From assembly GCA_018902385.1 (NCBI GenBank), contig JABSSW010000032.1, forward strand, positions 274,651 through 338,650: a stretch of DNA of 64,000 nucleotides. The letters are read 5' to 3'. The DNA is from Physcia stellaris. Lineage: Eukaryota; Ascomycota; Lecanoromycetes; Caliciales; Physciaceae. Numbering within the stretch: position 1 is the stretch's first letter; each line of letters starts with the position of its first letter. Below are positions 1 through 64,000 of this stretch, in pieces. The translations under genes were made by a program, and so were the position numbers. The notes beneath the pieces are model-generated. The model did no database searches. It was not told where the DNA came from and was given only the letters and a program-made list of their open reading frames with translations.

Positions 1-228
1 TACTGTACAACATCAGTTATTTGCATCGCGGTCTTGTGTATGTTCCTTACCAAGGATTCGAAGGACACAGCAGATCACGATGATGTAGTCAAGCAATCGT
101 AGATGTCCGAAAGCAGGACTACTACCAGTCTGGTTTTCCGCCATTGTAGCTGGTGAGTCTGTTCTCTAGAGGTGAGTGAGATTGGGTGTTTCAATTCATG
201 TTTCGAATAGGAGGGCACGCTATCGCAA

Positions 229-552
229 TTCTCGATTTCGAAACGCTTGCGAATCCTTGGCAATTTTTTTTTACCACATTATTTCACTTCTCATCAAGAT
301 TATTTCACAAATTTAACTTTGATTGCACATTTTGCCCGATTCAATAAATCAGATTTTATCATTTCGATCAAAAATTGACTTTGAAACATCATTTTACTTC
401 ATTGTGATCGCATATATTCACAAAGCAATTGTTGTTGTTTTTGAACGATTTGAACACGTTGTTGTTGAGTTTTACTGCGTTGAAAATTGAAAATTGAAAG
501 AAATGTGATAAAAAAAATTGTCAAGCATTCGCAAGCGTTTCGAAATCGAGAA
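229..552. repeat. MITE-like element with 43-bp terminal inverted repeats
   Basis: Positions 229-271 and 510-552 are inverted copies of one another with only two mismatches; the outer end reads TTCTCGATTTCGAAACGCTT. The 240 bp between them is AT-rich and has no usable reading frame. Size, long TIRs and lack of coding capacity fit a non-autonomous MITE. The TIR core (AACGCTTGC...CTTGGCA) recurs in the element at 21447-21758. No convincing target-site duplication is visible. The flanks, 1-228 and 553-801, hold no gene that I can support; 553-720 is also AT-rich. Confidence 0.75.
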
Positions 553-801
553 AAAGCAGAAGAGTGACGCGTAATTGCGAGATAATCATCATAATTCTAT
601 TCGTAAGATAGATGAGCGAACAGAATGCTGAATAAATAGATCAGAATCTGATGTTTTGGTTGAATGAGAAAATTGATCAGAAAAATTTTCTAATTGCTAG
701 TAACTGATCTAAGGTAATCGAATCAATTTTAGACCTCTTTGCAAGCAAAGAGGTCAGGCTTCGACATCTACGCAAGGGTACCACATCCTTGAGAGTGATT
801 C

Positions 802-2466
802 TCACGCAGGAATCAGTCCTATTTGAACGCCATTTCTACTCTCGACAGTCATCTTGATTTCTTCCACATACTCCAAAACCGAATCGCGGTTTTCTATCGA
901 TTGATACTCTTGCGCCATTCTCACCAGAAGGTAAGCCAGTTGAGTTAAGACTTGGTTCTGAGCGGGACACATGCGAAGCCCGCCCAAAAATGGCTGATAC
1001 TGCCAGTTCGCCTCCCAAAGAGGTCGGCCAGTATTCCAACGCTCTGGCTTGAACTCGTTGGCGTCACTTCCCCAGATCGCCGGATCGCGCTGCACGGTGT
1101 AGAGATCCATCTCAACTATTCTCCCTTTAGGCACAAACAGTGGCGATCGGCCGTCACAGCCACCGCCAAGAGGCAACACAGTATCTCGTAGTGCGGTACG
1201 GGCGATACGGGACGCCGCAAGATGCAAGCGCAATGTTTCGTTGATGATAGCTCTCACAGTCTTCAGCGATTTTATGAGCTCGAAAGTGAGCTTTCCATCA
1301 CTGCCAATACTCAAGACTTCCGTACGGAGCTGTTTCCATTCCCCTGGATGGCGGCTGAGTTCGAACATGACATTGCCAAATGCGATTGCCGCGGTGTCCC
1401 GTGCGGGAAAAAACACGTTCAATATTTGAGCCCGGAGGTCAAGGGGATCTTGTGTTTCCAACGCCATTTGCCGTAAGAGGATATATTTCCCGTCATTTGT
1501 ACCGGCAAGGCCTTTCCGATCTTCGGCCATAAACTGCCGATTATCTAGGGCGGCCTTGACATGCCTGTCCACAAATGAATGTACCTTCTTGTAGGCCCTT
1601 TTCCATGTAGGATCAAAGAAGAAGAGGAATTTGAGCGGGCCTGCGATGAGCCGAAGCGCCAATCCAAGCAAAGAGTAATCGAATGCTTCCATGAACTCTG
1701 CAGTATCAAAGGGAGTTTGAGGAAGAAGCGATTCCACGGACTGGCCAAATAGGAATTCAGTAGAAGTATCAAGGAACTAGAGTAAGTACTCATGAGTGCC
1801 ATGGTCATGTCTATGTAGTTTCAGATTTTCTGTACTTACTAAGCGCTTTGCCAAAGCCTGAAGATCGAATGTGCTGCCATCTTTCGGAATCAGATGCAAA
1901 AAGCGAGCGACGTGTCGCTCGAATGAGTCGAGATCCGCTATCTCGGTGCGATTGAAAGTAGGCCTGATCAGGCTCCTTGAGTGCCTCCAGAACTCGCCGT
2001 CTTCTGTGAAAACACCACGATCCAAGAAGGGTGCTCCGATGTTCCCCCTCATTGGCCCAACGCCAAAGTCACTGAACTTAGTAGCTGCCACAGCTTGGAT
2101 ATTCTCGGGTTGAGCAATTTGTACTTGTGTGCTGCTCAATGCTTTCATCTCAAAAGTGGCACCGTACTTTCGGTGAAGGTCGGCGTAGAATTTCGAGCGT
2201 TGCCCACGCGAATCGGCCCTACGGATCATGGCAAACAAGTCCATCCCAAGGACTGGGTCCCGATTGGGATACCGCTTTGGGGGCTTACAGCCATGTTGGA
2301 GAGTAGCTTTGGAGACACGACGGTGTTCGGAAATGGACTTAAAAAGGAATGAGCCAAGGTAGAGAACTATAGCAGTACCCAAAATCTGGAGGTAGTGAGC
2401 CATCCCGCGCTTATCCCCACTCTCATGAACGATAGCGAAGTCTATGAACAGAGAGGAAAGATCCAC
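802..2466 (-). CDS. cytochrome P450, CYP52/CYP539-like
   Basis: Two exons, 2466-1840 and 1776-802, are joined by a 63-bp phase-0 intron (GTAAGT...CTCTAG), giving about 533 residues, the usual length for this group. A hydrophobic N-terminal anchor lies near residues 23-45. The I-helix reads PARDTAA, close to the AGRDTT consensus but with Ala for the usual Gly. The K-helix ExxR is ETLR, the PERF region is FKPERW, and the haem loop is FLGGLRMCPAQ with Cys as thiolate ligand. CYP52-type enzymes are ER-bound monooxygenases that omega-hydroxylate alkanes or fatty acids; the true substrate here is unknown. A UstYa-like gene lies 1.2 kb away on the other strand. Family-level confidence is high, subfamily only moderate. 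Confidence 0.9.
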
Positions 2467-3668
2467 TAGAGGTATTGATCTCGAAGCGGTACTGTGGTAG
2501 GTTTAACAGAGTTGGCTTGGACGGTGAACCTAGGCTGGATCCCAAGAGTCATCGACCGTCTCTGTGCCCACCCGCTTCAGCAAGATTGCGCTTGTGGCTA
2601 GAAGATTTCGGAGAAGAATGCTTTGCCAACGCAGACGCCAAATGAAACCTTCTGCCTACGAGGAGGCACGTCAACGAGGCTCTGTAAGATTAGGCAAACC
2701 AGGCAAAACACACTAGTCCTGCATTAGGAGGCTGCGCCAAAGTCTGGATAGGATCTCTCACCGCAATCAGGCGCTCCTGCTCCATGCGCTGTTTGACATC
2801 TCGCCAATGAACGCATCGATCCTGACTCTTGATCAGGGTACATGGGCTTCGTGAGATTGCAGTATCAAAGTGAAATTCGTGTCATCATATGCAGCCCCCA
2901 CCCGGTAATGGCAGGAGAAAAGCAGCGAGTCACTCATGCTGACGCTCATTTGTGCAGTGCCAATGAATCAAGGTTGAACCTCGGCTTATTTCCACGTGAC
3001 TCAGACCCCTGACTAGGTACCGCGATCTGCGGCAGAAATTCCATCCGAGGGACATGTTCTAGCTCGACGCTAACGGAATCCGCGTCCCGAGACAAGAATG
3101 CCATCAAAAATCACGCACTCTGTATACATACAGACTTCCAAAAGACAACAGGGGTCCAGGTCGAGTCATGTCTCCAACAGCAGCATGATACAAGCTGTTC
3201 CGCCCTACTACATACTCCGTTGCCAGACGAAGCAGCTATGAATCGTATGCTGTGCTCATTAACCTCAAGCAGGGTCACACTGCACATACCTGTAACCTCT
3301 GCACACTGCACATTAATATTTGCATCGCCGCCATCTTGCGTTCAGAGGCTGAATTGTCGTCTCATTTCGGTAATTAATCCGATGCGGTGTCCACATCAAT
3401 GAATCATACCTTGGATGTTCAACACCAATACTTGACACAGCCATCAAGTCATACAAGACAGCTCCCAGGGTAAAGTGATGACGCAAGTTGAGTTCTCTTG
3501 ACTTCTGAGAGTCACACGCCGTCCTTCGTGTTGACTCCTTGTCCACGTTATATCTTGCATCCTATGAGATTACTCTCCACCTATTCTTTGAAGAATCGCC
3601 TCTTTTGCTCATTTTCCATTCAGCAAATAGCCGATCTAGAAAAAATCAATTCTAGCAACATCCAAAAC
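2467..3668. other. intergenic region between divergent genes
   Basis: This 1.2-kb stretch separates the divergent P450 and UstYa-like genes and probably holds both promoters. It has only short frames without recognisable features. I see no repeat or RNA gene. Confidence 0.5.
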
Positions 3669-4552
3669 ATGTATGACATTAAAGAATCACGGTCTCTGTT
3701 GGATTCATCCAGAATGGAAAGGGTCACCGACGGAGCGAACCATATACCTTCGTCACTTAAATTCCCAACGAAAGCACTCACTTTTATTGCCATCATATCT
3801 TGTGTTGGGAACTTTCTTTGGGCTTTACAGGCACTGCGAATCTCGCAGCCAGCATCCACACATCGAGACAGATCCCTCTATGCCAGCTTAGAGCGTGATG
3901 TTCCCACACCTTATCGCGATGATACAATATTCGCCAGCCACAACCGGTCTATCGCAGACGCCGCGTGGGACTCATGGGTTGTAGATCCAGGCATTGTAGC
4001 ATTACCCCACCAGTGGGTTAAGGCAAAGATGCTACCTCAAGCGCAGCATTGGCCGTGGGACAAGAATAAGGGTATTTACCTACTCAATGGATTCCACAAC
4101 ATTCACTGTCTCGTACGTTGTCTGACTTCGCCTGAATTCCTTTTGCATCTGTTGCTCATGATTCACAGCAACTTCTACGTCAGTCTTTGTTGGATGCTGC
4201 AGATGGTAAAAGCATACCCAGTGGCCACTCACTCGAACACAATCTACACTGCATCGAATCACTTCGGCAAGATACACTCTGTCAAGCAGACGATACACCG
4301 AGATACTCTGGTTATTCTAAGAAAGAAGTGTCTGGTGTGATGCAGACACGTATGTGTAGAAGCTGGGACAAACTCGAAGCGTGGGCCAGAGACCATACCG
4401 CCTGCTATCGTGACGTTGGTCGTGGCGTTGAGGGTTTCCCACAGATCGAAAAGTATAAATTCTGCCCAGAGGGTTACATCTTCTCTGCTTTAGGGGAGCC
4501 AACGCCCCCATGGGTTACGGGCTCAGGCGTTTCTCAAGCAGGCAAGGAGTAG
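3669..4552 (+). CDS. UstYa-like (DUF3328) oxidase-type protein
   Basis: Two exons, 3669-4112 and 4169-4552, with a 56-bp intron (GTACGT...CACAG) give about 275 residues. A single transmembrane segment (ALTFIAIISCVGNFLWALQA, about residues 36-55) follows a short cytosolic tail, as in the family. Both hallmark HxxHC motifs are present: HNIHC at 143-147 and HNLHC at 172-176, each followed by LRQ. UstYa-like proteins act in fungal cyclic RiPP (ustiloxin-type) and other secondary-metabolite pathways, where they are linked to oxidative macrocyclisation. I chose the ATG at 3669; the frame is open further up to 3498, so a longer N-terminus is possible. Neighbours are a P450 and a small secreted peptide. 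The product is not predictable from this sequence. Confidence 0.88.
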
Positions 4553-5133
4553 TTTGCTGCATAGTAGCCTGGACATAGTTCGAAGTATATTAAACGGGGG
4601 ACGAAGAAGGCTTGATCGGAAATGTTCGACTTAGATGCAATGAACAACAGTTGAACTGGCATCGGCAAAATGACTTCGAGACACTTAGAACGTCTAGAGT
4701 CAGTTTTGTTCTTCAAAATCCACAAGTAGATCACCGGTCGCGGTTGAAACAGACACTGCGAAATTCAGAACAATCGATGATCAATTGCGTTTGGTGGATT
4801 CTCCATGTGAGTCATAATCATTAATGGTCAAAGATATCTCAAGCATAGGCAAGGCATTCTCGCCACAGATAGCACACTTTGGCACGAGGCTCAATGAGAC
4901 TCACCTTGGCCGCGCGTGCAGTGGAAAAGCAGCGGTAGGACAACGTGAGAAAACATTTGCAAGAGAGAACAATTATTCAGAAATAACCTTTTAGTGTAAG
5001 TCAAGCTATGAAGCAACTGTCATATGCTCTACACTTCCGTGTCCACCTCAGCCTTATCAGCAGTCATCAGCTCAGACTTGACGGCTTCTTTGGCCCAAGA
5101 CCGTGAGACTTGTCCCCAACCAGGCAGCTCTGC
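4553..5133. other. intergenic region
   Basis: This 0.6-kb stretch lies between convergent genes. I see no gene, repeat or RNA in it. Confidence 0.5.
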
Positions 5134-5388
5134 TCATTGTATAAGCTGTTTAGAAGAACCCTCCCAAATAGTCCTCTGGCGCAACCTCTGTAGAATCAGG
5201 CTTGTCTCCACTGGCGGCTGTCTTGATGATTCGTTCATCCTCAGCATCTGCTTAGCGTAAGCCTCCATACAATTCAAACCACCTGGACTCCAGTGCGCGT
5301 GCAGAAGTTGCTTACAGTCAGGGACTGGCACGGCCAATGTGGCAAGCGCGAAGCCGAACAAGAACAGTATGGAAATGGAGGATCTCAT
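5134..5388 (-). CDS. small secreted protein, 84 aa
   Basis: The frame starts with a good signal peptide (MRSSISILFLFGFALATLAV, probable cleavage after the Ala/Val run near residue 20). The mature part of about 64 residues has two cysteines (in DCKQ and LNCM) that could form one disulfide. There are no repeats or KR/KEX2 cleavage sites like those in ustiloxin-type precursors, so I do not call it a RiPP precursor despite the UstYa-like neighbour. The last third (TSLILQRLRQ...) is charged and could be mis-spliced. It could be an effector-like or orphan peptide. I recognise no family. Confidence 0.45.
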   Translation of the reverse strand: MRSSISILFLFGFALATLAVPVPDCKQLLHAHWSPGGLNCMEAYAKQMLRMNESSRQPPVETSLILQRLRQRTIWEGSSKQLIQ

Positions 5389-6688
5389 ATTCAGCTACGA
5401 AAAGGTTGACGTAGCGTAGGTTTGCGGTGTCCAGGACGACTTGAAGATTATCAAATTTGAAGCAGTTGGTTGATAAGTATGCGACCTTGGTTTATCTCAA
5501 TCTAAGAAATGCTTTTCTTTGGATTTATATGATTAGGAATCCTTTCGGACTTACCCAAACCGCCGCAGGTTCCTATGTACTTACGTTTTACGGGTGACGT
5601 AAAGGTGCTTGTAGGACATTGCATCCTCCTCTAATGGCTACCTTGTCCAGGATTATCGTCCAAATCTTCCCAGACCCTCATCGGAACAGTGGATGGGGCA
5701 AGCTGCCCGGTGAAAGTGCACGAACACATCCATTATCGTGAGGTCTCCGATGATCTATCGAAGCCGGGAATGCTTCGCCCCCAACGACAATCTACGACGA
5801 CAAAGATCTACTGCATGTTATTTTCCAGGATGTGCGAAACGCATCTGCGAGTCTTCGTCATAGTTCCGCCTCATTCGAATCGCTTTTGTCCACCTCAGCC
5901 TTCAAGACCAAGTGGAGCCACCAGGTGGAGGGCCAAATGTTGTGAAACGCTGACCGTTATGGTGAAGCTCGGAGGAAAACGTGCGTTTTAGTGCCTGCAG
6001 GTTCAGGACGTTGAACCGTTTAACGATCCGACCCCGCGGATACAGAGCGCTTTACCCTTTATGGATGTTATGGCCGACGTGGACGGATTCACGGGCTCAC
6101 TACCCAAACGCTTGACGTCTCGACGCCTTGAATCGATTTGGAAGACAACAGGCGGTCCTATCAAACTTTGGGGTCTACGTACGCTTCTAGAAAGTTTGCA
6201 TCGCTGGGAGATTGCTGACATGCGCTACAACCCTGCCGGTCTAAATCAAAATGCTCTGCCTTAATAGGTCGGTGGGAGCATTCCAAACCACTTGATTGAT
6301 ACAACAGGAAGTTTGAGGTTGGTCAGCTCCGTACTAATTCCGAGTGATCAAGCCCCCTTGGACCTTAATCGATGAATATATCCATGCCGCTAAGTATTAC
6401 AGTCTGCGCCCTCAAGCTGGCACATGCTGACAAAGGATCGACCCGAGATGCATGGGTTGAGGGGCCAAAGCTAGCTTACTGGCCACATCCACTCATGCTG
6501 CTTTATCGAACGCACAACGGTCAACGTGGAGCATGCCTCGGCCATGTGCTCTCCAGCTGCAAAGCCGTACAATATACACGAGTGAGAACGTGTTGGGAAC
6601 AGCCTCTGCTCCTCTTCTCCAAAACCAAAAAGCACTCCAGCTCTGCGACAAGAAAATTATCAATACACTATTGATTCTTGAGGGCAAG
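5389..6688. other. intergenic region
   Basis: About 1.3 kb without a supportable gene. Frames of up to 100 codons occur but show no domain, signal peptide or codon pattern that convinces me. Confidence 0.5.
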
Positions 6689-8268
6689 ATGTCAACAACG
6701 TCACCTGAAGGTATCCTGACATGTAGTACGATTCTACCTTCCCTTGGTATCGGCATAGTAGGGCTACGACTTTATACAAGGCTACAGCAAAAGACCAGCC
6801 TGAAATTCGACGACTGGGCTCAGATACCAGCTCTAGTATGTTTAGCGCCTCATCCGACGATGTCGTTCACACCGCTGTGCTAAACAATGAATCATAGATA
6901 CTCTTCATTGGTATGGCAGTGTCAGCGATCATTGGTATGTCTTTGCATAAACAGCAACATTCCTCATCGAAAATCTCCCAACCCGCTCATCCAATCAGGA
7001 GTATCTAAGAAAGCATTCGGATTTCCCACGCCTTTAGGACCAATTGATATCACTGCGCCCTCGACAATCCTGTGCGAGAAAGTACGTATAAGGTTAAACA
7101 TAGCCCACGCTCACAAGATCGCTGATTCCTTGCTACCAGCTGTGGTTCGCGATTCAGATTATGCAAATATTGTCCCTTGGGCTTATCAAGACCGCTGCAC
7201 TCTGCTTCTACAGGCGTATTTTTTGTCCACACAAGCCGAGCGCTCTAAATTCGTTGATCTGGATATTGATTTGCCTAACCGTCACATGGACCGCTGCTTG
7301 CGTTGTCGCGTACATCTCGGCCTGTGGCTCCCATCCTGCAGCAGCCTGGGAAGGTAACATTCCGTACGTTTTATATTGTGGCAAACGCACATTACCTTTC
7401 GAGGAAGCCTACGCTATCAGTGATTTCGTACTGGACGTTTTCGTGCTGGTGACACCAATACCATCGGTATGAAGTCCTGCTAAATCCCATCGGCTGTATA
7501 GACTAATTTTTTGTAAGATTTGGATGCTCCAGATGAGTACTGGCCGTAAAGTCGCGGTTACGGGGGTTTTCTTGCTTGCTCTGGTGTAGGTCAGGACCAA
7601 AAGCAAGCAAATTCGTAAGAGTAACGCTGACCTGCATGATTCTAGCGGCTTTGGCGCGTCTATTGCAAGGCTTGCAAAATTTGTTCAGCTTGCAAGCGGT
7701 ATGGAAACCTGATTCGAGAACGTATCAACCGCGGAATCCTGATCATCTTATCACAGGTGCCATGGGCAAATCAGCTACGGATATTCAAAGTGAGTAAGCA
7801 ACTCTTTTGATCGTCCAGACTCTCCAAGTCTACGAAAGGGAAGCTCAGGTGTTGATTGGGGTCTTTCTCAAAGCTCTCGATACTCAAGCCGTATGGTTCT
7901 CCATGCTCGAGACCGGTCTAGCTCTAATCGCGCTCAACCTTCCTCCTAGTTGGAGTCTCATCTCACGATTTCCCATCGGATCTATTTTACAGTCGCTACG
8001 CAGTCTTCTTTCTGTGGGAAGCAGTGGATCACGTCACTCGGATTTCACCACGACCACTCAAACTAAGGATCATACGTACGGAAATAGGTGGAAAGGCTCA
8101 GATGCTAATAGCCAGTCGATCGAACTTGTACCCCATACTGCCCTTGCTGATTTCGATAACAAAGTGGAGACTGAACAGGCTTTCTACCCTTCTCACGTTA
8201 ACGGCCATGTCGACGGTATTATCAAGGTTCAAAGAAGCATGGAGCAAACAGAGTCGAGACTTGTCTGA
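6689..8268 (+). CDS. SAT4/Pth11-like integral membrane protein (fungal rhodopsin-fold domain)
   Basis: A multi-exon gene. My model is 6689-6835, 6898-6934, 6999-7081, 7140-7466, 7518-7585, 7646-7698 and 7874-8268. All splice sites are GT-AG; the last intron (7699-7873) is the least certain. Family landmarks in order: YTRLQQKTSLKFDDWAQ after TM1, KKAFGFPTPLG, an aromatic/amphipathic helix, LIKTAALCFYRRIF, the extracellular CG...C segment, the SDFVLDVFVLVTPIPSIW helix, and the last helix ETGLALIALNLPPSWSL. The C-terminal tail is Ser/Thr-rich and cytosolic. This 7-TM family (PF20684) includes many orphan, often surface-sensing fungal receptors; ligand and role are unknown here. Its proximity to the P450 and UstYa-like genes may be chance. 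Confidence 0.78.
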
Positions 8269-8903
8269 GTGTCACTATAGTGTCAGACCCAGAAAACTAA
8301 CTTTTCTTTTTACTTTGTTGATTGACACAGAGTCCCCGGTCCGAGGTATATATTCTCGACTTTGTTCTTCCAATGGTAGATGTACTCGTACTCAGACTTA
8401 GGGCAGCGCAAGGAACAAATCTTTTCAATACAGGTATGGCATTGGCATCTCAACCCCTGGTAAAGCTACAAGCTGTCAAAGCCAGCATATACCTCATTGG
8501 ATACATAATTGTCCCGAAATCATCCTCGCACTTGATCTATCATGGAGATCATGACATGAAGTCAGGCTCATCAGCAATTATTTCCTGATTTAAATAAGCT
8601 CGTCGAACATCGTGTCTTTGTTCTAGACTAGCGCTCTCATCAGCACCTTATCCACCTCAAATATCCCCAGAACAGACCGCTCGACAGTCTCTTCAACCGC
8701 TACTTGGTCTTGTATCTTGTTGATAAAAGTCAACGCTTGATGTCCATCCGGCTTTTGCCCATGTATTCCTCAACCCAATCACCGTTTCAATCTCACTGCG
8801 CTCCCACGAAGCTGGTTAAGCCAGAAAGTGGCAGGCTACCCAAATCACCACCACTCTCGATAGCCGATGCTAGCATACTTTCTTGGAAGCAGTCTACACT
8901 ACG

Positions 8904-9227
8904 TCAGGTGGTTGACGTGCGGGTCAGTCTGTTGGCGCATGCTACCTCAAAAAACTCAAGAATTGGATGCGAGCTCGACGAAGCATCATCTGAATTAGAG
9001 TCATCTGTTTCTGAGTTGTAGATACCAGCTGACGGAAACCGATGGTTTGTGCGGGGAGGTCGGAGTTTTGTCCTGGACTGGGGACGCTCTGATAGACTCC
9101 TCTCCGAGTCGTCTGACTCTTCTTCTGCTTCATGCTCGTCAAGTTCTATGTCAACGTCTGCATATCTGGACTCTGCACGACGATGGCGTTCCTTCCTCTC
9201 TTTCAATACCTTGTAGTAGGTTGCCAT
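8904..9227 (-). CDS. hypothetical acidic protein, 107 aa
   Basis: An open frame whose product starts with a basic helix (YKVLKERKERHRRAESRYAD) and continues with acidic and serine-rich stretches (ELDEHEAEEESDDSERS; ETDDSNSDDASSSS). This composition is typical of disordered nuclear proteins and unusual for a random frame. No domain is recognised. It may be the first exon of a longer gene, since a donor-like site lies near its end. Confidence 0.3.
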   Translation of the reverse strand: MATYYKVLKERKERHRRAESRYADVDIELDEHEAEEESDDSERSLSERPQSRTKLRPPRTNHRFPSAGIYNSETDDSNSDDASSSSHPILEFFEVACANRLTRTSTT

Positions 9228-9433
9228 GAATTACGTTTCGATATCGTAGTTTCTCGCTTGGTACGTGGATCCCATACTAGCAGTCCAGTCCGTGTCATCA
9301 TTTCTTTCCAGTACATGAACCAGCGACAGTGGCTGGTTTACCCTCCCCATTTATACAGTATACATCTCCTTCTGCCCCAAAATCCTATCTTCTATCCATT
9401 CCCCATTCTTCCCTTTTCACTTCCTCAAGCCTT

Positions 9434-9712
9434 ATGATTCATCTCCCGATACGTCGGCTCAACCTGATATCACGGGCTCTACTCGCCTCGCCATCAAAAC
9501 CTCCACTGGTGCTGTCCTCCACGCCTTTTGGCACCTCCCACGAGCTGTGTGAATGCTGTGGCCGCCAGGAAGGTAGGGCGCCATGCTGTTCGACGTCTTC
9601 CTGCTGCCGGTTCGACAACTTGTGCGCGTCGATTTTGGAGCGCATGGTTGATGGCACTGTGAAGGTTTTGAAGGACTGCTTCATGGGGGCACGGGGGCGG
9701 GGAAGTAGGTGA
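9434..9712 (+). CDS. hypothetical Cys-rich short protein
   Basis: From the ATG at 9434 the frame codes for 92 residues with a basic N-terminus and a central cysteine cluster (CECCGRQEGRAPCC...SCC), followed by a helix-like end. The overlapping antisense frame at 9439-9783 is probably its shadow, or the reverse. Coding status is uncertain; only the clustered cysteines argue for it. Confidence 0.25.
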   Translation: MIHLPIRRLNLISRALLASPSKPPLVLSSTPFGTSHELCECCGRQEGRAPCCSTSSCCRFDNLCASILERMVDGTVKVLKDCFMGARGRGSR

Positions 9713-12700
9713 CGACGATGGAGATGCTGAATCCGAGGGTTAGTACAGAATCTCGGACATGGACGGGGCAATACTGCAAACATATCTCTTGTACAAGTGT
9801 CAGGAAAGACAGAATGCTAGAACTAAGGTGACGGATTCATTGGTAAGGGGAGCCTTGTAGTGGTCCAGGAATCTGTATCACTTTCATAAGTCGCATTCTC
9901 TACATTTTCAAAGAAAAAGATACTTGTTGTTGTGATATGAAGTTCATCGAGAATTGAATATCTTTTTTCATTCGGATGTCGTAGCGATGAAAAGGGATGA
10001 TTATAGAAACATAGGGTTGTTACTGAAGTAGCTAAGCCCACATTATTCAAGGTACCTAAGGGGTGGGGAGGCGAGGAGTGCAATATTTTCGTCACCTGCT
10101 CAAACGCAAGGGACACTGACGTCTTCCGGTATGCGGGTATTACCTACGAGGCGAAAAAGATTATCCAGACATGTATTGTTCAATAGACGGAACAGCCCTC
10201 GCAGAGGTCTCAATGAGATGAGTCAGTATGTCTCTTCCTAAGTTCCTGTTGGTCGGCGAGTCAGCCCAAGAGGAAGACAGCCAACGCCAATGGAAATGGC
10301 GTCAGAGAAATGTTCCAACGACCTAGACGCCAGTCGACTGAAACTGAGGCGAGGAGCTCCGATTATGGTTCGTCGTGCACTGCCTAAATAGGAAAACACC
10401 TCAAGGTCTAGAACCTGTGACTGGGTCAAGCCCTGCGATTCTGGACTTGCGCGGCGGTTTAACGTACAAAGTACCGCATCTCTCCAGGCGCTTTGCCACG
10501 GGTATTCGTGTTCAAAAAGGGCGCCCGGGTATGTCAAACGGTATATGGCGATGGAGAGGCACGATTGCACGACGATTCGGGTATGTGAATCAACTAAGAA
10601 GACGAGAAAAGGTCTTAAGCGTCCACTGCGCTATAACTGAAAAAGGCAAACGTTGCTTCGAAAAAATCGTATTACCTTGAAATGATTGAACAGTTTACTC
10701 AGCTATATTATCAGCAACTTCAGACTTGTTTTGTTTCTAAAGTATGACATGTAGTTATTTAACGGTTTCAATTACTAAACGGTGCCTGATGGAGATCGGA
10801 GAAAGGACGGACTCGCAGTGCTAACAACGGGCGCTTTCTTGCATTCGCTCGTTCGCAGATGCCGGGGCTATGAAGACCCCTGGACTCTGTACTAGCTGCC
10901 AGGTATTTCGGCTTTACTGGATGGTGCCTGCATGGATACAGCTGCTCAAGTTCTTCGTTGGTAGTTCCATCCTTCCGTACAGAGAAAAAAAAAATCAAAA
11001 TCTAAATTCAACGATCAAGGAACGGAATAGAGTCTTGTGACTGGCTTGAAAGTGACCCAACTTTGAAGAATATGCAGCAGTTATGTGACGTTGCCTCTAC
11101 TGAACTCCGCCCGCAGAATACGCCTAGATGTTTGGTGGTGGCTGATCGAGGTTTACTTATTTTGTTACAGGTAAGGAATGTCAAGGCGCCCCAATTCACG
11201 GACATTTCGGCAGTTCATGCGATAGCTGTGTCCAGGGCGAGCGTATCGGGTTTTCCAAGCGTCTAGTGCCAGAGCGAACTATCATGAAGCCGATGGAGAT
11301 GAAGTGCCGCGAAAGATGAAAGGCGTCTCGAGGTATCAAGCAGAAAGTCGACAGTGTCTGCATATTCGGCTGGCTGGACCAGGGTGCTGAGAACAATGAG
11401 GCGGGATCGCAGTGGTTGGGGCTTGGCACGCCTATATAGGCGACCTTATCCCGCAAGCTTTTGGATTTTGCAAATTTCGTCTCTTCGTTTAAGATTGAGA
11501 TCACATACTGTCTTCTCCTTTTCGCTCGGCGTCCCCTCTGGACTGTTCTTTGCCTCTTGGAGTCGTTGGCGCCGCCTATGGACTCTTCCTTTTGCGGCTT
11601 GGGTCTTGGGGTTTGAAGCTTGTTTCGGCATAGAGGCAGCTTCCATTTGATCGTTGATCCTCGTGAGCATACTGCTTGCTAGGAACTATCGCTCACAAAC
11701 CCATGATATCTTGTTGTTGCTAGTCTAGCAATAAGCGAATGAGGCTTCAGCGGCTTCGAGTATCGGGTTCATGGTTCGTCTTTGATCCCTTTTTAGATAG
11801 TGAGGAAAAGTTTTCGTTCGCTTGTGATTTGCACCTAGTCCTTGGACTATTGTTTTCCTGTATGTTTGTCAGTGCAATTGCGGATCTGGAAATGTTTTAT
11901 CACTTCAAGGTGACTTCGATATTATGGTCCACGAGTTGCACGTAAAAATATGAGAACGTTGAATCGTCACCAGTCGGAGAGTAGATCAGAAACTCGAGCC
12001 TCCTGGGAGAGCTTCCCATTGCCCAGCGTCGGGAGAACTCCGCGGAGCGGCTCGCGGCCCGCGGTCCGGACCGTTGAAGGGAAGTGATACGAGCGGATCG
12101 GTTCAGCTTTGCATTTCTGATCAGGAGGGCTAAGCGAGGCTTGGCACTTTGCCATGCCTTCATGTAAATCTCACTCCTAGCACCTCCACCTCGATAAAAA
12201 AAGCAATGAGACAATAATGATGCGATCATGATATTCCAACGCTTCATGCCTCATCCATTACAGACATGATCAAAGTAAAGCGATGCATGTCTTCGCGAGG
12301 GGAAATTCGAGGCCTGAGCATGATTACATCACCATGGCTGGTTTGGCTTCCGTATGGTGAATTCCCATTTGGCCATGGTGATGAGATTCGGTAAAGTGAT
12401 GACTTCATCTATGGTACAAAGGATTCAATCCTCTCTACTCTCGAGCGAGATCATTGAACTTTTTTTTTTTTTTTTTTTGGTCTGGACTGGCTTCGACTTC
12501 ACAGCCGTATGAGATCTTTCCCTGATACATTGCAGCATAATGGCCACCAAAAGTGAAGTTCCTTCGGCCCTGCATGGCAGGGGGGAGTGACCAGGAGCTT
12601 TCGATGAAGTAGGTCGATCCCGCTAGGCCCGTTTGTGCGGTGGCCATTTGTTCGGATTTGTTCGGATGAGGTTCTCGGGACCACATCCGGGAAGAGAAAC

Positions 12701-13626
12701 ATATGGGATTCTTGGGTTCCTCGATCTTTTCTGGCCAATTGGATGTCTTCCCGCTCCTGTTCCTCGGCCTTTCCTGCTTCGCAGGGCTCGGAAGTGCTTT
12801 CTCGCTCTCCCACCCTCCAGTAGGAGTTGTTGGCGTTCAGGGGGGTGACTTACTTTGGGATATTGCACACACCCTTGTCCCCACGCTGGAAGGTGGAGAA
12901 GTGCACCTGACTCATAATTAGCATACGATTGTCACAGAAGTCACTCTCTGGGAGTTCATCGCCTGCTCTGGAATCATCTGCGGCTTAACCCCCGCTTGCT
13001 CGTGCTGTACATAACGACTCCTTCATCCATGTTCGAGGATGTCCGTAGCACGCACTCCTCCTTTGCAGTAGTCGTTCGCGAATAAAGCTGCCTCGTTCGG
13101 AAGTTTTAGCCGCCATCACACCATTTCCACATTCACAGCTATCTCTGATTGACACGATGCCTTGGACGTCTGTGCCGAGTAGGCCCACAATATCCATGTT
13201 TCACTTGCATGGATTCTTAAGAGACACGGCAAAATGAGTGAGTGGAGATTCAGCAGCGCTTCGGCTTCTACCCACCATACAATCCGGAGTAACACCGCTT
13301 TGACACGTGGACAACCATAGGCTTTCCATGCAGGCAATCTATTATCGATTAGAGCTGGCCTGGAACCCTGTACAAGGTTCTTTCTTACCATCATTTTCGG
13401 TCCTAGATTGCTCTTAGATAAAATTGGAAAATGTCTCGCCGAGCATGCCCACTAAGATGGGTCCTTGTGGCAAGCAATACGGACAAATTCATTGGCCACA
13501 GAGGATGGATGGACGACGAGTACCTCCGAAGCTTCGAAAAACGTCCAAGCAAGGAGGCGGCCAAGAGCGGAAAGCGTGCTTGAATCATCAAGCAGCGAGA
13601 AAACTTTCGTTGGGAGGTCCGAACAG
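9713..13626. other. gene-poor region of about 3.9 kb
   Basis: I find no supportable gene. It holds a T19 run at 12460-12478, a GC-rich patch near 12040-12080, and one copy of a diverged dispersed repeat (12585-12870). Short frames, for example a basic one at 11446-11670 on the minus strand, lack homology signals. The region may be decayed transposon sequence without strong mutation bias. Confidence 0.5.
12585..12870. repeat. diverged dispersed repeat, copy 1
   Basis: Shares an ordered series of short identical blocks with 19715-20030: GGGGAGTGACCAG, (G)AGTAGGT, TGTGCGGTGGC, TCGGATGAGGT, CTTCGCAGG and others, at similar spacing. This fits an old transposon fragment in two places. No coding capacity and no ends can be defined. 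Confidence 0.5.
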
Positions 13627-13633
13627 TATATAA
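13627..13633 (+). promoter_or_regulatory. TATA box of the secreted-protein gene
   Basis: TATATAA lies 157 bp before the start codon at 13784, followed by GGGGGCG and pyrimidine-rich sequence (CTCTCAGCCC, CACTTCCACG), the usual fungal arrangement of TATA box, start region and leader. Confidence 0.6.
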
Positions 13634-13783
13634 GGGGGCGTTCTCCCCAACTGTTCACGATCAACTCTACATTGTTCGCTAAAGTCAAACATATCAAGCT
13701 CTCTCAGCCCCCAACACTTCCACGTTTCACCCTTCCTGAGCGGAAACACCGTGCAACACCAAATTTTTGTATTATTAATCACC

Positions 13784-14494
13784 ATGCATCACTCATTTAA
13801 GGTTATTCTGGGAGCTTTAGCTCTTGTCTCATCGACACCGACTTCTCCACCACCAACTTACTCCGCAATCCCCCAGCTCGCTCGAGTCAGCACTTACACT
13901 TCTCTGCCCATCGGCCCTTCACTGACATATCTCTAGTTCGAAAACGACCAGAATGCCACCCCACTCGTAGCCGCCAATCCCGTCAACATCTATCTTGACA
14001 TATTCTTCAAGGGCTGGCAAGTGTTCACTACCGGTGTTGGCGGCGCCCCCGCAACGGGTGTACCTCCCCAATCCCCTCCCAATCAAATCGCCTCCGGCCC
14101 TTTAACGCCCGCCACCCTATTGCAGGGCACTCCTGCCCTGACTACCGTCTATCAAGATACCACCATCGACCGCTTCGACTTCTTCTCCTTTTTCTACGGG
14201 TGCGTTCTGGCAACCCAAGAGACTGTGGCGGGAGCTCCGGAGCCATGCACCGTAACCGTGACAGGATTAGACAAGAATGGGAGACAAGTCGCGCAGCAGT
14301 CGTTTGATTTCGTGGCGAATGCCCTGAGTGAGCAGATGAACAAGGCGACGCTAGTGGGCTTTACCGGACTGCAGACGGCTACCTTCTCGGTTACGAGTAA
14401 AGCCTTGGGGACGCTGCCGGAAAATGCCAGGGTGGCCTTGGTTGGTGATACTTTTAACTATACTGTCTTTAGCCAGAATCCCATTTCTCCATAG
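13784..14494 (+). CDS. small secreted protein of unknown family, about 219 aa
   Basis: Exons 13784-13885 and 13937-14494 are separated by a 51-bp phase-0 intron with a CTGAC branch site and CTCTAG acceptor. The product begins with a signal peptide (MHHSFKVILGALALVSS) and a short Pro/Ser-rich stretch. The body is compact and beta-rich, with VNIYLDIFFKGWQVF, TVYQDTTIDRFDFFSFFYGC and TVTVTGLDKNGRQVAQQSFD as recognisable blocks. Two cysteines (Cys in FFYGC and in PEPCTV) could pair. This looks like a conserved fungal secreted protein with a lipocalin- or jelly-roll-like fold, but I do not know the family. A strong TATA box suggests inducible or high expression. Confidence 0.75.
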
Positions 14495-15662
14495 ACGTCG
14501 GCGGGTATCTGACCAGGAAGGCCTGAAGATGGTTGCAGAAACGCTTGCCACGAGGTATGGATGGGATCGTGGATAATGGTCACGGCTCATCGTTCCGGCA
14601 GTGGGGTTGGAATGGGAATGGGTTGTGGGATGCAGGTTGTGAATTCTGGGTGTGCAATGATTATTCCGACGATGCTTTTGGAATTTTAACGTTTTGGATT
14701 AGCTCTTTTGAGCCACACTCTTTTCAGCTCTCATGTGCACTATTTCAGATAAAAATTAGCAATGCTTGAAGGTCTGTAGGGGTACCATAGTATGATTTCA
14801 TATCGTGGAAGTAGGAAATCTGCAATGCTGTAGAATGATCGTACCGCTCGATTGCACACAGTTGTCTCCAAGCCTTTCCTCCAACCCTTCCCACAACTCC
14901 ATAACGAGCGCATCGCTATGAAGCTAGGAATGAATACGCATTTATGCTTAACAAGACATGACGGATCAACAAACAGAAAACATTCTGCGCGGTGTGAGGA
15001 AACCGTTCTGTAAAGTCTTTCCCGGCTCGTTATCTATTTAACCAATGACTTATCAAGCACAACCTTAGTCTCATCTTCTGCGGGAATGGTCCTTCACTCT
15101 TAGCAACATTGCAGACTACAGAACTATAATCATTTCGGTCTCTCTTTTCGCAGATTCTCTCGGACGAAACTTAACTACATGTACTTCAAAGCATCTTGTT
15201 CTTGATTTTCTACAACCTGATAGTCATCTTAATTGAGATTTATCTGGGAATATGTCTAGTTTTCTCAACTTTTCGATCGGGGCTTGATTCACGAGATGGA
15301 AACTGCGGAAGGTCTGCCCTAATCGTCTCGACGAAGAATCGCATACAATGCTTGGAAGGTTGAGAAGGCTGGCTGAAGGTATTCTTTAACCACTCATCAG
15401 ATAGTGAGGAATATAGTGCTGATGAGTTCGCAGTCGTCCTACTTGTTCCAGCACAGCAGAATATTCATTGTTAGACAGCGATCGCTTCTGAAACGATCTC
15501 AAGCACTCCCTGCGCCAACTCAAAAAGGCTAAAATTGATCCGCAGATATCCAGGATGTCAGGGGGGCGCGAGGTATGCTGTCCTACCTCACGCCCCCTGA
15601 CATCCCGGCAAATATCGTATGAGTATTGAAAGACTATGATACGAGTCCTGTGCGGCGACTGG
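14495..15662. other. intergenic region with a hairpin
   Basis: 1.2 kb without a gene. The only structure I see is the long perfect-stem hairpin at 15553-15605, listed separately. Confidence 0.55.
15553..15605. repeat. long GC-rich hairpin
   Basis: GGATGTCAGGGGG at 15553 pairs with CCCCCTGACATCC ending at 15605, and GAGGTA pairs with TACCTC. The stem is about 22 bp with one or two bulges or mismatches around an 8-nt loop (TGCTGTCC). It lies about 60 bp beyond the stop of the sulfotransferase pseudogene. It could be a short palindromic mobile remnant or an RNA structure in a 3' untranslated region. Confidence 0.7.
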
Positions 15663-16890
15663 CTAAGCTTTCAGCGCAAACTGCTTCAAGTATTCATAGT
15701 GAGGAATGTTGGCATTAACGGCCCTTCGAATGGTTCTGGCACCTTCCTCTCCATATCTTCTCCGCCAATCTTGATTTTCTTCTTCCTCGGTCATGGTGTG
15801 TTGCGGTAGATTCTATGCATCACAGTACCCCGATTAGCGACCTATTCCAACTATGAAATACCCCGTCAGCGTTGTGAACTGAGAGGGTCCCGGGCTCTGA
15901 AACCAGTACTCATCATCGCATCCTCGTGGAACCCCTCCAACCCTCGGAAAGCCTCCTTAGCCAGCTCTTGCTGCCCTTCCGTGTCCCAAACTAGCATGTC
16001 ATTGCTGTATGTCAGGTTGTTGCGATGGCAAAATTTCGCTAGGATGCCGGAAGGGTTATTCTAGCAGATCATCGGCGTCGATAAGACAAATCCCTCGGTC
16101 TTTCTGTAGTCAGCGAGCTTGCTCGCGCACCTTTTACAGTTTGGAAAATCGAGCAACGTACCAGATGCGCTTCCGGCTCCCTCGGTTTCTGCCATGTCGG
16201 TGTTCTGTGCGCGCACGAAATCGAAAATCTTGCGGAGTTCCACGTATCCCTCTTCGGATGGCAGGTATCCATGCCACCCGGTCCGAGAGCTGTGGGGAGG
16301 GATACTTATCCGGTAGAGACTAGGTATGCTACGCCGAGGATGGCGGATGAGGAAAGCGAACTGGAACATCTGGAGGATACGGATGGGTAGAACGGTTGGA
16401 TTTCCGAATTCTGCCGACGAGCCGTCTGGGGACATGATGGAAGGGGCAATGCATGCATGCAGCTTGATTGCGGAGAGGCGAGACATGAACGGCCATGTCT
16501 TTGACATAGACTCGGTTTTCCTGGTGATCAGATAAGTAAGCAGGGTTTGGGGGAGGACGCTTAGAGTTACTCGTACCTTTGCCGCCTCGAGGATACGCTG
16601 CACAACGATTCCATATGTGCAATCGTTGAGGTCTGCTCTCGCGTCCGCGAATCTCTCGCTCACAGGTCGTAGGGAGCCTCTTTCGGGGCCTCTGTGAAAG
16701 ATATCACCGAGCGGTCCATGCAGGCAGGTCAATGTGTCTTGATATGTCATGAAAATCTTCAGGTTTGGGGTTAGCATCCATGTTACAAGGTCTCGTAAGC
16801 CGGATTGGATCAGACAAGTAGAGACTGCAAGATGAATAGGAACCAGCTCACCCTTTCAACGGCTGTAGAAATACCCCTAGGATGGCACAT
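15663..16890 (-). pseudogene. sulfotransferase-family protein (Sulfotransfer_5 type), frameshifted
   Basis: Blocks of a well-known fungal P-loop sulfotransferase-like family appear in the right order: HPRGISTAVER (PAPS-binding start), IFMTYQDTLTCLHGPLGD, ENRVYVKDMA, NPTVLPIRILQMFQFAFLIR with HPRRSIPSLYR, ICLIDADDLL, NPSGILAKFC, DTEGQQELAKEAFRGLEGFH, and the end block HYEYLKQFALKA. They lie in different frames. Introns explain some changes (GTGAGC and GTACGA donors are present), but at least three shifts remain, after the KDMA block, before the DADDLL block and just after it. The last occurs where CTAGAATAACCC would need one base fewer. I therefore call it a pseudogene. There is no low-GC C-to-T decay, so it decayed by indels. 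Confidence 0.75.
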
Positions 16891-17816
16891 GCGACATGTT
16901 GAGCAGTTGCACAGATGTGGTTTTGTGAAAGCAAGAACTAATAGAGCGTCCACGACCAGTGACGGGAAGAGCCAACGACTGGAATGAGAAGTATTCGGAG
17001 AAAGGATCTTGGTCGGGGGCACCGTGGGTTCATATACGCTGCAGTTGAAAGTATTATCTTGCATCTACATTTACATATTCCTCTGAATCATCAAAGGCAC
17101 CGAGTAGCCCCAAGCGCGCCTGTCTTTAACATGCCGAAAAAGGGGTTTTCTCGTGCATGCAGGTCTATGTATTTATGGTAGTTGCTTTATGTTTTGCTCG
17201 CATTTACTTGTACGAGCTGGGGCTTCTCTTGGAACTCTCTTTGGTATCGTATGGCGTAGATGAGCGACGCCATCCACTAAGCACTGATCCTGACGGTAAT
17301 GTTGTAGCAAAGATATCAATCCGTCTATTGAAACTTTTATTCAAACATTTAGCATTCTCAGCACTTCACTGTTTAATTTTTCAATCTCAGAAACTCGCAA
17401 AAATTCCCAAGTTGAGAAGTTCTACCGAATTTTTATCATTCTTGTGCAGGCAACACCTCAACTACCTGCCAATAGTTGGGCTGGGTGAGGGCAAGGGTAG
17501 GCACGACTATGCAAAAAGGACCAAATACTCTGAACCATTAGAGCCTGATTGGCACAGTGGTTTGACCTTCCTGCTGCCAGTCGCTTTTGATTCTCTAGAT
17601 ACTACGTCTTCATCCCATGCACCGATGGAAAGGTGGCACTAGAAACTTGCCCTCTATAAAACAGCCTCGCAACTAGTGCTCAAAAGTCTTCTCTCAACAT
17701 AATAAGTCGAACTTTTTATCAACAACTTCGGTCATACTTCGGGGTTGCCGGTTCACCTCAAATGTTAGAATAGAGGACCACAAGTGTGTCTCTTTCTTAG
17801 TGTGTATGGTGTAGCT
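16891..17816. other. intergenic region
   Basis: Contains one 161-codon frame (17157-17642, plus strand) with a hydrophobic start but no recognisable motif or family; I do not support it as a gene. Nothing else seen. Confidence 0.45.
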
Positions 17817-19320
17817 CTAGAACATATCTGACGAAGCGTTGTTTGTCCTATTTCCCTCCCGTCCATCGACAATATTGAGCAAGTACGGCGGTGGTGGAGT
17901 CCATGGCTTTTCGCAGTGATTCCAAATTACATATTCGCCACCATTCCTTTTCCATCCGCGTATGTAACTCGCAATATGTTCGGGTGTCCAGTCTTCTCGT
18001 ATCTCATCGTGGCCCATCATGTCCGCAACCATACCCGCGGCAAGCGGTGCAGCTGCATAATCAGTGCTATGCTATTACATGCATGGCAATTTTCGAACTT
18101 GGAAGAAACTCACAGAAAGACGTTCCAGTTCTGTTCTGATATGCCCAGCGCGAGTCATAAGAAGCACATTGTACGTTGACGCCGGGGGCGAAGATATTGA
18201 AACCTTTTCCTTGAGACCGAGGATTGTAAGTATCATACTGCGAGTTTTTCCAGCGTTCCCCATTGTTGTTGGTGCTGGATGCGATCAGTGCCCTCATTCC
18301 AGAACTTACCCACGCGGCAGGTAAGGTGTCAACGAAGGTCCTTTTCCCTTGACGACCTCGCGACGCAGGCTTCTCTGCTGCGTCACCAGCCGCGAAAATA
18401 CAGGGTACATCAGCATCTGTAAGCTCTTGAAGGTGTCTTTTTATTTTGTTCCAAAACTGGCCCTCTGTTGGTGACATCTCATCTATCGGTGTGCGAGACC
18501 CCCAGGAGACTGTAACGACGCTTTTACGCGTCCTTCTGTAGAACTTCATATCGTCAGCAATCGTCGAGAAGACCTCGCCGATTGAAGCCAAGCTGAGATC
18601 AGGCATCTTCACGACAACCAAAGTTGCGAACTTCGATGCACCGTTGACGTTACCTACAGCTTTTGAAGCTGTGCATGTACTATGACCAGGCCGGGATGAG
18701 AAACGAGATTCAGTGGGTACAGCGTTCCCAGTCTTCCTCGCATATCCTGTGTACAGCCAATGGATTCGGCGGTGCCGAAAATCCTCGTGGTCTTGATTTA
18801 TGCCGATCTCTGCATGGTAGACAAATGACTCCTTGTGGAGATCTGTCCGGCTTCGATATACATAATTTTCCCAATGGCTGATGTCACCCGGAGACCAGCC
18901 AGGAGGTTGAGACAGAGCTACAAGTTCCTGAGGCGCCATATATTGGGCGGTATAATCCACGAATGGCTCGACGAGTTGTCGGTTTGGGAGAATGAAATCG
19001 ACCTGAAAGAGCTTAGCGTTAATGCTATATGGTATTCTTGACCTCCAGCTCACCGAGGGTGTATTCCTCAAAAGTTCCACTCCTTGCTCATTCAAAGTAA
19101 CGACCCAGTACTCAATCATTTCTCTGTTCGGCCTTGTTGATGCATAAATCCTATTCTTTCCCCCGCCAAGTCTCTCGATCAAGCTCGCCAGGTCTGAGAC
19201 AAGACGTAGGGGCAAGTCCTCTTTCGGGTAGATGATATACTCCACATTGCTCGCTGCGACGTGGATGATTGAGATAACGAAGCTAACGAATATAGCGAAT
19301 CTTGGTAGAAACGATAGCAT
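17817..19320 (-). CDS. subtilisin-like (S8) protein with altered catalytic residues
   Basis: Exons 19320-18114 and 18052-17817, with a 61-bp intron (GTGAGT...TGCAG), give 480 residues. A signal peptide is followed by a prodomain-like region and the S8 fold. The His motif is GHSTCTASKA (His213; the usual Gly before Thr is Ser). The Ser motif, rebuilt across the intron, is GTSFSAPLAAG (Ser401), fully canonical. The Asp motif reads VYHAEIGIN, so Glu171 stands where VxDTG has Asp. The oxyanion motif reads AAGDAAEK, so Asp313 stands where AAGN has Asn. Two of four key positions are changed while the frame is intact. It may be a low-activity enzyme or a pseudoprotease. A TATATAA lies at 19428-19434, about 110 bp upstream of the start. 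Confidence 0.85.
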
Positions 19321-20272
19321 GTTTGCTAAGCTAGGACTAAGACCGCTGTAATGTCATCGCAGAAACAAGATTGATAGGCTTCCAATAATATAGTCCCACT
19401 TAGCAAGTGGAGTACGGGAAACGAGCATATATAAGGTACGAATTTTGCGTGTACGGGGTATACCTGGTCATTGCCTTTCCAGTGACTTCACAGCTATTGG
19501 CTCCCGTCAATCTTTGTGGAACTTCGTACACATCGTACGCGCATGACGACTTTTCCGCCCCACACATTCTAGCGCGATATTCTTAGGCCGAGAAGCGACA
19601 AGCCGAGCTGTCGCAAAGATGCGTCATCAGTGCGCCCCGCAATGCTTTGAATTCCATCAAGCATCCGGAGCGATCTGACTCTTCCGTGGCTCTTCGGCGC
19701 GTCATTACAGAGAGGGGAGTGACCAGAGGCTTCGGCGGAGTAGGTGGCTTCTGCAAGGTATGCCTGTGCGGTGGCAATAGGTCAGGATGTGACCCTTTTG
19801 ACCATTGTGAGGGCAATTAACTCGGATGAGGTCCTTGTATTTCTCGAGTTTTGCCGCCTTGTTTGGTGGCCTGGCATTTGGACATCATTCGCAGCCTTCT
19901 CCTGCCTCTATTCCTCAGTTTTTACCCCTTCGCAGGCTTCATACGTGCTTTTTAATCCGGCCACTTCCTACTTCCTACGGCTGTTACCTGGGTGATGGGA
20001 GTTTATTTTGGCGCTCAGGATGCCATAGAGGCTTCTAAGTAGACCATGGACTTGCCACTGCGCCCTGGCCTAGCATCTTCGTAACTCGTTTCTGACAGCT
20101 CCATCCAGTCTTTGTCGACGTTGATGTTTCCCGAGTTGGGATTTGCCATCTCCAGAGATGGTCTCACAGGAGCTTCCAGACGGGCAACGGCATTTTTGGT
20201 AGAAGCGGATTCCGTGGACAGACGCTCTTGGTGAAACCCCCGGCGGCTGGCGAGAAGATTGAGCTGCTGGCG
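19321..20272. other. intergenic region with dispersed repeat
   Basis: Holds the presumed promoter of the protease gene and copy 2 of the diverged repeat. The last 200 bp may belong to the broken coiled-coil gene that follows. No other gene supported. Confidence 0.5.
19715..20030. repeat. diverged dispersed repeat, copy 2
   Basis: Collinear with 12585-12870 through short identical blocks (GGAGTGACCAG, GAGTAGGT, TGTGCGGTGGC, TCGGATGAGGT, CTTCGCAGG). Same strand orientation. Old and not alignable over its whole length by eye. Confidence 0.5.
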
Positions 20273-21232
20273 TTAAGATATTACCAGATTCCCGAGTTGT
20301 TCGACCTTGTTCATTTGTTGAACAAGATTGTCTCTCCAATCTTGAGAAAGAGCATCAAATTTATCTTTTAGAGTGCGAATCTGTAACACAAGACTATCTT
20401 GTCGATCTATTACAGAGTCAAGCTTAACCTTCAAAGCACTCATCTGTACCACGAGGCTATCTTGTTGCATTAAAATAGGGTCAAGCTTGATTTTCACGGC
20501 TGTCATATTTTTGCTGAGGTTCTCCTCGCAAATCAACAGAAATTTCTATGTTAAGCCGCTGACTGGCAGCATTCATTTGATTGTTAATGTCTGTTAGCTC
20601 CTCGATCTTGAGGGAACTCTTCTGATGCAAGTACAATTTTAGCTGCTATTGCATTGTGAGCATCTCTTCTATCTGACTCTTAAGATAGGTATGTCGGTCA
20701 CCGAGCTGTTCATTGGATATTCCAGTGCCAATGATTTCCTTCAATCTGTTTGCTTTTCTCTGTCAAGGGCAGCCGAAGAATGGGATTTCAAACTCATGTT
20801 TTCAAGCTCGGCTGACAGATAAGTCGACCCTCGAAGAGTGTCATCTAACGATGACAAGAATGCCGCACTCAACTGAAACTTCTCAAGCTCTCTCTCATGC
20901 TCGTCGAGCTGCTGTTCGGTAGGTGTAGCAATGCTGAGGAGGTTATCGACACACGTCTGGATGTTCTTCAATTCGGCTGAGAAGAATACTGATTGGCGAA
21001 GAGCTGTGTCAAGCGAGACTTGGGACAATTTCTCCGGGCTAAGTCGCTCGATCCGGTCTAGGTGGGCCCGAAGCTGTTCCTTGTTCTTGGTGGCCATGGT
21101 TTGAAGTCGGAAAACCTGGGTTTGTACGTCACGAATACCTTCGGGAATGTCAAGTGTTTTCTTTTGTTCCTCAGCTCCTGTCGATACAAGTTGATGCGTC
21201 ACGTCAAAACTGGTGGTAACCTGCCTTGACAC
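20273..21232 (-). pseudogene. coiled-coil protein, disrupted
   Basis: Frames at 21232-20741 and 20536-20273 both encode long coiled coils. The DNA between them, read in a third frame, continues the same style (IIGTGISNEQLGDRHTYLKS ... LKIEELTDINNQMNAASQRL) but contains an in-frame TAG. This suggests one gene broken by two frameshifts and a nonsense codon, unless small introns repair it. The distal part has a tandem repeat of 21 residues, three heptads each: MTAVKIKLDPILMQQDSLVV, MSALKVKLDSVIDRQDSLVL, IRTLKDKFDALSQDWRDNLV. No enzymatic domain is seen. I do not recognise a family; such proteins occur in fungi as structural or transposon-borne products. Confidence 0.5.
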
Positions 21233-21446
21233 TGCGGCATCCCTCTTGGGCGGTTTGGAGGTCGAGATATGGTGTCAACGTCGCATTTTTTGGAACGACT
21301 CTCTTTGCGGGGATCATCCAGTCCTCCTGTAAAAGAGTTTCATGATGAAGGACTTCTTATCCGCATTTGGCTCGTACTTTTTGAGAGGTTGGACTCAAGA
21401 CCTCGGTAGAGATTTGAAACCCGGAGCCGAGGCCTCTAGTTCCGAT

Positions 21447-21758
21447 GTGCAGAACGCTTGCAATTGCTTGGCACTCGTAGATCTTTTTTGCCCCGAGTTT
21501 GTCACCAAGATCTCATGTCAAACCTAACCCTGAAATGAAAAACTTCTGGCATTTGACGATGTCAAATTTTCAACTCGATCAACACGTGATGATTCGACAT
21601 TAAATTTACGATGTTATCAATGTATCGATCATATTATCGAACAAACGTGTTTTTATAATAAATCATAGTGTTGACGTCGAGTTACATCGATTGAAAATCT
21701 TGAATCTGTTGAAAAGAAAAAGATCTACGAGTGCCAAGCAATTGCAAGCGTTCTGCAC
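21447..21758. repeat. MITE-like element with perfect 42-bp terminal inverted repeats
   Basis: Positions 21447-21488 and 21717-21758 are exact inverted copies, starting GTGCAGAACGCTTGCAATTG. The 228-bp interior is AT-rich and non-coding. The motif AACGCTTGC followed by CTTGGCA is shared with the TIR of the element at 229-552, so both belong to one family or to related families. Perfect TIRs suggest a fairly recent insertion. Confidence 0.85.
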
Positions 21759-22691
21759 CCGGGAAAGGTTCCACCCGAGGCCAAACTCTCTACCCGAGGG
21801 TACATGAGATTTAGTTACGGGCGAGAAAGGTGAAGAGTCTTGATACCAGGCGGCCTTGGCAGTCACATGCTCGTGGCGCTACCCAATGATAAGGAGGTAT
21901 TTGCACACAGCAATAGCTTCTTCTCGGGTTTCAAGTTTTCAACAAACCACCAACCAACACAATCCGCCACCCTACCTGCTTAACCAGGATCAACGTGGAT
22001 AAGAAGCGCGGAACGACCGCATGAAGCTGCATCATGTAAGCTGACCGCAGGCCAGCCTACCACCCCCCGCTTGCCAAGAGATAGGTGTCAGAAGAGCACT
22101 GGACGCCTGGAGCAAGGTTGGTCGCAGGAGATCGTGCTACATTGCATGGGCAATAACTTGTGGGTGCGTGAGACGTAGGACGAAGCACGAGACAGCGGCT
22201 CTGGAGTACGGGGTGTTATGGGTGAGTGTCCGTTACTTTGGATGATCTACCACTATCGCATCAAGTTATTAAGCTCTTGCAAAGGCGCGTTTATGAAGAG
22301 TAGACTCCCGCTGCGAGGCTCGAGTGAGACCCTGTTGCCTCTGAACTTCTCTACCATCGTAGAAAGGTGACTGGCGTGTGACTACTTCGACTGCGGAGAA
22401 GGTGATGTCGACTGCATACCGGCTTCGCTGCCGTGCGGGGACAGCAACAGCACACAGCTTACTCATGTGAAGGAAACACCTTTGCATAATGCACAGAGCT
22501 TAATCATGTTTAGTCATGTTTAGTCAGGTTCGGATGGTCAGTTTTACGGTATCAACGCAGCCTATTGTTTTCTGGTGGACTACCACAGCGACGGAGGCTC
22601 TGCTTTGAAAGTTTGAATTTAAGCTGGCAAGTCTCCAGGACCTCCAGCTCTCAAATGCATTTCGTCAGACACAGCTGAGATAAGTACCATC
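21759..22691. other. intergenic region upstream of CYP505
   Basis: About 0.9 kb of average composition without a supportable gene. A direct repeat (AATCATGTTTAGTC / ATGTTTAGTCAGGTT) sits at about 22502-22528 and could be a regulatory or slippage feature. Confidence 0.45.
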
Positions 22692-25600
22692 ATGCCGGAC
22701 ATTGTGCCTATTCCACAACCACCCACCCATGCCTATGGCTTCTTGGGCAATCTGCCAGATGTTGATCCTTCTTTTGCTCTCAAAAGTTTACGACACCTGA
22801 GTGAGCTCTATGGTCCAATTTACCAGCTCGACCTCCTCAGTCGCAAATTCGTCGTTGTCTCCTCCTATCAGCTAGCTCACGAGGTTTGTGATGACGAGCA
22901 CTACGAGAAGATCGTTACTGGACAATCGACGGAATTGCGAGCTTTAAGCAAAGATGCTCTTTTTACTGCACACAACCATGAGCCTGTAGGTTGCGGCTAC
23001 GAACCCTCTACGATATTTCTACCCTTTTCCCGGGTTCTTGCTGACCGATTTTGCGCATTTCCACGTTGTGGCTGACTCCGCTAGAACTGGGGGAAAGCGC
23101 ACCGCACTCTTATGCCTGTCTTTGGGGTCATGGGCGTGCGCAAGATGTTCCCACAACAGCTTGATATTGCGTCCCAATTGATCCTTAAATGGGACAGACT
23201 TGGTCCGAGTCACGAAATTGACCCGACGGATGATTTCACAATATGTCAATGACCCCTTTGAATTGCCGAATGCTGACCTGTCATACAGACTGGCCTTTGA
23301 TACGATTGGCCTTTGTTTCTTCAACTATCGCTTCAATGACTTCTATAGCGAGAACGTTCATCCTTTCGCACATCAGATGACCGAGGTATTATTGGAAGCC
23401 GCTAAGCGTGGAAATCGTTCCAGACTTCAGACTTCTATGAGCATATGGTCCACGGCTAAAATGCAGGAAAACATCGATGCCATGCACAAGCTGTGCAAAG
23501 AAATAATAGCCGAACGTAAAGCCCATCCTCAACCTGATGTAGACGACCTACTGAATACTATGCTAAATGCCGCCGATCCTGTCACTGGAGAGAAGCTTGA
23601 TGATGAGAATGTATGCATACAAACTTGTTCCTAAACAAAAGGCCGGATTACAAGTCAAATCTCCGTACCGCTTGCTGACGTTCCAGGCTAGATTCGCAAC
23701 CAGATGGTAACCTTTCTGGTCGCCGGCCATGAGACCACATCTGGAACGCTATCTTTTCTGTTTTACAATCTCCTCAAGTACCCGGAGACGCTTCAGAAAG
23801 CTCAACAGGAAGTCGACCAAGTTCTAGGGGTATGTTTTCTTCCGGTTTCACATGTGCTACCACTGCTTCTCCTCCCAAGTCGAAAGATGGTTCGGCGAGA
23901 GGGACATACGTTGCTGCTTGAAGGCTACCCTAGTTTAGGGATACTGACATCTGAGTTGTCGCTAGGATGCGCCTGTAGATGTCAAGCACCTTGCGCAATT
24001 CAAATATGTCGATGCATGTATCAAAGAAACGTTACGTATAACAGGTCCCATTGGTGCCATCAGCCGCCACGCGAAGCAAGATACCATCCTTGCTGGTCAA
24101 TACAGCATTTCCAAGGATGTCCCCATAATGCTTAACCTCCAGGGCATTCATACAGATCCCGCTGTCTGGTAAGTTGTGTGTTGGTCCGATTCACGGGGAG
24201 TGGAATAATGATACTTGAAATCCAAGGGGCAACGATTCCAAGGTCTTCCGCCCAGAGCGAATGCTTGACTTCGATAAAATACCTCCAGATGCTTGGAGAC
24301 CATTTGGCGTGGGGGATCGAGCATGTATTGGCCGAGTTTTCACCGAGCAAGAGATGATACTCAACGTGGCTTTAATCCTGCAAAGATTTCAAGTGGAGAT
24401 GGTGGATCCAATGTATGATCTTAGTAAGCGGAACGTGGGAGCCATGATGACCTCGCACTGATAATATGTTAGCAATCAGAAGTACACTAACCCTCAAACC
24501 CGATGGTCTGAGATTCAAAGTTCGTAGACGTCCTGGGAAAGACATGATGGTCGGATTAGCTGGAGGGATGACTACCCAGCGATCTAATGCTGTAAATGGA
24601 GTCAAGCCGACTGGAGTAGGGAAAAAAAGCAAGATGACTATCGCTTACGGATCGAATGCTGGTACCTGCAAGGCTTTCGCAGAGGATCTGCAGACTCGAG
24701 CACCGGAGTTTGGGTTCGAGGCCGCGGTCACGACTTTGGACCAAGCGACAGAGAACATCCCAAAAGACATCCCTTTCATCGTAATCACTTCGAGCTACGA
24801 AGGCAAGCCACCCGATAATGCAAAGAAATTCGTTGCTTGGCTGGAGGCCAATAGTTCCGGATCTACACTTGACGAAGTACATTATGCTCTATTCGGAGTC
24901 GGCAACAGCGAGTGGGCTTCAACTTACCACAAGGTTCCCAAGGATGTTGAGGGCTTGTTGCGCAAGCAAGGAGCCAAGCAGATATACGCCTCCGCTTTTG
25001 CAGATGTTAAAAGGGACTGTACTGGTGATTGGGAGAACTGGGCTGCGGGTCTTTGGCGTGAGCTACCACTTTGCTGTTATCCGGTCACTGGCATAGACTC
25101 ATGCTGATGACGCACAGAGAAGCTGCATGAGAGTGGTCAGGCGGGCTCACTCGAACACAAGTCGGAGCTGAAAACAAATGTTATTAAACATGACGTGCCA
25201 TCGGCGCTCAACGGACAGGAAATGTCTTGGGGATTGGTAAAAAGCGCCAAATCCCTCGGTGGCTTCGGAGTTGGGCCCGAAAAGCGTGAACTTGAGGTTC
25301 ATTTGCCTGAAGGTACTACGTACCGTACCGGTGGGTGTTCTCAATGTTCCTGATGCAAGCCCATACTAATAGTAGCAGGCGACTATCTAGTAGTGCTCCC
25401 ATTCAACCCTCAATCTAATGTTCAGAGGGTGCTCGCCAATTTCCACCTTCATCCTGACGACCGCATTAATATTAGTGGGACTCGCAAGTCTTTTCTGGTA
25501 AATATTCCGATGCGACTTCTGCTCTATAATTGACGTTACACAGCAATCTAAAGAGCCTATTGGCGCCGCGGAGTTTTTCTACTCACGGGTAGAGCTCAAT

Positions 25601-26509
25601 TCGAGCGTGACTCAGCGACAGCTGGAAGTGCTGATATCCCACGCTACCTCCGACATTGACAGAACCGCGCTGAAGTCACTTACCTCCGATGAGGAATTCC
25701 AAAGCCAGGTCATAGACCGTAATTACTCGCTCATCGACGTGCTGGAGGACCATAGCTCTGTGGCACTCCCGCTAGCTTCATATATCGACATGCTAAAGCC
25801 CCTGGCACCTCGACAATACTCCATATCTTCCTCCCCATTGACTGAACGCCATCACCCTACCCATGAGACATTCACAGCGACAATTACCTACGACGTGTAT
25901 ACCGCACCCGCGCGATCTGGCGGACACCGGACATTCCACGGCGTGGCAACAACGTATCTGGCAAATCTCCGCCCCGGCAGCCGCATTCATTGCTTTGTCC
26001 GCCCTACAAACGCGGCCTTTCACCTCCCACCAGATCCGACGGTACCAATCATCATGATCGCAGCCGGTACCGGCATTGCACCCATGCGCGGCTTCATCGA
26101 GGAACGCGCCGCTATTGCCAGCGCACGCGCCATACACCCTGGCCCGGCGTTGCTGTACTTTGGCTGCCGCGACTACGAAAAGGATTTCATCTACAGGGAG
26201 GAACTCGCCGAGTGGGAACAGCAAGGCGTCGTCACCGTCCGGCCTTGCTTCTCCAAGCGTGGTCCAGAAGCAGATGGCTATGAATACGTGCCGGACCGAC
26301 TCTGGGCTGAGAGGGAGGAGCTTGTGAAAATGTTTGAGGCGGGGTCGAAGACCTTTCTCTGTGGCAGTGCGGACAAACTTGCGAAAAGCACGGCGGAGGT
26401 TTTGATGAAGATTTGGCTGGAGAGGTATCCTGAGAAGAGTGCTGAGGAGGCGGAGGCGTGGTTGCAGACGCAGAAGGAAGATCGGTATGTTACTGATGTT
26501 TTCGACTAG
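22692..26509 (+). CDS. CYP505-type self-sufficient P450 / NADPH-P450 reductase fusion (P450foxy-like fatty acid hydroxylase)
   Basis: Ten exons: 22692-22985, 23085-23240, 23287-23610, 23692-23829, 23966-24168, 24227-24423, 24473-25057, 25118-25330, 25379-25497, 25544-26509. The product is 1064 residues, the size of P450foxy. P450 half: I-helix AGHETTSG (269-276), ExxR at Glu325-Arg328 (ETLR), haem loop [11 protein letters not shown] with Cys405. Reductase half: FMN-binding flavodoxin domain ([19 protein letters not shown]), FAD motif [15 protein letters not shown] motif [10 protein letters not shown] and LYFGCRD, C-terminal DRYVTDVFD. Homologues hydroxylate fatty acids at subterminal carbons with NADPH and O2. 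All introns are GT-AG except 23241-23286, which in my model is AT...AC (ATATGT...CATAC); GT-AG sites there would break the frame. No membrane anchor, as expected for a soluble or loosely bound enzyme. Confidence 0.95.
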
Positions 26510-27285
26510 GGGCAGGTGTCCTATCTCCCCTTAAGGGTGACACATATATCTCTGTGAGGGCGACGCAACTATGGCTATGGCCTCTCCATTTTCGTTCTCA
26601 GACGTCATTGAATCTAGTGAACTTTCCCTGCGAGGGCATCATGAATATCATCAATACAAGCAAATATTACTGCATAAGATGCACGAGCATGCCTTGGAAG
26701 GATCTTCGGTTGGGTCTAGTCTTATGCGAGAGTCATTCTTTAGTCTTCTGACTAATAGCAGATAGAGAATCGAAGAAGTGCGATTTGTAGTCTTAAACCG
26801 ATAGGAGAGTACGGAGGGATGAAAGGAGGTACGGATGGATAGTGTATGAGTAACGGAGAAAACAGACTTCGTAATTCTCGGGAAAGTCTAGAAAGAAGAA
26901 AATGAAGAAAATGCGACTGCAGATATGGAAGCAGCGAAAGTCTAATTAGCAGGTAGAGATCGAGCTGGAGCTGGAGAGTCTTAAACCGAGAGAAGGAAGC
27001 ACCGAGGGAGGGATACAGATTAGTCTTCGTAGTATTTAAGGACAGACTCGCAATTCTGAACGTTTTTTCCAAGGTATCATCGCAACATTCAACAAAGATG
27101 ATAGGAAGCGGCTATTTCAGACACACAGCAGGGAACACGGAACACATATCCTCGCATGAAGCATTATATTATAATCCTCCTATCCTAAAATTACAAAACC
27201 TATCCAATCGATCAAATCCAATCATCCCCTCTTCCATGCCTCAACTCGCGTCGGGAGGTCTCTCAACAAGAAAAGGGAAAAAGAC
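26510..27285. other. intergenic, purine-rich strand
   Basis: Between convergent genes. From about 26760 to 27060 the plus strand is strongly purine-rich (GAAGAAAATGAAGAAAATG, GAGCTGGAGCTGGAG) and contains AGTCTTAAACCGA twice, near 26793 and 26979. No gene is supported. Confidence 0.5.
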
Positions 27286-28560
27286 TCATCCCTGAAAGCC
27301 CTTCGCAAACTTGGCACTCCGCACAACAGCAGCAGCCACGATCGCGCCGTTCTGGCATTTCGTGCCCGGGGCAACAGCCTGCATCGGGCCACCGCTGAGC
27401 TGGAACTGCGCGCCGTCGGAGCTGCATTGCATGCCACCGGATGAAGAGCTGCCTGCTGCGGATCCGGAGGAGCTGCCTGCGCCGGCTCCTGCTCCTGCTT
27501 CGGGGGTTGCGGATCCGGTTGAGCTGCCTGAGCCGGCTGCTGGTGCAGCAGAGGGTGAGGGAGAGCCAGCTTGTGCTCCACCGGCAGGGGCTGCAGAAGC
27601 GACTGGGGAGGCTGATGGGGTACCAGCTCCTGCGCCACCGGATTGAGATCCGCTTGAAGCTGAGCCGCTTGAGGAACCTGCTGATCCTGATTGACCTCCG
27701 CTTGAGGCAGTGCCGCTTGAGGAGCCTGCTGATCCGGATTGGCCTCCGCTTGAAGCAGATCCGCTGGAGGAACCTGCTGATCCTGCGCTAGAGTCACCGC
27801 CGCTTGCTGATGCACCTTTGCAGGATCCTGTAGGCGGACCCAAAGGGCCGGAGCCGTGCTTCTGAACTGTCTTGCCTGGGTCGGGGAATTGGAGATCAAC
27901 AGACTCGGCCGTATGACAATCACCGGATACTGAGCCGATGTTGGCTTTGAACATGTCTGGAAGGCTGTCAAGACCGCGTTTGCCGAGGATGTTGTCCTCG
28001 AGCTCGTAGGCGGCGGTGGTGTTGTCGGTGTCGCGTTTCTTGGATCCACCGGTCACGGTGATGGGAGCGCAGTTCATGTACATCTCCCGGTTGCCGACTT
28101 TGTTGAACCAAGTCCACGCGAGCGTGTAGCTTCCGGGCTCAACGTCTTCGGGAATGGTGAATTGAAACTGAGATGCGCCAGAGCCGTTAGGGTCACCGCC
28201 AATGTTCCCGGCAGCGGCGGCAGGGCATCCTCCCTCGATGGAGAGGATAACCTTGAATGAAGAGTCTTTGGTCGGTGCCTGGTCTTTCGACAGAGCAATT
28301 TGACAGCTTCCACCACCGTGGGTCGCGGATCCGGTAAAGGAGAGTGTCTGAGGGCTGCCGATTGGCATGACATTCTTGCTTGCGGGCGGGCCGTACACAC
28401 CGGGACGCTGCTTACAGGGGTAGTCACTACCAGAAGCATCCAGGGGGCTGTTGTTGAGGCTGCCTGGAGCAAAAGGGTTGGGTGTTTTCATGATCATGTG
28501 GGCGGAAATGCAGGGTGCAAGACCAAAAAGGCCAGCAACGAATGCTTTCGAGTACTGCAT
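27286..28560 (-). CDS. secreted lytic polysaccharide monooxygenase-like protein (AA11-type) with Ser/Gly linker
   Basis: A single-exon gene of 424 residues. The signal peptide ends at Ala20, so the mature protein starts with His21 (HMIMKTPNPF), the copper-binding N-terminal histidine. The second brace residue is His81 in SATHGGGSC. The axial Tyr161 lies in REMYMNC. The blocks LNNSPLDASGSDYPCKQR and TIPEDVEPGSYTLAWTWFNK are family-typical. After about residue 245 comes a low-complexity linker of SSGSASSGGQSGSAG repeats with Ala/Pro stretches, then a C-terminal Cys module (MQCSSDGAQFQLSGG...CQNGAI). LPMOs cleave chitin or other glucans oxidatively with copper; AA11 is a chitin-active fungal family, but LPMO-like wall proteins share this layout. 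The linker DNA is repetitive (27560-27800). Confidence 0.82.
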   Translation of the reverse strand: MQYSKAFVAGLFGLAPCISAHMIMKTPNPFAPGSLNNSPLDASGSDYPCKQRPGVYGPPASKNVMPIGSPQTLSFTGSATHGGGSCQIALSKDQAPTKDSSFKVILSIEGGCPAAAAGNIGGDPNGSGASQFQFTIPEDVEPGSYTLAWTWFNKVGNREMYMNCAPITVTGGSKKRDTDNTTAAYELEDNILGKRGLDSLPDMFKANIGSVSGDCHTAESVDLQFPDPGKTVQKHGSGPLGPPTGSCKGASASGGDSSAGSAGSSSGSASSGGQSGSAGSSSGTASSGGQSGSAGSSSGSASSGSQSGGAGAGTPSASPVASAAPAGGAQAGSPSPSAAPAAGSGSSTGSATPEAGAGAGAGSSSGSAAGSSSSGGMQCSSDGAQFQLSGGPMQAVAPGTKCQNGAIVAAAVVRSAKFAKGFQG

Positions 28561-29544
28561 TTCTTCGACTTTAGACTTGACTTGGGGAGGTTTTGTGTTC
28601 GGTCTGTCGGATGTGCTTGAAAATGGGTTTTGTGGTGGTTGTTGTAGTTTTTGGAAGTAGTGGTTGGAAGTGCTGTTCGGATGTGGTGGTTGAAGGTTGT
28701 GAGGAATTAGCAGAAGAGTGTAGAGATGGTGGTATAAATATTAATTGCAAATGTCAAGTGAGTCTGGTGATAGGGGAACAATAGAACAAAGGAGCAAAGC
28801 TCTGAATCCAGCAGAGCAACGAAGTAAGCAAGGATATGGACAATGAACAAAGGAGCTTTAACAATCACATTGTAGGAAAAAGGTTTTGGAACAAAGGGAT
28901 ATATATGAGAAGATATTGCTCCTCAAAGACTTCGCCAGAGGAAGGAAGCGCGATTGATGGGAAATGGTCAAAGAGTGGATGGAACCTGACAATGGCTATG
29001 TACAACCCGGATTTTGAAACAAGGCCTAAGCACAAGAACAATCGTGTCCGTCCATGAGCATGTAAGAGCCTCCCGTGGAACAATAGGCTTTGTGACGGTA
29101 GTAGCGTCACGTCCTGGTGGTACCCACGAGGATTGCCTTTCGGCCAAAACAAAGAGGATACAATGCTTCATCATTGCTAGTGGATGAGCGAAGAACGGAT
29201 GGGACTCTTTGACCATGACAATTTGCATGGTGTACCTAGTGTGGGTCAAACTCCTCAAGCACCGTGTGCTCGGTAGGAAGCTGCTTTGATAACGTCTCTT
29301 AGGTCTCTTGCACATTGATACGAAACAAAGGTCAGCACAGACCAAGACTCCGACATCAAATTCAAAGTGTCCGAGTCTCAAGAGTGTATTGGATGGAAGA
29401 GGCTGCGAGAGGGTGGTTTCATTGCTTGGCTCTGACAACCGTGAGAGCCGTAGCGAGTGGCTTATGACTGATCATGTGAGCTTGTTGCGGGGTTTCAGAT
29501 GATTGTACGGAGTCTGTAAACTTGGTTGCCACGCGTTGAGAACG
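28561..29544. other. intergenic, upstream of the LPMO gene
   Basis: Contains the LPMO promoter and normal-composition DNA up to the transposon edge. The first 120 bp is G/T-rich (GGTTGTTGTAGTTTTTGG), so C/A-rich on the coding strand. The 156-codon frame at 28968-29438 has no recognisable content. Confidence 0.45.
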
Positions 29545-29546
29545 AT

Positions 29547-29582
29547 CCCCTCCGCATCCAATTAGTGAAATTTAGCGTGTTT
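29547..29582. repeat. left terminal inverted repeat of the long element
   Basis: 36 bp, exact inverse of 39292-39327. It keeps CC and CT dinucleotides that are lost in the element's interior. Confidence 0.9.
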
Positions 29583-31366
29583 ATTTCGTGATCTCTCCTC
29601 TTCACCTGCAATCACCATTTACTTCATCAATAATACGTCTATTCTAGTCATTGCGACGTCGTTTGAATCGTCTGAATCGAATTTATTACATCATATAAAC
29701 AACATGTCATTCGTTGAATCAACATTTGAGCTAATCATCGTTCAAAAAAAAAAAAAAAAAACGCGTCGATGCAAACGTTCTCATTTCGAAATCGAAAAAA
29801 CAACATTTCATTGTATTGAAACAAAAAAAAGTCATTCAAACGCGTGAATTTGATTATACATTTTTTATTACATTTATTTATCGATCATTTCAATTGAATC
29901 ACGTTTATATGACGTTTTGAAAATTCGTTTAATTGTTTTTGTTTTTTTTGCAATCGATATTCGATTTATTGTTTTATCACATCAATCAAACGATTTATAT
30001 CAAAAAAATCAATTGAAATGCATTCATTATGATGAAATTACGTCAATGAATTGTTAAACGCATTTTCATAATTCAACATTTTGTTGCAAACGCAACAATT
30101 CAATCATTTTGATTTCAAAATAATTTTCACAATTTATCATTCAATCGCGATCGATATCAAAACATTGAACGTTATTTGAACGTTGAATTTAATCAACATA
30201 TGTTATACAACAATGCATCATGATTTTGAAAAATCGAAATCGCTTTGAATGTTTTCAAAAATCGATTATTTTCGTTTATTAATTTTGAAAATCATTTTGC
30301 AATCGACGAATTAACAATCGAATTTCATGATCGTATAAATAACAAATTTCGTTTTTCACACAAATCAACAAAAAAAAAATTCGTTTTATACAATTTGATC
30401 AATGATAAAAACATTTTACACGACTTCATGATGATGAAATTTCGCGATAATTTCGAAAATCACAAAAAAAATATCACGATCAATATATTTTCAAAAACGA
30501 CTCGAAAACGCAAAAAAAACATTATTGAAATCATTGTTATGAAAATTCATTTTGCATTTACGAAAAAAGTAATATATATTTTTTGCGAACGAATTACACG
30601 CGATTTTCGTTATTAATATTTCGTTTGTTTTATCGACAATTTTTTCACGAATTTTCATTTCGTCAAAATTTTTTTGATTTTCAATGTCGATATTTGTGAC
30701 ATTGTACGAAACAACGCATCTGATATATTATTGAAATTAAAAAAAATAATTGTTGCAAACAAGTCACAATTGAATTTAAAACAATAAATACATCGAATTG
30801 TGAACGAATTGATCAATTGTTTCGTTTGAAAAAATTTCGAATGAAATCACGTGATTTCATTTGTTATTATTGCATATATTTTACAAACAAACGAACAAAC
30901 ATCACGAAAAATTCGATTCACGATCGATGCATTTTTTCGAAACGATTTCAATAAAATCGTCGTCAAACAATTCATTATTGCAATGCAATACAATTTTCAT
31001 ATGAATCATGTGAATCGTGCAAATCAATTTCGAAATGAATTGACGATATCACGATTCGAACAACGCAAATGAACGAAACGAATGATCGAATACATGATGA
31101 ATTCGATCAATATCAATGCATATATCGTTTGAAATTATCATCAATCACAAAAAAATTTCGATCATCGAAATCGACGTGTATTTATTCAAAAATTGATTGA
31201 TGAATTTTTACGAAATTCAAATATCATATATCAATCGTCAAAATGTATCAAATCGACGTATTGTAAATGAAATGATTGTTCGATCAATTTTCACACGAAA
31301 TTTCGAAAACGTCAAGCATTCAATTTCAAAAATGTCAATATACAATATCGTTCGAATCGTAAAACG

Positions 31367-31592
31367 TGTGAAATGTTATGCATTGATTGAATTAATACAT
31401 AATTACACGAGAATTTCTAAATGAGAAACAAATACATGAAAACTTGTAAAAACATATGTAGAAAATTAAATCGTTTGAATGCGTCAAGACGAATTCTGAT
31501 TTTAACATTCGATGTGATAAAATAAAAATGTTAATTTTAATGATTGATCAGATGTTGATTTCAAATGTTGAATTTGATGCACGTTCGTCACA
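31367..31592. repeat. LTR (3' LTR in the minus orientation)
   Basis: 226 bp, nearly identical to 38771-38996. The differences I see are mostly C/T or G/A pairs. Confidence 0.93.
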
Positions 31593-33404
31593 TTATTTTT
31601 CGTTTTTTTTCAGTTTCGTTTCGAAGCGATTAATTGATTTTTCTTTTCGAACGCATTGCGCGATGTAAATATGTCGTTAAATGACGTTGAATTGATTTGT
31701 CGTCGAGACAAAAAAATAAACGCGAAACGTCGCGAAATAAATTTCGTCAACGAAATAAATTCGTCGAGATTTTGAAAACATTCACATTATCATACTTTGA
31801 AATAAACAATTCGAACATGTTAATAAAATCGTCGTTACAATTTTTAATGCATTGAAATTTTCGAATGTGCGAAAGTCGATGTGTACATTGCATGCGTCAA
31901 AACGTGAAAACAATGAATATTTTGAAAAATGATCAATTCATACAATTCGTAAAAAGTAATTTCGACGAACATTAATAATTGATGATTCGATTTCGCGTAT
32001 CGACAAACATGAAAATTTTTGCAATATCAAATTGATATCATGAAACGAACAATTTGATCACGTCGATAAAATTTTTGTTATTATGATTAACACGTCGACG
32101 TTATCACATATAAAACAATTGATTCGTACAATGCATTCAACGAAATATGCATGTATTAGATTTTTTTGAAAAGCAAATATTTTGTACGAATTTTACAAAT
32201 AATTTCGCGTGTCATTAATAAACAATTGAGAATTTTGTTGACGAATTTGTAAATGTTCGAATTTTTTGACATTTTGTTGTTTATTCGTATCATTGCATGA
32301 TATTTTACATTATTATTCATTGTTCAATAAGATTTGACGACAATTTTTGAAAATGTTTTTAACACGATTCAATTTTTCATGCGACGTAAATTTTGACTGT
32401 AAATAACGCAAAATGAAAACGAAACGAATGACAAAAAAAAAAAAAAAAAAATCATTGACGTCAATTTGAAAATGAATTGTAACGAATTCGATGACAATTT
32501 TCTGATCGATTACAAACAATAAAATTCACGATTTAATTATTTCGCAAAACAAAATTTGTTGTTTTTGAATTAATTTCGTGAAAAACATCGACGATATTTT
32601 GAACATTTTGAAATTCATCGTCGTCGACATAATATCAAATGCGATCGTGAAAATTTCAATTCGATCATTTACAACGATATTGAAAACGATGATAATAATA
32701 TCGAAATTGCAATATGTCGTCGAATTTTCATTCGAATGTTTCATTTGCGATAACGAATTTCGAAAAATCGTTGTGTTGTTTTTTCAACGAATCATTGAAA
32801 TTTTTTTTTAACAATCAAAAATGAAAAACGAAATGAATGTGCATGTCATCGAGCAATTTCAATTCGTAAACAATGTTTCGTTTTTTGACAACGAAATATG
32901 AATTCAATTTTTTGTCATTCAATTTGTCAAATGAACGAACTGTTTTGATGTGACGACGATTTAATCATACATAATTTTTTGTCTCAAAATTGATCGAGTA
33001 ACGAAATTTGTTGATTCGAATCGTCATTTTTTGTTTAACGTCAACAACATTGATTTTGATTTATTCGATAATGCGATTCATTTTTTCGACAATAAATTCG
33101 TTTTGTTCGATCAATAAACGCTTTTTAATGATTTCGTAATTATTTAAATTCGAATCAAAAATCATTCGAAAATGATAACTTTTATTGATAAAAAACGAAA
33201 TGAAATTTGTGATTGCGAAAACGTCATTGTTGTTAACGAATTTCATGATGTCGATTCATTTAATTCAATCGTTTTGACGATAATTGCAATATAAACGTAA
33301 ACGAATTTCAATGTTTTGATTAATTCGTTCGATTTGATCATTCGTTTGAAATTGAAATGTCGTGAACAATTTACATTTGATTTTTAAACGTTTGCAAAAA
33401 TTTT

Positions 33405-33641
33405 TCAAACGCGATTCACAAATTGATCATCTCGATTCGAAACGATAAAAAAAAATAAATCATGCGTGCGAAATACGTAATGAAACAATATTTTGACGCA
33501 AATTTCGATTGTCAAATCGTCATTTTCGATCACACAAAAAACATAATGTCGTTTTTTGATTAATCGATCGATAATAATGCAAATAACGTTGTTTTTTTTT
33601 AATTTAAATAATTCGATTATGAAGTTTATCGAAATATTCAT
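33405..33641 (-). pseudogene. integrase core remnant
   Basis: NVICIIIDRLIKKRHYVFC followed by FRTHDLFFFIVSNRDDQF matches the integrase catalytic core pattern (NxIxVVVDRLTKxxHFIP ... HGLPxxIVSDRGxQF). Here IVSDRG reads IVSNRD. Sequence further downstream on the minus strand (33400-31600) is probably the rest of integrase but is not readable. Confidence 0.88.
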
Positions 33642-33881
33642 TTATCGCTGATTAGAAATTGACAATGATGTTAATAATTCATGACGATTATCGTGAAAAA
33701 TTTTAAAACGTTGACATTTGTGACAATTACGAATATAACGTTTGATAAATAATTGCATATTAAATCAATAATAATAACGTTTAATGAGTTTTTTAATGCG
33801 ATTCTTGTTCGAATGAGCACAAAAAAATTGATCGTGAACATCGCGAATTATTTCAATCATGAAATTTAAACGATTTGATAT

Positions 33882-34392
33882 TCATAAATTTTCGTTTTTG
33901 AAAAAAACGTCGTTTCGATTTGAACATTTCTGTAAATTTATTTTTTCGTTGATGATTTGCTTATCGATCAAAATTTGACGATAATTAATGCAATTTTTAT
34001 TTTTTCGATTGATTTGCATTATTCGTTCGTACAAATCGTTTTGAACGTCAATTGAACATAATTGCAATCGAAAAAGCGACAACAAAATTTGTTTTTTATA
34101 GAATTTTCGTTCGTCGTCATCGACAAAACGAAATTCAAACATTCGAATCAAAACGTTCGTTTTAACATTTTTGATTTCGAATTGATATTGAATTTTGATA
34201 TTGTAATCGATCAAAATTTTTGTTCAACGTATTTGACGAAAAATAAATTTTTTGTTTGTCATGAAAATTTTCAGATTTTTGTGATCGATGTAAATTTCGA
34301 CGAATTCGTCGATATTTTCGAATTTGAATTTTCAATGTTTCAAACATCGAATAATGATTAAAAATTTTTTGTCGTATATTTCGTAATTGCAT
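33882..34392 (-). pseudogene. RNase H and connection region remnant
   Basis: The frame at 33882-34214 (LIDYNIKIQYQFEIKNVKTN...LIRMFEF) matches the end of gypsy RNase H (DYDFxIxYxPGKxNxxADALSR), with changes expected from G-to-A mutation. It links reverse transcriptase to integrase. Confidence 0.75.
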
Positions 34393-34690
34393 TCGACAAA
34401 AATCATTTTTTTGTTGAAAAAAATCATCGAATGAAAAATTTTTTCGTTATCGTATTGCGACAGAATTTCATTCAAACATCAATTTGATGAATCAATTTTT
34501 AATATAATTTTACGATTACGATCGTAATGTCGAAATAGAAAAATTTCGATAATTTGTTTTTTCAATGTTTCGAACGTTTCATTGACGAAATCGATTCATT
34601 CGAAATTAATTTTTTTTTTGATCATTCGAGTCAAAAATTTGACGAACTTGAAAAATGCTTTGATGAAACGACGATAAAAATTGCAAAAAT

Positions 34691-35542
34691 TCACAAACGT
34701 TTGTATTTTTTTAATGCAAATTGAGCGAATTCAATTGACGATATTTTGAATTTTTTGAAATTCATACGTAAATTTTTTGTCGTTAATATGACGTTCAAAA
34801 ATGAAATTTTCGTTTGAAAAAATTCGCATTTCTTGATATCAATTTGAAATTCGATTTTTTTCAACTTTTGAAACATTTGTGTGAAATGTCGTTCATGTTT
34901 TTTTCGTGTTTTGTTGTAAATAAAAATATCGTTCAAATAAATTTGACAAAAATGATTAATGTATTCGAACAACAAATCGTTCATGTAATGTTATCAATTC
35001 GTCGAATCATTTGTTAATTCGAAAAATAATACATGATATTTGTAAATGTTCAGCGAGTATATAAAAATAGTCAATTTTTCGCTTTGTGAATTCATTCGAA
35101 ATTTATTGAAAATCGATATGATGTTCAATTTGAACAGAAATTTGCAATCTATAATTCGAACAAGAATTTTTTTAATCAATGATATAAAATATTCATTGCG
35201 TTTGATTATGACGTTCAATTTTCGATAATTCACACAAAAACGAAATTGTTCGTTCGATTTGACGACGAATAAAATGAACGATACGTACGATGTTTTGCTT
35301 GAATTGATAAATTTTTTTTGAAAATTTTCGTGAAAATACTTTTGAAAAATTTCGAATTTTTTTGACGATAAAAAATAAACTCGATTTCGAAACAATTGTT
35401 TCGATTTTTCGATCAATTCGATTTTGTGATCGTAAAATTTATGAAAAAATAATTTATCGATTTTTTTGAAATTGAACACGCTTTCGAATCGTTTAAAAAA
35501 GTCAAAAATTTTTCGTTTCAATTTTTCGACGATTGTTTTCAT
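34691..35542 (-). pseudogene. Ty3/gypsy reverse transcriptase remnant
   Basis: Conserved RT blocks are readable in two frames: KTSYVSFILFVVKSNEQFRF with CVNYRKLN, RIIDCKFLFKLNIISIFNKF, then FCQIYLNDIFIYN (catalytic YxDD changed to YLND) and KKCEFFQTKISFLN. The changed catalytic Asp and the frame break make it inactive. Confidence 0.92.
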
Positions 35543-36261
35543 GATTTTAAAAGTTTTTTTGAAATCGAAATCGAAATCAGATTTTGTTTTGATTAAATTT
35601 TTTTGACGTTGTCAATAATTTCATTTAGTTTTTTCATGATTAGCGAAAATGTTTTGATTTTTTTTTTTTTTTTTGATTTTGTCAGAAATTGATAAACAAC
35701 GACGTCGATAAAAACGACGTTCAAAAAAATATCAAAATCGAAATCTTGTTCGTCGTTTTCATTATTAGAAGTCGAAATTTTGAATCGACGATTAAATCGT
35801 CGAGCAAATTTTTTGATTAAATTCGATTTTCGAACAAAAATTTTCACGAATGTAAATTGTTGAGAATTTCGTATAATTTTAATTCGTCGTTTTTTTTTCG
35901 AAAATTTGACAAAAAAATATTTTTTATCAATTTTTTCAATAGCATATCGGAAATTAGAATTCAATATGTTTTTGAAAAAAAACTTTTTTTCATTTTCGAA
36001 ATTTTCGACGATAAAAAAAAAAAATTTAATTTTGAACACAGATGACGTCGATCGTTTTTGAATAATTTAATATTTTTGAAAATTCATTGATATCGAGAAT
36101 TTGTTTGACGATATTGATGAAAAAAAATATAATTTTTTAAACGAAATTGAACGTTCGTTTTTGATTTTAAAAATTTTGAATGTTTCGAAATGAAAATAGC
36201 GATCGAATTTGAAAATAATTTTATCGTTTTTCATGTCGAAAATGATTTCGTGAACGTTTAT

Positions 36262-36630
36262 TCAAAATTTATTCAATATCAACGAATGAATTTCGATTTT
36301 TGTTATGAACATGAAAATCGTGATTTCTGAATGATTTTGCACGATAAATGTAAAATAAATGACATGAATAATGAATTTAATTTCGCGATTATCGAATTCA
36401 TTGACGAATTTCGATCGTGATAAAATCACAAAAATTATTTGAAATGTTTCACAAATTAATTGCGCAATTTTTTCATCAATGAAAACGTATTCAATGACAT
36501 TTGTATTCATTAATGTTTGCAAATTATGTTCGTATTTATCGAAAATTAATGTACATTTAATTACTAAAGAATTGTTTTGAAATTTATTGAACGTGTTGAA
36601 TGTTTTTGACATTGTTGAAATAAACAACAT
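36262..36630 (-). pseudogene. retroviral-type aspartic protease remnant
   Basis: The block EYVFIDEKIAQLICETFQI and the following IYFTFIVQNHSEITIFMFIT fit the gypsy protease pattern after the active site. The active-site triplet itself appears as NTN, consistent with D-to-N and G-to-N changes from G-to-A mutation. Inactive. Confidence 0.65.
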
Positions 36631-36814
36631 TTTCGTCGCGATTTTGAAAAAATTTAAACGTTTTTCGACTTATGAGTTGAAAAAATCTCGTTGTTAATAT
36701 CATTAAAATAATTATCAAGACGAAATTGAATCGATTTCGATTTGAAAATTCATTAAAAATTCAGTCATTTCGTTGATTGTCAGAATGTTTTTTTTGTTTA
36801 ATTTTTTTGAACAA

Positions 36815-37921
36815 TCAAATATCGATGATTTTAAAAAGAAAACAATTTCGTATCAGATGATTGAAATTTTCACAACGATAACAATTTTTATCGATGTCAT
36901 TTTTATCATAAAGAATTTTCATGATTATTTGATCGACGACGAACATGATTTTTTTGACGTTGAACATGTTATCACGAATTACGATTTTGACAATTGATGT
37001 TTTGAAAATAATTCGTGAAATAATTTTAAATGTCGAATTTTCGAAACGTGTGATTTCAAAAAAATGTAATTTTTGATTCATTTTTTCAATCAATTTTTTT
37101 AAGTTTTCGATTGTTTCAAATCGATCGTTATTAACAATGACTCGTTGAAGTTGAAAAATGAATTTTTCGCGAAATTCATCGATCAAATTCTGTTTTGAAT
37201 AATAAAACAATTGACTGAACAACATCAAAAATTCGAAAAAAAATTTCGAAAAGCGTTGATTGATACGCATGATAAAAGTTTTGAATTTATTGCGTACGTT
37301 TCGTTTTTTGTTTTTTTTAACATAAATCAAAATCAGAATATCAAAAATCATTTGAAAAGTTTTGAAATAAACAATGTCGATTTTACGTCGAGCGAAAAAA
37401 TGTTCGCGAATTTTGTTTTCGATTCAATTGATGAATGTCGTTGTTTTGATATATTCGTCGACGAAATAATCGACGTTAACAATGAATTTGTTTTTGATCA
37501 ATTGTTTTCAAATTTCGTAAAAAAGATTTGAAATGTTTTCATTGAATTTGAAAAAATTCGACATTTTGACATTTTTATTCTTTTTATCGATAAACAGTGT
37601 GAGACTGAAAATTGACGTTGTTGTGATTTTTAAAAAATTTATTTCGTTTTGCAATTTTATATTACGATTGATCAATTTAGCATTTTCGATTTTGAATTTG
37701 ATGTTATTTTGAAAAATGAACGTTGTTGTAAAATTTATTCGAAAAATATTCATTTCGTCACGCAACGTTTGATTATTTTTTTTGAATTTTTCATTTTCGA
37801 TGTTGAATTTGAATTTATCGACATTGAGTTGATTTATATTTCTATTTTTTCGTCGAAATAAATTGACGATTTCTCGATTGTGTTTTTTGTTTTTTTCGAT
37901 TTTCTCGAAATTTTTGATCAA
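36815..37921 (-). pseudogene. gag remnant with CCHC zinc knuckle
   Basis: Two frames, 37921-37508 and 37351-36815, cover a Lys/Asn-rich Gag-like protein. The second ends with CYRCENFNHLIRNC, a C-x2-C-x4-H-x4-C knuckle, the nucleocapsid signature; its zinc ligands have survived the mutation. The rest is too altered for closer assignment. Confidence 0.8.
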
Positions 37922-38770
37922 CGAATTATAATCTTTTACGTGAACGTTTCAATTTCAAACAATTTGAATTTTCGCGTCACGATCGATTTTCAGTTAATTC
38001 AGCATTTGCAATATCGTGAAAAAATTTTTGCGAATTTATTGTTGAAGTTGTTCGACGATATAAATGTTTATCGCATGTTTCGTATCGTTCGAATTGTAAT
38101 TTGCGTTTTTCGAAAAAACGTAATTTAAAAAAATGTTTTTTATCAATTTGAATGAATCGACGATAATTTGATCATTTTTCGAAAAAATTGTTAATTGTTG
38201 AATTTGATTAAAAGTTTTGCGTTTAAATTTAAAAAAAATGATCACAAAAAAAATGTTGATAAAAATAAACATGATTGAAATTTTAATGCAAAAAAAAATT
38301 TCGTTTCAATGAATTCGACAATAAGTATTCAAAAATAATCGTGTTTTAGAAATTTGATCGTGAAAAACAACGAAAGCAATTTTAAATTAATGTTATTTTC
38401 GATGAAATAATTCGTGTTGATTTATGATGAATAATTTTTGATAAAACGATAAATGTTGAATTTCGATTTATCGTATAAATGTTTGTTGATTGATAATTTG
38501 ACGATTATTTTTGCAATTCGTTTTTCGATATATTCGATTTGATACATCGATTTTCGCGATAAACACTTTTTTGAAAATTTTGTACAACATTAAAACGAAT
38601 TAAATTTTTTGTTTTTTTTTTGTTGATTCGTTGAATAGAATCGAGTCTTTTTGTTCAATCTGATTTTGAAAATGACGTTTTAAATTTTCGTGATTGATTT
38701 TGAGATTTTGTTTATTGAATAAATTGTCGTATTTCGAACAATCTGAAAAAAATGAATGATTTAAAAATAA

Positions 38771-38996
38771 TGTGAAATGTCATGCATTGATTGAATTAAT
38801 ATATAATTACACGAGAATTTTTAAATGAAAAGCAAATACATGAAAATCTGTAAAAATATATGTAAAAAATTAAATCGTTTGAATGCGTCAAGACGAATTT
38901 TGATTTTAACATTCGATGTGATAAAATAAAAATGTTAATTTTAGTGACTGATCAAATGTTGATTTCAGATGTTGAATTCGATGCACGTTCGTCACA
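38771..38996. repeat. LTR (5' LTR in the minus orientation)
   Basis: 226 bp, same length as the other LTR. Followed by the AAACG target duplication and then by resumed DNA-transposon sequence (TTTGATTATTGTATGACATG), which also occurs in the short copy at about 53219. Confidence 0.93.
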
Positions 38997-39291
38997 AAAC
39001 GTTTGATTATTGTATGACATGTAAAATGAATTTATGCGTGTCATTTGAATGTTTCAAAATTTATCATGAATCGAAAAAAATGTCATACGAATGTTTTGAT
39101 CAATAGAAAAATTTAAAAACGTTTCGAAACATTTGAAAATGATTTAATGATTTCAAACGAATTTCGAATGTAATCATATTTCAATTATTGAATGTTTATA
39201 TATTATCGAATTTCTTCATTGAACTATACACATATACACGTAAATTTGATGAAATAATAATGATTGAAATGAGAAAAAAAGAATCGCGTGA

Positions 39292-39327
39292 AAACACGCT
39301 AAATTTCACTAATTGGATGCGGAGGGG
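39292..39327. repeat. right terminal inverted repeat of the long element
   Basis: Exact inverse of 29547-29582; outer end GATGCGGAGGGG followed by AT. Confidence 0.9.
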
Positions 39328-39770
39328 ATGTGCTTGAAAAACGCGCTAGAACGCGTCACGATCCAAGGACAACCACACGCGCGTCCATTTCGTCACATGA
39401 CTTTGAGAAAGTTCCAAGATCCCTGGTATACTCTCGTGTCCTATCGTTGATCCTTCATGGTTACGAAATGGGGCGGTGATTGTGTCCATGGGACAAGAAC
39501 ATAGTGTTGACTCATGGGGCCATATGGCAAACCCGGCTATGGTAGCGCGAGAGGACCTCGACGGGGTGTTTTTGATGGACGGTTCAACTCCGAGCGCGCG
39601 TGCAAAGTAGTGCTGGGAAGATATTCAAGACGGTCGCGATATACCAATCCTGTATCAGCAACAAGTGTTACGGGAAACCTTGAACCATCGAAACTTGCCA
39701 GAAGAACAGAACACTGCACCGAGCACAAGATTCTCCGATCTCCTACCCCCCTTCGGCATCCACATCCCCC

Positions 39771-41000
39771 TTACCCGCCGCCCCCCTCAAGATCCACATC
39801 CCCCACCGTCTGAAAACTCGTCTGCGTGCAGCCATTCGCAGCGTTATACTCCTCCGGCCGCGTGGTCCCATGCAAAAGCCTATACACATTCCCATTCTCA
39901 CACTCCCCATTCCTACTCCCCTTCAAACACGCCGCGATCTTCTCCCCCGCCGCCTTCCCCTCAAAGTACGCGCCGTGCAAATACCCAAAGTATTCGCTAC
40001 TGGTCGCCTCCCCGCATACCACAGCCTGCCAGTATTCCGTCGCAGATTCTGGTGTCCTTCGAGCGTGAGCCCGGACGGCCAGTTCGAGTAACTGCCATAG
40101 GCCCACGGCGTGGTGCTCCAGCGGGGATACATGAAAGGGATGGGCTCGGGCACGTTCTCGGCGCCGAATATCTGGCGTAGGGTAACAAGGATCTGCGCCT
40201 TGGTGGTGTCGTCGTCCTGGTGGTCGACGATGTAGGACTGCTCTGTGACGACGGTGACGAAGAAGATGCCGCTGCCGGGGAAGAAGTCTGCCTGGTCGAG
40301 GTTCTGCCACACGGGGTAGTAGCCGCGCGTGCGTGAGGCGTAGAGGAAGAATTGGGTGGACTTGTCCCAGAAGATTTTGTCGGGTGGGAATTGGAAGAAG
40401 ATTTTGGTGTAGACTCCCATTTGGAAGGTTCCGATGGCGACGCGCTTCCATCTTGGGAGGGCGGGAGTGAAGTTGATGGCGGTGGATTGGAGGACGCCGA
40501 CGGAAAAGGTCGTGATGGCGTAGTCGGCTTCGATGCAGGTGGAGTCGGCGTTGTGGATCGTTACGCCGGTATCTGACCAGGATATGTTGGTGACTATGGT
40601 TGAGAGTAAGAGACGTGGATCGTTCTTTTCTAGAAACTCCGAGGCTTGTCCATGGATGAAGGCGTTATAGCCTCTTTGATCGATGGCGAAGTTGTTCACT
40701 TCCGAAAAGCCGTAATATGTGGAGTTCTAATTCGTTCAGTAGAGATTGGTTACGGTGGATCAACATAAGTCGCTTACAAAATTAGCAATGATAAATTCCT
40801 GGGACGAGACATCCTGAGACTATCCATACATTAGCGCTTATCCTCGATGAGCTATCGAAAGGGACAATAAGGCGCTACAAAGATCGTTTGCAAGGACCAC
40901 GTTAGAGCAATGAGCCACCTACCGGGGTGTTTGCATATTCATAGTCCATTTCGTACCATTCGATGGCTTGAGCCTGAGGATCTGCTGTGCCTGTACTCCT
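39771..41000 (-). pseudogene. flavin amine oxidase (polyamine/monoamine oxidase-like), 5'-truncated and frameshifted
   Basis: Exons readable from about 40999 downward: ADPQAQAIEWYEMDYEYANT, SQDVSSQEFIIANF, then NSTYYGFSEVNNFAIDQRGY onward to SNWPSGLTLEGHQNLRRNTG and RLWYAG. The C-terminal FAD motif continues as EATSSEYFGYLHGAYFEGKA only if one base is added: GCGGGGAGGCG has four Gs where five are needed (about 40017-40020). The N-terminal GxGxxG FAD-binding part, about 170 residues in this family, is not found upstream to 41700. It is therefore truncated at the 5' end and shifted near the 3' end. It lies 440 bp from the transposon island. Confidence 0.8.
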
Positions 41001-41700
41001 TGAAAGATGACAGTCCCCGCTCAGTCATCCCCAGTCTCTAGGCGGTTTTGCTTGTCCGACGTCCCATCGCGGGAGGATGTGAGATCCTGGGAACCTTGAA
41101 TCGTGGTCTCATATTTTGCTCCGTGTTACTTTTTTACAAGAAATATTCCATATAAAGAATACGCAACTACGTAAATGAAAACAAACGATCATTACAGTAG
41201 CCTAGGCATTGTTCGTTACCTTACGAATACGGGTGATAGAAAATTGGAAATATAAGAGAGGATGCATGCGAACTTCCATCCCAGCGTATCCCATGGTCTG
41301 GTGATAAGTGGTGCTAATTTTTAGGATACACCGACAGATCTACGATTACTCGGCTTGGGTGCGAAATCAGAAGATGATGTTGTTTACATGTCATTTCGAT
41401 ACGGTCTTCGTGACGTTTTCGTATGCTTTGTGCCAAACACGGGTAAGAGTGTTATCATATTGAGTGTATCGGTGGCGACGCATGGGAGGCAAGATAGCAC
41501 CACACCAGACCATGGGATACCTCCCCCTTTATGAGTCATAACCACATAATCCAAGCAGCATTTGGAAAAGCATCTCGTCGCCCTACTTAGCGAACACCAC
41601 ATGAAAGTGAAGAGAAAGAGAGACCTATCTCAATTTTATGAGGCTTTAAATCTAGTCCAATCTAGTCATGATCCGCTTTTCGATGAGCATCTGACATACA
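41001..41700. other. intergenic region
   Basis: Contains copy 1 of the 95-bp repeat. It has no gene and no sign of the missing 5' part of the amine oxidase. Confidence 0.55.
41421..41515. repeat. 95-bp dispersed repeat, copy 1
   Basis: Aligns without gaps to 45885-45979, at about 75-80% identity by eye, with blocks CCAAACACGGGTA, TTATCATATT and CCAGACCATGG. Most differences are transitions. Probably a small remnant of a mobile element. Confidence 0.7.
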
Positions 41701-43323
41701 TCAAAGCTCCGAGCACTCCGTGGTCACTTTCCAGCTTTTGAAGTTCCGGAGCCACTTCTTCACGGTCCTGATCTCCCACAGGTGCGCCTGCTGAATAAAT
41801 TGGGGCTCTGCACCCACATTTCGAATCCCGTAGCTGTCCCAGTGATGGCCCGCTCCGGCGATCAGATACTCGGGATGGAGATCAGTCGAGTAGCGCGGCG
41901 GGGCGTCATTGCAGTGATAGCAGACGTCAAGCCAAACATCGATATTGCCATCAATGAAGGCCAGCCGATCCGCGGAGAAGTTGAAACCACCGTAGACGTC
42001 GTAGTATTCAAGGTTAGGCGTGCTTGGGATGGAATTGTATTTTCCTGGCGGGAAGGCCCATTCGCACCATTGCTGCGTGTAGTTCACCTGCAGCACGCGG
42101 GAGATGAGGGATGGTCCTGATGGAGGGGCGACCTGGTAGGCGCCTTGTTCGGTACAGGTGCTGTACAAGTAGCTGCGCGACGTGGAGCTCGTGGGATCGG
42201 CGTAGAAGGTCTGGTTCTGGGTCCCGAAGCAGGATGTACTGTCAATTGGGGCACCGTCACAAAGCGGAAGGAGGGTTTGCTTTATGTATTGGGCGTAGTT
42301 CCCGAGATTGGTCCAAGGTTTCCCGTTACTGTATTTGCTGAGGACAGTGTCGACCGCTGTGATGTTTGCAGGGGCGTCTATGTTGGTGACATTCGAACAG
42401 AATTCAAAGAAGTCTTGAGAGCCGTATGTCGAGTTAAAATTCAATTCTTGCCATGTATTCGTTGGGTAATTCATTGGACCTCCAATTGGGAAGGCGATCG
42501 TCATTGCGAAGTCACGATTGTCCGTTAAGGCTCCAAGGCCGAAGACGGACTTGAACTCATGGATCGCCTTGGTGTTGTTGGCGGCAACTAATGCATCAAA
42601 TTTATCAATGATGTTGTTTATGCTGGTAACACAGTCCTGCGGAGCGAATTTCTGAATTGGCGAGTACCACTCCCAGTAACCGAGCACGGTCTTAATGACT
42701 GCGCTACTTGCGATGCCTCCGTACAGTAGGTCACCATAAGCTTTGATCGAGAAGGCAGTCTGGGCACCAGCTAGACTACCTCCGTACAATATCCACGGTG
42801 TACCTGGTGCAGAGATATTGCCCTTAATGCCTGGAAAGATTGCATGTTTGGCAAAATATGCATTGTCTGCAATTGTTTGCTCAGTCGTCAAGTAGGCTAG
42901 TTCGTCTGTAGTAGACGTGTTGAATGGATATGACTCTCCATAGTATCTATTCTCCAAGATGACGCCCAATCCGTTTGTTGCTTCCATCAAGATCTGGATG
43001 ATTCCAGTCTCCAAATTGGAAAATCTACTGGGCCCACTGGTTTCACCTCCAATGTACAGATACACTGGTCCGCCGGGCTTGTAGTAAGTGGAGTCAAAGT
43101 AGTATCGCTGAGAGAAAGTCGCATTGGTGTGCGGAGCGTAGCGTGGACTGTCTGGAAAATGATCGATAGGCATGTCAATTGTATGTGCTGGATATGTGGA
43201 ATCTTCTTTCTGTCGACGCTCGAGCGATGATTTCGCAATCCTTGAAGCCAGGAGCTGTGCCGGAGCCATTGCTATGACCGAGGGCAAGGCCACAAGGCAG
43301 GCTATGAAAGCCGAGATCATCAT
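41701..43323 (-). CDS. serine peptidase family S28 (prolyl endo/carboxypeptidase-like), secreted
   Basis: An intronless gene of 540 residues with a signal peptide (MMISAFIACLVALPSVIAMA). Family blocks: FSQRYYFDSTYYKPGGPVYL, ENRYYGESYPF, the nucleophile elbow YGGSLAGA (Ser183), FIDGNIDVW (Asp462, replacing the usual G-x-x-D-P-W), and GAGHHWDSYG (His493 or 494). S28 enzymes cleave after proline; fungal secreted members act at acid pH on proline-rich proteins. There are many N-glycosylation sequons. The length matches fungal homologues and the catalytic triad looks complete. Confidence 0.93.
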   Translation of the reverse strand: MMISAFIACLVALPSVIAMAPAQLLASRIAKSSLERRQKEDSTYPAHTIDMPIDHFPDSPRYAPHTNATFSQRYYFDSTYYKPGGPVYLYIGGETSGPSRFSNLETGIIQILMEATNGLGVILENRYYGESYPFNTSTTDELAYLTTEQTIADNAYFAKHAIFPGIKGNISAPGTPWILYGGSLAGAQTAFSIKAYGDLLYGGIASSAVIKTVLGYWEWYSPIQKFAPQDCVTSINNIIDKFDALVAANNTKAIHEFKSVFGLGALTDNRDFAMTIAFPIGGPMNYPTNTWQELNFNSTYGSQDFFEFCSNVTNIDAPANITAVDTVLSKYSNGKPWTNLGNYAQYIKQTLLPLCDGAPIDSTSCFGTQNQTFYADPTSSTSRSYLYSTCTEQGAYQVAPPSGPSLISRVLQVNYTQQWCEWAFPPGKYNSIPSTPNLEYYDVYGGFNFSADRLAFIDGNIDVWLDVCYHCNDAPPRYSTDLHPEYLIAGAGHHWDSYGIRNVGAEPQFIQQAHLWEIRTVKKWLRNFKSWKVTTECSEL

Positions 43324-44617
43324 CTTGGCCTATGTGAGCGACAGCAGATGATCTCTAGGCCTTCTATGTTTCCAATTGAACAAAGACAATGCGTGCAGAG
43401 CAGTATATGTAGGGAGCAAGGCGGAGCCATAGAACCCCGCCTGCAGGTTCGAGCATCGCTGTACTTGCTACATCGGGGCATAGGTGCGTGCTGTACGATT
43501 CTACCGTCAGCTTCTAGCTCATTGCGGGGACAGGTCTTACAGGTACATCCGGGCTTATCCGATAACATTCCAGCAAGGAAGCATAAAGGTACTGGCCCCT
43601 CGCTCCCTAGCGAGTTCCATCAACTCAAAGGGGAAGGTGGATAAAGCTTCCACAATGTGGGCAGCGGGGGCACGTCACATTGCAACTTCTCAGTAGTTTC
43701 GTCTCGACTCCAGCTATCCAAGATGCACGAGAGGTAAATTACAGGGGTTTCTTAGCGTAACAAAGGCTTTCTTACGCAGTTGGACTGACCTCGAGCTGAG
43801 CAGAGCACACAATGACGAATTTGACATTTATGCAACGCCAAGGTGAAATAAAGCATGATCCCGGCTGAATACATCACGTGACACTCAGACCCCTGTCTAG
43901 AGGCGGGAAACCGTTCCGCTTTGTCCGCTCTTGTGCTTCTCACCCTCTCGGGTCATTCTCCGACTCATCGAAGAGATTATTGAAAAATTTCACCTACAAT
44001 CAAGACAATATCTCCGCTTATCGATGAATTCCTAAGAGACATGCAGAGAAGCGAACGTCAGCTATAAATCTAGCGGTGGTTCTAACGCGGAACAGACTTC
44101 TTTTTCTGGAGTTCTTCATCATTTGGGATTTGCTTGTTTCACCTCTTACCTAAAAAGTTGCGAAAGGCCTACTTTGAATGACACCGCATTGAATTCGCGG
44201 TCCAGATGATCGTCAATGGTTTGGGTCTTGGTCGGCGTCCCGAGTTCTTTCCGGGTGTGCTTCCCGATCCGGGGGCATATCAAGCACAATTGGGGACTGA
44301 AGTAGAAAACCGGGGGTGGTATATATGAAGTCTCTATTTTACTCGAAGATATTGACAGGTTAATTGACTGGGAAGTAAGGTTAGGAGAGCAGCTTTTCGT
44401 GGAGACCTTATGCAAGGGGAGCTTGCTCTTTCTATTGATAACTCCACAAGTGTAACGCCGGTAATGTCTGCCAGCTCTCAAGAGGATAAGTATACATATA
44501 GTAAGTGCTCTTCATTTTGTCATTTGCCATTCACACGCTCTCGTTATTGCCAGGCACCCTCGCAGGGTGTGGGCCCCGTTATCTACCCTTCAGTCCGAGA
44601 CAGAATTCAACGATACG
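43324..44617. other. intergenic region
   Basis: 1.3 kb between the S28 gene and the DUF3669 gene. Short frames only, none supported. A TATATA-like motif occurs near 44320. Confidence 0.5.
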
Positions 44618-45580
44618 CTACGCAAGTCGCCCTCTCTCCTCCACCAAGTCTACCCAAAGTGCAGGCAGATGACGTTTCGCGGTCTGATCACCCAGCAAAC
44701 CGTCACTAACCGCAATGAACCTATCCTTAAAAGCTATCCACAGCTTCTCGTCTTCCACGTCGCCGCGCCCCGGCCGGGGACAGAAAGGATCGTTCCTGTA
44801 AAAGGCTTCCATAGCTTGCTGCACGCCTTGCTCATCGAAGGGCATGTGTCGACAGCAGTCGAAATCCAGCATCCACATCACATGACTGCCCAGAATTGGG
44901 GAGTTGATTGTGAATTCATCTGATGCGTTTGAAGGAGCGAGAACGAACTCCACGTCATTGGCATCGATGTGTGCTCTCCAGTAGACGTGTGCGAGTGTCT
45001 CTGCCATGATCTCTGCGTACAGCGTTTTGTCGAGATCAAGTATTTCGATTTGATCGATGTGGAGCGGATAGTTTCGGAGACTGAAGGCTTGGAATTTCGA
45101 CTGGCTGAGGAGGCGACGTCTGCGGCCTAGATATGGGCGGATGAGACAGTCTTGATCTGGAGTCGATGTTTTGATCGCTGGTTTCAGGGGTTCGGGACAA
45201 TACAGATCAATGATGGTATTTCGAACGTCTTCGGGGAATGGTGGGATGCGGTCGCTGACGAGCGTGTTGCATGGTATACGATACTCTTTGGGAAATCCGG
45301 AGATTCGTTCGTTCCACCATGTGTGGTTATCGCTGTCAATGAATTGGTGGCAACGGGGCAAGCAGATCCTTGGTCGGCTGATATCGGGCTGACGTTGAGT
45401 TAAAGCGGTCAGAAGTTTTTGATGCATGTTGTAATCGTTGAGAAGAGATCGTCCTGGGCCCCCATCTTCACGTTTCAAGGCGTAAGAGTCGTCCGAAGCC
45501 CAAACACTTCCGCAAAAGCCTGCGCCGATACGTCGAAATGATGACTCGCTTGGCATATTCAGTGAATGAGTAATGTGCAT
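44618..45580 (-). CDS. DUF3669 (zinc-finger-like) domain protein
   Basis: 320 residues without introns. It shows the order of blocks common to fungal DUF3669 proteins: IGAGFCGSVWA (a kinase-like glycine-rich start), YALKREDGGPGRSLLNDY, CLPRCHQFI, CLIRPYLGRRRR, FSLRNYPLHIDQIEILDLD, MAETLAHVYWRAHIDANDVE, MWMLDFDCCR, RNDPFCPRP. The fold resembles a degenerate protein-kinase-like or choline-kinase-like domain; function is unknown. The start could also be the second Met (MPSESSF) 24 bp inside. Confidence 0.85.
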   Translation of the reverse strand: MHITHSLNMPSESSFRRIGAGFCGSVWASDDSYALKREDGGPGRSLLNDYNMHQKLLTALTQRQPDISRPRICLPRCHQFIDSDNHTWWNERISGFPKEYRIPCNTLVSDRIPPFPEDVRNTIIDLYCPEPLKPAIKTSTPDQDCLIRPYLGRRRRLLSQSKFQAFSLRNYPLHIDQIEILDLDKTLYAEIMAETLAHVYWRAHIDANDVEFVLAPSNASDEFTINSPILGSHVMWMLDFDCCRHMPFDEQGVQQAMEAFYRNDPFCPRPGRGDVEDEKLWIAFKDRFIAVSDGLLGDQTAKRHLPALWVDLVEERGRLA

Positions 45581-45884
45581 ATAAGAGTTTGATGTTTCAG
45601 TAAGAGTTCTAGAAAGAACATGTGATGAGACTGAAAATCAGGAAGGGAGTATGGGTGTTTATTGGCAGATTGAAATAAACTTTGTTGAGAGGTTGAAAGT
45701 TCATTGACTGAGTCATCGTCTTGTACATCACGAGCTTGCCATACTTAGTCATAGCTAACAAGGTGAATAAAGTAATTCACCCTGTTCGTCTAGTCCTGGC
45801 ACATGATTCTTGCTTTACCTCTTCATGGCCAGGCATGGATCAAGACTATTTGCAAAATAACTCGCTCGCGATCTTGGAACATTC

Positions 45885-45979
45885 CATACGCTTTGTACCA
45901 AACACGGGTACGCGTCTTATCATATTACATTTATTAATGGCGATGATAGGAGGCACGATCGCGCCGCGCCAGACCATGG
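45885..45979. repeat. 95-bp dispersed repeat, copy 2
   Basis: Gap-free relative of 41421-41515 in the same orientation, 4.5 kb away. The two copies flank the S28 and DUF3669 genes. Confidence 0.7.
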
Positions 45980-46022
45980 TAAAGTCCTGTTTGACAAGAC
46001 TTCGGACTAGCAACACCGCACC

Positions 46023-46686
46023 TCACACCATCCCCAGACTCTGCACTAACTCCCCCACACTCACAACACTACTCCTCTCGCCCGAACCCGGCAACGCAGG
46101 TCTCCCATCCGGCATCAGAACCGTATCCCGCCGCCTCCATCCCACCCCCAAACACTCCCCCAAACACGGCGCACTCTCATCCACGATCGATCCGTCCCTA
46201 TACCCCCTCTTCTGCGCCTCCGTGAACGTAATCGCCGGCTTCGGGATCAGTGCCACATACTCGGAGCTGACATGCCACAGTAGGGCTGTAGCTTTGGGCG
46301 CAGAGTCCATACGCTCGAAATCGGCCTTCGTGATATGGATGTCCCCGTCTATGACGCGGCGGTGCTTGGGCAGGTGATAGGTGTAGCTTATCAAGGTCAT
46401 GCTGGGCGGGAAATCGGTCAGCTTGGCTGGGACGGTTTTGTGGCTGGCCCAGTCATGTTTGGCTGCTGCGGACCAGATGTAGTCTAGGAGTTGTGCGAAA
46501 TCACCATATGCGCTGGTAGGAGGGAGAGCGAAGATGAGGCCTTGGCCACTGTGTTATGTCAGCGATGGTGATTAAGAGGGGGAGGGCTTGAAGGTCGTAC
46601 GCTTCGGCGTTGCGGGACATTCGGTCCTCGTAGAATGCTTTGTGGGCTTCGTTGCGGAAGCTAAGGTTTTCTTGTGGAGCAGCCAT
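46023..46686 (-). CDS. hypothetical protein, about 203 aa
   Basis: Exons 46686-46601 and 46548-46023 with a 52-bp intron (GTACGA...CACAG) restore one frame of 203 residues starting MAAPQENLSFRNEAHKAFYE. The sequence is well balanced, with LIFALPPTSAYGDFAQLLDY, MTLISYTYHLPKHRRVI and ATALLWHVSSEYVALIP, and looks like a conserved fungal protein, but I do not recognise the family. The Gly/Pro-rich C-terminus (RPALPGSGERSS) ends LVQSLGMV. No signal peptide or TM segment. Confidence 0.6.
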
Positions 46687-48665
46687 GGATGAGATGGAGG
46701 ATGATGCGTGTGTAGAGCAGGTAAGGTGAGCTCAAAAGGAAGAGTGAAGTGGAGGGTGGTCTCAGATACCTTTAACACTATAGTACAGGGTACCTTCTCG
46801 GTACATTGCCAGACCAACAAAGCAGACCTGTGCAACCTTCCGCAATACCTCGTCTGACGGATAGCGAAACATGCGGCTTGCCGGAAGAATCTGGTGACCG
46901 CTTTTTCGACGTCCTCAGCCTGCGTTGCGTCCGAAGAGACGGTGAAAGGGGTTTACTATGTTTACATTGTGACGTGTCCTGCGGACTGAGAAGCTTCGAA
47001 ATGGTTCTTTCGGACAGCAGAACTCGTGGCCAGGTTCTATTCTTTTTTTTTTCCAAACTGGGTTTTAGATTCTTGCCATCTCGTCTCAAAGAACGGTTCC
47101 GTTTGCCGTGTGAGCATGCAGTCTAGTGTCAATGCCACGCACTATTTCACAAGACAAACATAAACTTGAATGGCGGGCTACAGGTGTAACAAATCAGCCC
47201 ACCACTACTCGCAGACTGAAACCCTGGTGAATATGCATAATACCATGAATGAGAGCAGATACTGCGTTTGCAAATCAGGAACAGCTGCTATTATGACGGT
47301 GTGGAGCTTGACCGCATCGCTTTATTCAGTCAGAGGCAGTCTTTGCCGCTTGGATCATGATGTTTTTGGGGCACTTGTGTGTCGTGTACATTGATGGACT
47401 CTGCACTCGCGGCATCACTGGAATAGTAGGTTTTTTTCTCCGCCATACACCTTGCGGGGCGCTGAAATATCGCAACTCCAGACGACTTCCACATTTTATT
47501 GTTATTCTCATCATGATAGAACGCATACCTGTTCTTAACATGAAAGAAGCCATTGTAATATGGAGAAGGCATCATTCTTCGCGATATTCTGAAGCCAGAT
47601 CAGCATCGTTTTGTAGAAATGCACTGGAGAAAAAATGTACCACCTGGTACCAGGCTATGGATTTGTATTCCATGCAAGTTCTCGACGCCATAATTTATCG
47701 ATAGGGAATTCATTTGTCATCATGAATAGTTGAGAACGTGACAGAATTGCGCTCTTGCTTAAAATTTACTCGATATGCCGCTCTTTACTGCTAACAGATT
47801 TTCCCTGCCAGCAAGGGGTAAGACTATCGGTCAGTTCCATGGATCTACATACGACCTTTGGGCAAGCACTGGCGAGTAACTTGTGGAGAGTCAATACATT
47901 TTTCGCCGAAGACGTGTTGGATGTGATGTCGTGGTGTTTAAGACCGTGATCGAACCCTCCTGCCGCCTCAAGTACTAGATCATCGAATTCTGGGGAAGTG
48001 ACTCGATCAGGCTAGCGGCATCTACGAAAAAAGCCTGCTGTGTAACGATACTAGGTTGCGACTTCATGTCCTAAGCTAATACTAAACGCCAAATTTCCCT
48101 ACTGAGAAGAAGCACTTTTGGTCTCGAAATAACATGTAGGACTGCTCTGACCAAGAGCCACTTTGTCTTTCCGGATTTGTAGACAGTCTTTCTACGTCAT
48201 GCAGAACTCAGTTATCTCGTCCTTCTCCTGTGACTGTCGTAACCTCTCCGATTACATAGCACGAGATTCATCGGTTGGATTGAAGCCGCCTGTAGATATT
48301 GCTTTTTCCCTAGCCCGTTGGTTATCGTCCTCATCAGCAGGAAGTCTCGGGATTATGCCGCACTAATGGGTAGATAAGCCTAGAGAACGTGATCTTTCTA
48401 CCCGCTCTTCCACGCCAGACATTTCTCCTAGACTCTCGAGCCACTGCTAGTCGTATGAACCCTGCATGCTCATGTGCGGGGGAAGCGTCGATAGTTTGGA
48501 AGTGGGGAGGGGCATCTCTTGGCTTTTCGTGGGGTACGATAGATGAGTATTTGACCGGATCGCCTCCTATTTGAAGTCGTACAGACCAAGTGAGAAAAGC
48601 TGCTAGCAACGTCAAAAATCTGTTAGAGTAACGTAGATTAGCAAACTCTACCAGCACCCTACAGA
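46687..48665. other. intergenic, 2 kb
   Basis: No supportable gene. Frames up to 115 codons on both strands overlap one another and carry no motif. The region also holds a T-rich run at 47042-47051. Confidence 0.5.
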
Positions 48666-49909
48666 ATGCCTATACTAACCGAAGTCGTCGGCTCCCTGCC
48701 TAGACCTCAATGTGAGTACATCTGTCTACAATACTAGTCACGGCGTCACCCTTGGCGGCTGGGCTGCTGATGCCGTGGTTTTCAAAGACTAATCAACGGA
48801 AAGACCTCCAAAAAGCCTACGCGGACTACGATGCAGGCACCATCTCACAAGACGAGCTAGTCTCTGCCCAGAACACCGCCGCAGAAGACTCCGTCAAGCG
48901 CATGTCCACCACGGGCGAGACCCTGCTCTCCGATGGCGAGCAACGCGCCTCATCATTCGCAACCTATCCCATCATCGACACCCTCGGCGGCAAAGGCCTA
49001 GCCTCCAACCTGTCGGCCGACGGTCAGTATTTCGCCATCTTCGACGACGGCCATCACCGCCAGCTCCCGCGCCTCACCAGCGGTCCATTCCGATACAAAA
49101 CCTACGCGTACGAGAACTTCGAGAAAAGCGCCCCGTACGCCGAGGGTACGGGCCACGCGATGAAGACCGCGGTCATTGCGCCCAGTATGTTGTACCTGCT
49201 GTATCCCCTGACGGGGACCGTGGACGGATACAGCAAGGAAGACTTCGTCAAGGACCTGGTGAATGAATGCGAGAAGGATATCAGAGGCTGTTTCGCCGCA
49301 GGCGCGAAACGCGTCTCGATTGACTTCACCGAGGGCCGGCTGGCGAGCAAGAAAGATTCTCGGAACCCGTGGACCGGCGCCGAACTGCTGAACACGTTTG
49401 TAGATTTGAATAACCAGGTCTTGGATCGCTTTTCGCCCAAGGAGAGACGCGATATCGGTATCCATACGTGCCCGGGCGGTGACTGCGACTCCGTGCATTC
49501 GGGTGAGGTACCGTATTCGGCACTGCTACCGTCGCTGTTTGCAATGAATGCTGGATATTTCCTCATTCAGCTTGCGTCGGAGAAGGATAAGGCGAGTGTG
49601 TACAAGCAAATTGGGGAGAATATTAGAAGGGATGCGAAGGGTGTGAAGCAGGTCGCTTTTATTGGGGTTACGAATCCGTTGGATCCGAGAGTCGAGAGCG
49701 CGGAGGATGTGGCGGCGGATCTGCTGGACGCGAGTAAGTATATCGCGACGGATCAGTTGGGTGCGACGGATGATTGCGGATTCAGCCCTTTTAGTATCGA
49801 TGTGAAGCCGAAGCACGGAAGTCCAGACTTTGCGAGGGATGTTGCAATGCAGAAAATCAAGGCGAGAGTCGATGGAGCGAGGATGGCGAGCGCGAAGCTA
49901 GGCTGTTGA
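48666..49909 (+). CDS. MetE-like (cobalamin-independent methionine synthase C-terminal domain) protein
   Basis: Exon 1, 48666-48711 (MPILTEVVGSLPRPQ), joins exon 2, 48804-49909, through a 92-bp intron with a CTAAT branch site. The result is 383 residues, reading SLPRPQYLQKAYADYDAG at the junction. The family motif DGEQR is at residues 59-63. The zinc-type ligands of MetE can be placed at IHTCPGGDCDSVHSGE (His and Cys) and DDCGFSP (Cys). The protein is one TIM barrel, not the two-barrel 750-residue enzyme, as in the common fungal and bacterial short MetE-like group, which may methylate thiols or act in other methyl transfers. Substrate unknown. Confidence 0.88.
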
Positions 49910-50562
49910 ATTCCTAGCGGAGAGGTTCATTTCGTCGTAAGTAGCTCTTGCCGATAAGGGGAACGAGAAGTTTAAGACGAGGGATTCTTGGGCTTGATAC
50001 TATGACTTTCGTAGTAAGATACATCTATTCAGTTTCCATATGCGCCTGTGACAAAGAGAGCATTGGAACCTGACATGGATGCTGCGCACGTTGATAGATA
50101 CGTTCTGATCTTCCGGTTTATTTCAAATTTGGCTAGCATCTATTGGACATTAAAGTGCACCACTTGGTAATCCTTGAATAACAGCTGACTAGGGACTTGG
50201 CGATTTACGCCTCCAAGAAGAGCTTTGATCAGGTAGTATCGCATTATGGCTTCAGTACTGCTGGAACAACTGCACTGAATAGGTTGCTATCGGAATGGGC
50301 CATATAGCCAAAAGCGAATTGTAGCAGAAGCATTCTAATAAAAGGCCTGATTCCCCGCCTATGGTCAAGGGGTTTAGCATCGAGGCTCAGTGGCTTAACC
50401 TTCCATGTATTGGTGACCGAATCTAGCGTACAAAGCTCTGGCGCGGTCAGAAAAACTCTGAAATGGTGCGATAGACAATTGGTTTGGGGCCACGATCTAG
50501 AGGTTTGAGTGCAATTTTGCAGAATGACTGATCAAACGTAGTCTCTGCTCCACATGAACAGC
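49910..50562. other. intergenic region
   Basis: Between convergent genes. I see nothing but normal-composition DNA; a stretch at 50350-50430 vaguely recalls a tRNA but cannot be folded as one. Confidence 0.5.
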
Positions 50563-51406
50563 TCACAACATAGTGTTCCCTCCAGTTGCCGAAATCGTCT
50601 GACCGGTAATCCATCGACTACCTTCCTCGGCCAAGAAACCAACAATCTGCGCAATGTCATCAGTACTTCCAATTCTGTTCTCCATCGGTGTCCTCTTCTC
50701 GATATCTTCAATTACTTCCTTCGGGATTGAACTTATCATGTCAGTCGGCACGGGGCCGGGGCATACTGTATTGACTGTATGCCCTTTTGCCCCTAGCTCG
50801 GTAGCATGACACCTCGTCAGAGCCTCCAGCGCAGCTTTGCTACTACAATACAATGAGTAGTCCTTTACTCCTAATCGCCCGCCGAAGGAGCCGATGTTGA
50901 TAATACGGCCACCCAAGGGGGAAGGTGTGGGATCACGGCAGCGGTCATGAGAACTACGCCGCGCACATTGAGGTCATAGACGTGGGCGAAGTCCGAAGCT
51001 GTAAGTTCTGCGGCAGGACGGTTGAACATGCAGGCAGCGTTGTTGATGAGGATATCAATTTGAGGACCGAAACGCTCGGTGATTTGCTCAATGATGCTGG
51101 CTGGGGCGGTGGGGTCGCGGAGGTCGCCGCGGAAGAACTCAACACGGGCAATTATGGGCAGGGAGGAGATTCTATCTTGCAGGTCTTGGAGCCGATGCCC
51201 GCTGCCTCGTGAGGTGTAGGTTACTGCTACCTGTGGTGACGGTCAAGAAGTTGGCTAATACCAGGCTTATTAGACGTAATCTACTGTACCTGGGCGCCCC
51301 GTTTTGCTAACTCGTATGCTATCTGCGCTCCAATACCTCGTGATCCACCAGTTACAACGGCTGTTTTCCCCCGCAGGCTTTGGAGGGTAGGCGGTAAAGA
51401 TGACAT
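50563..51406 (-). pseudogene. short-chain dehydrogenase/reductase, one-base frameshift
   Basis: Exons 51406-51290 and 51230-50563 with a 59-bp intron. SDR features: TAVVTGGSRGIGAQIAYEL (NAD(P) motif), ILINNAACMF (NNAG-like), IINIGSFGGR, YSLYCSSKAA (YxxxK), VCPGPVPTDM, and SRWITGQTISATGG near the end. Between VIPHLPP and LGGRIINIG the frame breaks: a run of five Gs on the plus strand (50917-50921) is one base short. Everything else is intact, so this is either a recent pseudogene or an assembly error. Classic SDRs use NADPH to reduce carbonyls; substrate unknown. With one base added it would code for about 261 residues. Confidence 0.8.
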
Positions 51407-51956
51407 CGCGCAAAGAAAGGACTGAACTTGAGACAAAGAATCAGAAGATAGAGGCTACAGGAATTTGTTTAAGCAAAGAGTACTTTTCTTCAACATTAGA
51501 AGGGCGAGAGGCGGGGAAGGCAAGGATAGCTGCCAATTGTAGAGGGTGGTGTGATGAGGAACATGATGGATGCAACCATGGAGTGGTGTACGGAATGTTT
51601 GTCCGTAGGACGGGGAGAACCTTTCTTTCAATTGGCTGTGAATGAGCGCGTGACGTCGCACCACTTTCTCTACACATTGCTCGAATCAGTGGACAGTAGG
51701 GAGGAGAAGTAGAAGGCAAAGGACCTTCATGTTCGAGGTTTGAGGATACCACTCCGTACCTGACACAAAGCAGAGCTATAGAAGAAATCAGACTCAACGG
51801 ATGTGCCGGGGCATGAGATCTCGGGCAAGACGACTTTGGGAATAAACATGGATGTTGAGAGGGGGCTGCAACTTGTCGTTCTGGGAGGTCTGCAAGCTGA
51901 AGTGCAGAATTAATAATGTACATGTATGTACATGTATGTACACGTAAGAAAGGCCC
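51407..51956. other. intergenic with microsatellite
   Basis: The SDR promoter side. A short tandem array of ATGTACATGT units lies at 51915-51944, a few bases from the left end of the short transposon copy. No gene supported. Confidence 0.55.
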
Positions 51957-51958
51957 AT

Positions 51959-51994
51959 CCCCTCCGCATCCAATTAGTGAAATTTAGCGTGTTT
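51959..51994. repeat. left terminal inverted repeat of the short copy
   Basis: 36 bp identical to the left TIR of the long copy. Confidence 0.9.
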
Positions 51995-52111
51995 ATTTCG
52001 TGATCTCCCCCCAACTTGCAATCACGATTACTCCATCAATAATACGTCTATTCTAGCCATTGCGACGTCGTTTGAATCGTTTGAATCGAGTCTATTACAT
52101 TTTAGAACAAT

Positions 52112-53324
52112 ATGTCATTTGCTGAATCAACATTTGAGCTAGTCATCGTTCAAAAAGAGAAGAAAACACGCGTCGATGCAAACGTTTTCATTTCGAAATC
52201 GAAAAAACGACGTTTCATTGTATTGAAGCAAAAAAAAGTCATTCAAACATTTGAATTTGATTATACATTTTTTATTACATTTATTCATCGATCATTTGAA
52301 TTGCATCACGTTTATATGACGTTTTGAAAATTCGTTCAATTGTTTTTGTTTTTTTTACAGTCGATATTCGATTTATTGTTTCATCACATCAATCAAACGA
52401 TTTATATTTTCGAAATCAACTGAAATGCATTCATTATGATGAAATTACGTCAATGAATTGCTATACGCATTTCAATGATTCAGAATTTTGCAAAAAACGC
52501 AACAATTCAATCATTTTGATTTCAAAAAAATTTTCACAATTCATCATTCAGTCGCGATCGATATCAAATCATAAAACGTCATTTAAACGTTGAATTTAAT
52601 CAATATATGTCATACAACAATGCATCATGATTTTGAAAAATCGAGATCGCTTTGAATGTTTTCGAAAATCGACTATTTTTGTTTATCAATTTTGAAAATC
52701 ATTTTGCAATCGACGAATCAGCAATCGAATTTCATGATCGTATGAAAAACAAATTTCGTTTTACACACAAATCAGCGTTTCGTTTTATACGTTTTGATCA
52801 ATGATAGAGACATTTTACATGATTTCATGTTGTGAAAATTTCGCGATGATTTCGAAATTCACTATACAATTTTCATATGAATCATGTGAATCGTGCAAAT
52901 CAATTTCGAAATGAATTGACGATATCACGATTCGAACAAGTCAAATGAACGAAACGAATTAGTGAATTGATCAATACGAACGCATACATCGTATGAAATC
53001 ATCATCAGTCAACGAAAGATTTCAGTCATCGAAATCGACGTGTATTTATTCAAAAATTGATTGAAAAGTTTTTACGAAATTCAGATATCATACATCAGTC
53101 GTCAAAGTGTATCAAATCAATCTATTGTGAATGAAGTGATTGTTCGATCAATGATCACACGAAATCTCGAAAACGTCAAGCACGATGTCAACATACAACA
53201 TCGTTCGAGCAGCAGAACGTTTGATTATTGTATGACATGTAAAATGAGTTTATTCGTGTCACATGGATGTTTCAAGAAATATCATGAATCGAAGAAAGTG
53301 CAATACGAATGTTTTGATCAATAG
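52112..53324 (+). pseudogene. piggyBac-like transposase remnant, internally deleted
   Basis: Starts MSFAESTFELVIVQKEKKTR and ends with RTFDYCMTCKMSLFVSHGCF followed by KKYHESKK. This Cys/His cluster (CxxC...C...H) resembles the C-terminal zinc-binding region of piggyBac-type transposases. The central DDE region is shortened by the 530-bp deletion, and several frame breaks occur. Inactive. Confidence 0.6.
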
Positions 53325-53507
53325 TGGGTCTGTAGACGTTTGAAGACATTTGAAAGTGTTTTGATGATCTCAAATGAATTTCGAATGTAATCATATTTCA
53401 ATTATTGAATGTTTATATACTATCGAATTTCTTCACTGAATTATACACATATACACGTAAATTTGGTGAAGTAATGGTGGTTGGAGTTGGGGGAGAGGAT
53501 CGCGTAG

Positions 53508-53543
53508 AAACACGCTAAATTTCACAAATTGGATGCGGAGGGG
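53508..53543. repeat. right terminal inverted repeat of the short copy
   Basis: Inverse of 51959-51994 with one mismatch (AAATT for TAATT). Confidence 0.9.
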
Positions 53544-53811
53544 ATTGCCAAGCAAGATAGGGCTGATTTTATAAGCACCTATCTATTGGCCCGCTTATTT
53601 GTCCGAGCGAGCTACCGGGCCGATGAATCGCCCGAGAGAGTGGTGGAGCTAAGGATGAGGCAGTGTTTCATCGTCCAGGCAAAAGACCCATTTCACCTTC
53701 TGCTCACGACTCTCCAAACACATCAGTGACCGCGCGTCCAGTTCTTTGATTGACCACACCTGACCTTCTATCGTTTTGCAATCTACATTCCGAAAGCACC
53801 AGGCCGACAAG

Positions 53812-54661
53812 ATGCGGAATATGGAGGACCAGACCACGGCGATGACCAACCGCTCGCTTCGCACTATTCGCACGGTCAGTCCAGCACTCATTTCCCTTGA
53901 TCAACCTTCTACTCCGTGCCTCACACTGACGTCTGAGTAGGAACTCGAGTTTCTAGCAGATTCCTCCATCATCACTCCTGAACAGCTCTCCACCTTCCTC
54001 TCCCAGCTCCCCTCACAAACCAGCCTCCACGCTTCGCTTCCTCCCAGCACTGCACCTACACCTGCACCTACGCCAAACGTCTTTGCTTCCCCTCCCGTGA
54101 ACCAATTTGCGAGTGTCTCTCTAAATGAGAAGCAGCCCAACTACTACAACCCCTCACCGTCCCCAGCACCACCTCCCGCCTATGGCGCGACAAATCCCGC
54201 TCCCTCCGTTGCCACTGCAACAGCATTATACGAATACCAGCCATCAGATGCAGGTGACCTTGCTCTTCAGGCCAATGACCGGATTGCGATTACCGAGTTC
54301 ATGAACGCCGACTGGGCAAAAGGACGCAATGAGCGGACTGGACAAGAGGGAATCTTCCCCCGGAGCTACATCAACATCATCGACGAGAAGAGTGCACTTG
54401 CTGCACAAGTCAAGCCACCACCTACACCTTCGAATTATGGCAACATGCCTCTGAATGTGAGCCAGGGTGCCGGCGGGAGCTCAGTGGGAGGAGATGCAGG
54501 TAGCAAGATGAACTCGCAAGGCAAAAAATTCGGAAGCAAGCTGGGGAATGCTGGTAAGTTCGGCTTATCATGCGTTTTTTAGGGTATCTGCTGATCTATG
54601 TATAGCGGTCTTTGGCGCTGGGGCTACCATCGGCTCCAAGATCGTGAATGGCATTTTTTAA
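53812..54661 (+). CDS. LSB1: SH3-domain protein, LSB1/PIN3 family (Las17/WASP-binding)
   Basis: Three exons, 53812-53874, 53941-54553 and 54606-54661, give 243 residues. The N-terminal NRSLRTIRTELEFL helix, one SH3 domain (about residues 114-168, ALYEYQPSDAGDLALQANDR to GIFPRSYINI) and the end FGSKLGNAAVFGAGATIGSK followed by IVNGIF are all shared with yeast Lsb1/Pin3. These proteins bind the WASP homologue Las17 and regulate actin assembly at endocytic sites. The Pro-rich stretch (PSPSPAPPPAYG) could bind other SH3 domains. The start may instead be Met11 (MTNRSL). It lies 270 bp from the short transposon copy and appears undamaged. Confidence 0.92.
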
Positions 54662-55241
54662 AGCAACGTAGATGTGTACGACATGGCGTCCGGATGATTT
54701 CAGGGTTCAATTGGTGGGAAAGCGTTCATGGCTGGGATGTTGACAGTAGTGTGCTTACAATCAGAGCAATATCGGATTTCCAGAGTTTTGATGGAGTACA
54801 TGCCACGCAGAGAATATCGACAACATTTATCATGAGTATGAAGAGGTGACACCTATGTAGAGTGCAGACCTGGGAGGTGAGTAAATACGTAGAAGCCATA
54901 GGTCTTAGGAAAGTTGTACGCGAGACTCCAGAATCACCTAAAAGTAGAGCACATTGAAAGATGTAAGGGGCTGCCGTCTGTGAAAGCCATGGCGGAGTTA
55001 GGCGTTTAGGCTTCGGTTACAACGGCTGCACAGGCAGTGGTGAAGTCATTCCAATTCCAATCCACTCGTCCACTCAGCTACGAGTCGAGATGGTTTCCCT
55101 CATGACGTCTGCGCTTGCCTCGCAAGCATCGACCCATTCTTCAAAGTCTCTTCCTCTGCCCTACAATCAAATACAAATCCTCCAAGCCCACCGTCCACCA
55201 TAGCCGTTGTCCGTACCACTTACCGCACCAGCAACTCTGCC
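54662..55241. other. intergenic region
   Basis: Presumed LSB1 3' end and SDR promoter. No gene or repeat seen. Confidence 0.5.
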
Positions 55242-56167
55242 ATGCCTTTCCCGTACCAGAAGGTCCTCGTCATTGGAGCGACAAGTGGAATTGGAGAAGC
55301 GCTGGCAACGCGCATTGTTGAAAATGGGTCCTCAGTGATAGTTGTTGGGAGGAGGAAGGAAAAGTTGGAAGAGTTTGTCAATAAGCATGGCAAGGACAAG
55401 GCGAGCGCTGTCCCTTTCGACGTTACCGAGATGGACAAGATCCCTGCCTTTGCCGCCAAGTAAGAAATGACTTCTATATCCAGAGGTTGGTCTTCACTAA
55501 TGCTACGCAGTATTACAAAGAGCCATGAAGATTTGGATTGCATACTCATCAACTCTGGAATCCAGCGCGGGCTTGACTTCACGAAACCTGAAAGCGTGGA
55601 CCTTGAGCAGGTGCAGGTTGAATACACGACCAATTATCTCAGCTACCTGGCCCTTACCAAAGCCTTTATGCCTTTCTTTCAGAGCAAGAATACAGAAACT
55701 GCGCTCATGTTGTACGTACACTCGAACAGGAGAGAAAGAATACTGGAGGCTAATAGGAAGATAGCACATCATCGTCGTTGGCATTGGCACCGCTCCCTCG
55801 GTGCGGAAACTACTCTGCGAGCAAGGCCGCCTTACATCACTGGATATTGTGCCTGCGCGAACAGTTGAGAGGGTCCAAGATCAAGGTGGTCGAGTTATAC
55901 CCTCCAGCCGTACAAAGTAAGTGCTGTCGCGTGTCCTGTGAAACATTTAACTTACACAACGAAGCCGAGCTGCACGACGAGAAGCATCAACCTGAGCTCA
56001 AGGATGGGCGCTTGATCGGGATGCCGCTAGGTGAGTTCACCGAGAAAGCCTACAACGGCTTGGCGGCAGGTCAAGAGCAAGTGCTGGTAGGTAATGCGGA
56101 GGAGGCATATGAGCTTTTTGAGGGTCGACGACAGGATTATTTCATCCAGAACTATACGGGACGATGA
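55242..56167 (+). CDS. short-chain dehydrogenase/reductase (DltE-type)
   Basis: Four exons, 55242-55459, 55511-55711, 55765-55916 and 55965-56167, give 257 residues. Motifs: cofactor loop VLVIGATSGIGEALA, GRRKEKLEE (Arg-Arg suggests NADP preference), INSGIQ in the NNAG position, ALMFTSSSLALAPLP with the catalytic Ser, NYSASKAALHHW with Tyr and Lys, and ELYPPAVQTELHDE after the active site. Each intron is 48-53 bp with GT-AG sites. The family includes cytosolic oxidoreductases of unknown physiological substrate. Confidence 0.9.
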
Positions 56168-56892
56168 AGGGTGGTCTCAACGTAGATTGAAATGAAGAAC
56201 CTCATATATCATAATCGATGCTGATTTTCGCCGTGAAGTATGCAGAGTGCTGACGAATGCTTTCTGATGAAGGAATGAGTGGATAGATGATGATATGTGG
56301 CTGAGTAACGAAGTCAGTCAGTCAGTCTTATCGGCTGTCAGAAGACTTGATCTTAGGTGATACGAGATGTTGTGGTTCATGCAAGTGGATGGATTAATGC
56401 GGGTGGCTGGGATCGATGATTCGCGCTTGAGTCGTTCTGACCCTGAACTCCGGTAACTCAAAATTTGAAATGTGACAGCGCTCAGATTAAGTGATCGCAT
56501 CCTCTGAACTTTTCCTTTCTTTTCTTTTCTTTCTCTTTCCACTTTCATCCTCTACACTGATTGCCCATTTCTTTGCTTTTTCCCTCACACTAGCTACCTT
56601 AATTCACTAATTCAATCTTTAGCTTTTCATCCAATCATGATCCATCGTTTTCTTTTCGCATGCCCACATTTTAGCCTTTTTTGAGCAGCGTCTTGTGTGT
56701 TTTCTGAGCTCAGCACCTGTCCTGATCCCGCGCATGCAATAATCACTCACCCACTTTATTCATCCAACAGGGTCCCAACACTCACCCCTCTTGAATTCAA
56801 CATCGCTCCTTCCGTTTTCAGTTTTTAGTCATCTTTTCCATCTCGTTTGGGTTTCGTTGAATTCAACACATACGTCCTCTGAATCAGCCATC
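56168..56892. other. intergenic, pyrimidine-rich promoter region
   Basis: The stretch 56500-56640 is C/T-rich (CTTTTCCTTTCTTTTCTTTT), typical of fungal promoters of constitutively expressed genes, and precedes the next gene. No other feature. Confidence 0.55.
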
Positions 56893-58860
56893 ATGGTTAG
56901 TAAATACCGTACTCGAAGCTCACACGGCTTGAGACCCTTGAGCTCTAATTCAAATCAGAGGTCCCCCGCCGTCAGGTCTACTTTATCTCAAAAGTCATTC
57001 AGAAGCCCTAATAAAAAAGGCCGAGGCCATGCCCGCCGTGCCAGTTTACTCGGCAGTGGCTCGGGAAAATCCAATTTATGGACGTTGGCAGAACGAGATG
57101 ATCTCTACAACAGACGGCAAAATGGTGAAGACTGGGAATCAATATGTCTAGTATGTAGACGTGATTATGCTTCGCCTTCCTGATTGATGAGCTCATCTCT
57201 ACGAAGGACTATCCTTCTCGATCGAGGCATGCCCTACAGCAACAATACTCTGTAAGCGCTCACCGTCTTCGAGGTAGGTATTATCGCTGACTGGCCGTGC
57301 AGGTAGAGAAGAAAAAGCATGCAGGGGTGAGCATTCCGTTAGGTTGACTTGAACACGAAGTGCCTCACTGATACTGCCAGGAGGCCCTCGATCTGCGGAG
57401 CTCACGTCGCGGAGGTAGAAGACCTCGAGCTGCTCAAACCCGTGGTCACAATTGGACATCTGTCAATAAATTGCTCGATTCTGATGAGGAAGTGGACGAC
57501 TCGATGGGCTTGATCGGGCTAGATGAGGATGACGAAGATACTGATTACGAGGATGCCAGTAATGCAGCTAGAGAGGAAAGTAGCCAAGCTCCAGAGGAGG
57601 AGGTTGTACCGATGAAGGCATGATCATTCACTTCATAGCTAGATCAAATTGGAGCTAACAACTTGCCAGTCACCACGTCCGCCACCTCTTGCGCGCAGTG
57701 CAACAGAGCCGACGACACGCCAGAAAGCCGCGAGGAAAGCAATGTTCCCCAATCTCCCAGCGTCTGCCGGACTGCCACCGCCGTCGCCTAAATCCCCGCC
57801 AGTGGAACCGTCTTCAAACAAACGGAAGACGCCAATGAATGAGGTCTCGGAAACGGAATCTCGAAGTTCTTCTCATCAAAGCAAGCGCCCCAAGTATTCC
57901 ACGGAGCCTTCGGAGACTTTTCCAACAGCCCAACCATCCGACTCAACAGTCATTGCGAATACTAAACCGGCAAAAACGCGGTTACCTACGATCAAAACGC
58001 CTGAGCTTATCTTCACCGCGGAAGACATCGAGAGAGCCCGCAAGTATGCGAGTGAGCTGTCGTCTCTCTATGAAACGGAAAAGCATGCTCTCAAAGAAGT
58101 ATTCGAAGAAGGTCGAAAGCGTGACGTACGAAGAGCTAATGAGGCAGAAAGTCAGCGTAATGAAGCAGTGGCTGAGTATGCCGCCAAATTGAAATTAAAG
58201 GAGGCCCTTTTCGCTCAGGAATTTGGGAGACAGAAAGAACAGGCGCAGCTGGAGAGCGAAAGATATGAGCAGGAAGTTGCAACATTGAAAACAGAGCTTG
58301 AGCAATTGAGGGTTAGTCGTGAAATTGACGCTCAGGTGCAGAGCGGTGCCGGTGACGATGATCTCCGACAACAGCTTGCAAAGCAAGAGGGTCAGCTCAG
58401 GCTGTATGATCAACTTCGCACATCTATGGTTTCTGAGGCGGAGAAACCATTAAAGTCGAGTACTGCACTTGGAAGCAAGACAGAAGAAGTCAAAGTACAG
58501 CATACTCTACTGACGAACATGATCAGCAAGATTAATGTTGAGTTGGAAGACCTCAGCGCTAAAGCCATTGCTCGATGTCTGAAGGAAATGCAAGACATCA
58601 ATGAGGTTCTGTTAGAGAAGAGAAAGGAGGAGAAAGTATGCTTGGATGAGACGATGAGCGCTGTGGAGTTGTTCGTGAAGCCTTTCAGAGGGACAGGGGA
58701 GATTGAAGTAGCTGCTCCCAAGACAGACATTGTGGCTGGCGAGTCTGCCACAAGCCCTAGAACGGCGAAGGAAGCGAAGATACCGGAAGTAGTTGCTATC
58801 GCGAGCCGACCAGCGACACCCATAGGCACTGGATCGCCGCGGAGGAGGGCTGCAAGATGA
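56893..58860 (+). CDS. SANT/Myb-like and coiled-coil protein
   Basis: Five exons, 56893-57150, 57207-57251, 57303-57326, 57381-57605 and 57670-58860, give about 580 residues. A basic Ser-rich start is followed by a Myb/SANT-like helix set (LWTLAERDDLYNRRQNGEDW, ESICLDYPSRSRHALQQQYS, about 71-101), reconstructed only when the first intron is removed. Then come an acidic stretch (LDSDEEVDDSMGLIGLDEDD), a Pro-rich linker, and a long coiled coil (about residues 300-480, with ARKYASELSSLYETEKHALK and KLKLKEALFAQEFGRQKEQA), then a basic tail (SPRRRAAR). This suggests a nuclear, probably DNA-binding protein of a fungal orphan family. Exon 3 is only 24 bp, so the model needs RNA support. Confidence 0.75.
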
Positions 58861-59393
58861 CTGGTGTGACATCCTGACCGACGGACGAAATACGGGAACA
58901 CTTTATTGTCGATTGTATAGCAGTGAGTGGGGCTTTACACATCTAGTGAAAAGAGTATAGCTTCAAAGTAAGATCAGGTATGGCAAATTAATTGCTTTCA
59001 GCGGGATTTCTGTTTCAAGCGAGGATACGGGGATGGTGGCGTTTTACTTGAGGTAATTGCACAAACGCTTTTGACTGCTTGAAACTTTGAATGGGAGTAT
59101 GTGCCTGACTCTTCACGCAGTCTGACCCGTCTTGAACATTGTCTATCCCGGAACGATGCAGCAAGAATCTGTCATCGTAGCCATGAGGCCGACCTAAAGT
59201 AGTTCAGGAGGCGACCGAGGCATCTTACGTAAGCGAAACTACTCAGGTCGCGGATAGCAAACGCGTTCGACGCGTCTCCCTCTTTCAACTTTTCAGACTT
59301 CAGTACCATTCGTCTGGGCCTCCTCCAGCTCTCAGCACCGCTACACCCATCTTTACCTGCTCCATTCCAACCGACGCGCACATACCACAAATC
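58861..59393. other. intergenic region
   Basis: No gene seen. The last 120 bp (CCTCCTCCAGCTCTCAGCAC and similar) is C-rich leader-like DNA before the F-box gene. Confidence 0.5.
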
Positions 59394-60911
59394 ATGGATA
59401 TCGGATCAATCCATCTGCCACTTGAAACACTCTCCCTCATCTTCTCCCACCTGAAACCGAAGTTCTACGAACGCGAGATAAGGCATCTGCAGAACGCGCG
59501 ACTGGTCTGCCGGTCTTTCAATGATGCCGCGTCGCCCTTTTTGATCACTAAGGTGTGGATTTCTACCGATGTAAGCGAGTGGGAGCGGCTACGCAAGATT
59601 GCGGGACATCCGGTTTTTGGCAGGTGTGTGAGGGAGATCGAGTATGACGGTGCTTATTATGAGACGGGTTTCTTGTCACGGCGGGATTATGTTGACGCCC
59701 TCGGATCGGCAAGTAATCCAAGGACTAGGGGATTGACTTGTGCCTGTGATGGTTCCGCAGTGACCTACACCAAGGCTGCTGTGCTGAGGGGCTATAGGGA
59801 GTACAAAAGACGCTTCCTGCATCAGGCACAACTTGAAAAGTATTCTGGCGACCATATGACGGACTTCTTTTTCACCAGGCACCATCCACCAGGTCTTACG
59901 CAGATGATCGAAGCCTGCGATGTCGACGGATTAGAAGCCCACCTCCCTGGCAACCTTATCAGCCTTGTTAGAGCACTCCGATCCATGCCTAGGGTGAATC
60001 GTCTGGTCTTCACGGGTGACGTCAAGCGTGGCTCACGCCACTATTGGCACCATGCTGACCTGTCATACCTTAGAGAACCAGAGTGCTTCTCCTTCACTAT
60101 AGAGAATGAGGGTGTCCGCGGTCAAGATAAAGTAATAATAGATCCCCGACCATGGCCTGACTCGCAAATGGAGCCACTGGATAAATCTTCGCGTAACTTT
60201 GGCTTTCATGTCCTCACTCAGGCTGCATCGATGGTAGGCATAAGTGCACTGACCTCATTCACTGCAACTGCCTGTGGATATGGGATTAGAAATGGTATCA
60301 GTCACTGGGCCTTTCGGATGTCGCCGACTCAGCTCACGCATGCTCGCAATGCGTTTCGCAATCTGACAGAAATTGAATTACAAATCTCCACAAACGAGTA
60401 TGAGGGATATCCACAGCTTCAACCAAATATCAATAGTGGTAACATAGCCCTATGTCTAGGCGCAGCCAGAGGTCTCAAGACTCTAGATTTGGCTTTCGAT
60501 GCTCCCTATACCGAAGTCCCGCATCTCGAAACAATTCTGGGAAAGGATCTCTGGTCCAGCCTCTATGACGTATCCCTGAAAAACTTCTATGTTCGCGAGA
60601 AACATTTGATGTTATTTCTTCTTCGGCACAAGGCATCCCTTCGAAAGCTTTGCCTGGATTACATGCTTTTGCAGCATAGTGATTACGCATCTGAAGAGTT
60701 TCACGAGCCTGTCACGTGGAAAAATGCGTATCGGCAGATGAGTGAGCTTAGCTTGGAGCCGCTGACGATCTCATCGCCTTTCCAAGATAGATATCCGGTC
60801 ACAATTGATATGCACTGGCATAGTACAGATCCTGCAGAGATCAATCGGCTGCTGCTGTCAGGTGGAGATGCTGACTACGCGGAAGAGAATTCAAGCGAGA
60901 AATTTCAATGA
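59394..60911 (+). CDS. F-box domain protein
   Basis: A single exon of 505 residues. The F-box is at the very start: LPLETLSLIFSHLKP, then LQNARLVCRSFNDAASPFLI and TKVWIS. It binds Skp1 in SCF ubiquitin ligases. The remainder has leucine-rich repeat-like spacing (RGLKTLDLAFDAPY; RKLCLDYMLL) as expected for the substrate-recognition part of this large fungal family. No target can be inferred. Gene and frame are intact. Confidence 0.88.
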   Translation: MDIGSIHLPLETLSLIFSHLKPKFYEREIRHLQNARLVCRSFNDAASPFLITKVWISTDVSEWERLRKIAGHPVFGRCVREIEYDGAYYETGFLSRRDYVDALGSASNPRTRGLTCACDGSAVTYTKAAVLRGYREYKRRFLHQAQLEKYSGDHMTDFFFTRHHPPGLTQMIEACDVDGLEAHLPGNLISLVRALRSMPRVNRLVFTGDVKRGSRHYWHHADLSYLREPECFSFTIENEGVRGQDKVIIDPRPWPDSQMEPLDKSSRNFGFHVLTQAASMVGISALTSFTATACGYGIRNGISHWAFRMSPTQLTHARNAFRNLTEIELQISTNEYEGYPQLQPNINSGNIALCLGAARGLKTLDLAFDAPYTEVPHLETILGKDLWSSLYDVSLKNFYVREKHLMLFLLRHKASLRKLCLDYMLLQHSDYASEEFHEPVTWKNAYRQMSELSLEPLTISSPFQDRYPVTIDMHWHSTDPAEINRLLLSGGDADYAEENSSEKFQ

Positions 60912-61264
60912 GTTCGGCTTGAAGGGCAGGTATGGGTTTGAGATCTAGGTTCGCCATACTTTTTCCCTCGACTCAACATGGATGGTGCAGTCCCGAGAAA
61001 TAGATGCGACTCACGACGCGCTACATCAATGGACGTGCAAACGTTCGCCCGTTCTCCGCAGAAAACGATCGACAGAACTACAACATGAAAAATTGCGCAA
61101 TATCACCAGCATTCCACCACTTGACCTCGTGGACATCAAATCAGCTCATAACGAAGTTCAGTCTCAAACCATTTACACATAGCTTAGAAGACGAAAGATA
61201 TCCAAAGATCACTATCAACCCCCCTCAAAACAAGTGCTCCAAACCCGCCTATAGCACTCCTTCC
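60912..61264. other. intergenic region
   Basis: Between convergent frames. Nothing supported. Confidence 0.45.
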
Positions 61265-61702
61265 TCAATCTCTCATACGCCTCATCTGTATACAATTTCC
61301 TCTGAAAGGTTCTGGGCTCTTGCTCACCCTCCCCTTCTTCCTCCCTCTCCTCTTCCTCCTTTCCCTCCAATCCCTGCATCTCTGCCCCCTCTGCATCTTC
61401 GCCGCCATCATCATCTTTTCCCCCTCCACCTCCCCTAAGTAACACCCTCCCTCCCCATCTCCCTTCCCCCTCCCTCCCCTTAAATAATACTCCCCTTCCT
61501 CCACATCCCACGCCCCACTCCTCCCACTCAACTCCCTAAGCCGGCGCATATTCCCAACACATAAATCGCAAGCACCGCCGAGGACTTCAACGCTCCTCAC
61601 CAGCCCGGTACAGAGATTCGTCGTTACGAGCCGGTAGCACGGGTCCGGGGTGATGTGCAGCGGGTGGCCGCATGCGGAGAGGGTTATGGCGTCGTGGCAC
61701 AT
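61265..61702 (-). CDS. hypothetical Cys/His-containing protein, 145 aa
   Basis: The N-terminal part (MCHDAITLSACGHPLHITPD, then CYRLVTTNLC and GGACDLCVGN) has regularly placed Cys and His, like short fungal proteins with a zinc-binding CGH motif. It is followed by Gly/Glu-rich and then Lys/Arg-rich sequence. The second half may be a low-complexity artefact or an intron, since the opposite strand is pyrimidine-rich. No family assigned. Confidence 0.4.
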   Translation of the reverse strand: MCHDAITLSACGHPLHITPDPCYRLVTTNLCTGLVRSVEVLGGACDLCVGNMRRLRELSGRSGAWDVEEGEYYLRGGRGKGDGEGGCYLGEVEGEKMMMAAKMQRGQRCRDWRERRKRRGRKKGRVSKSPEPFRGNCIQMRRMRD

Positions 61703-62254
61703 AGTTTGGAATTATAACAGCGGACGAACTAGGTGGCTGGGGGTATTTGCTTTGGAGGTTTAGGTATGAAAAGAGCTGGAGCTGAGGTTTTTGGTGGTTC
61801 GCGGGGGTTAGTTGTGAGGTGAGGTGAGTCTGCAGTCATCGCTATTGTCAGTGGAAGCTGACTTGGCGCCTTCGCGTCACCGTCCTTTGTGAAGGATTTC
61901 TGGCTCTGGTACGGACGCCTTTGTCCACTCGCCACCGCCCCGCTTTTGAGTCTAGGTACAGTGGGCATTGTCCTTCATAAAGAGCTCCCAACGACCAAAC
62001 AAAGAGGTTATTGACAATGCTATTGTTCCTCCCTCCTCCCTTCTTCTTTTCCGCGTTATAATTTATAAATGCCCGCAACGCTTCCTCGGTATTCACAGGG
62101 TAGATGCTTCACTGGCTTATTGATCAACCGTATCACCACCGACCTCACAAACCTCATAAACGCACCAAAAAGCACCTGATTAGAACTCACCACCAAAGCC
62201 CACGCATCCATCCACCCGTCGAAACCCCTGATATCTACAGCTACACTCCAACGA

Positions 62255-62653
62255 ATGCGACTCAATAAATTCGGTCGTGCAACAATGCTCCCTGCGCTTC
62301 CCCCTCTTCCTCTTCACCCGACACCAACTGCTGAGATACTTGAAGTGACGCCCCGACGCTCCACCCGCGCCCGCAAAGCCGTCCGCTACCCGACTACTCC
62401 GCTGCGGAACGGCGAACCGGTGCGAAGCAATCCCAAGAGCAAGAAAATCGCGAGGGGTAAGATTACGAAGAAGGGATCAGCTAAGGCGAGAATGGCTGGG
62501 GAGAAAGAAGGGAATGGTGGGAAAGTGACCCTAGCGATGCGGAGAGGGAGAAAGGTGGACTGGATTATGGTACCGGCGTTGCGGGAGCGGTTGGTGGAGG
62601 AGGGGGTGGAGAGGAGGGGGCTGTTAGGGGGTTTGATGGTGGGGGTTGAGTGA
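62255..62653 (+). CDS. hypothetical basic protein, 132 aa
   Basis: A Lys/Arg-rich frame (RRSTRARKAVRYPTTPLRNG, SKKIARGKITKKGSAKARMA). The STRARKAVRY segment is typical of nuclear disordered proteins. The start may be the internal Met at residue 11. No domain; coding status uncertain. Confidence 0.35.
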   Translation: MRLNKFGRATMLPALPPLPLHPTPTAEILEVTPRRSTRARKAVRYPTTPLRNGEPVRSNPKSKKIARGKITKKGSAKARMAGEKEGNGGKVTLAMRRGRKVDWIMVPALRERLVEEGVERRGLLGGLMVGVE

Positions 62654-64000
62654 TGCCTAAAATTTTATGGAGCATATTGACTGCTGTGTGTTCTCTGCAT
62701 GTGTTCATATACATATTCCATTAAATCGTGGCCAAATGATAGATTGAATATGATATGAATCCGAATCCTCGACTTTCTGTTGGTTGCTTGAAGTTTCTAG
62801 TTCCGTAGCAGTGTCTTGGAGCTCGTTTGATATATCCATATGTCAAGGTGGGTGGAATAACACGATGCGGCTAGCTAAACTTCTGAGCTTCTGAGTTTGA
62901 CGGGAAAGGAGACGGGCGAGAGGTGTTATCTAAGATTGACAAGAGGCTGTCAAATGCCTTTGGGGGAGATCTCTGGATGTTGAGTGGTGAGGGAGTGCGT
63001 GTCTGGAGAGAAGGGCATGGGGATGATGTTGGGGGTGGTGGGAGTTTGAAAGGAGAAAGAGAGAGCGATTTCGATGAAAACGTTCATATCACTATTTTTG
63101 AATCTCTTCTGAATTAATGATTGCTTCGTCTTCATAAGTAATATACGAAACAAAGTTAATGAATTCGATTGATTTCTATTCTTCATATATTATACGAAAT
63201 TTGATGAAATAATAACAGAAATGAAAACATCAAAAAGAAACAAGAAGAATATGCACGATTACAACATCACAAACGTTTAAAATCACTTAAACATCGTGAT
63301 GATACGCCTCAAAATCAATTCTGCTTTCAATAATCCCAGCAACCGTCATGCCAGCTGAGAAATCGCCACGTCAACAATCTTTAATTAAAAGAAAATTATA
63401 ATTTCAGACGTTGTATATCACGTTCCTAATTGCCCTGGAGCGTTCAATACAGCCTATAATCTACGGGATATCGATGTAGCGACAGAGTCCATATCCCTTG
63501 AGAGATTCCGAGAATTCTACGATTTATCCTGGAGTTGAATACTTTGAATGCGCGATATGTTGATGACTTTGAGATCAGAGGTCAATCCCCATGCCGAGCT
63601 GTTGGGTTGTAATTTCCAATACAATGCTGACCTTGTTGAACCATAGCTTGCACGGGGGTGTGGCTTGTCTTGGGCGATTGGGCTTGGAGTGCCTGTGGTG
63701 GGGCTTGCTAATATCTAGCCTTGTGGATGAACGGTGAAGGATATAATGATAAATAGTACTGCTCAAGGAAGTTGGATGAGGCGGATAGGCCGCTTTTGAG
63801 AAACGGGAAGTGGTCGATGGGCCGTTGCTTTGCAGTATCTAAACCGGCAGCTCATAACAATGCTCGCCCACTACGTCGCGCTTTGTGATACATGGTAGAT
63901 AGGAGCCTCCCGTCTCATCGCACTAGCTAGATAAATCCCATGGATCTGTCCGAGCAAGATTAGGCCGTGCTTACCCAGGTTTCCATGATAGAGATCAAGA
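62654..64000. other. intergenic, partly AT-rich
   Basis: No gene supported. The 63110-63420 part is AT-rich, and a short stretch (CGAAATTTGATGAAATAATAA near 63193) resembles the right subterminal region of the TIR transposon (AAATTTGATGAAATAATAA near 39245). It may be a decayed fragment, but no TIR is present. Confidence 0.4.

Follow-up and report, generated by a model that had tools for sequence, protein, structure and literature searches.

Repeats in the genome of Physcia stellaris are very probably the target of a RIP-like, repeat-directed C-to-T defence that acts on cytosines followed by a pyrimidine (CpY). The context order of mutation in these repeats is CpC > CpT >> CpA > CpG. RIP-like C-to-T mutation, with CpY in place of CpA as its context, was the original prediction for the stretch of DNA analysed here (the window, 64,000 nucleotides of contig JABSSW010000032.1), and it is supported by two unrelated repeat families and by the CpY signature that 178 of 203 AT-rich 500-bp windows carry. 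Repeat cytosines before a pyrimidine have been converted to T, those of CpC first and those of CpT next, on both strands and in bursts, whereas CpA, CpG and the remaining bases are nearly unaltered.

Composition and structure of the mutated element

Hypermutation was confirmed for the feature that had been placed at 29650-39230, the limits of which could be refined to 29545-39329. A recount of 33001-33300 reproduced the claimed numbers exactly (CpG 21, CpA 14, CpT 2, and no CpC, ApG or GpG), and the loss of C before C or T on both strands extends over the whole of 29650-39230, not just this part. The larger segment contains no CC, a single GG, 56 CT (observed/expected ratio, o/e, 0.13) and 89 AG (o/e 0.19), the o/e values of CA, CG and TA being 1.27, 3.61 and 0.41. 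In the nested retrotransposon, CC and GG together occur once, compared to a mean of 217 and a minimum of 185 in 300 shuffles, and CT and AG occur 130 times, compared to 715 in the same number of shuffles (minimum 667).

The feature is a composite of two mobile elements (see the table). Intact copies of the outer transposon, of ~2.14 kb, are present at other sites in the genome (for example L014, L018 and L032). A reading of the repeat pair as LTRs only was ruled out: it is the inner pair that are LTRs, whereas the outer repeats lie in inverted orientation. The two LTRs show 15 differences, all of them C/T or A/G (CpT 10, CpA 3, CpG 1, and 1 undecided). Two broken minus-strand open pieces of the retrotransposon (34994-35542 and 36815-37351), scanned separately against Pfam, matched no family.

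Features of the composite element and its derivative within the window
Feature	Position	Strand	Basis
Composite: LTR retrotransposon nested inside a ~2.15 kb inverted-repeat DNA transposon (presumed non-autonomous)	29545..39329		self-BLAST; uninterrupted copies elsewhere
Left terminal inverted repeat; CC and CT still plentiful (weakly mutated end)	29545..29642	+	self-BLAST, inverted match to 39234-39329; sequence
Right terminal inverted repeat	39234..39329	-	self-BLAST; sequence
Inverted-repeat transposon, left arm	29545..31366		aligns to 20 loci; scored against L032
Inverted-repeat transposon, right arm	38997..39329		self-BLAST; alignment to copies
5 bp target-site duplication, left copy	31362..31366	+	read in sequence; recurs at 38997-39001
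5 bp target-site duplication, right copy	38997..39001	+	read in sequence
Nested LTR retrotransposon, 7.63 kb	31367..38996		self-BLAST, sequence, shuffles
LTR, 226 bp, TG...CA	31367..31592		self-BLAST; sequence
LTR, 226 bp, TG...CA	38771..38996		self-BLAST; sequence
Moderately mutated deletion derivative of the inverted-repeat transposon	51957..53545		self-BLAST; scored against L032

The deletion derivative had been proposed as a less mutated comparator for the long copy. The 96 sites with C in the derivative and T in the long copy comprise 45 CpT, 16 CpC, 27 CpA and 8 CpG, so that the claim of only a handful of CA-to-TA changes went too far for the window by itself. This two-copy comparison inside the window is misleading because the supposedly less mutated copy is itself mutated and thus a poor reference: compared to L032, it has lost 99 of 144 CpC, 88 of 138 CpT, 14 of 233 CpA and 14 of 175 CpG, and its o/e values are 0.36 for CC/GG and 0.41 for CT/AG.

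Mutation context across repeat copies

As reference for the inverted-repeat transposon we used L032, a copy elsewhere in the genome with near-normal composition (o/e 0.94 for CC/GG and a slightly low 0.79 for CT/AG). An ancestral composition bias of the element is ruled out because both L032 and L033, the reference of the second family, are near-normal; the objection that an unmutated copy might already be poor in CpT and CpC thus did not hold. Against the unmutated L032 the CpY preference is far sharper than had been claimed: in 20 copies, 2957/3342 CpC (88%), 2675/3507 CpT (76%), 404/5329 CpA (8%) and 150/4147 CpG (4%) were mutated. In the interior of the copies the counts were 2433/2556, 2424/2884, 375/4284 and 128/3258, respectively, with 279/15766 A>G or T>C changes and 448/28974 transversions. 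The reverse-transcriptase family, for which L033 was compared to L039-L042, gave the same order (CpC 1515/1555, CpT 1359/1619, CpA 110/1555, CpG 57/1454, that is 97, 84, 7 and 4%), and in neither family do most C-to-T changes fall in CpA. CpA is not wholly immune, its loss reaching 21-25% in the most mutated copies (50/238 in L013, 56/222 in L020). The ratio of CpC to CpT rates varied from 0.8 to 3.4 between copies, a spread compatible with two separate activities.

RIP is commonly of the CpA type, and CpA-based indices have led to reports of it in two other Lecanoromycetes (PMC7882544). Ordinary CpA-type RIP of an element already poor in CpC and CpT nevertheless retains practically no probability and is refuted by the multi-copy counts of both families, given the composition of L032 and the low CpA loss. 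Moreover, CpA-type RIP would raise TA, whereas the TA o/e of mutated copies (0.40-0.60) lies below the 0.70 of L032. None of 528 windows of 500 bp passed the CpA-based index test (TpA/ApT > 1.1, (CpA+TpG)/(ApC+GpT) < 0.75 and composite > 0; cut-offs from PMC6714961, where they were applied to 1000-bp windows). Since the CpY process misses the CpA rule, the standard RIP indices are blind to the mutation in P. stellaris.

Mutation affected both strands (0.65-0.97 on the C-strand and 0.63-0.95 on the G-strand per copy, 20 copies), and clustering by strand along the copy, a further mark of RIP, was not detected in ten copies (r 0.003-0.032). A heavy C-to-T load on both strands would also be expected from an APOBEC/AID-kind cytidine deaminase acting on repeats or their reverse-transcription products, and the genome contains 8 matches to the deaminase domain PF00383. 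However, enzymes of the APOBEC/AID kind take their context from the base 5' of the target, whereas in P. stellaris the context lies in the base 3' of the cytosine and the one on its 5' side only shifts the rate (0.92-0.96 for CpC and 0.61-0.81 for CpT by 5' base, ten copies). The inverted-repeat transposon is, in addition, mutated about as heavily as the retroelement family. A profile search gave no PF08210 match, which weighs little as the controls also remained without a match. Taken together, a deaminase of this kind is very unlikely.

Polishing within repeats is difficult, so that one may ask whether nanopore base calling turned methylated CpY into T and polishing failed to correct it. The assembly indeed combines nanopore and Illumina data at ~30x each (PMC7513301). 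Yet CpC and CpT are not self-complementary, so that G would still be read on the other strand; a 95% T consensus would therefore be hard to obtain by misreading. The copies also differ from one another in the extent of mutation and in the mutated sites (mean phi 0.22, ten copies), and we consider such an artefact scarcely credible.

The coding repeats are broken mainly by TGA. In 150 scored RVT_1 matches we found 250 TGA, 33 TAA and 3 TAG stops, with 10 matches being stop-free, and in 10 DDE_1 matches 44 TGA and 3 TAA, with one stop-free. This pattern fits the change of TGG to TGA (GpG to GpA). CpG-type mutation of CGA also yields TGA (PMC4014442), but CpG is retained in these repeats and the TGA excess therefore points to GpG. 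In genomes of this kind, repeats thus lose their reading frames chiefly through TGA stops.

A rapid burst confined to repeats

The mutations arrived as a rapid burst and not by slow decay, since very few transversions (0-4 each) accompany the 250-295 interior CpY changes in each of the copies L016, L021, L025 and L028. In the interior of L025, 137/146 CpC, 113/167 CpT, 3/249 CpA and 0/188 CpG were mutated, with 1/1646 transversions; in that of L028, 146/149 CpC and 125/165 CpT, with 0/1641 transversions. A/T transitions numbered 2 and 6 in ~890 sites of these two copies. These data bear on the possibility that repeats are methylated at CpY and that the 5-methylcytosines decay spontaneously to T, as in an MIP-like system without enzymatic mutation. 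Such slow deamination likewise predicts repeat-confined change in a single context, and methyltransferases are encoded in the genome. Mutation in step with neutral divergence, as passive decay implies, was however not found in the four copies: L025 and L028 lost 94-98% of CpC and 68-76% of CpT with only 1 and 0 transversions in ~1,640 sites. With all copies taken together, the CpC rate exceeds that of A>G/T>C ~170-fold (3.03 versus 0.018); the excess of 5-methylcytosine mutation at CpG in animals is about tenfold. We therefore regard slow deamination as unlikely.

The process is confined to repeats, and clean flanking DNA is spared. The CpY density per dinucleotide was 0.236-0.260 at 0-300 bp from the repeat and 0.245 beyond 1 kb (16 of the 24 flanks of 12 copies, the 8 AT-rich flanks having been dropped), and flanks that are themselves mutated repeats have densities of 0.17-0.19. 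The limits at the repeat edge are sharp, and mutation is weak in the outermost 50-200 bp of the repeat. From the left end, the mutated CpY fraction rises in successive 50 bp from 0.15 (24/162 cells over the copies) to 0.47, 0.58 and 0.70, reaching mostly 0.8-1.0 inside; in the last 50-bp bin at the right end it is 0.10 (8/82). The Ty3-type pair L034/L035 counts against a RIP-like reading: its members share 95% identity along 3.5 kb, enough to pass the Neurospora threshold of 80% over 400 bp (PMC3017866), yet they escaped hypermutation.

Relation to known systems and candidate enzymes

P. stellaris shares with RIP a concentration of C:G to T:A transitions in repeats, their occurrence on both strands and in a rapid burst, and a RID-class gene. 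The preference for CpA that typifies RIP is absent, which counts against the RIP-like reading. As in the RID-dependent RIP of Neurospora crassa, which also involves DIM-2, C-to-T changes are dense in repeats while unique DNA is spared, and homologues of RID and DIM-2 are present. The order in N. crassa is, however, CpA>CpT>CpG>CpC (quoted in PMC5496416); much CpT change was noted in RIPCAL alignments of Neurospora Tad1 (PMC2621366). The mixed CpA/CpT signatures of Botrytis, Sclerotinia and Magnaporthe share a CpT component, tied by Amselem et al. 2015 to a RID-class protein, but in their Table 2 CpT always accompanies CpA, and CpC is absent from the main text (PMC4352252), whereas in P. stellaris CpC leads and CpA is spared. 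A changed preference is also known from Trichoderma reesei, observed there in crosses, but with CpA and CpG preferred and CpC least (PMC5496416). The CpG-type hypermutation of Microbotryum and Rhizoctonia solani AG8 likewise lies outside the CpA rule, and in AG8 CpC changes have a shorter raw spacing than those in the three other contexts (214 bp genome, 301 bp repeats; PMC4014442). The authors nonetheless describe a bias towards CpG (or TpCpG), and the mutation affects genes and repeats alike in AG8 (PMC4014442; PMC4352252), while P. stellaris protects CpG most and spares genes. The Lecanoromycete Cladonia rangiformis shows strong C-to-T loss in TEs with sharp limits and has RID and DIM-2 homologues; its TE GC falls mostly to 10-20% (PMC12542154) compared to mostly 22-31% in P. 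stellaris, as expected if CpR is spared in the latter. The text of that paper makes no mention of CpA or 'dinucleotide'.

Among open-licence papers we found no CpC-led, CpA-sparing RIP, the nearest being the raw CpC spacing of AG8 (PMC4014442). According to a kingdom-wide screen of 2025, RIP-like defences 'share a preference for CpA' (PMC12543289), and P. stellaris is a strong counterexample. As the standard indices do not register its process, the occurrence of RIP in lichens and beyond may be underestimated.

The P. stellaris genome, of 44 Mb, was searched for RID/DIM-2-type methyltransferases as had been suggested, and encodes two RID-class proteins and one DIM-2-like protein. The canonical RID, C5 (P0241, 932 aa), groups among long RIDs in the tree. 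The second, C6 (513 aa under a two-intron gene model), belongs to a separate RID-like clade. By analogy we infer ties of the CpY mutation to sex, homology and RID: repeats may be recognized through their homology ahead of meiosis, and the deamination may be carried out or started by a DNA methyltransferase of the RID class. P. stellaris is fertile, with abundant apothecia and a culture grown from ascospores (PMC7513301). More speculatively, C6 might confer the CpY context. It is possible, although we would put it at somewhat below an even chance, that Physciaceae carry a second RID lineage of the C6 type, and that changes in its target-recognition stretch have turned it into a RIP enzyme of reversed specificity that mutates repeats at CpY specifically, while the canonical RID is still encoded. 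With both canonical and divergent RIDs alongside a DIM-2-like protein, and with CpR spared, the P. stellaris genome offers a natural experiment on what sets the context of RIP. The target-recognition stretch of C6 departs from that of other RIDs, and its sole named close relative among the 120 matches listed is from Heterodermia.

Mutated elements in the window

The original prediction placed in 29650-39230 a hypermutation resembling repeat-induced point mutation (RIP) that prefers C followed by C or T (CpY) over CpA. Our recount at 33001-33300 returned exactly its dinucleotide values, and the CpY loss extends over the whole feature. Between 31367 and 38996 there is one CC or GG, where 300 shuffles average 217, and there are 130 CT or AG, where they average 715; TGG is absent from both strands of this stretch. 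CpA (observed/expected 1.27) and CpG (3.61) are retained in the mutated feature and TpA is low (0.41), which is the opposite of classical RIP. The inner repeats start with TG, end with CA and have a 5-bp duplication on either side, and these marks identify the feature as a 7.63 kb LTR retrotransposon nested in a ~2.15 kb DNA transposon. The DNA transposon is present without interruption, in copies of 2.14 kb, elsewhere in the genome (43.97 Mb assembly, 147 contigs; the window is C32:274651-338650), where the first search listed at least 41 matches, a single copy sometimes contributing more than one piece. Its intact ends are AT...AT, and no target-site duplication was seen by eye in about 15 copies with both ends visible. 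The published assembly of Physcia stellaris (Physciaceae, Caliciales, Lecanoromycetes), from nanopore and Illumina reads, has 46.57 Mb in 184 scaffolds and is larger than the version analyzed here, and the main text of that paper does not use the term 'repeat-induced' (PMC7513301).

Positions of repeats and related features (window coordinates unless a contig is named)
Feature	Position	Remarks
Outer inverted repeats	29545-29642 with 39234-39329	~95 bp; self-alignment
Inner direct repeat	31367-31592, 38771-38996	226 bp; self-alignment
Deletion derivative of the DNA transposon	51957-53545	same ends; self-alignment
Tandem pair within the nested retrotransposon	37606-37707, 37710-37818	~105 bp, 72% identity
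Inverted repeat in otherwise normal DNA	21447-21488 / 21717-21758	42 bp, perfect, ~230 bp apart
Direct repeat outside mutated DNA	41422-41515 / 45887-45979	94 bp, 79% identity
Ty3-type pol copy L034	C5:1166521-1166997	
Ty3-type pol copy L035	C12:60312-60788	
RID-like locus L009	C6:791557-792528	

Context, limits and tempo of the C-to-T changes

Among the 20 fetched transposon loci, L032 has a GC content of 0.456 and near-normal dinucleotides; GC is 0.235-0.325 in the remaining copies and in both window copies. L032 served as natural reference for 20 copies, namely both window copies plus L013-L030, with L031 left out. The preference for CpY over CpA was upheld in this multi-copy alignment and in a second, unrelated family of reverse-transcriptase elements, which shows the same context when L039-L042 are compared to their unmutated relative L033. 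In ten copies the mutated fraction of CpT was 0.61 when G preceded and 0.78-0.81 with any other 5' base, whereas for CpC it was 0.92-0.96 across 5' bases; the remaining neighbours modulate the rate without deciding the target. As a general point, copy alignments may overcount CpT after CpA saturation, and much CpT change was recorded in Neurospora Tad1 with RIPCAL (PMC2621366).

Cytosines lost by context and transversions, as changed/total sites
Comparison	CpC	CpT	CpA	CpG	Transversions
20 copies vs L032	2957/3342	2675/3507	404/5329	150/4147	
Same, ends excluded	2433/2556	2424/2884	375/4284	128/3258	448/28974
L025 interior vs L032	137/146	113/167	3/249	0/188	1/1646
L028 interior vs L032	146/149	125/165			0/1641
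L039-L042 vs L033	1515/1555	1359/1619	110/1555	57/1454	

The two strands are mutated alike in the 20 copies. The outermost 50 bp are weakly mutated (24 of 162 cells on the left, 8 of 82 on the right), and past 200 bp from the end the mutated fraction is mostly 0.8-1.0. Weak ends could reflect either poor pairing there or selection on ends required for transposition; the evidence favours poor pairing, because the gradient stretches past the 95-bp inverted repeat and tips are mutated in some copies. After 8 of 24 flanks (12 copies), themselves AT-rich, had been dropped, the 16 clean flanks showed no CpY loss at any distance (0.236-0.260 compared to 0.245 far off).

Since copies L025 and L028 combine heavy CpY loss with at most one transversion (A/T transitions in L025: 2 of 895), CpY mutation is a burst and decay does not fit. 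In 500-bp windows of 34-37% GC the observed/expected ratio is 0.22 for CC/GG and 0.77 for CT/AG, falling to 0.00 and 0.17 at 25-28% GC; CpC is lost earlier than CpT. In L013 and L020, which are the most mutated, CpA loss climbs to 21-25%, so that CpA is either a weak secondary target or its loss is a trace of later decay.

The Ty3-type copies L034 and L035 have long open frames (in L034 a 999-aa pol frame that encodes reverse transcriptase, RNase H and an integrase zinc-binding domain) and share 95% identity across 3.5 kb without hypermutation. Their ~5% divergence covers all contexts, with C/T differences at 38 CpC, 36 CpT, 26 CpA and 22 CpG. By the threshold for Neurospora, 80% over 400 bp (PMC3017866), they would qualify, and that they are unmutated despite their length and identity implies that some long duplications escape, which speaks against a simple rule.

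Reach across the genome and comparison with known systems

We divided the window and the 20 loci, a transposon-selected and hence not random sample, into 528 windows of 500 bp. GC was below 35% in 203. In 178 of them CT/AG and CC/GG alike fell short of 0.6, and all but two of the remaining 25 (23) had CC/GG of at most 0.38. TA exceeded 0.8 in none of the 203, and none of the 528 reached the RIP index cut-offs, which agree with PMC6714961. The 150 scored reverse-transcriptase matches (of 527 candidates) contained 250 TGA, 33 TAA and 3 TAG stops, with no stop in 10 of them, and ten DDE_1 matches contained 44 TGA and 3 TAA. TGG becomes TGA by a GpG-to-GpA change, equivalent to CpC to TpC; CpA-type RIP would yield TAA and TAG. 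CpG-type mutation of CGA also gives TGA (PMC4014442), but the retention of CpG in P. stellaris repeats opposes this origin. TAG scarcity is by itself weak evidence, as the CpY process converts TAG to TAA.

The process works like RIP, and we do not claim the name in its strict sense because tests of CpA preference and of RIP indices were both negative. The order differs from CpA>CpT>CpG>CpC in Neurospora and from CpA and CpG above CpT above CpC in T. reesei (PMC5496416), from CpT alongside CpA in Botrytis, Sclerotinia and Magnaporthe and the CpG context of basidiomycetes (PMC4352252), and from the CpG bias reported by the authors for Rhizoctonia AG8, where raw CpC-change spacing is nonetheless shortest (PMC4014442). 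A kingdom-wide screen describes CpA preference as common to RIP-like defences (PMC12543289), and RIP was reported from CpA-based indices in the Lecanoromycetes G. flavorubescens and Cl. metacorallifera (PMC7882544). CpC-led, CpA-sparing RIP was not found in searches of the open-licence literature on RIP context, lichens and Physciaceae.

Candidate methyltransferases

Beyond the observed target, context, strands, limits and tempo of CpY mutation, repeats would be recognised by homology before meiosis and then acted on by a RID-class enzyme. P. stellaris has abundant apothecia, and its culture was grown from ascospores (PMC7513301). A genome search for RID/DIM-2-type enzymes, as the original prediction had proposed, yielded two RID-class proteins and one DIM-2-like protein, the four PF00145 matches representing three genes on contigs C3, C5 and C6. 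The C3 protein, which we take to be DIM-2-like from its length and make-up, has a methylase domain, DUF7893 and a sub-threshold BAH match. In a quick tree of 65 rows, whose deep forks are weak, the C5 protein (P0241, deposited at a length of 932 aa) groups with the long RIDs from Heterodermia, Teloschistes, Usnea and relatives. Across the 359 residues used as query, it matches a deposited P. stellaris protein without a difference. The C6 protein, 513 aa long in a predicted gene model that has two short introns, joins Heterodermia and unnamed sequences in a distinct clade (16 of the 65 rows, SH-aLRT 100), closer to the Eurotiomycete DmtA group (95). Both retain the PPCQ motif. The target-recognition stretch reads LIA[TC] in four of five C6-type rows and IIAC in the fifth, compared to [TC][IVM]T[TC] in 12 of 13 other RIDs (TILA in Tuber), and PDG occurs in four of the five compared to PSG in most others. 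We hypothesize from these aligned residues that the altered C6 stretch may set the mutation context. A long and a short RID also occur in Teloschistes, Caloplaca and Fulgogasparrea, the short ones in a clade other than that of C6.
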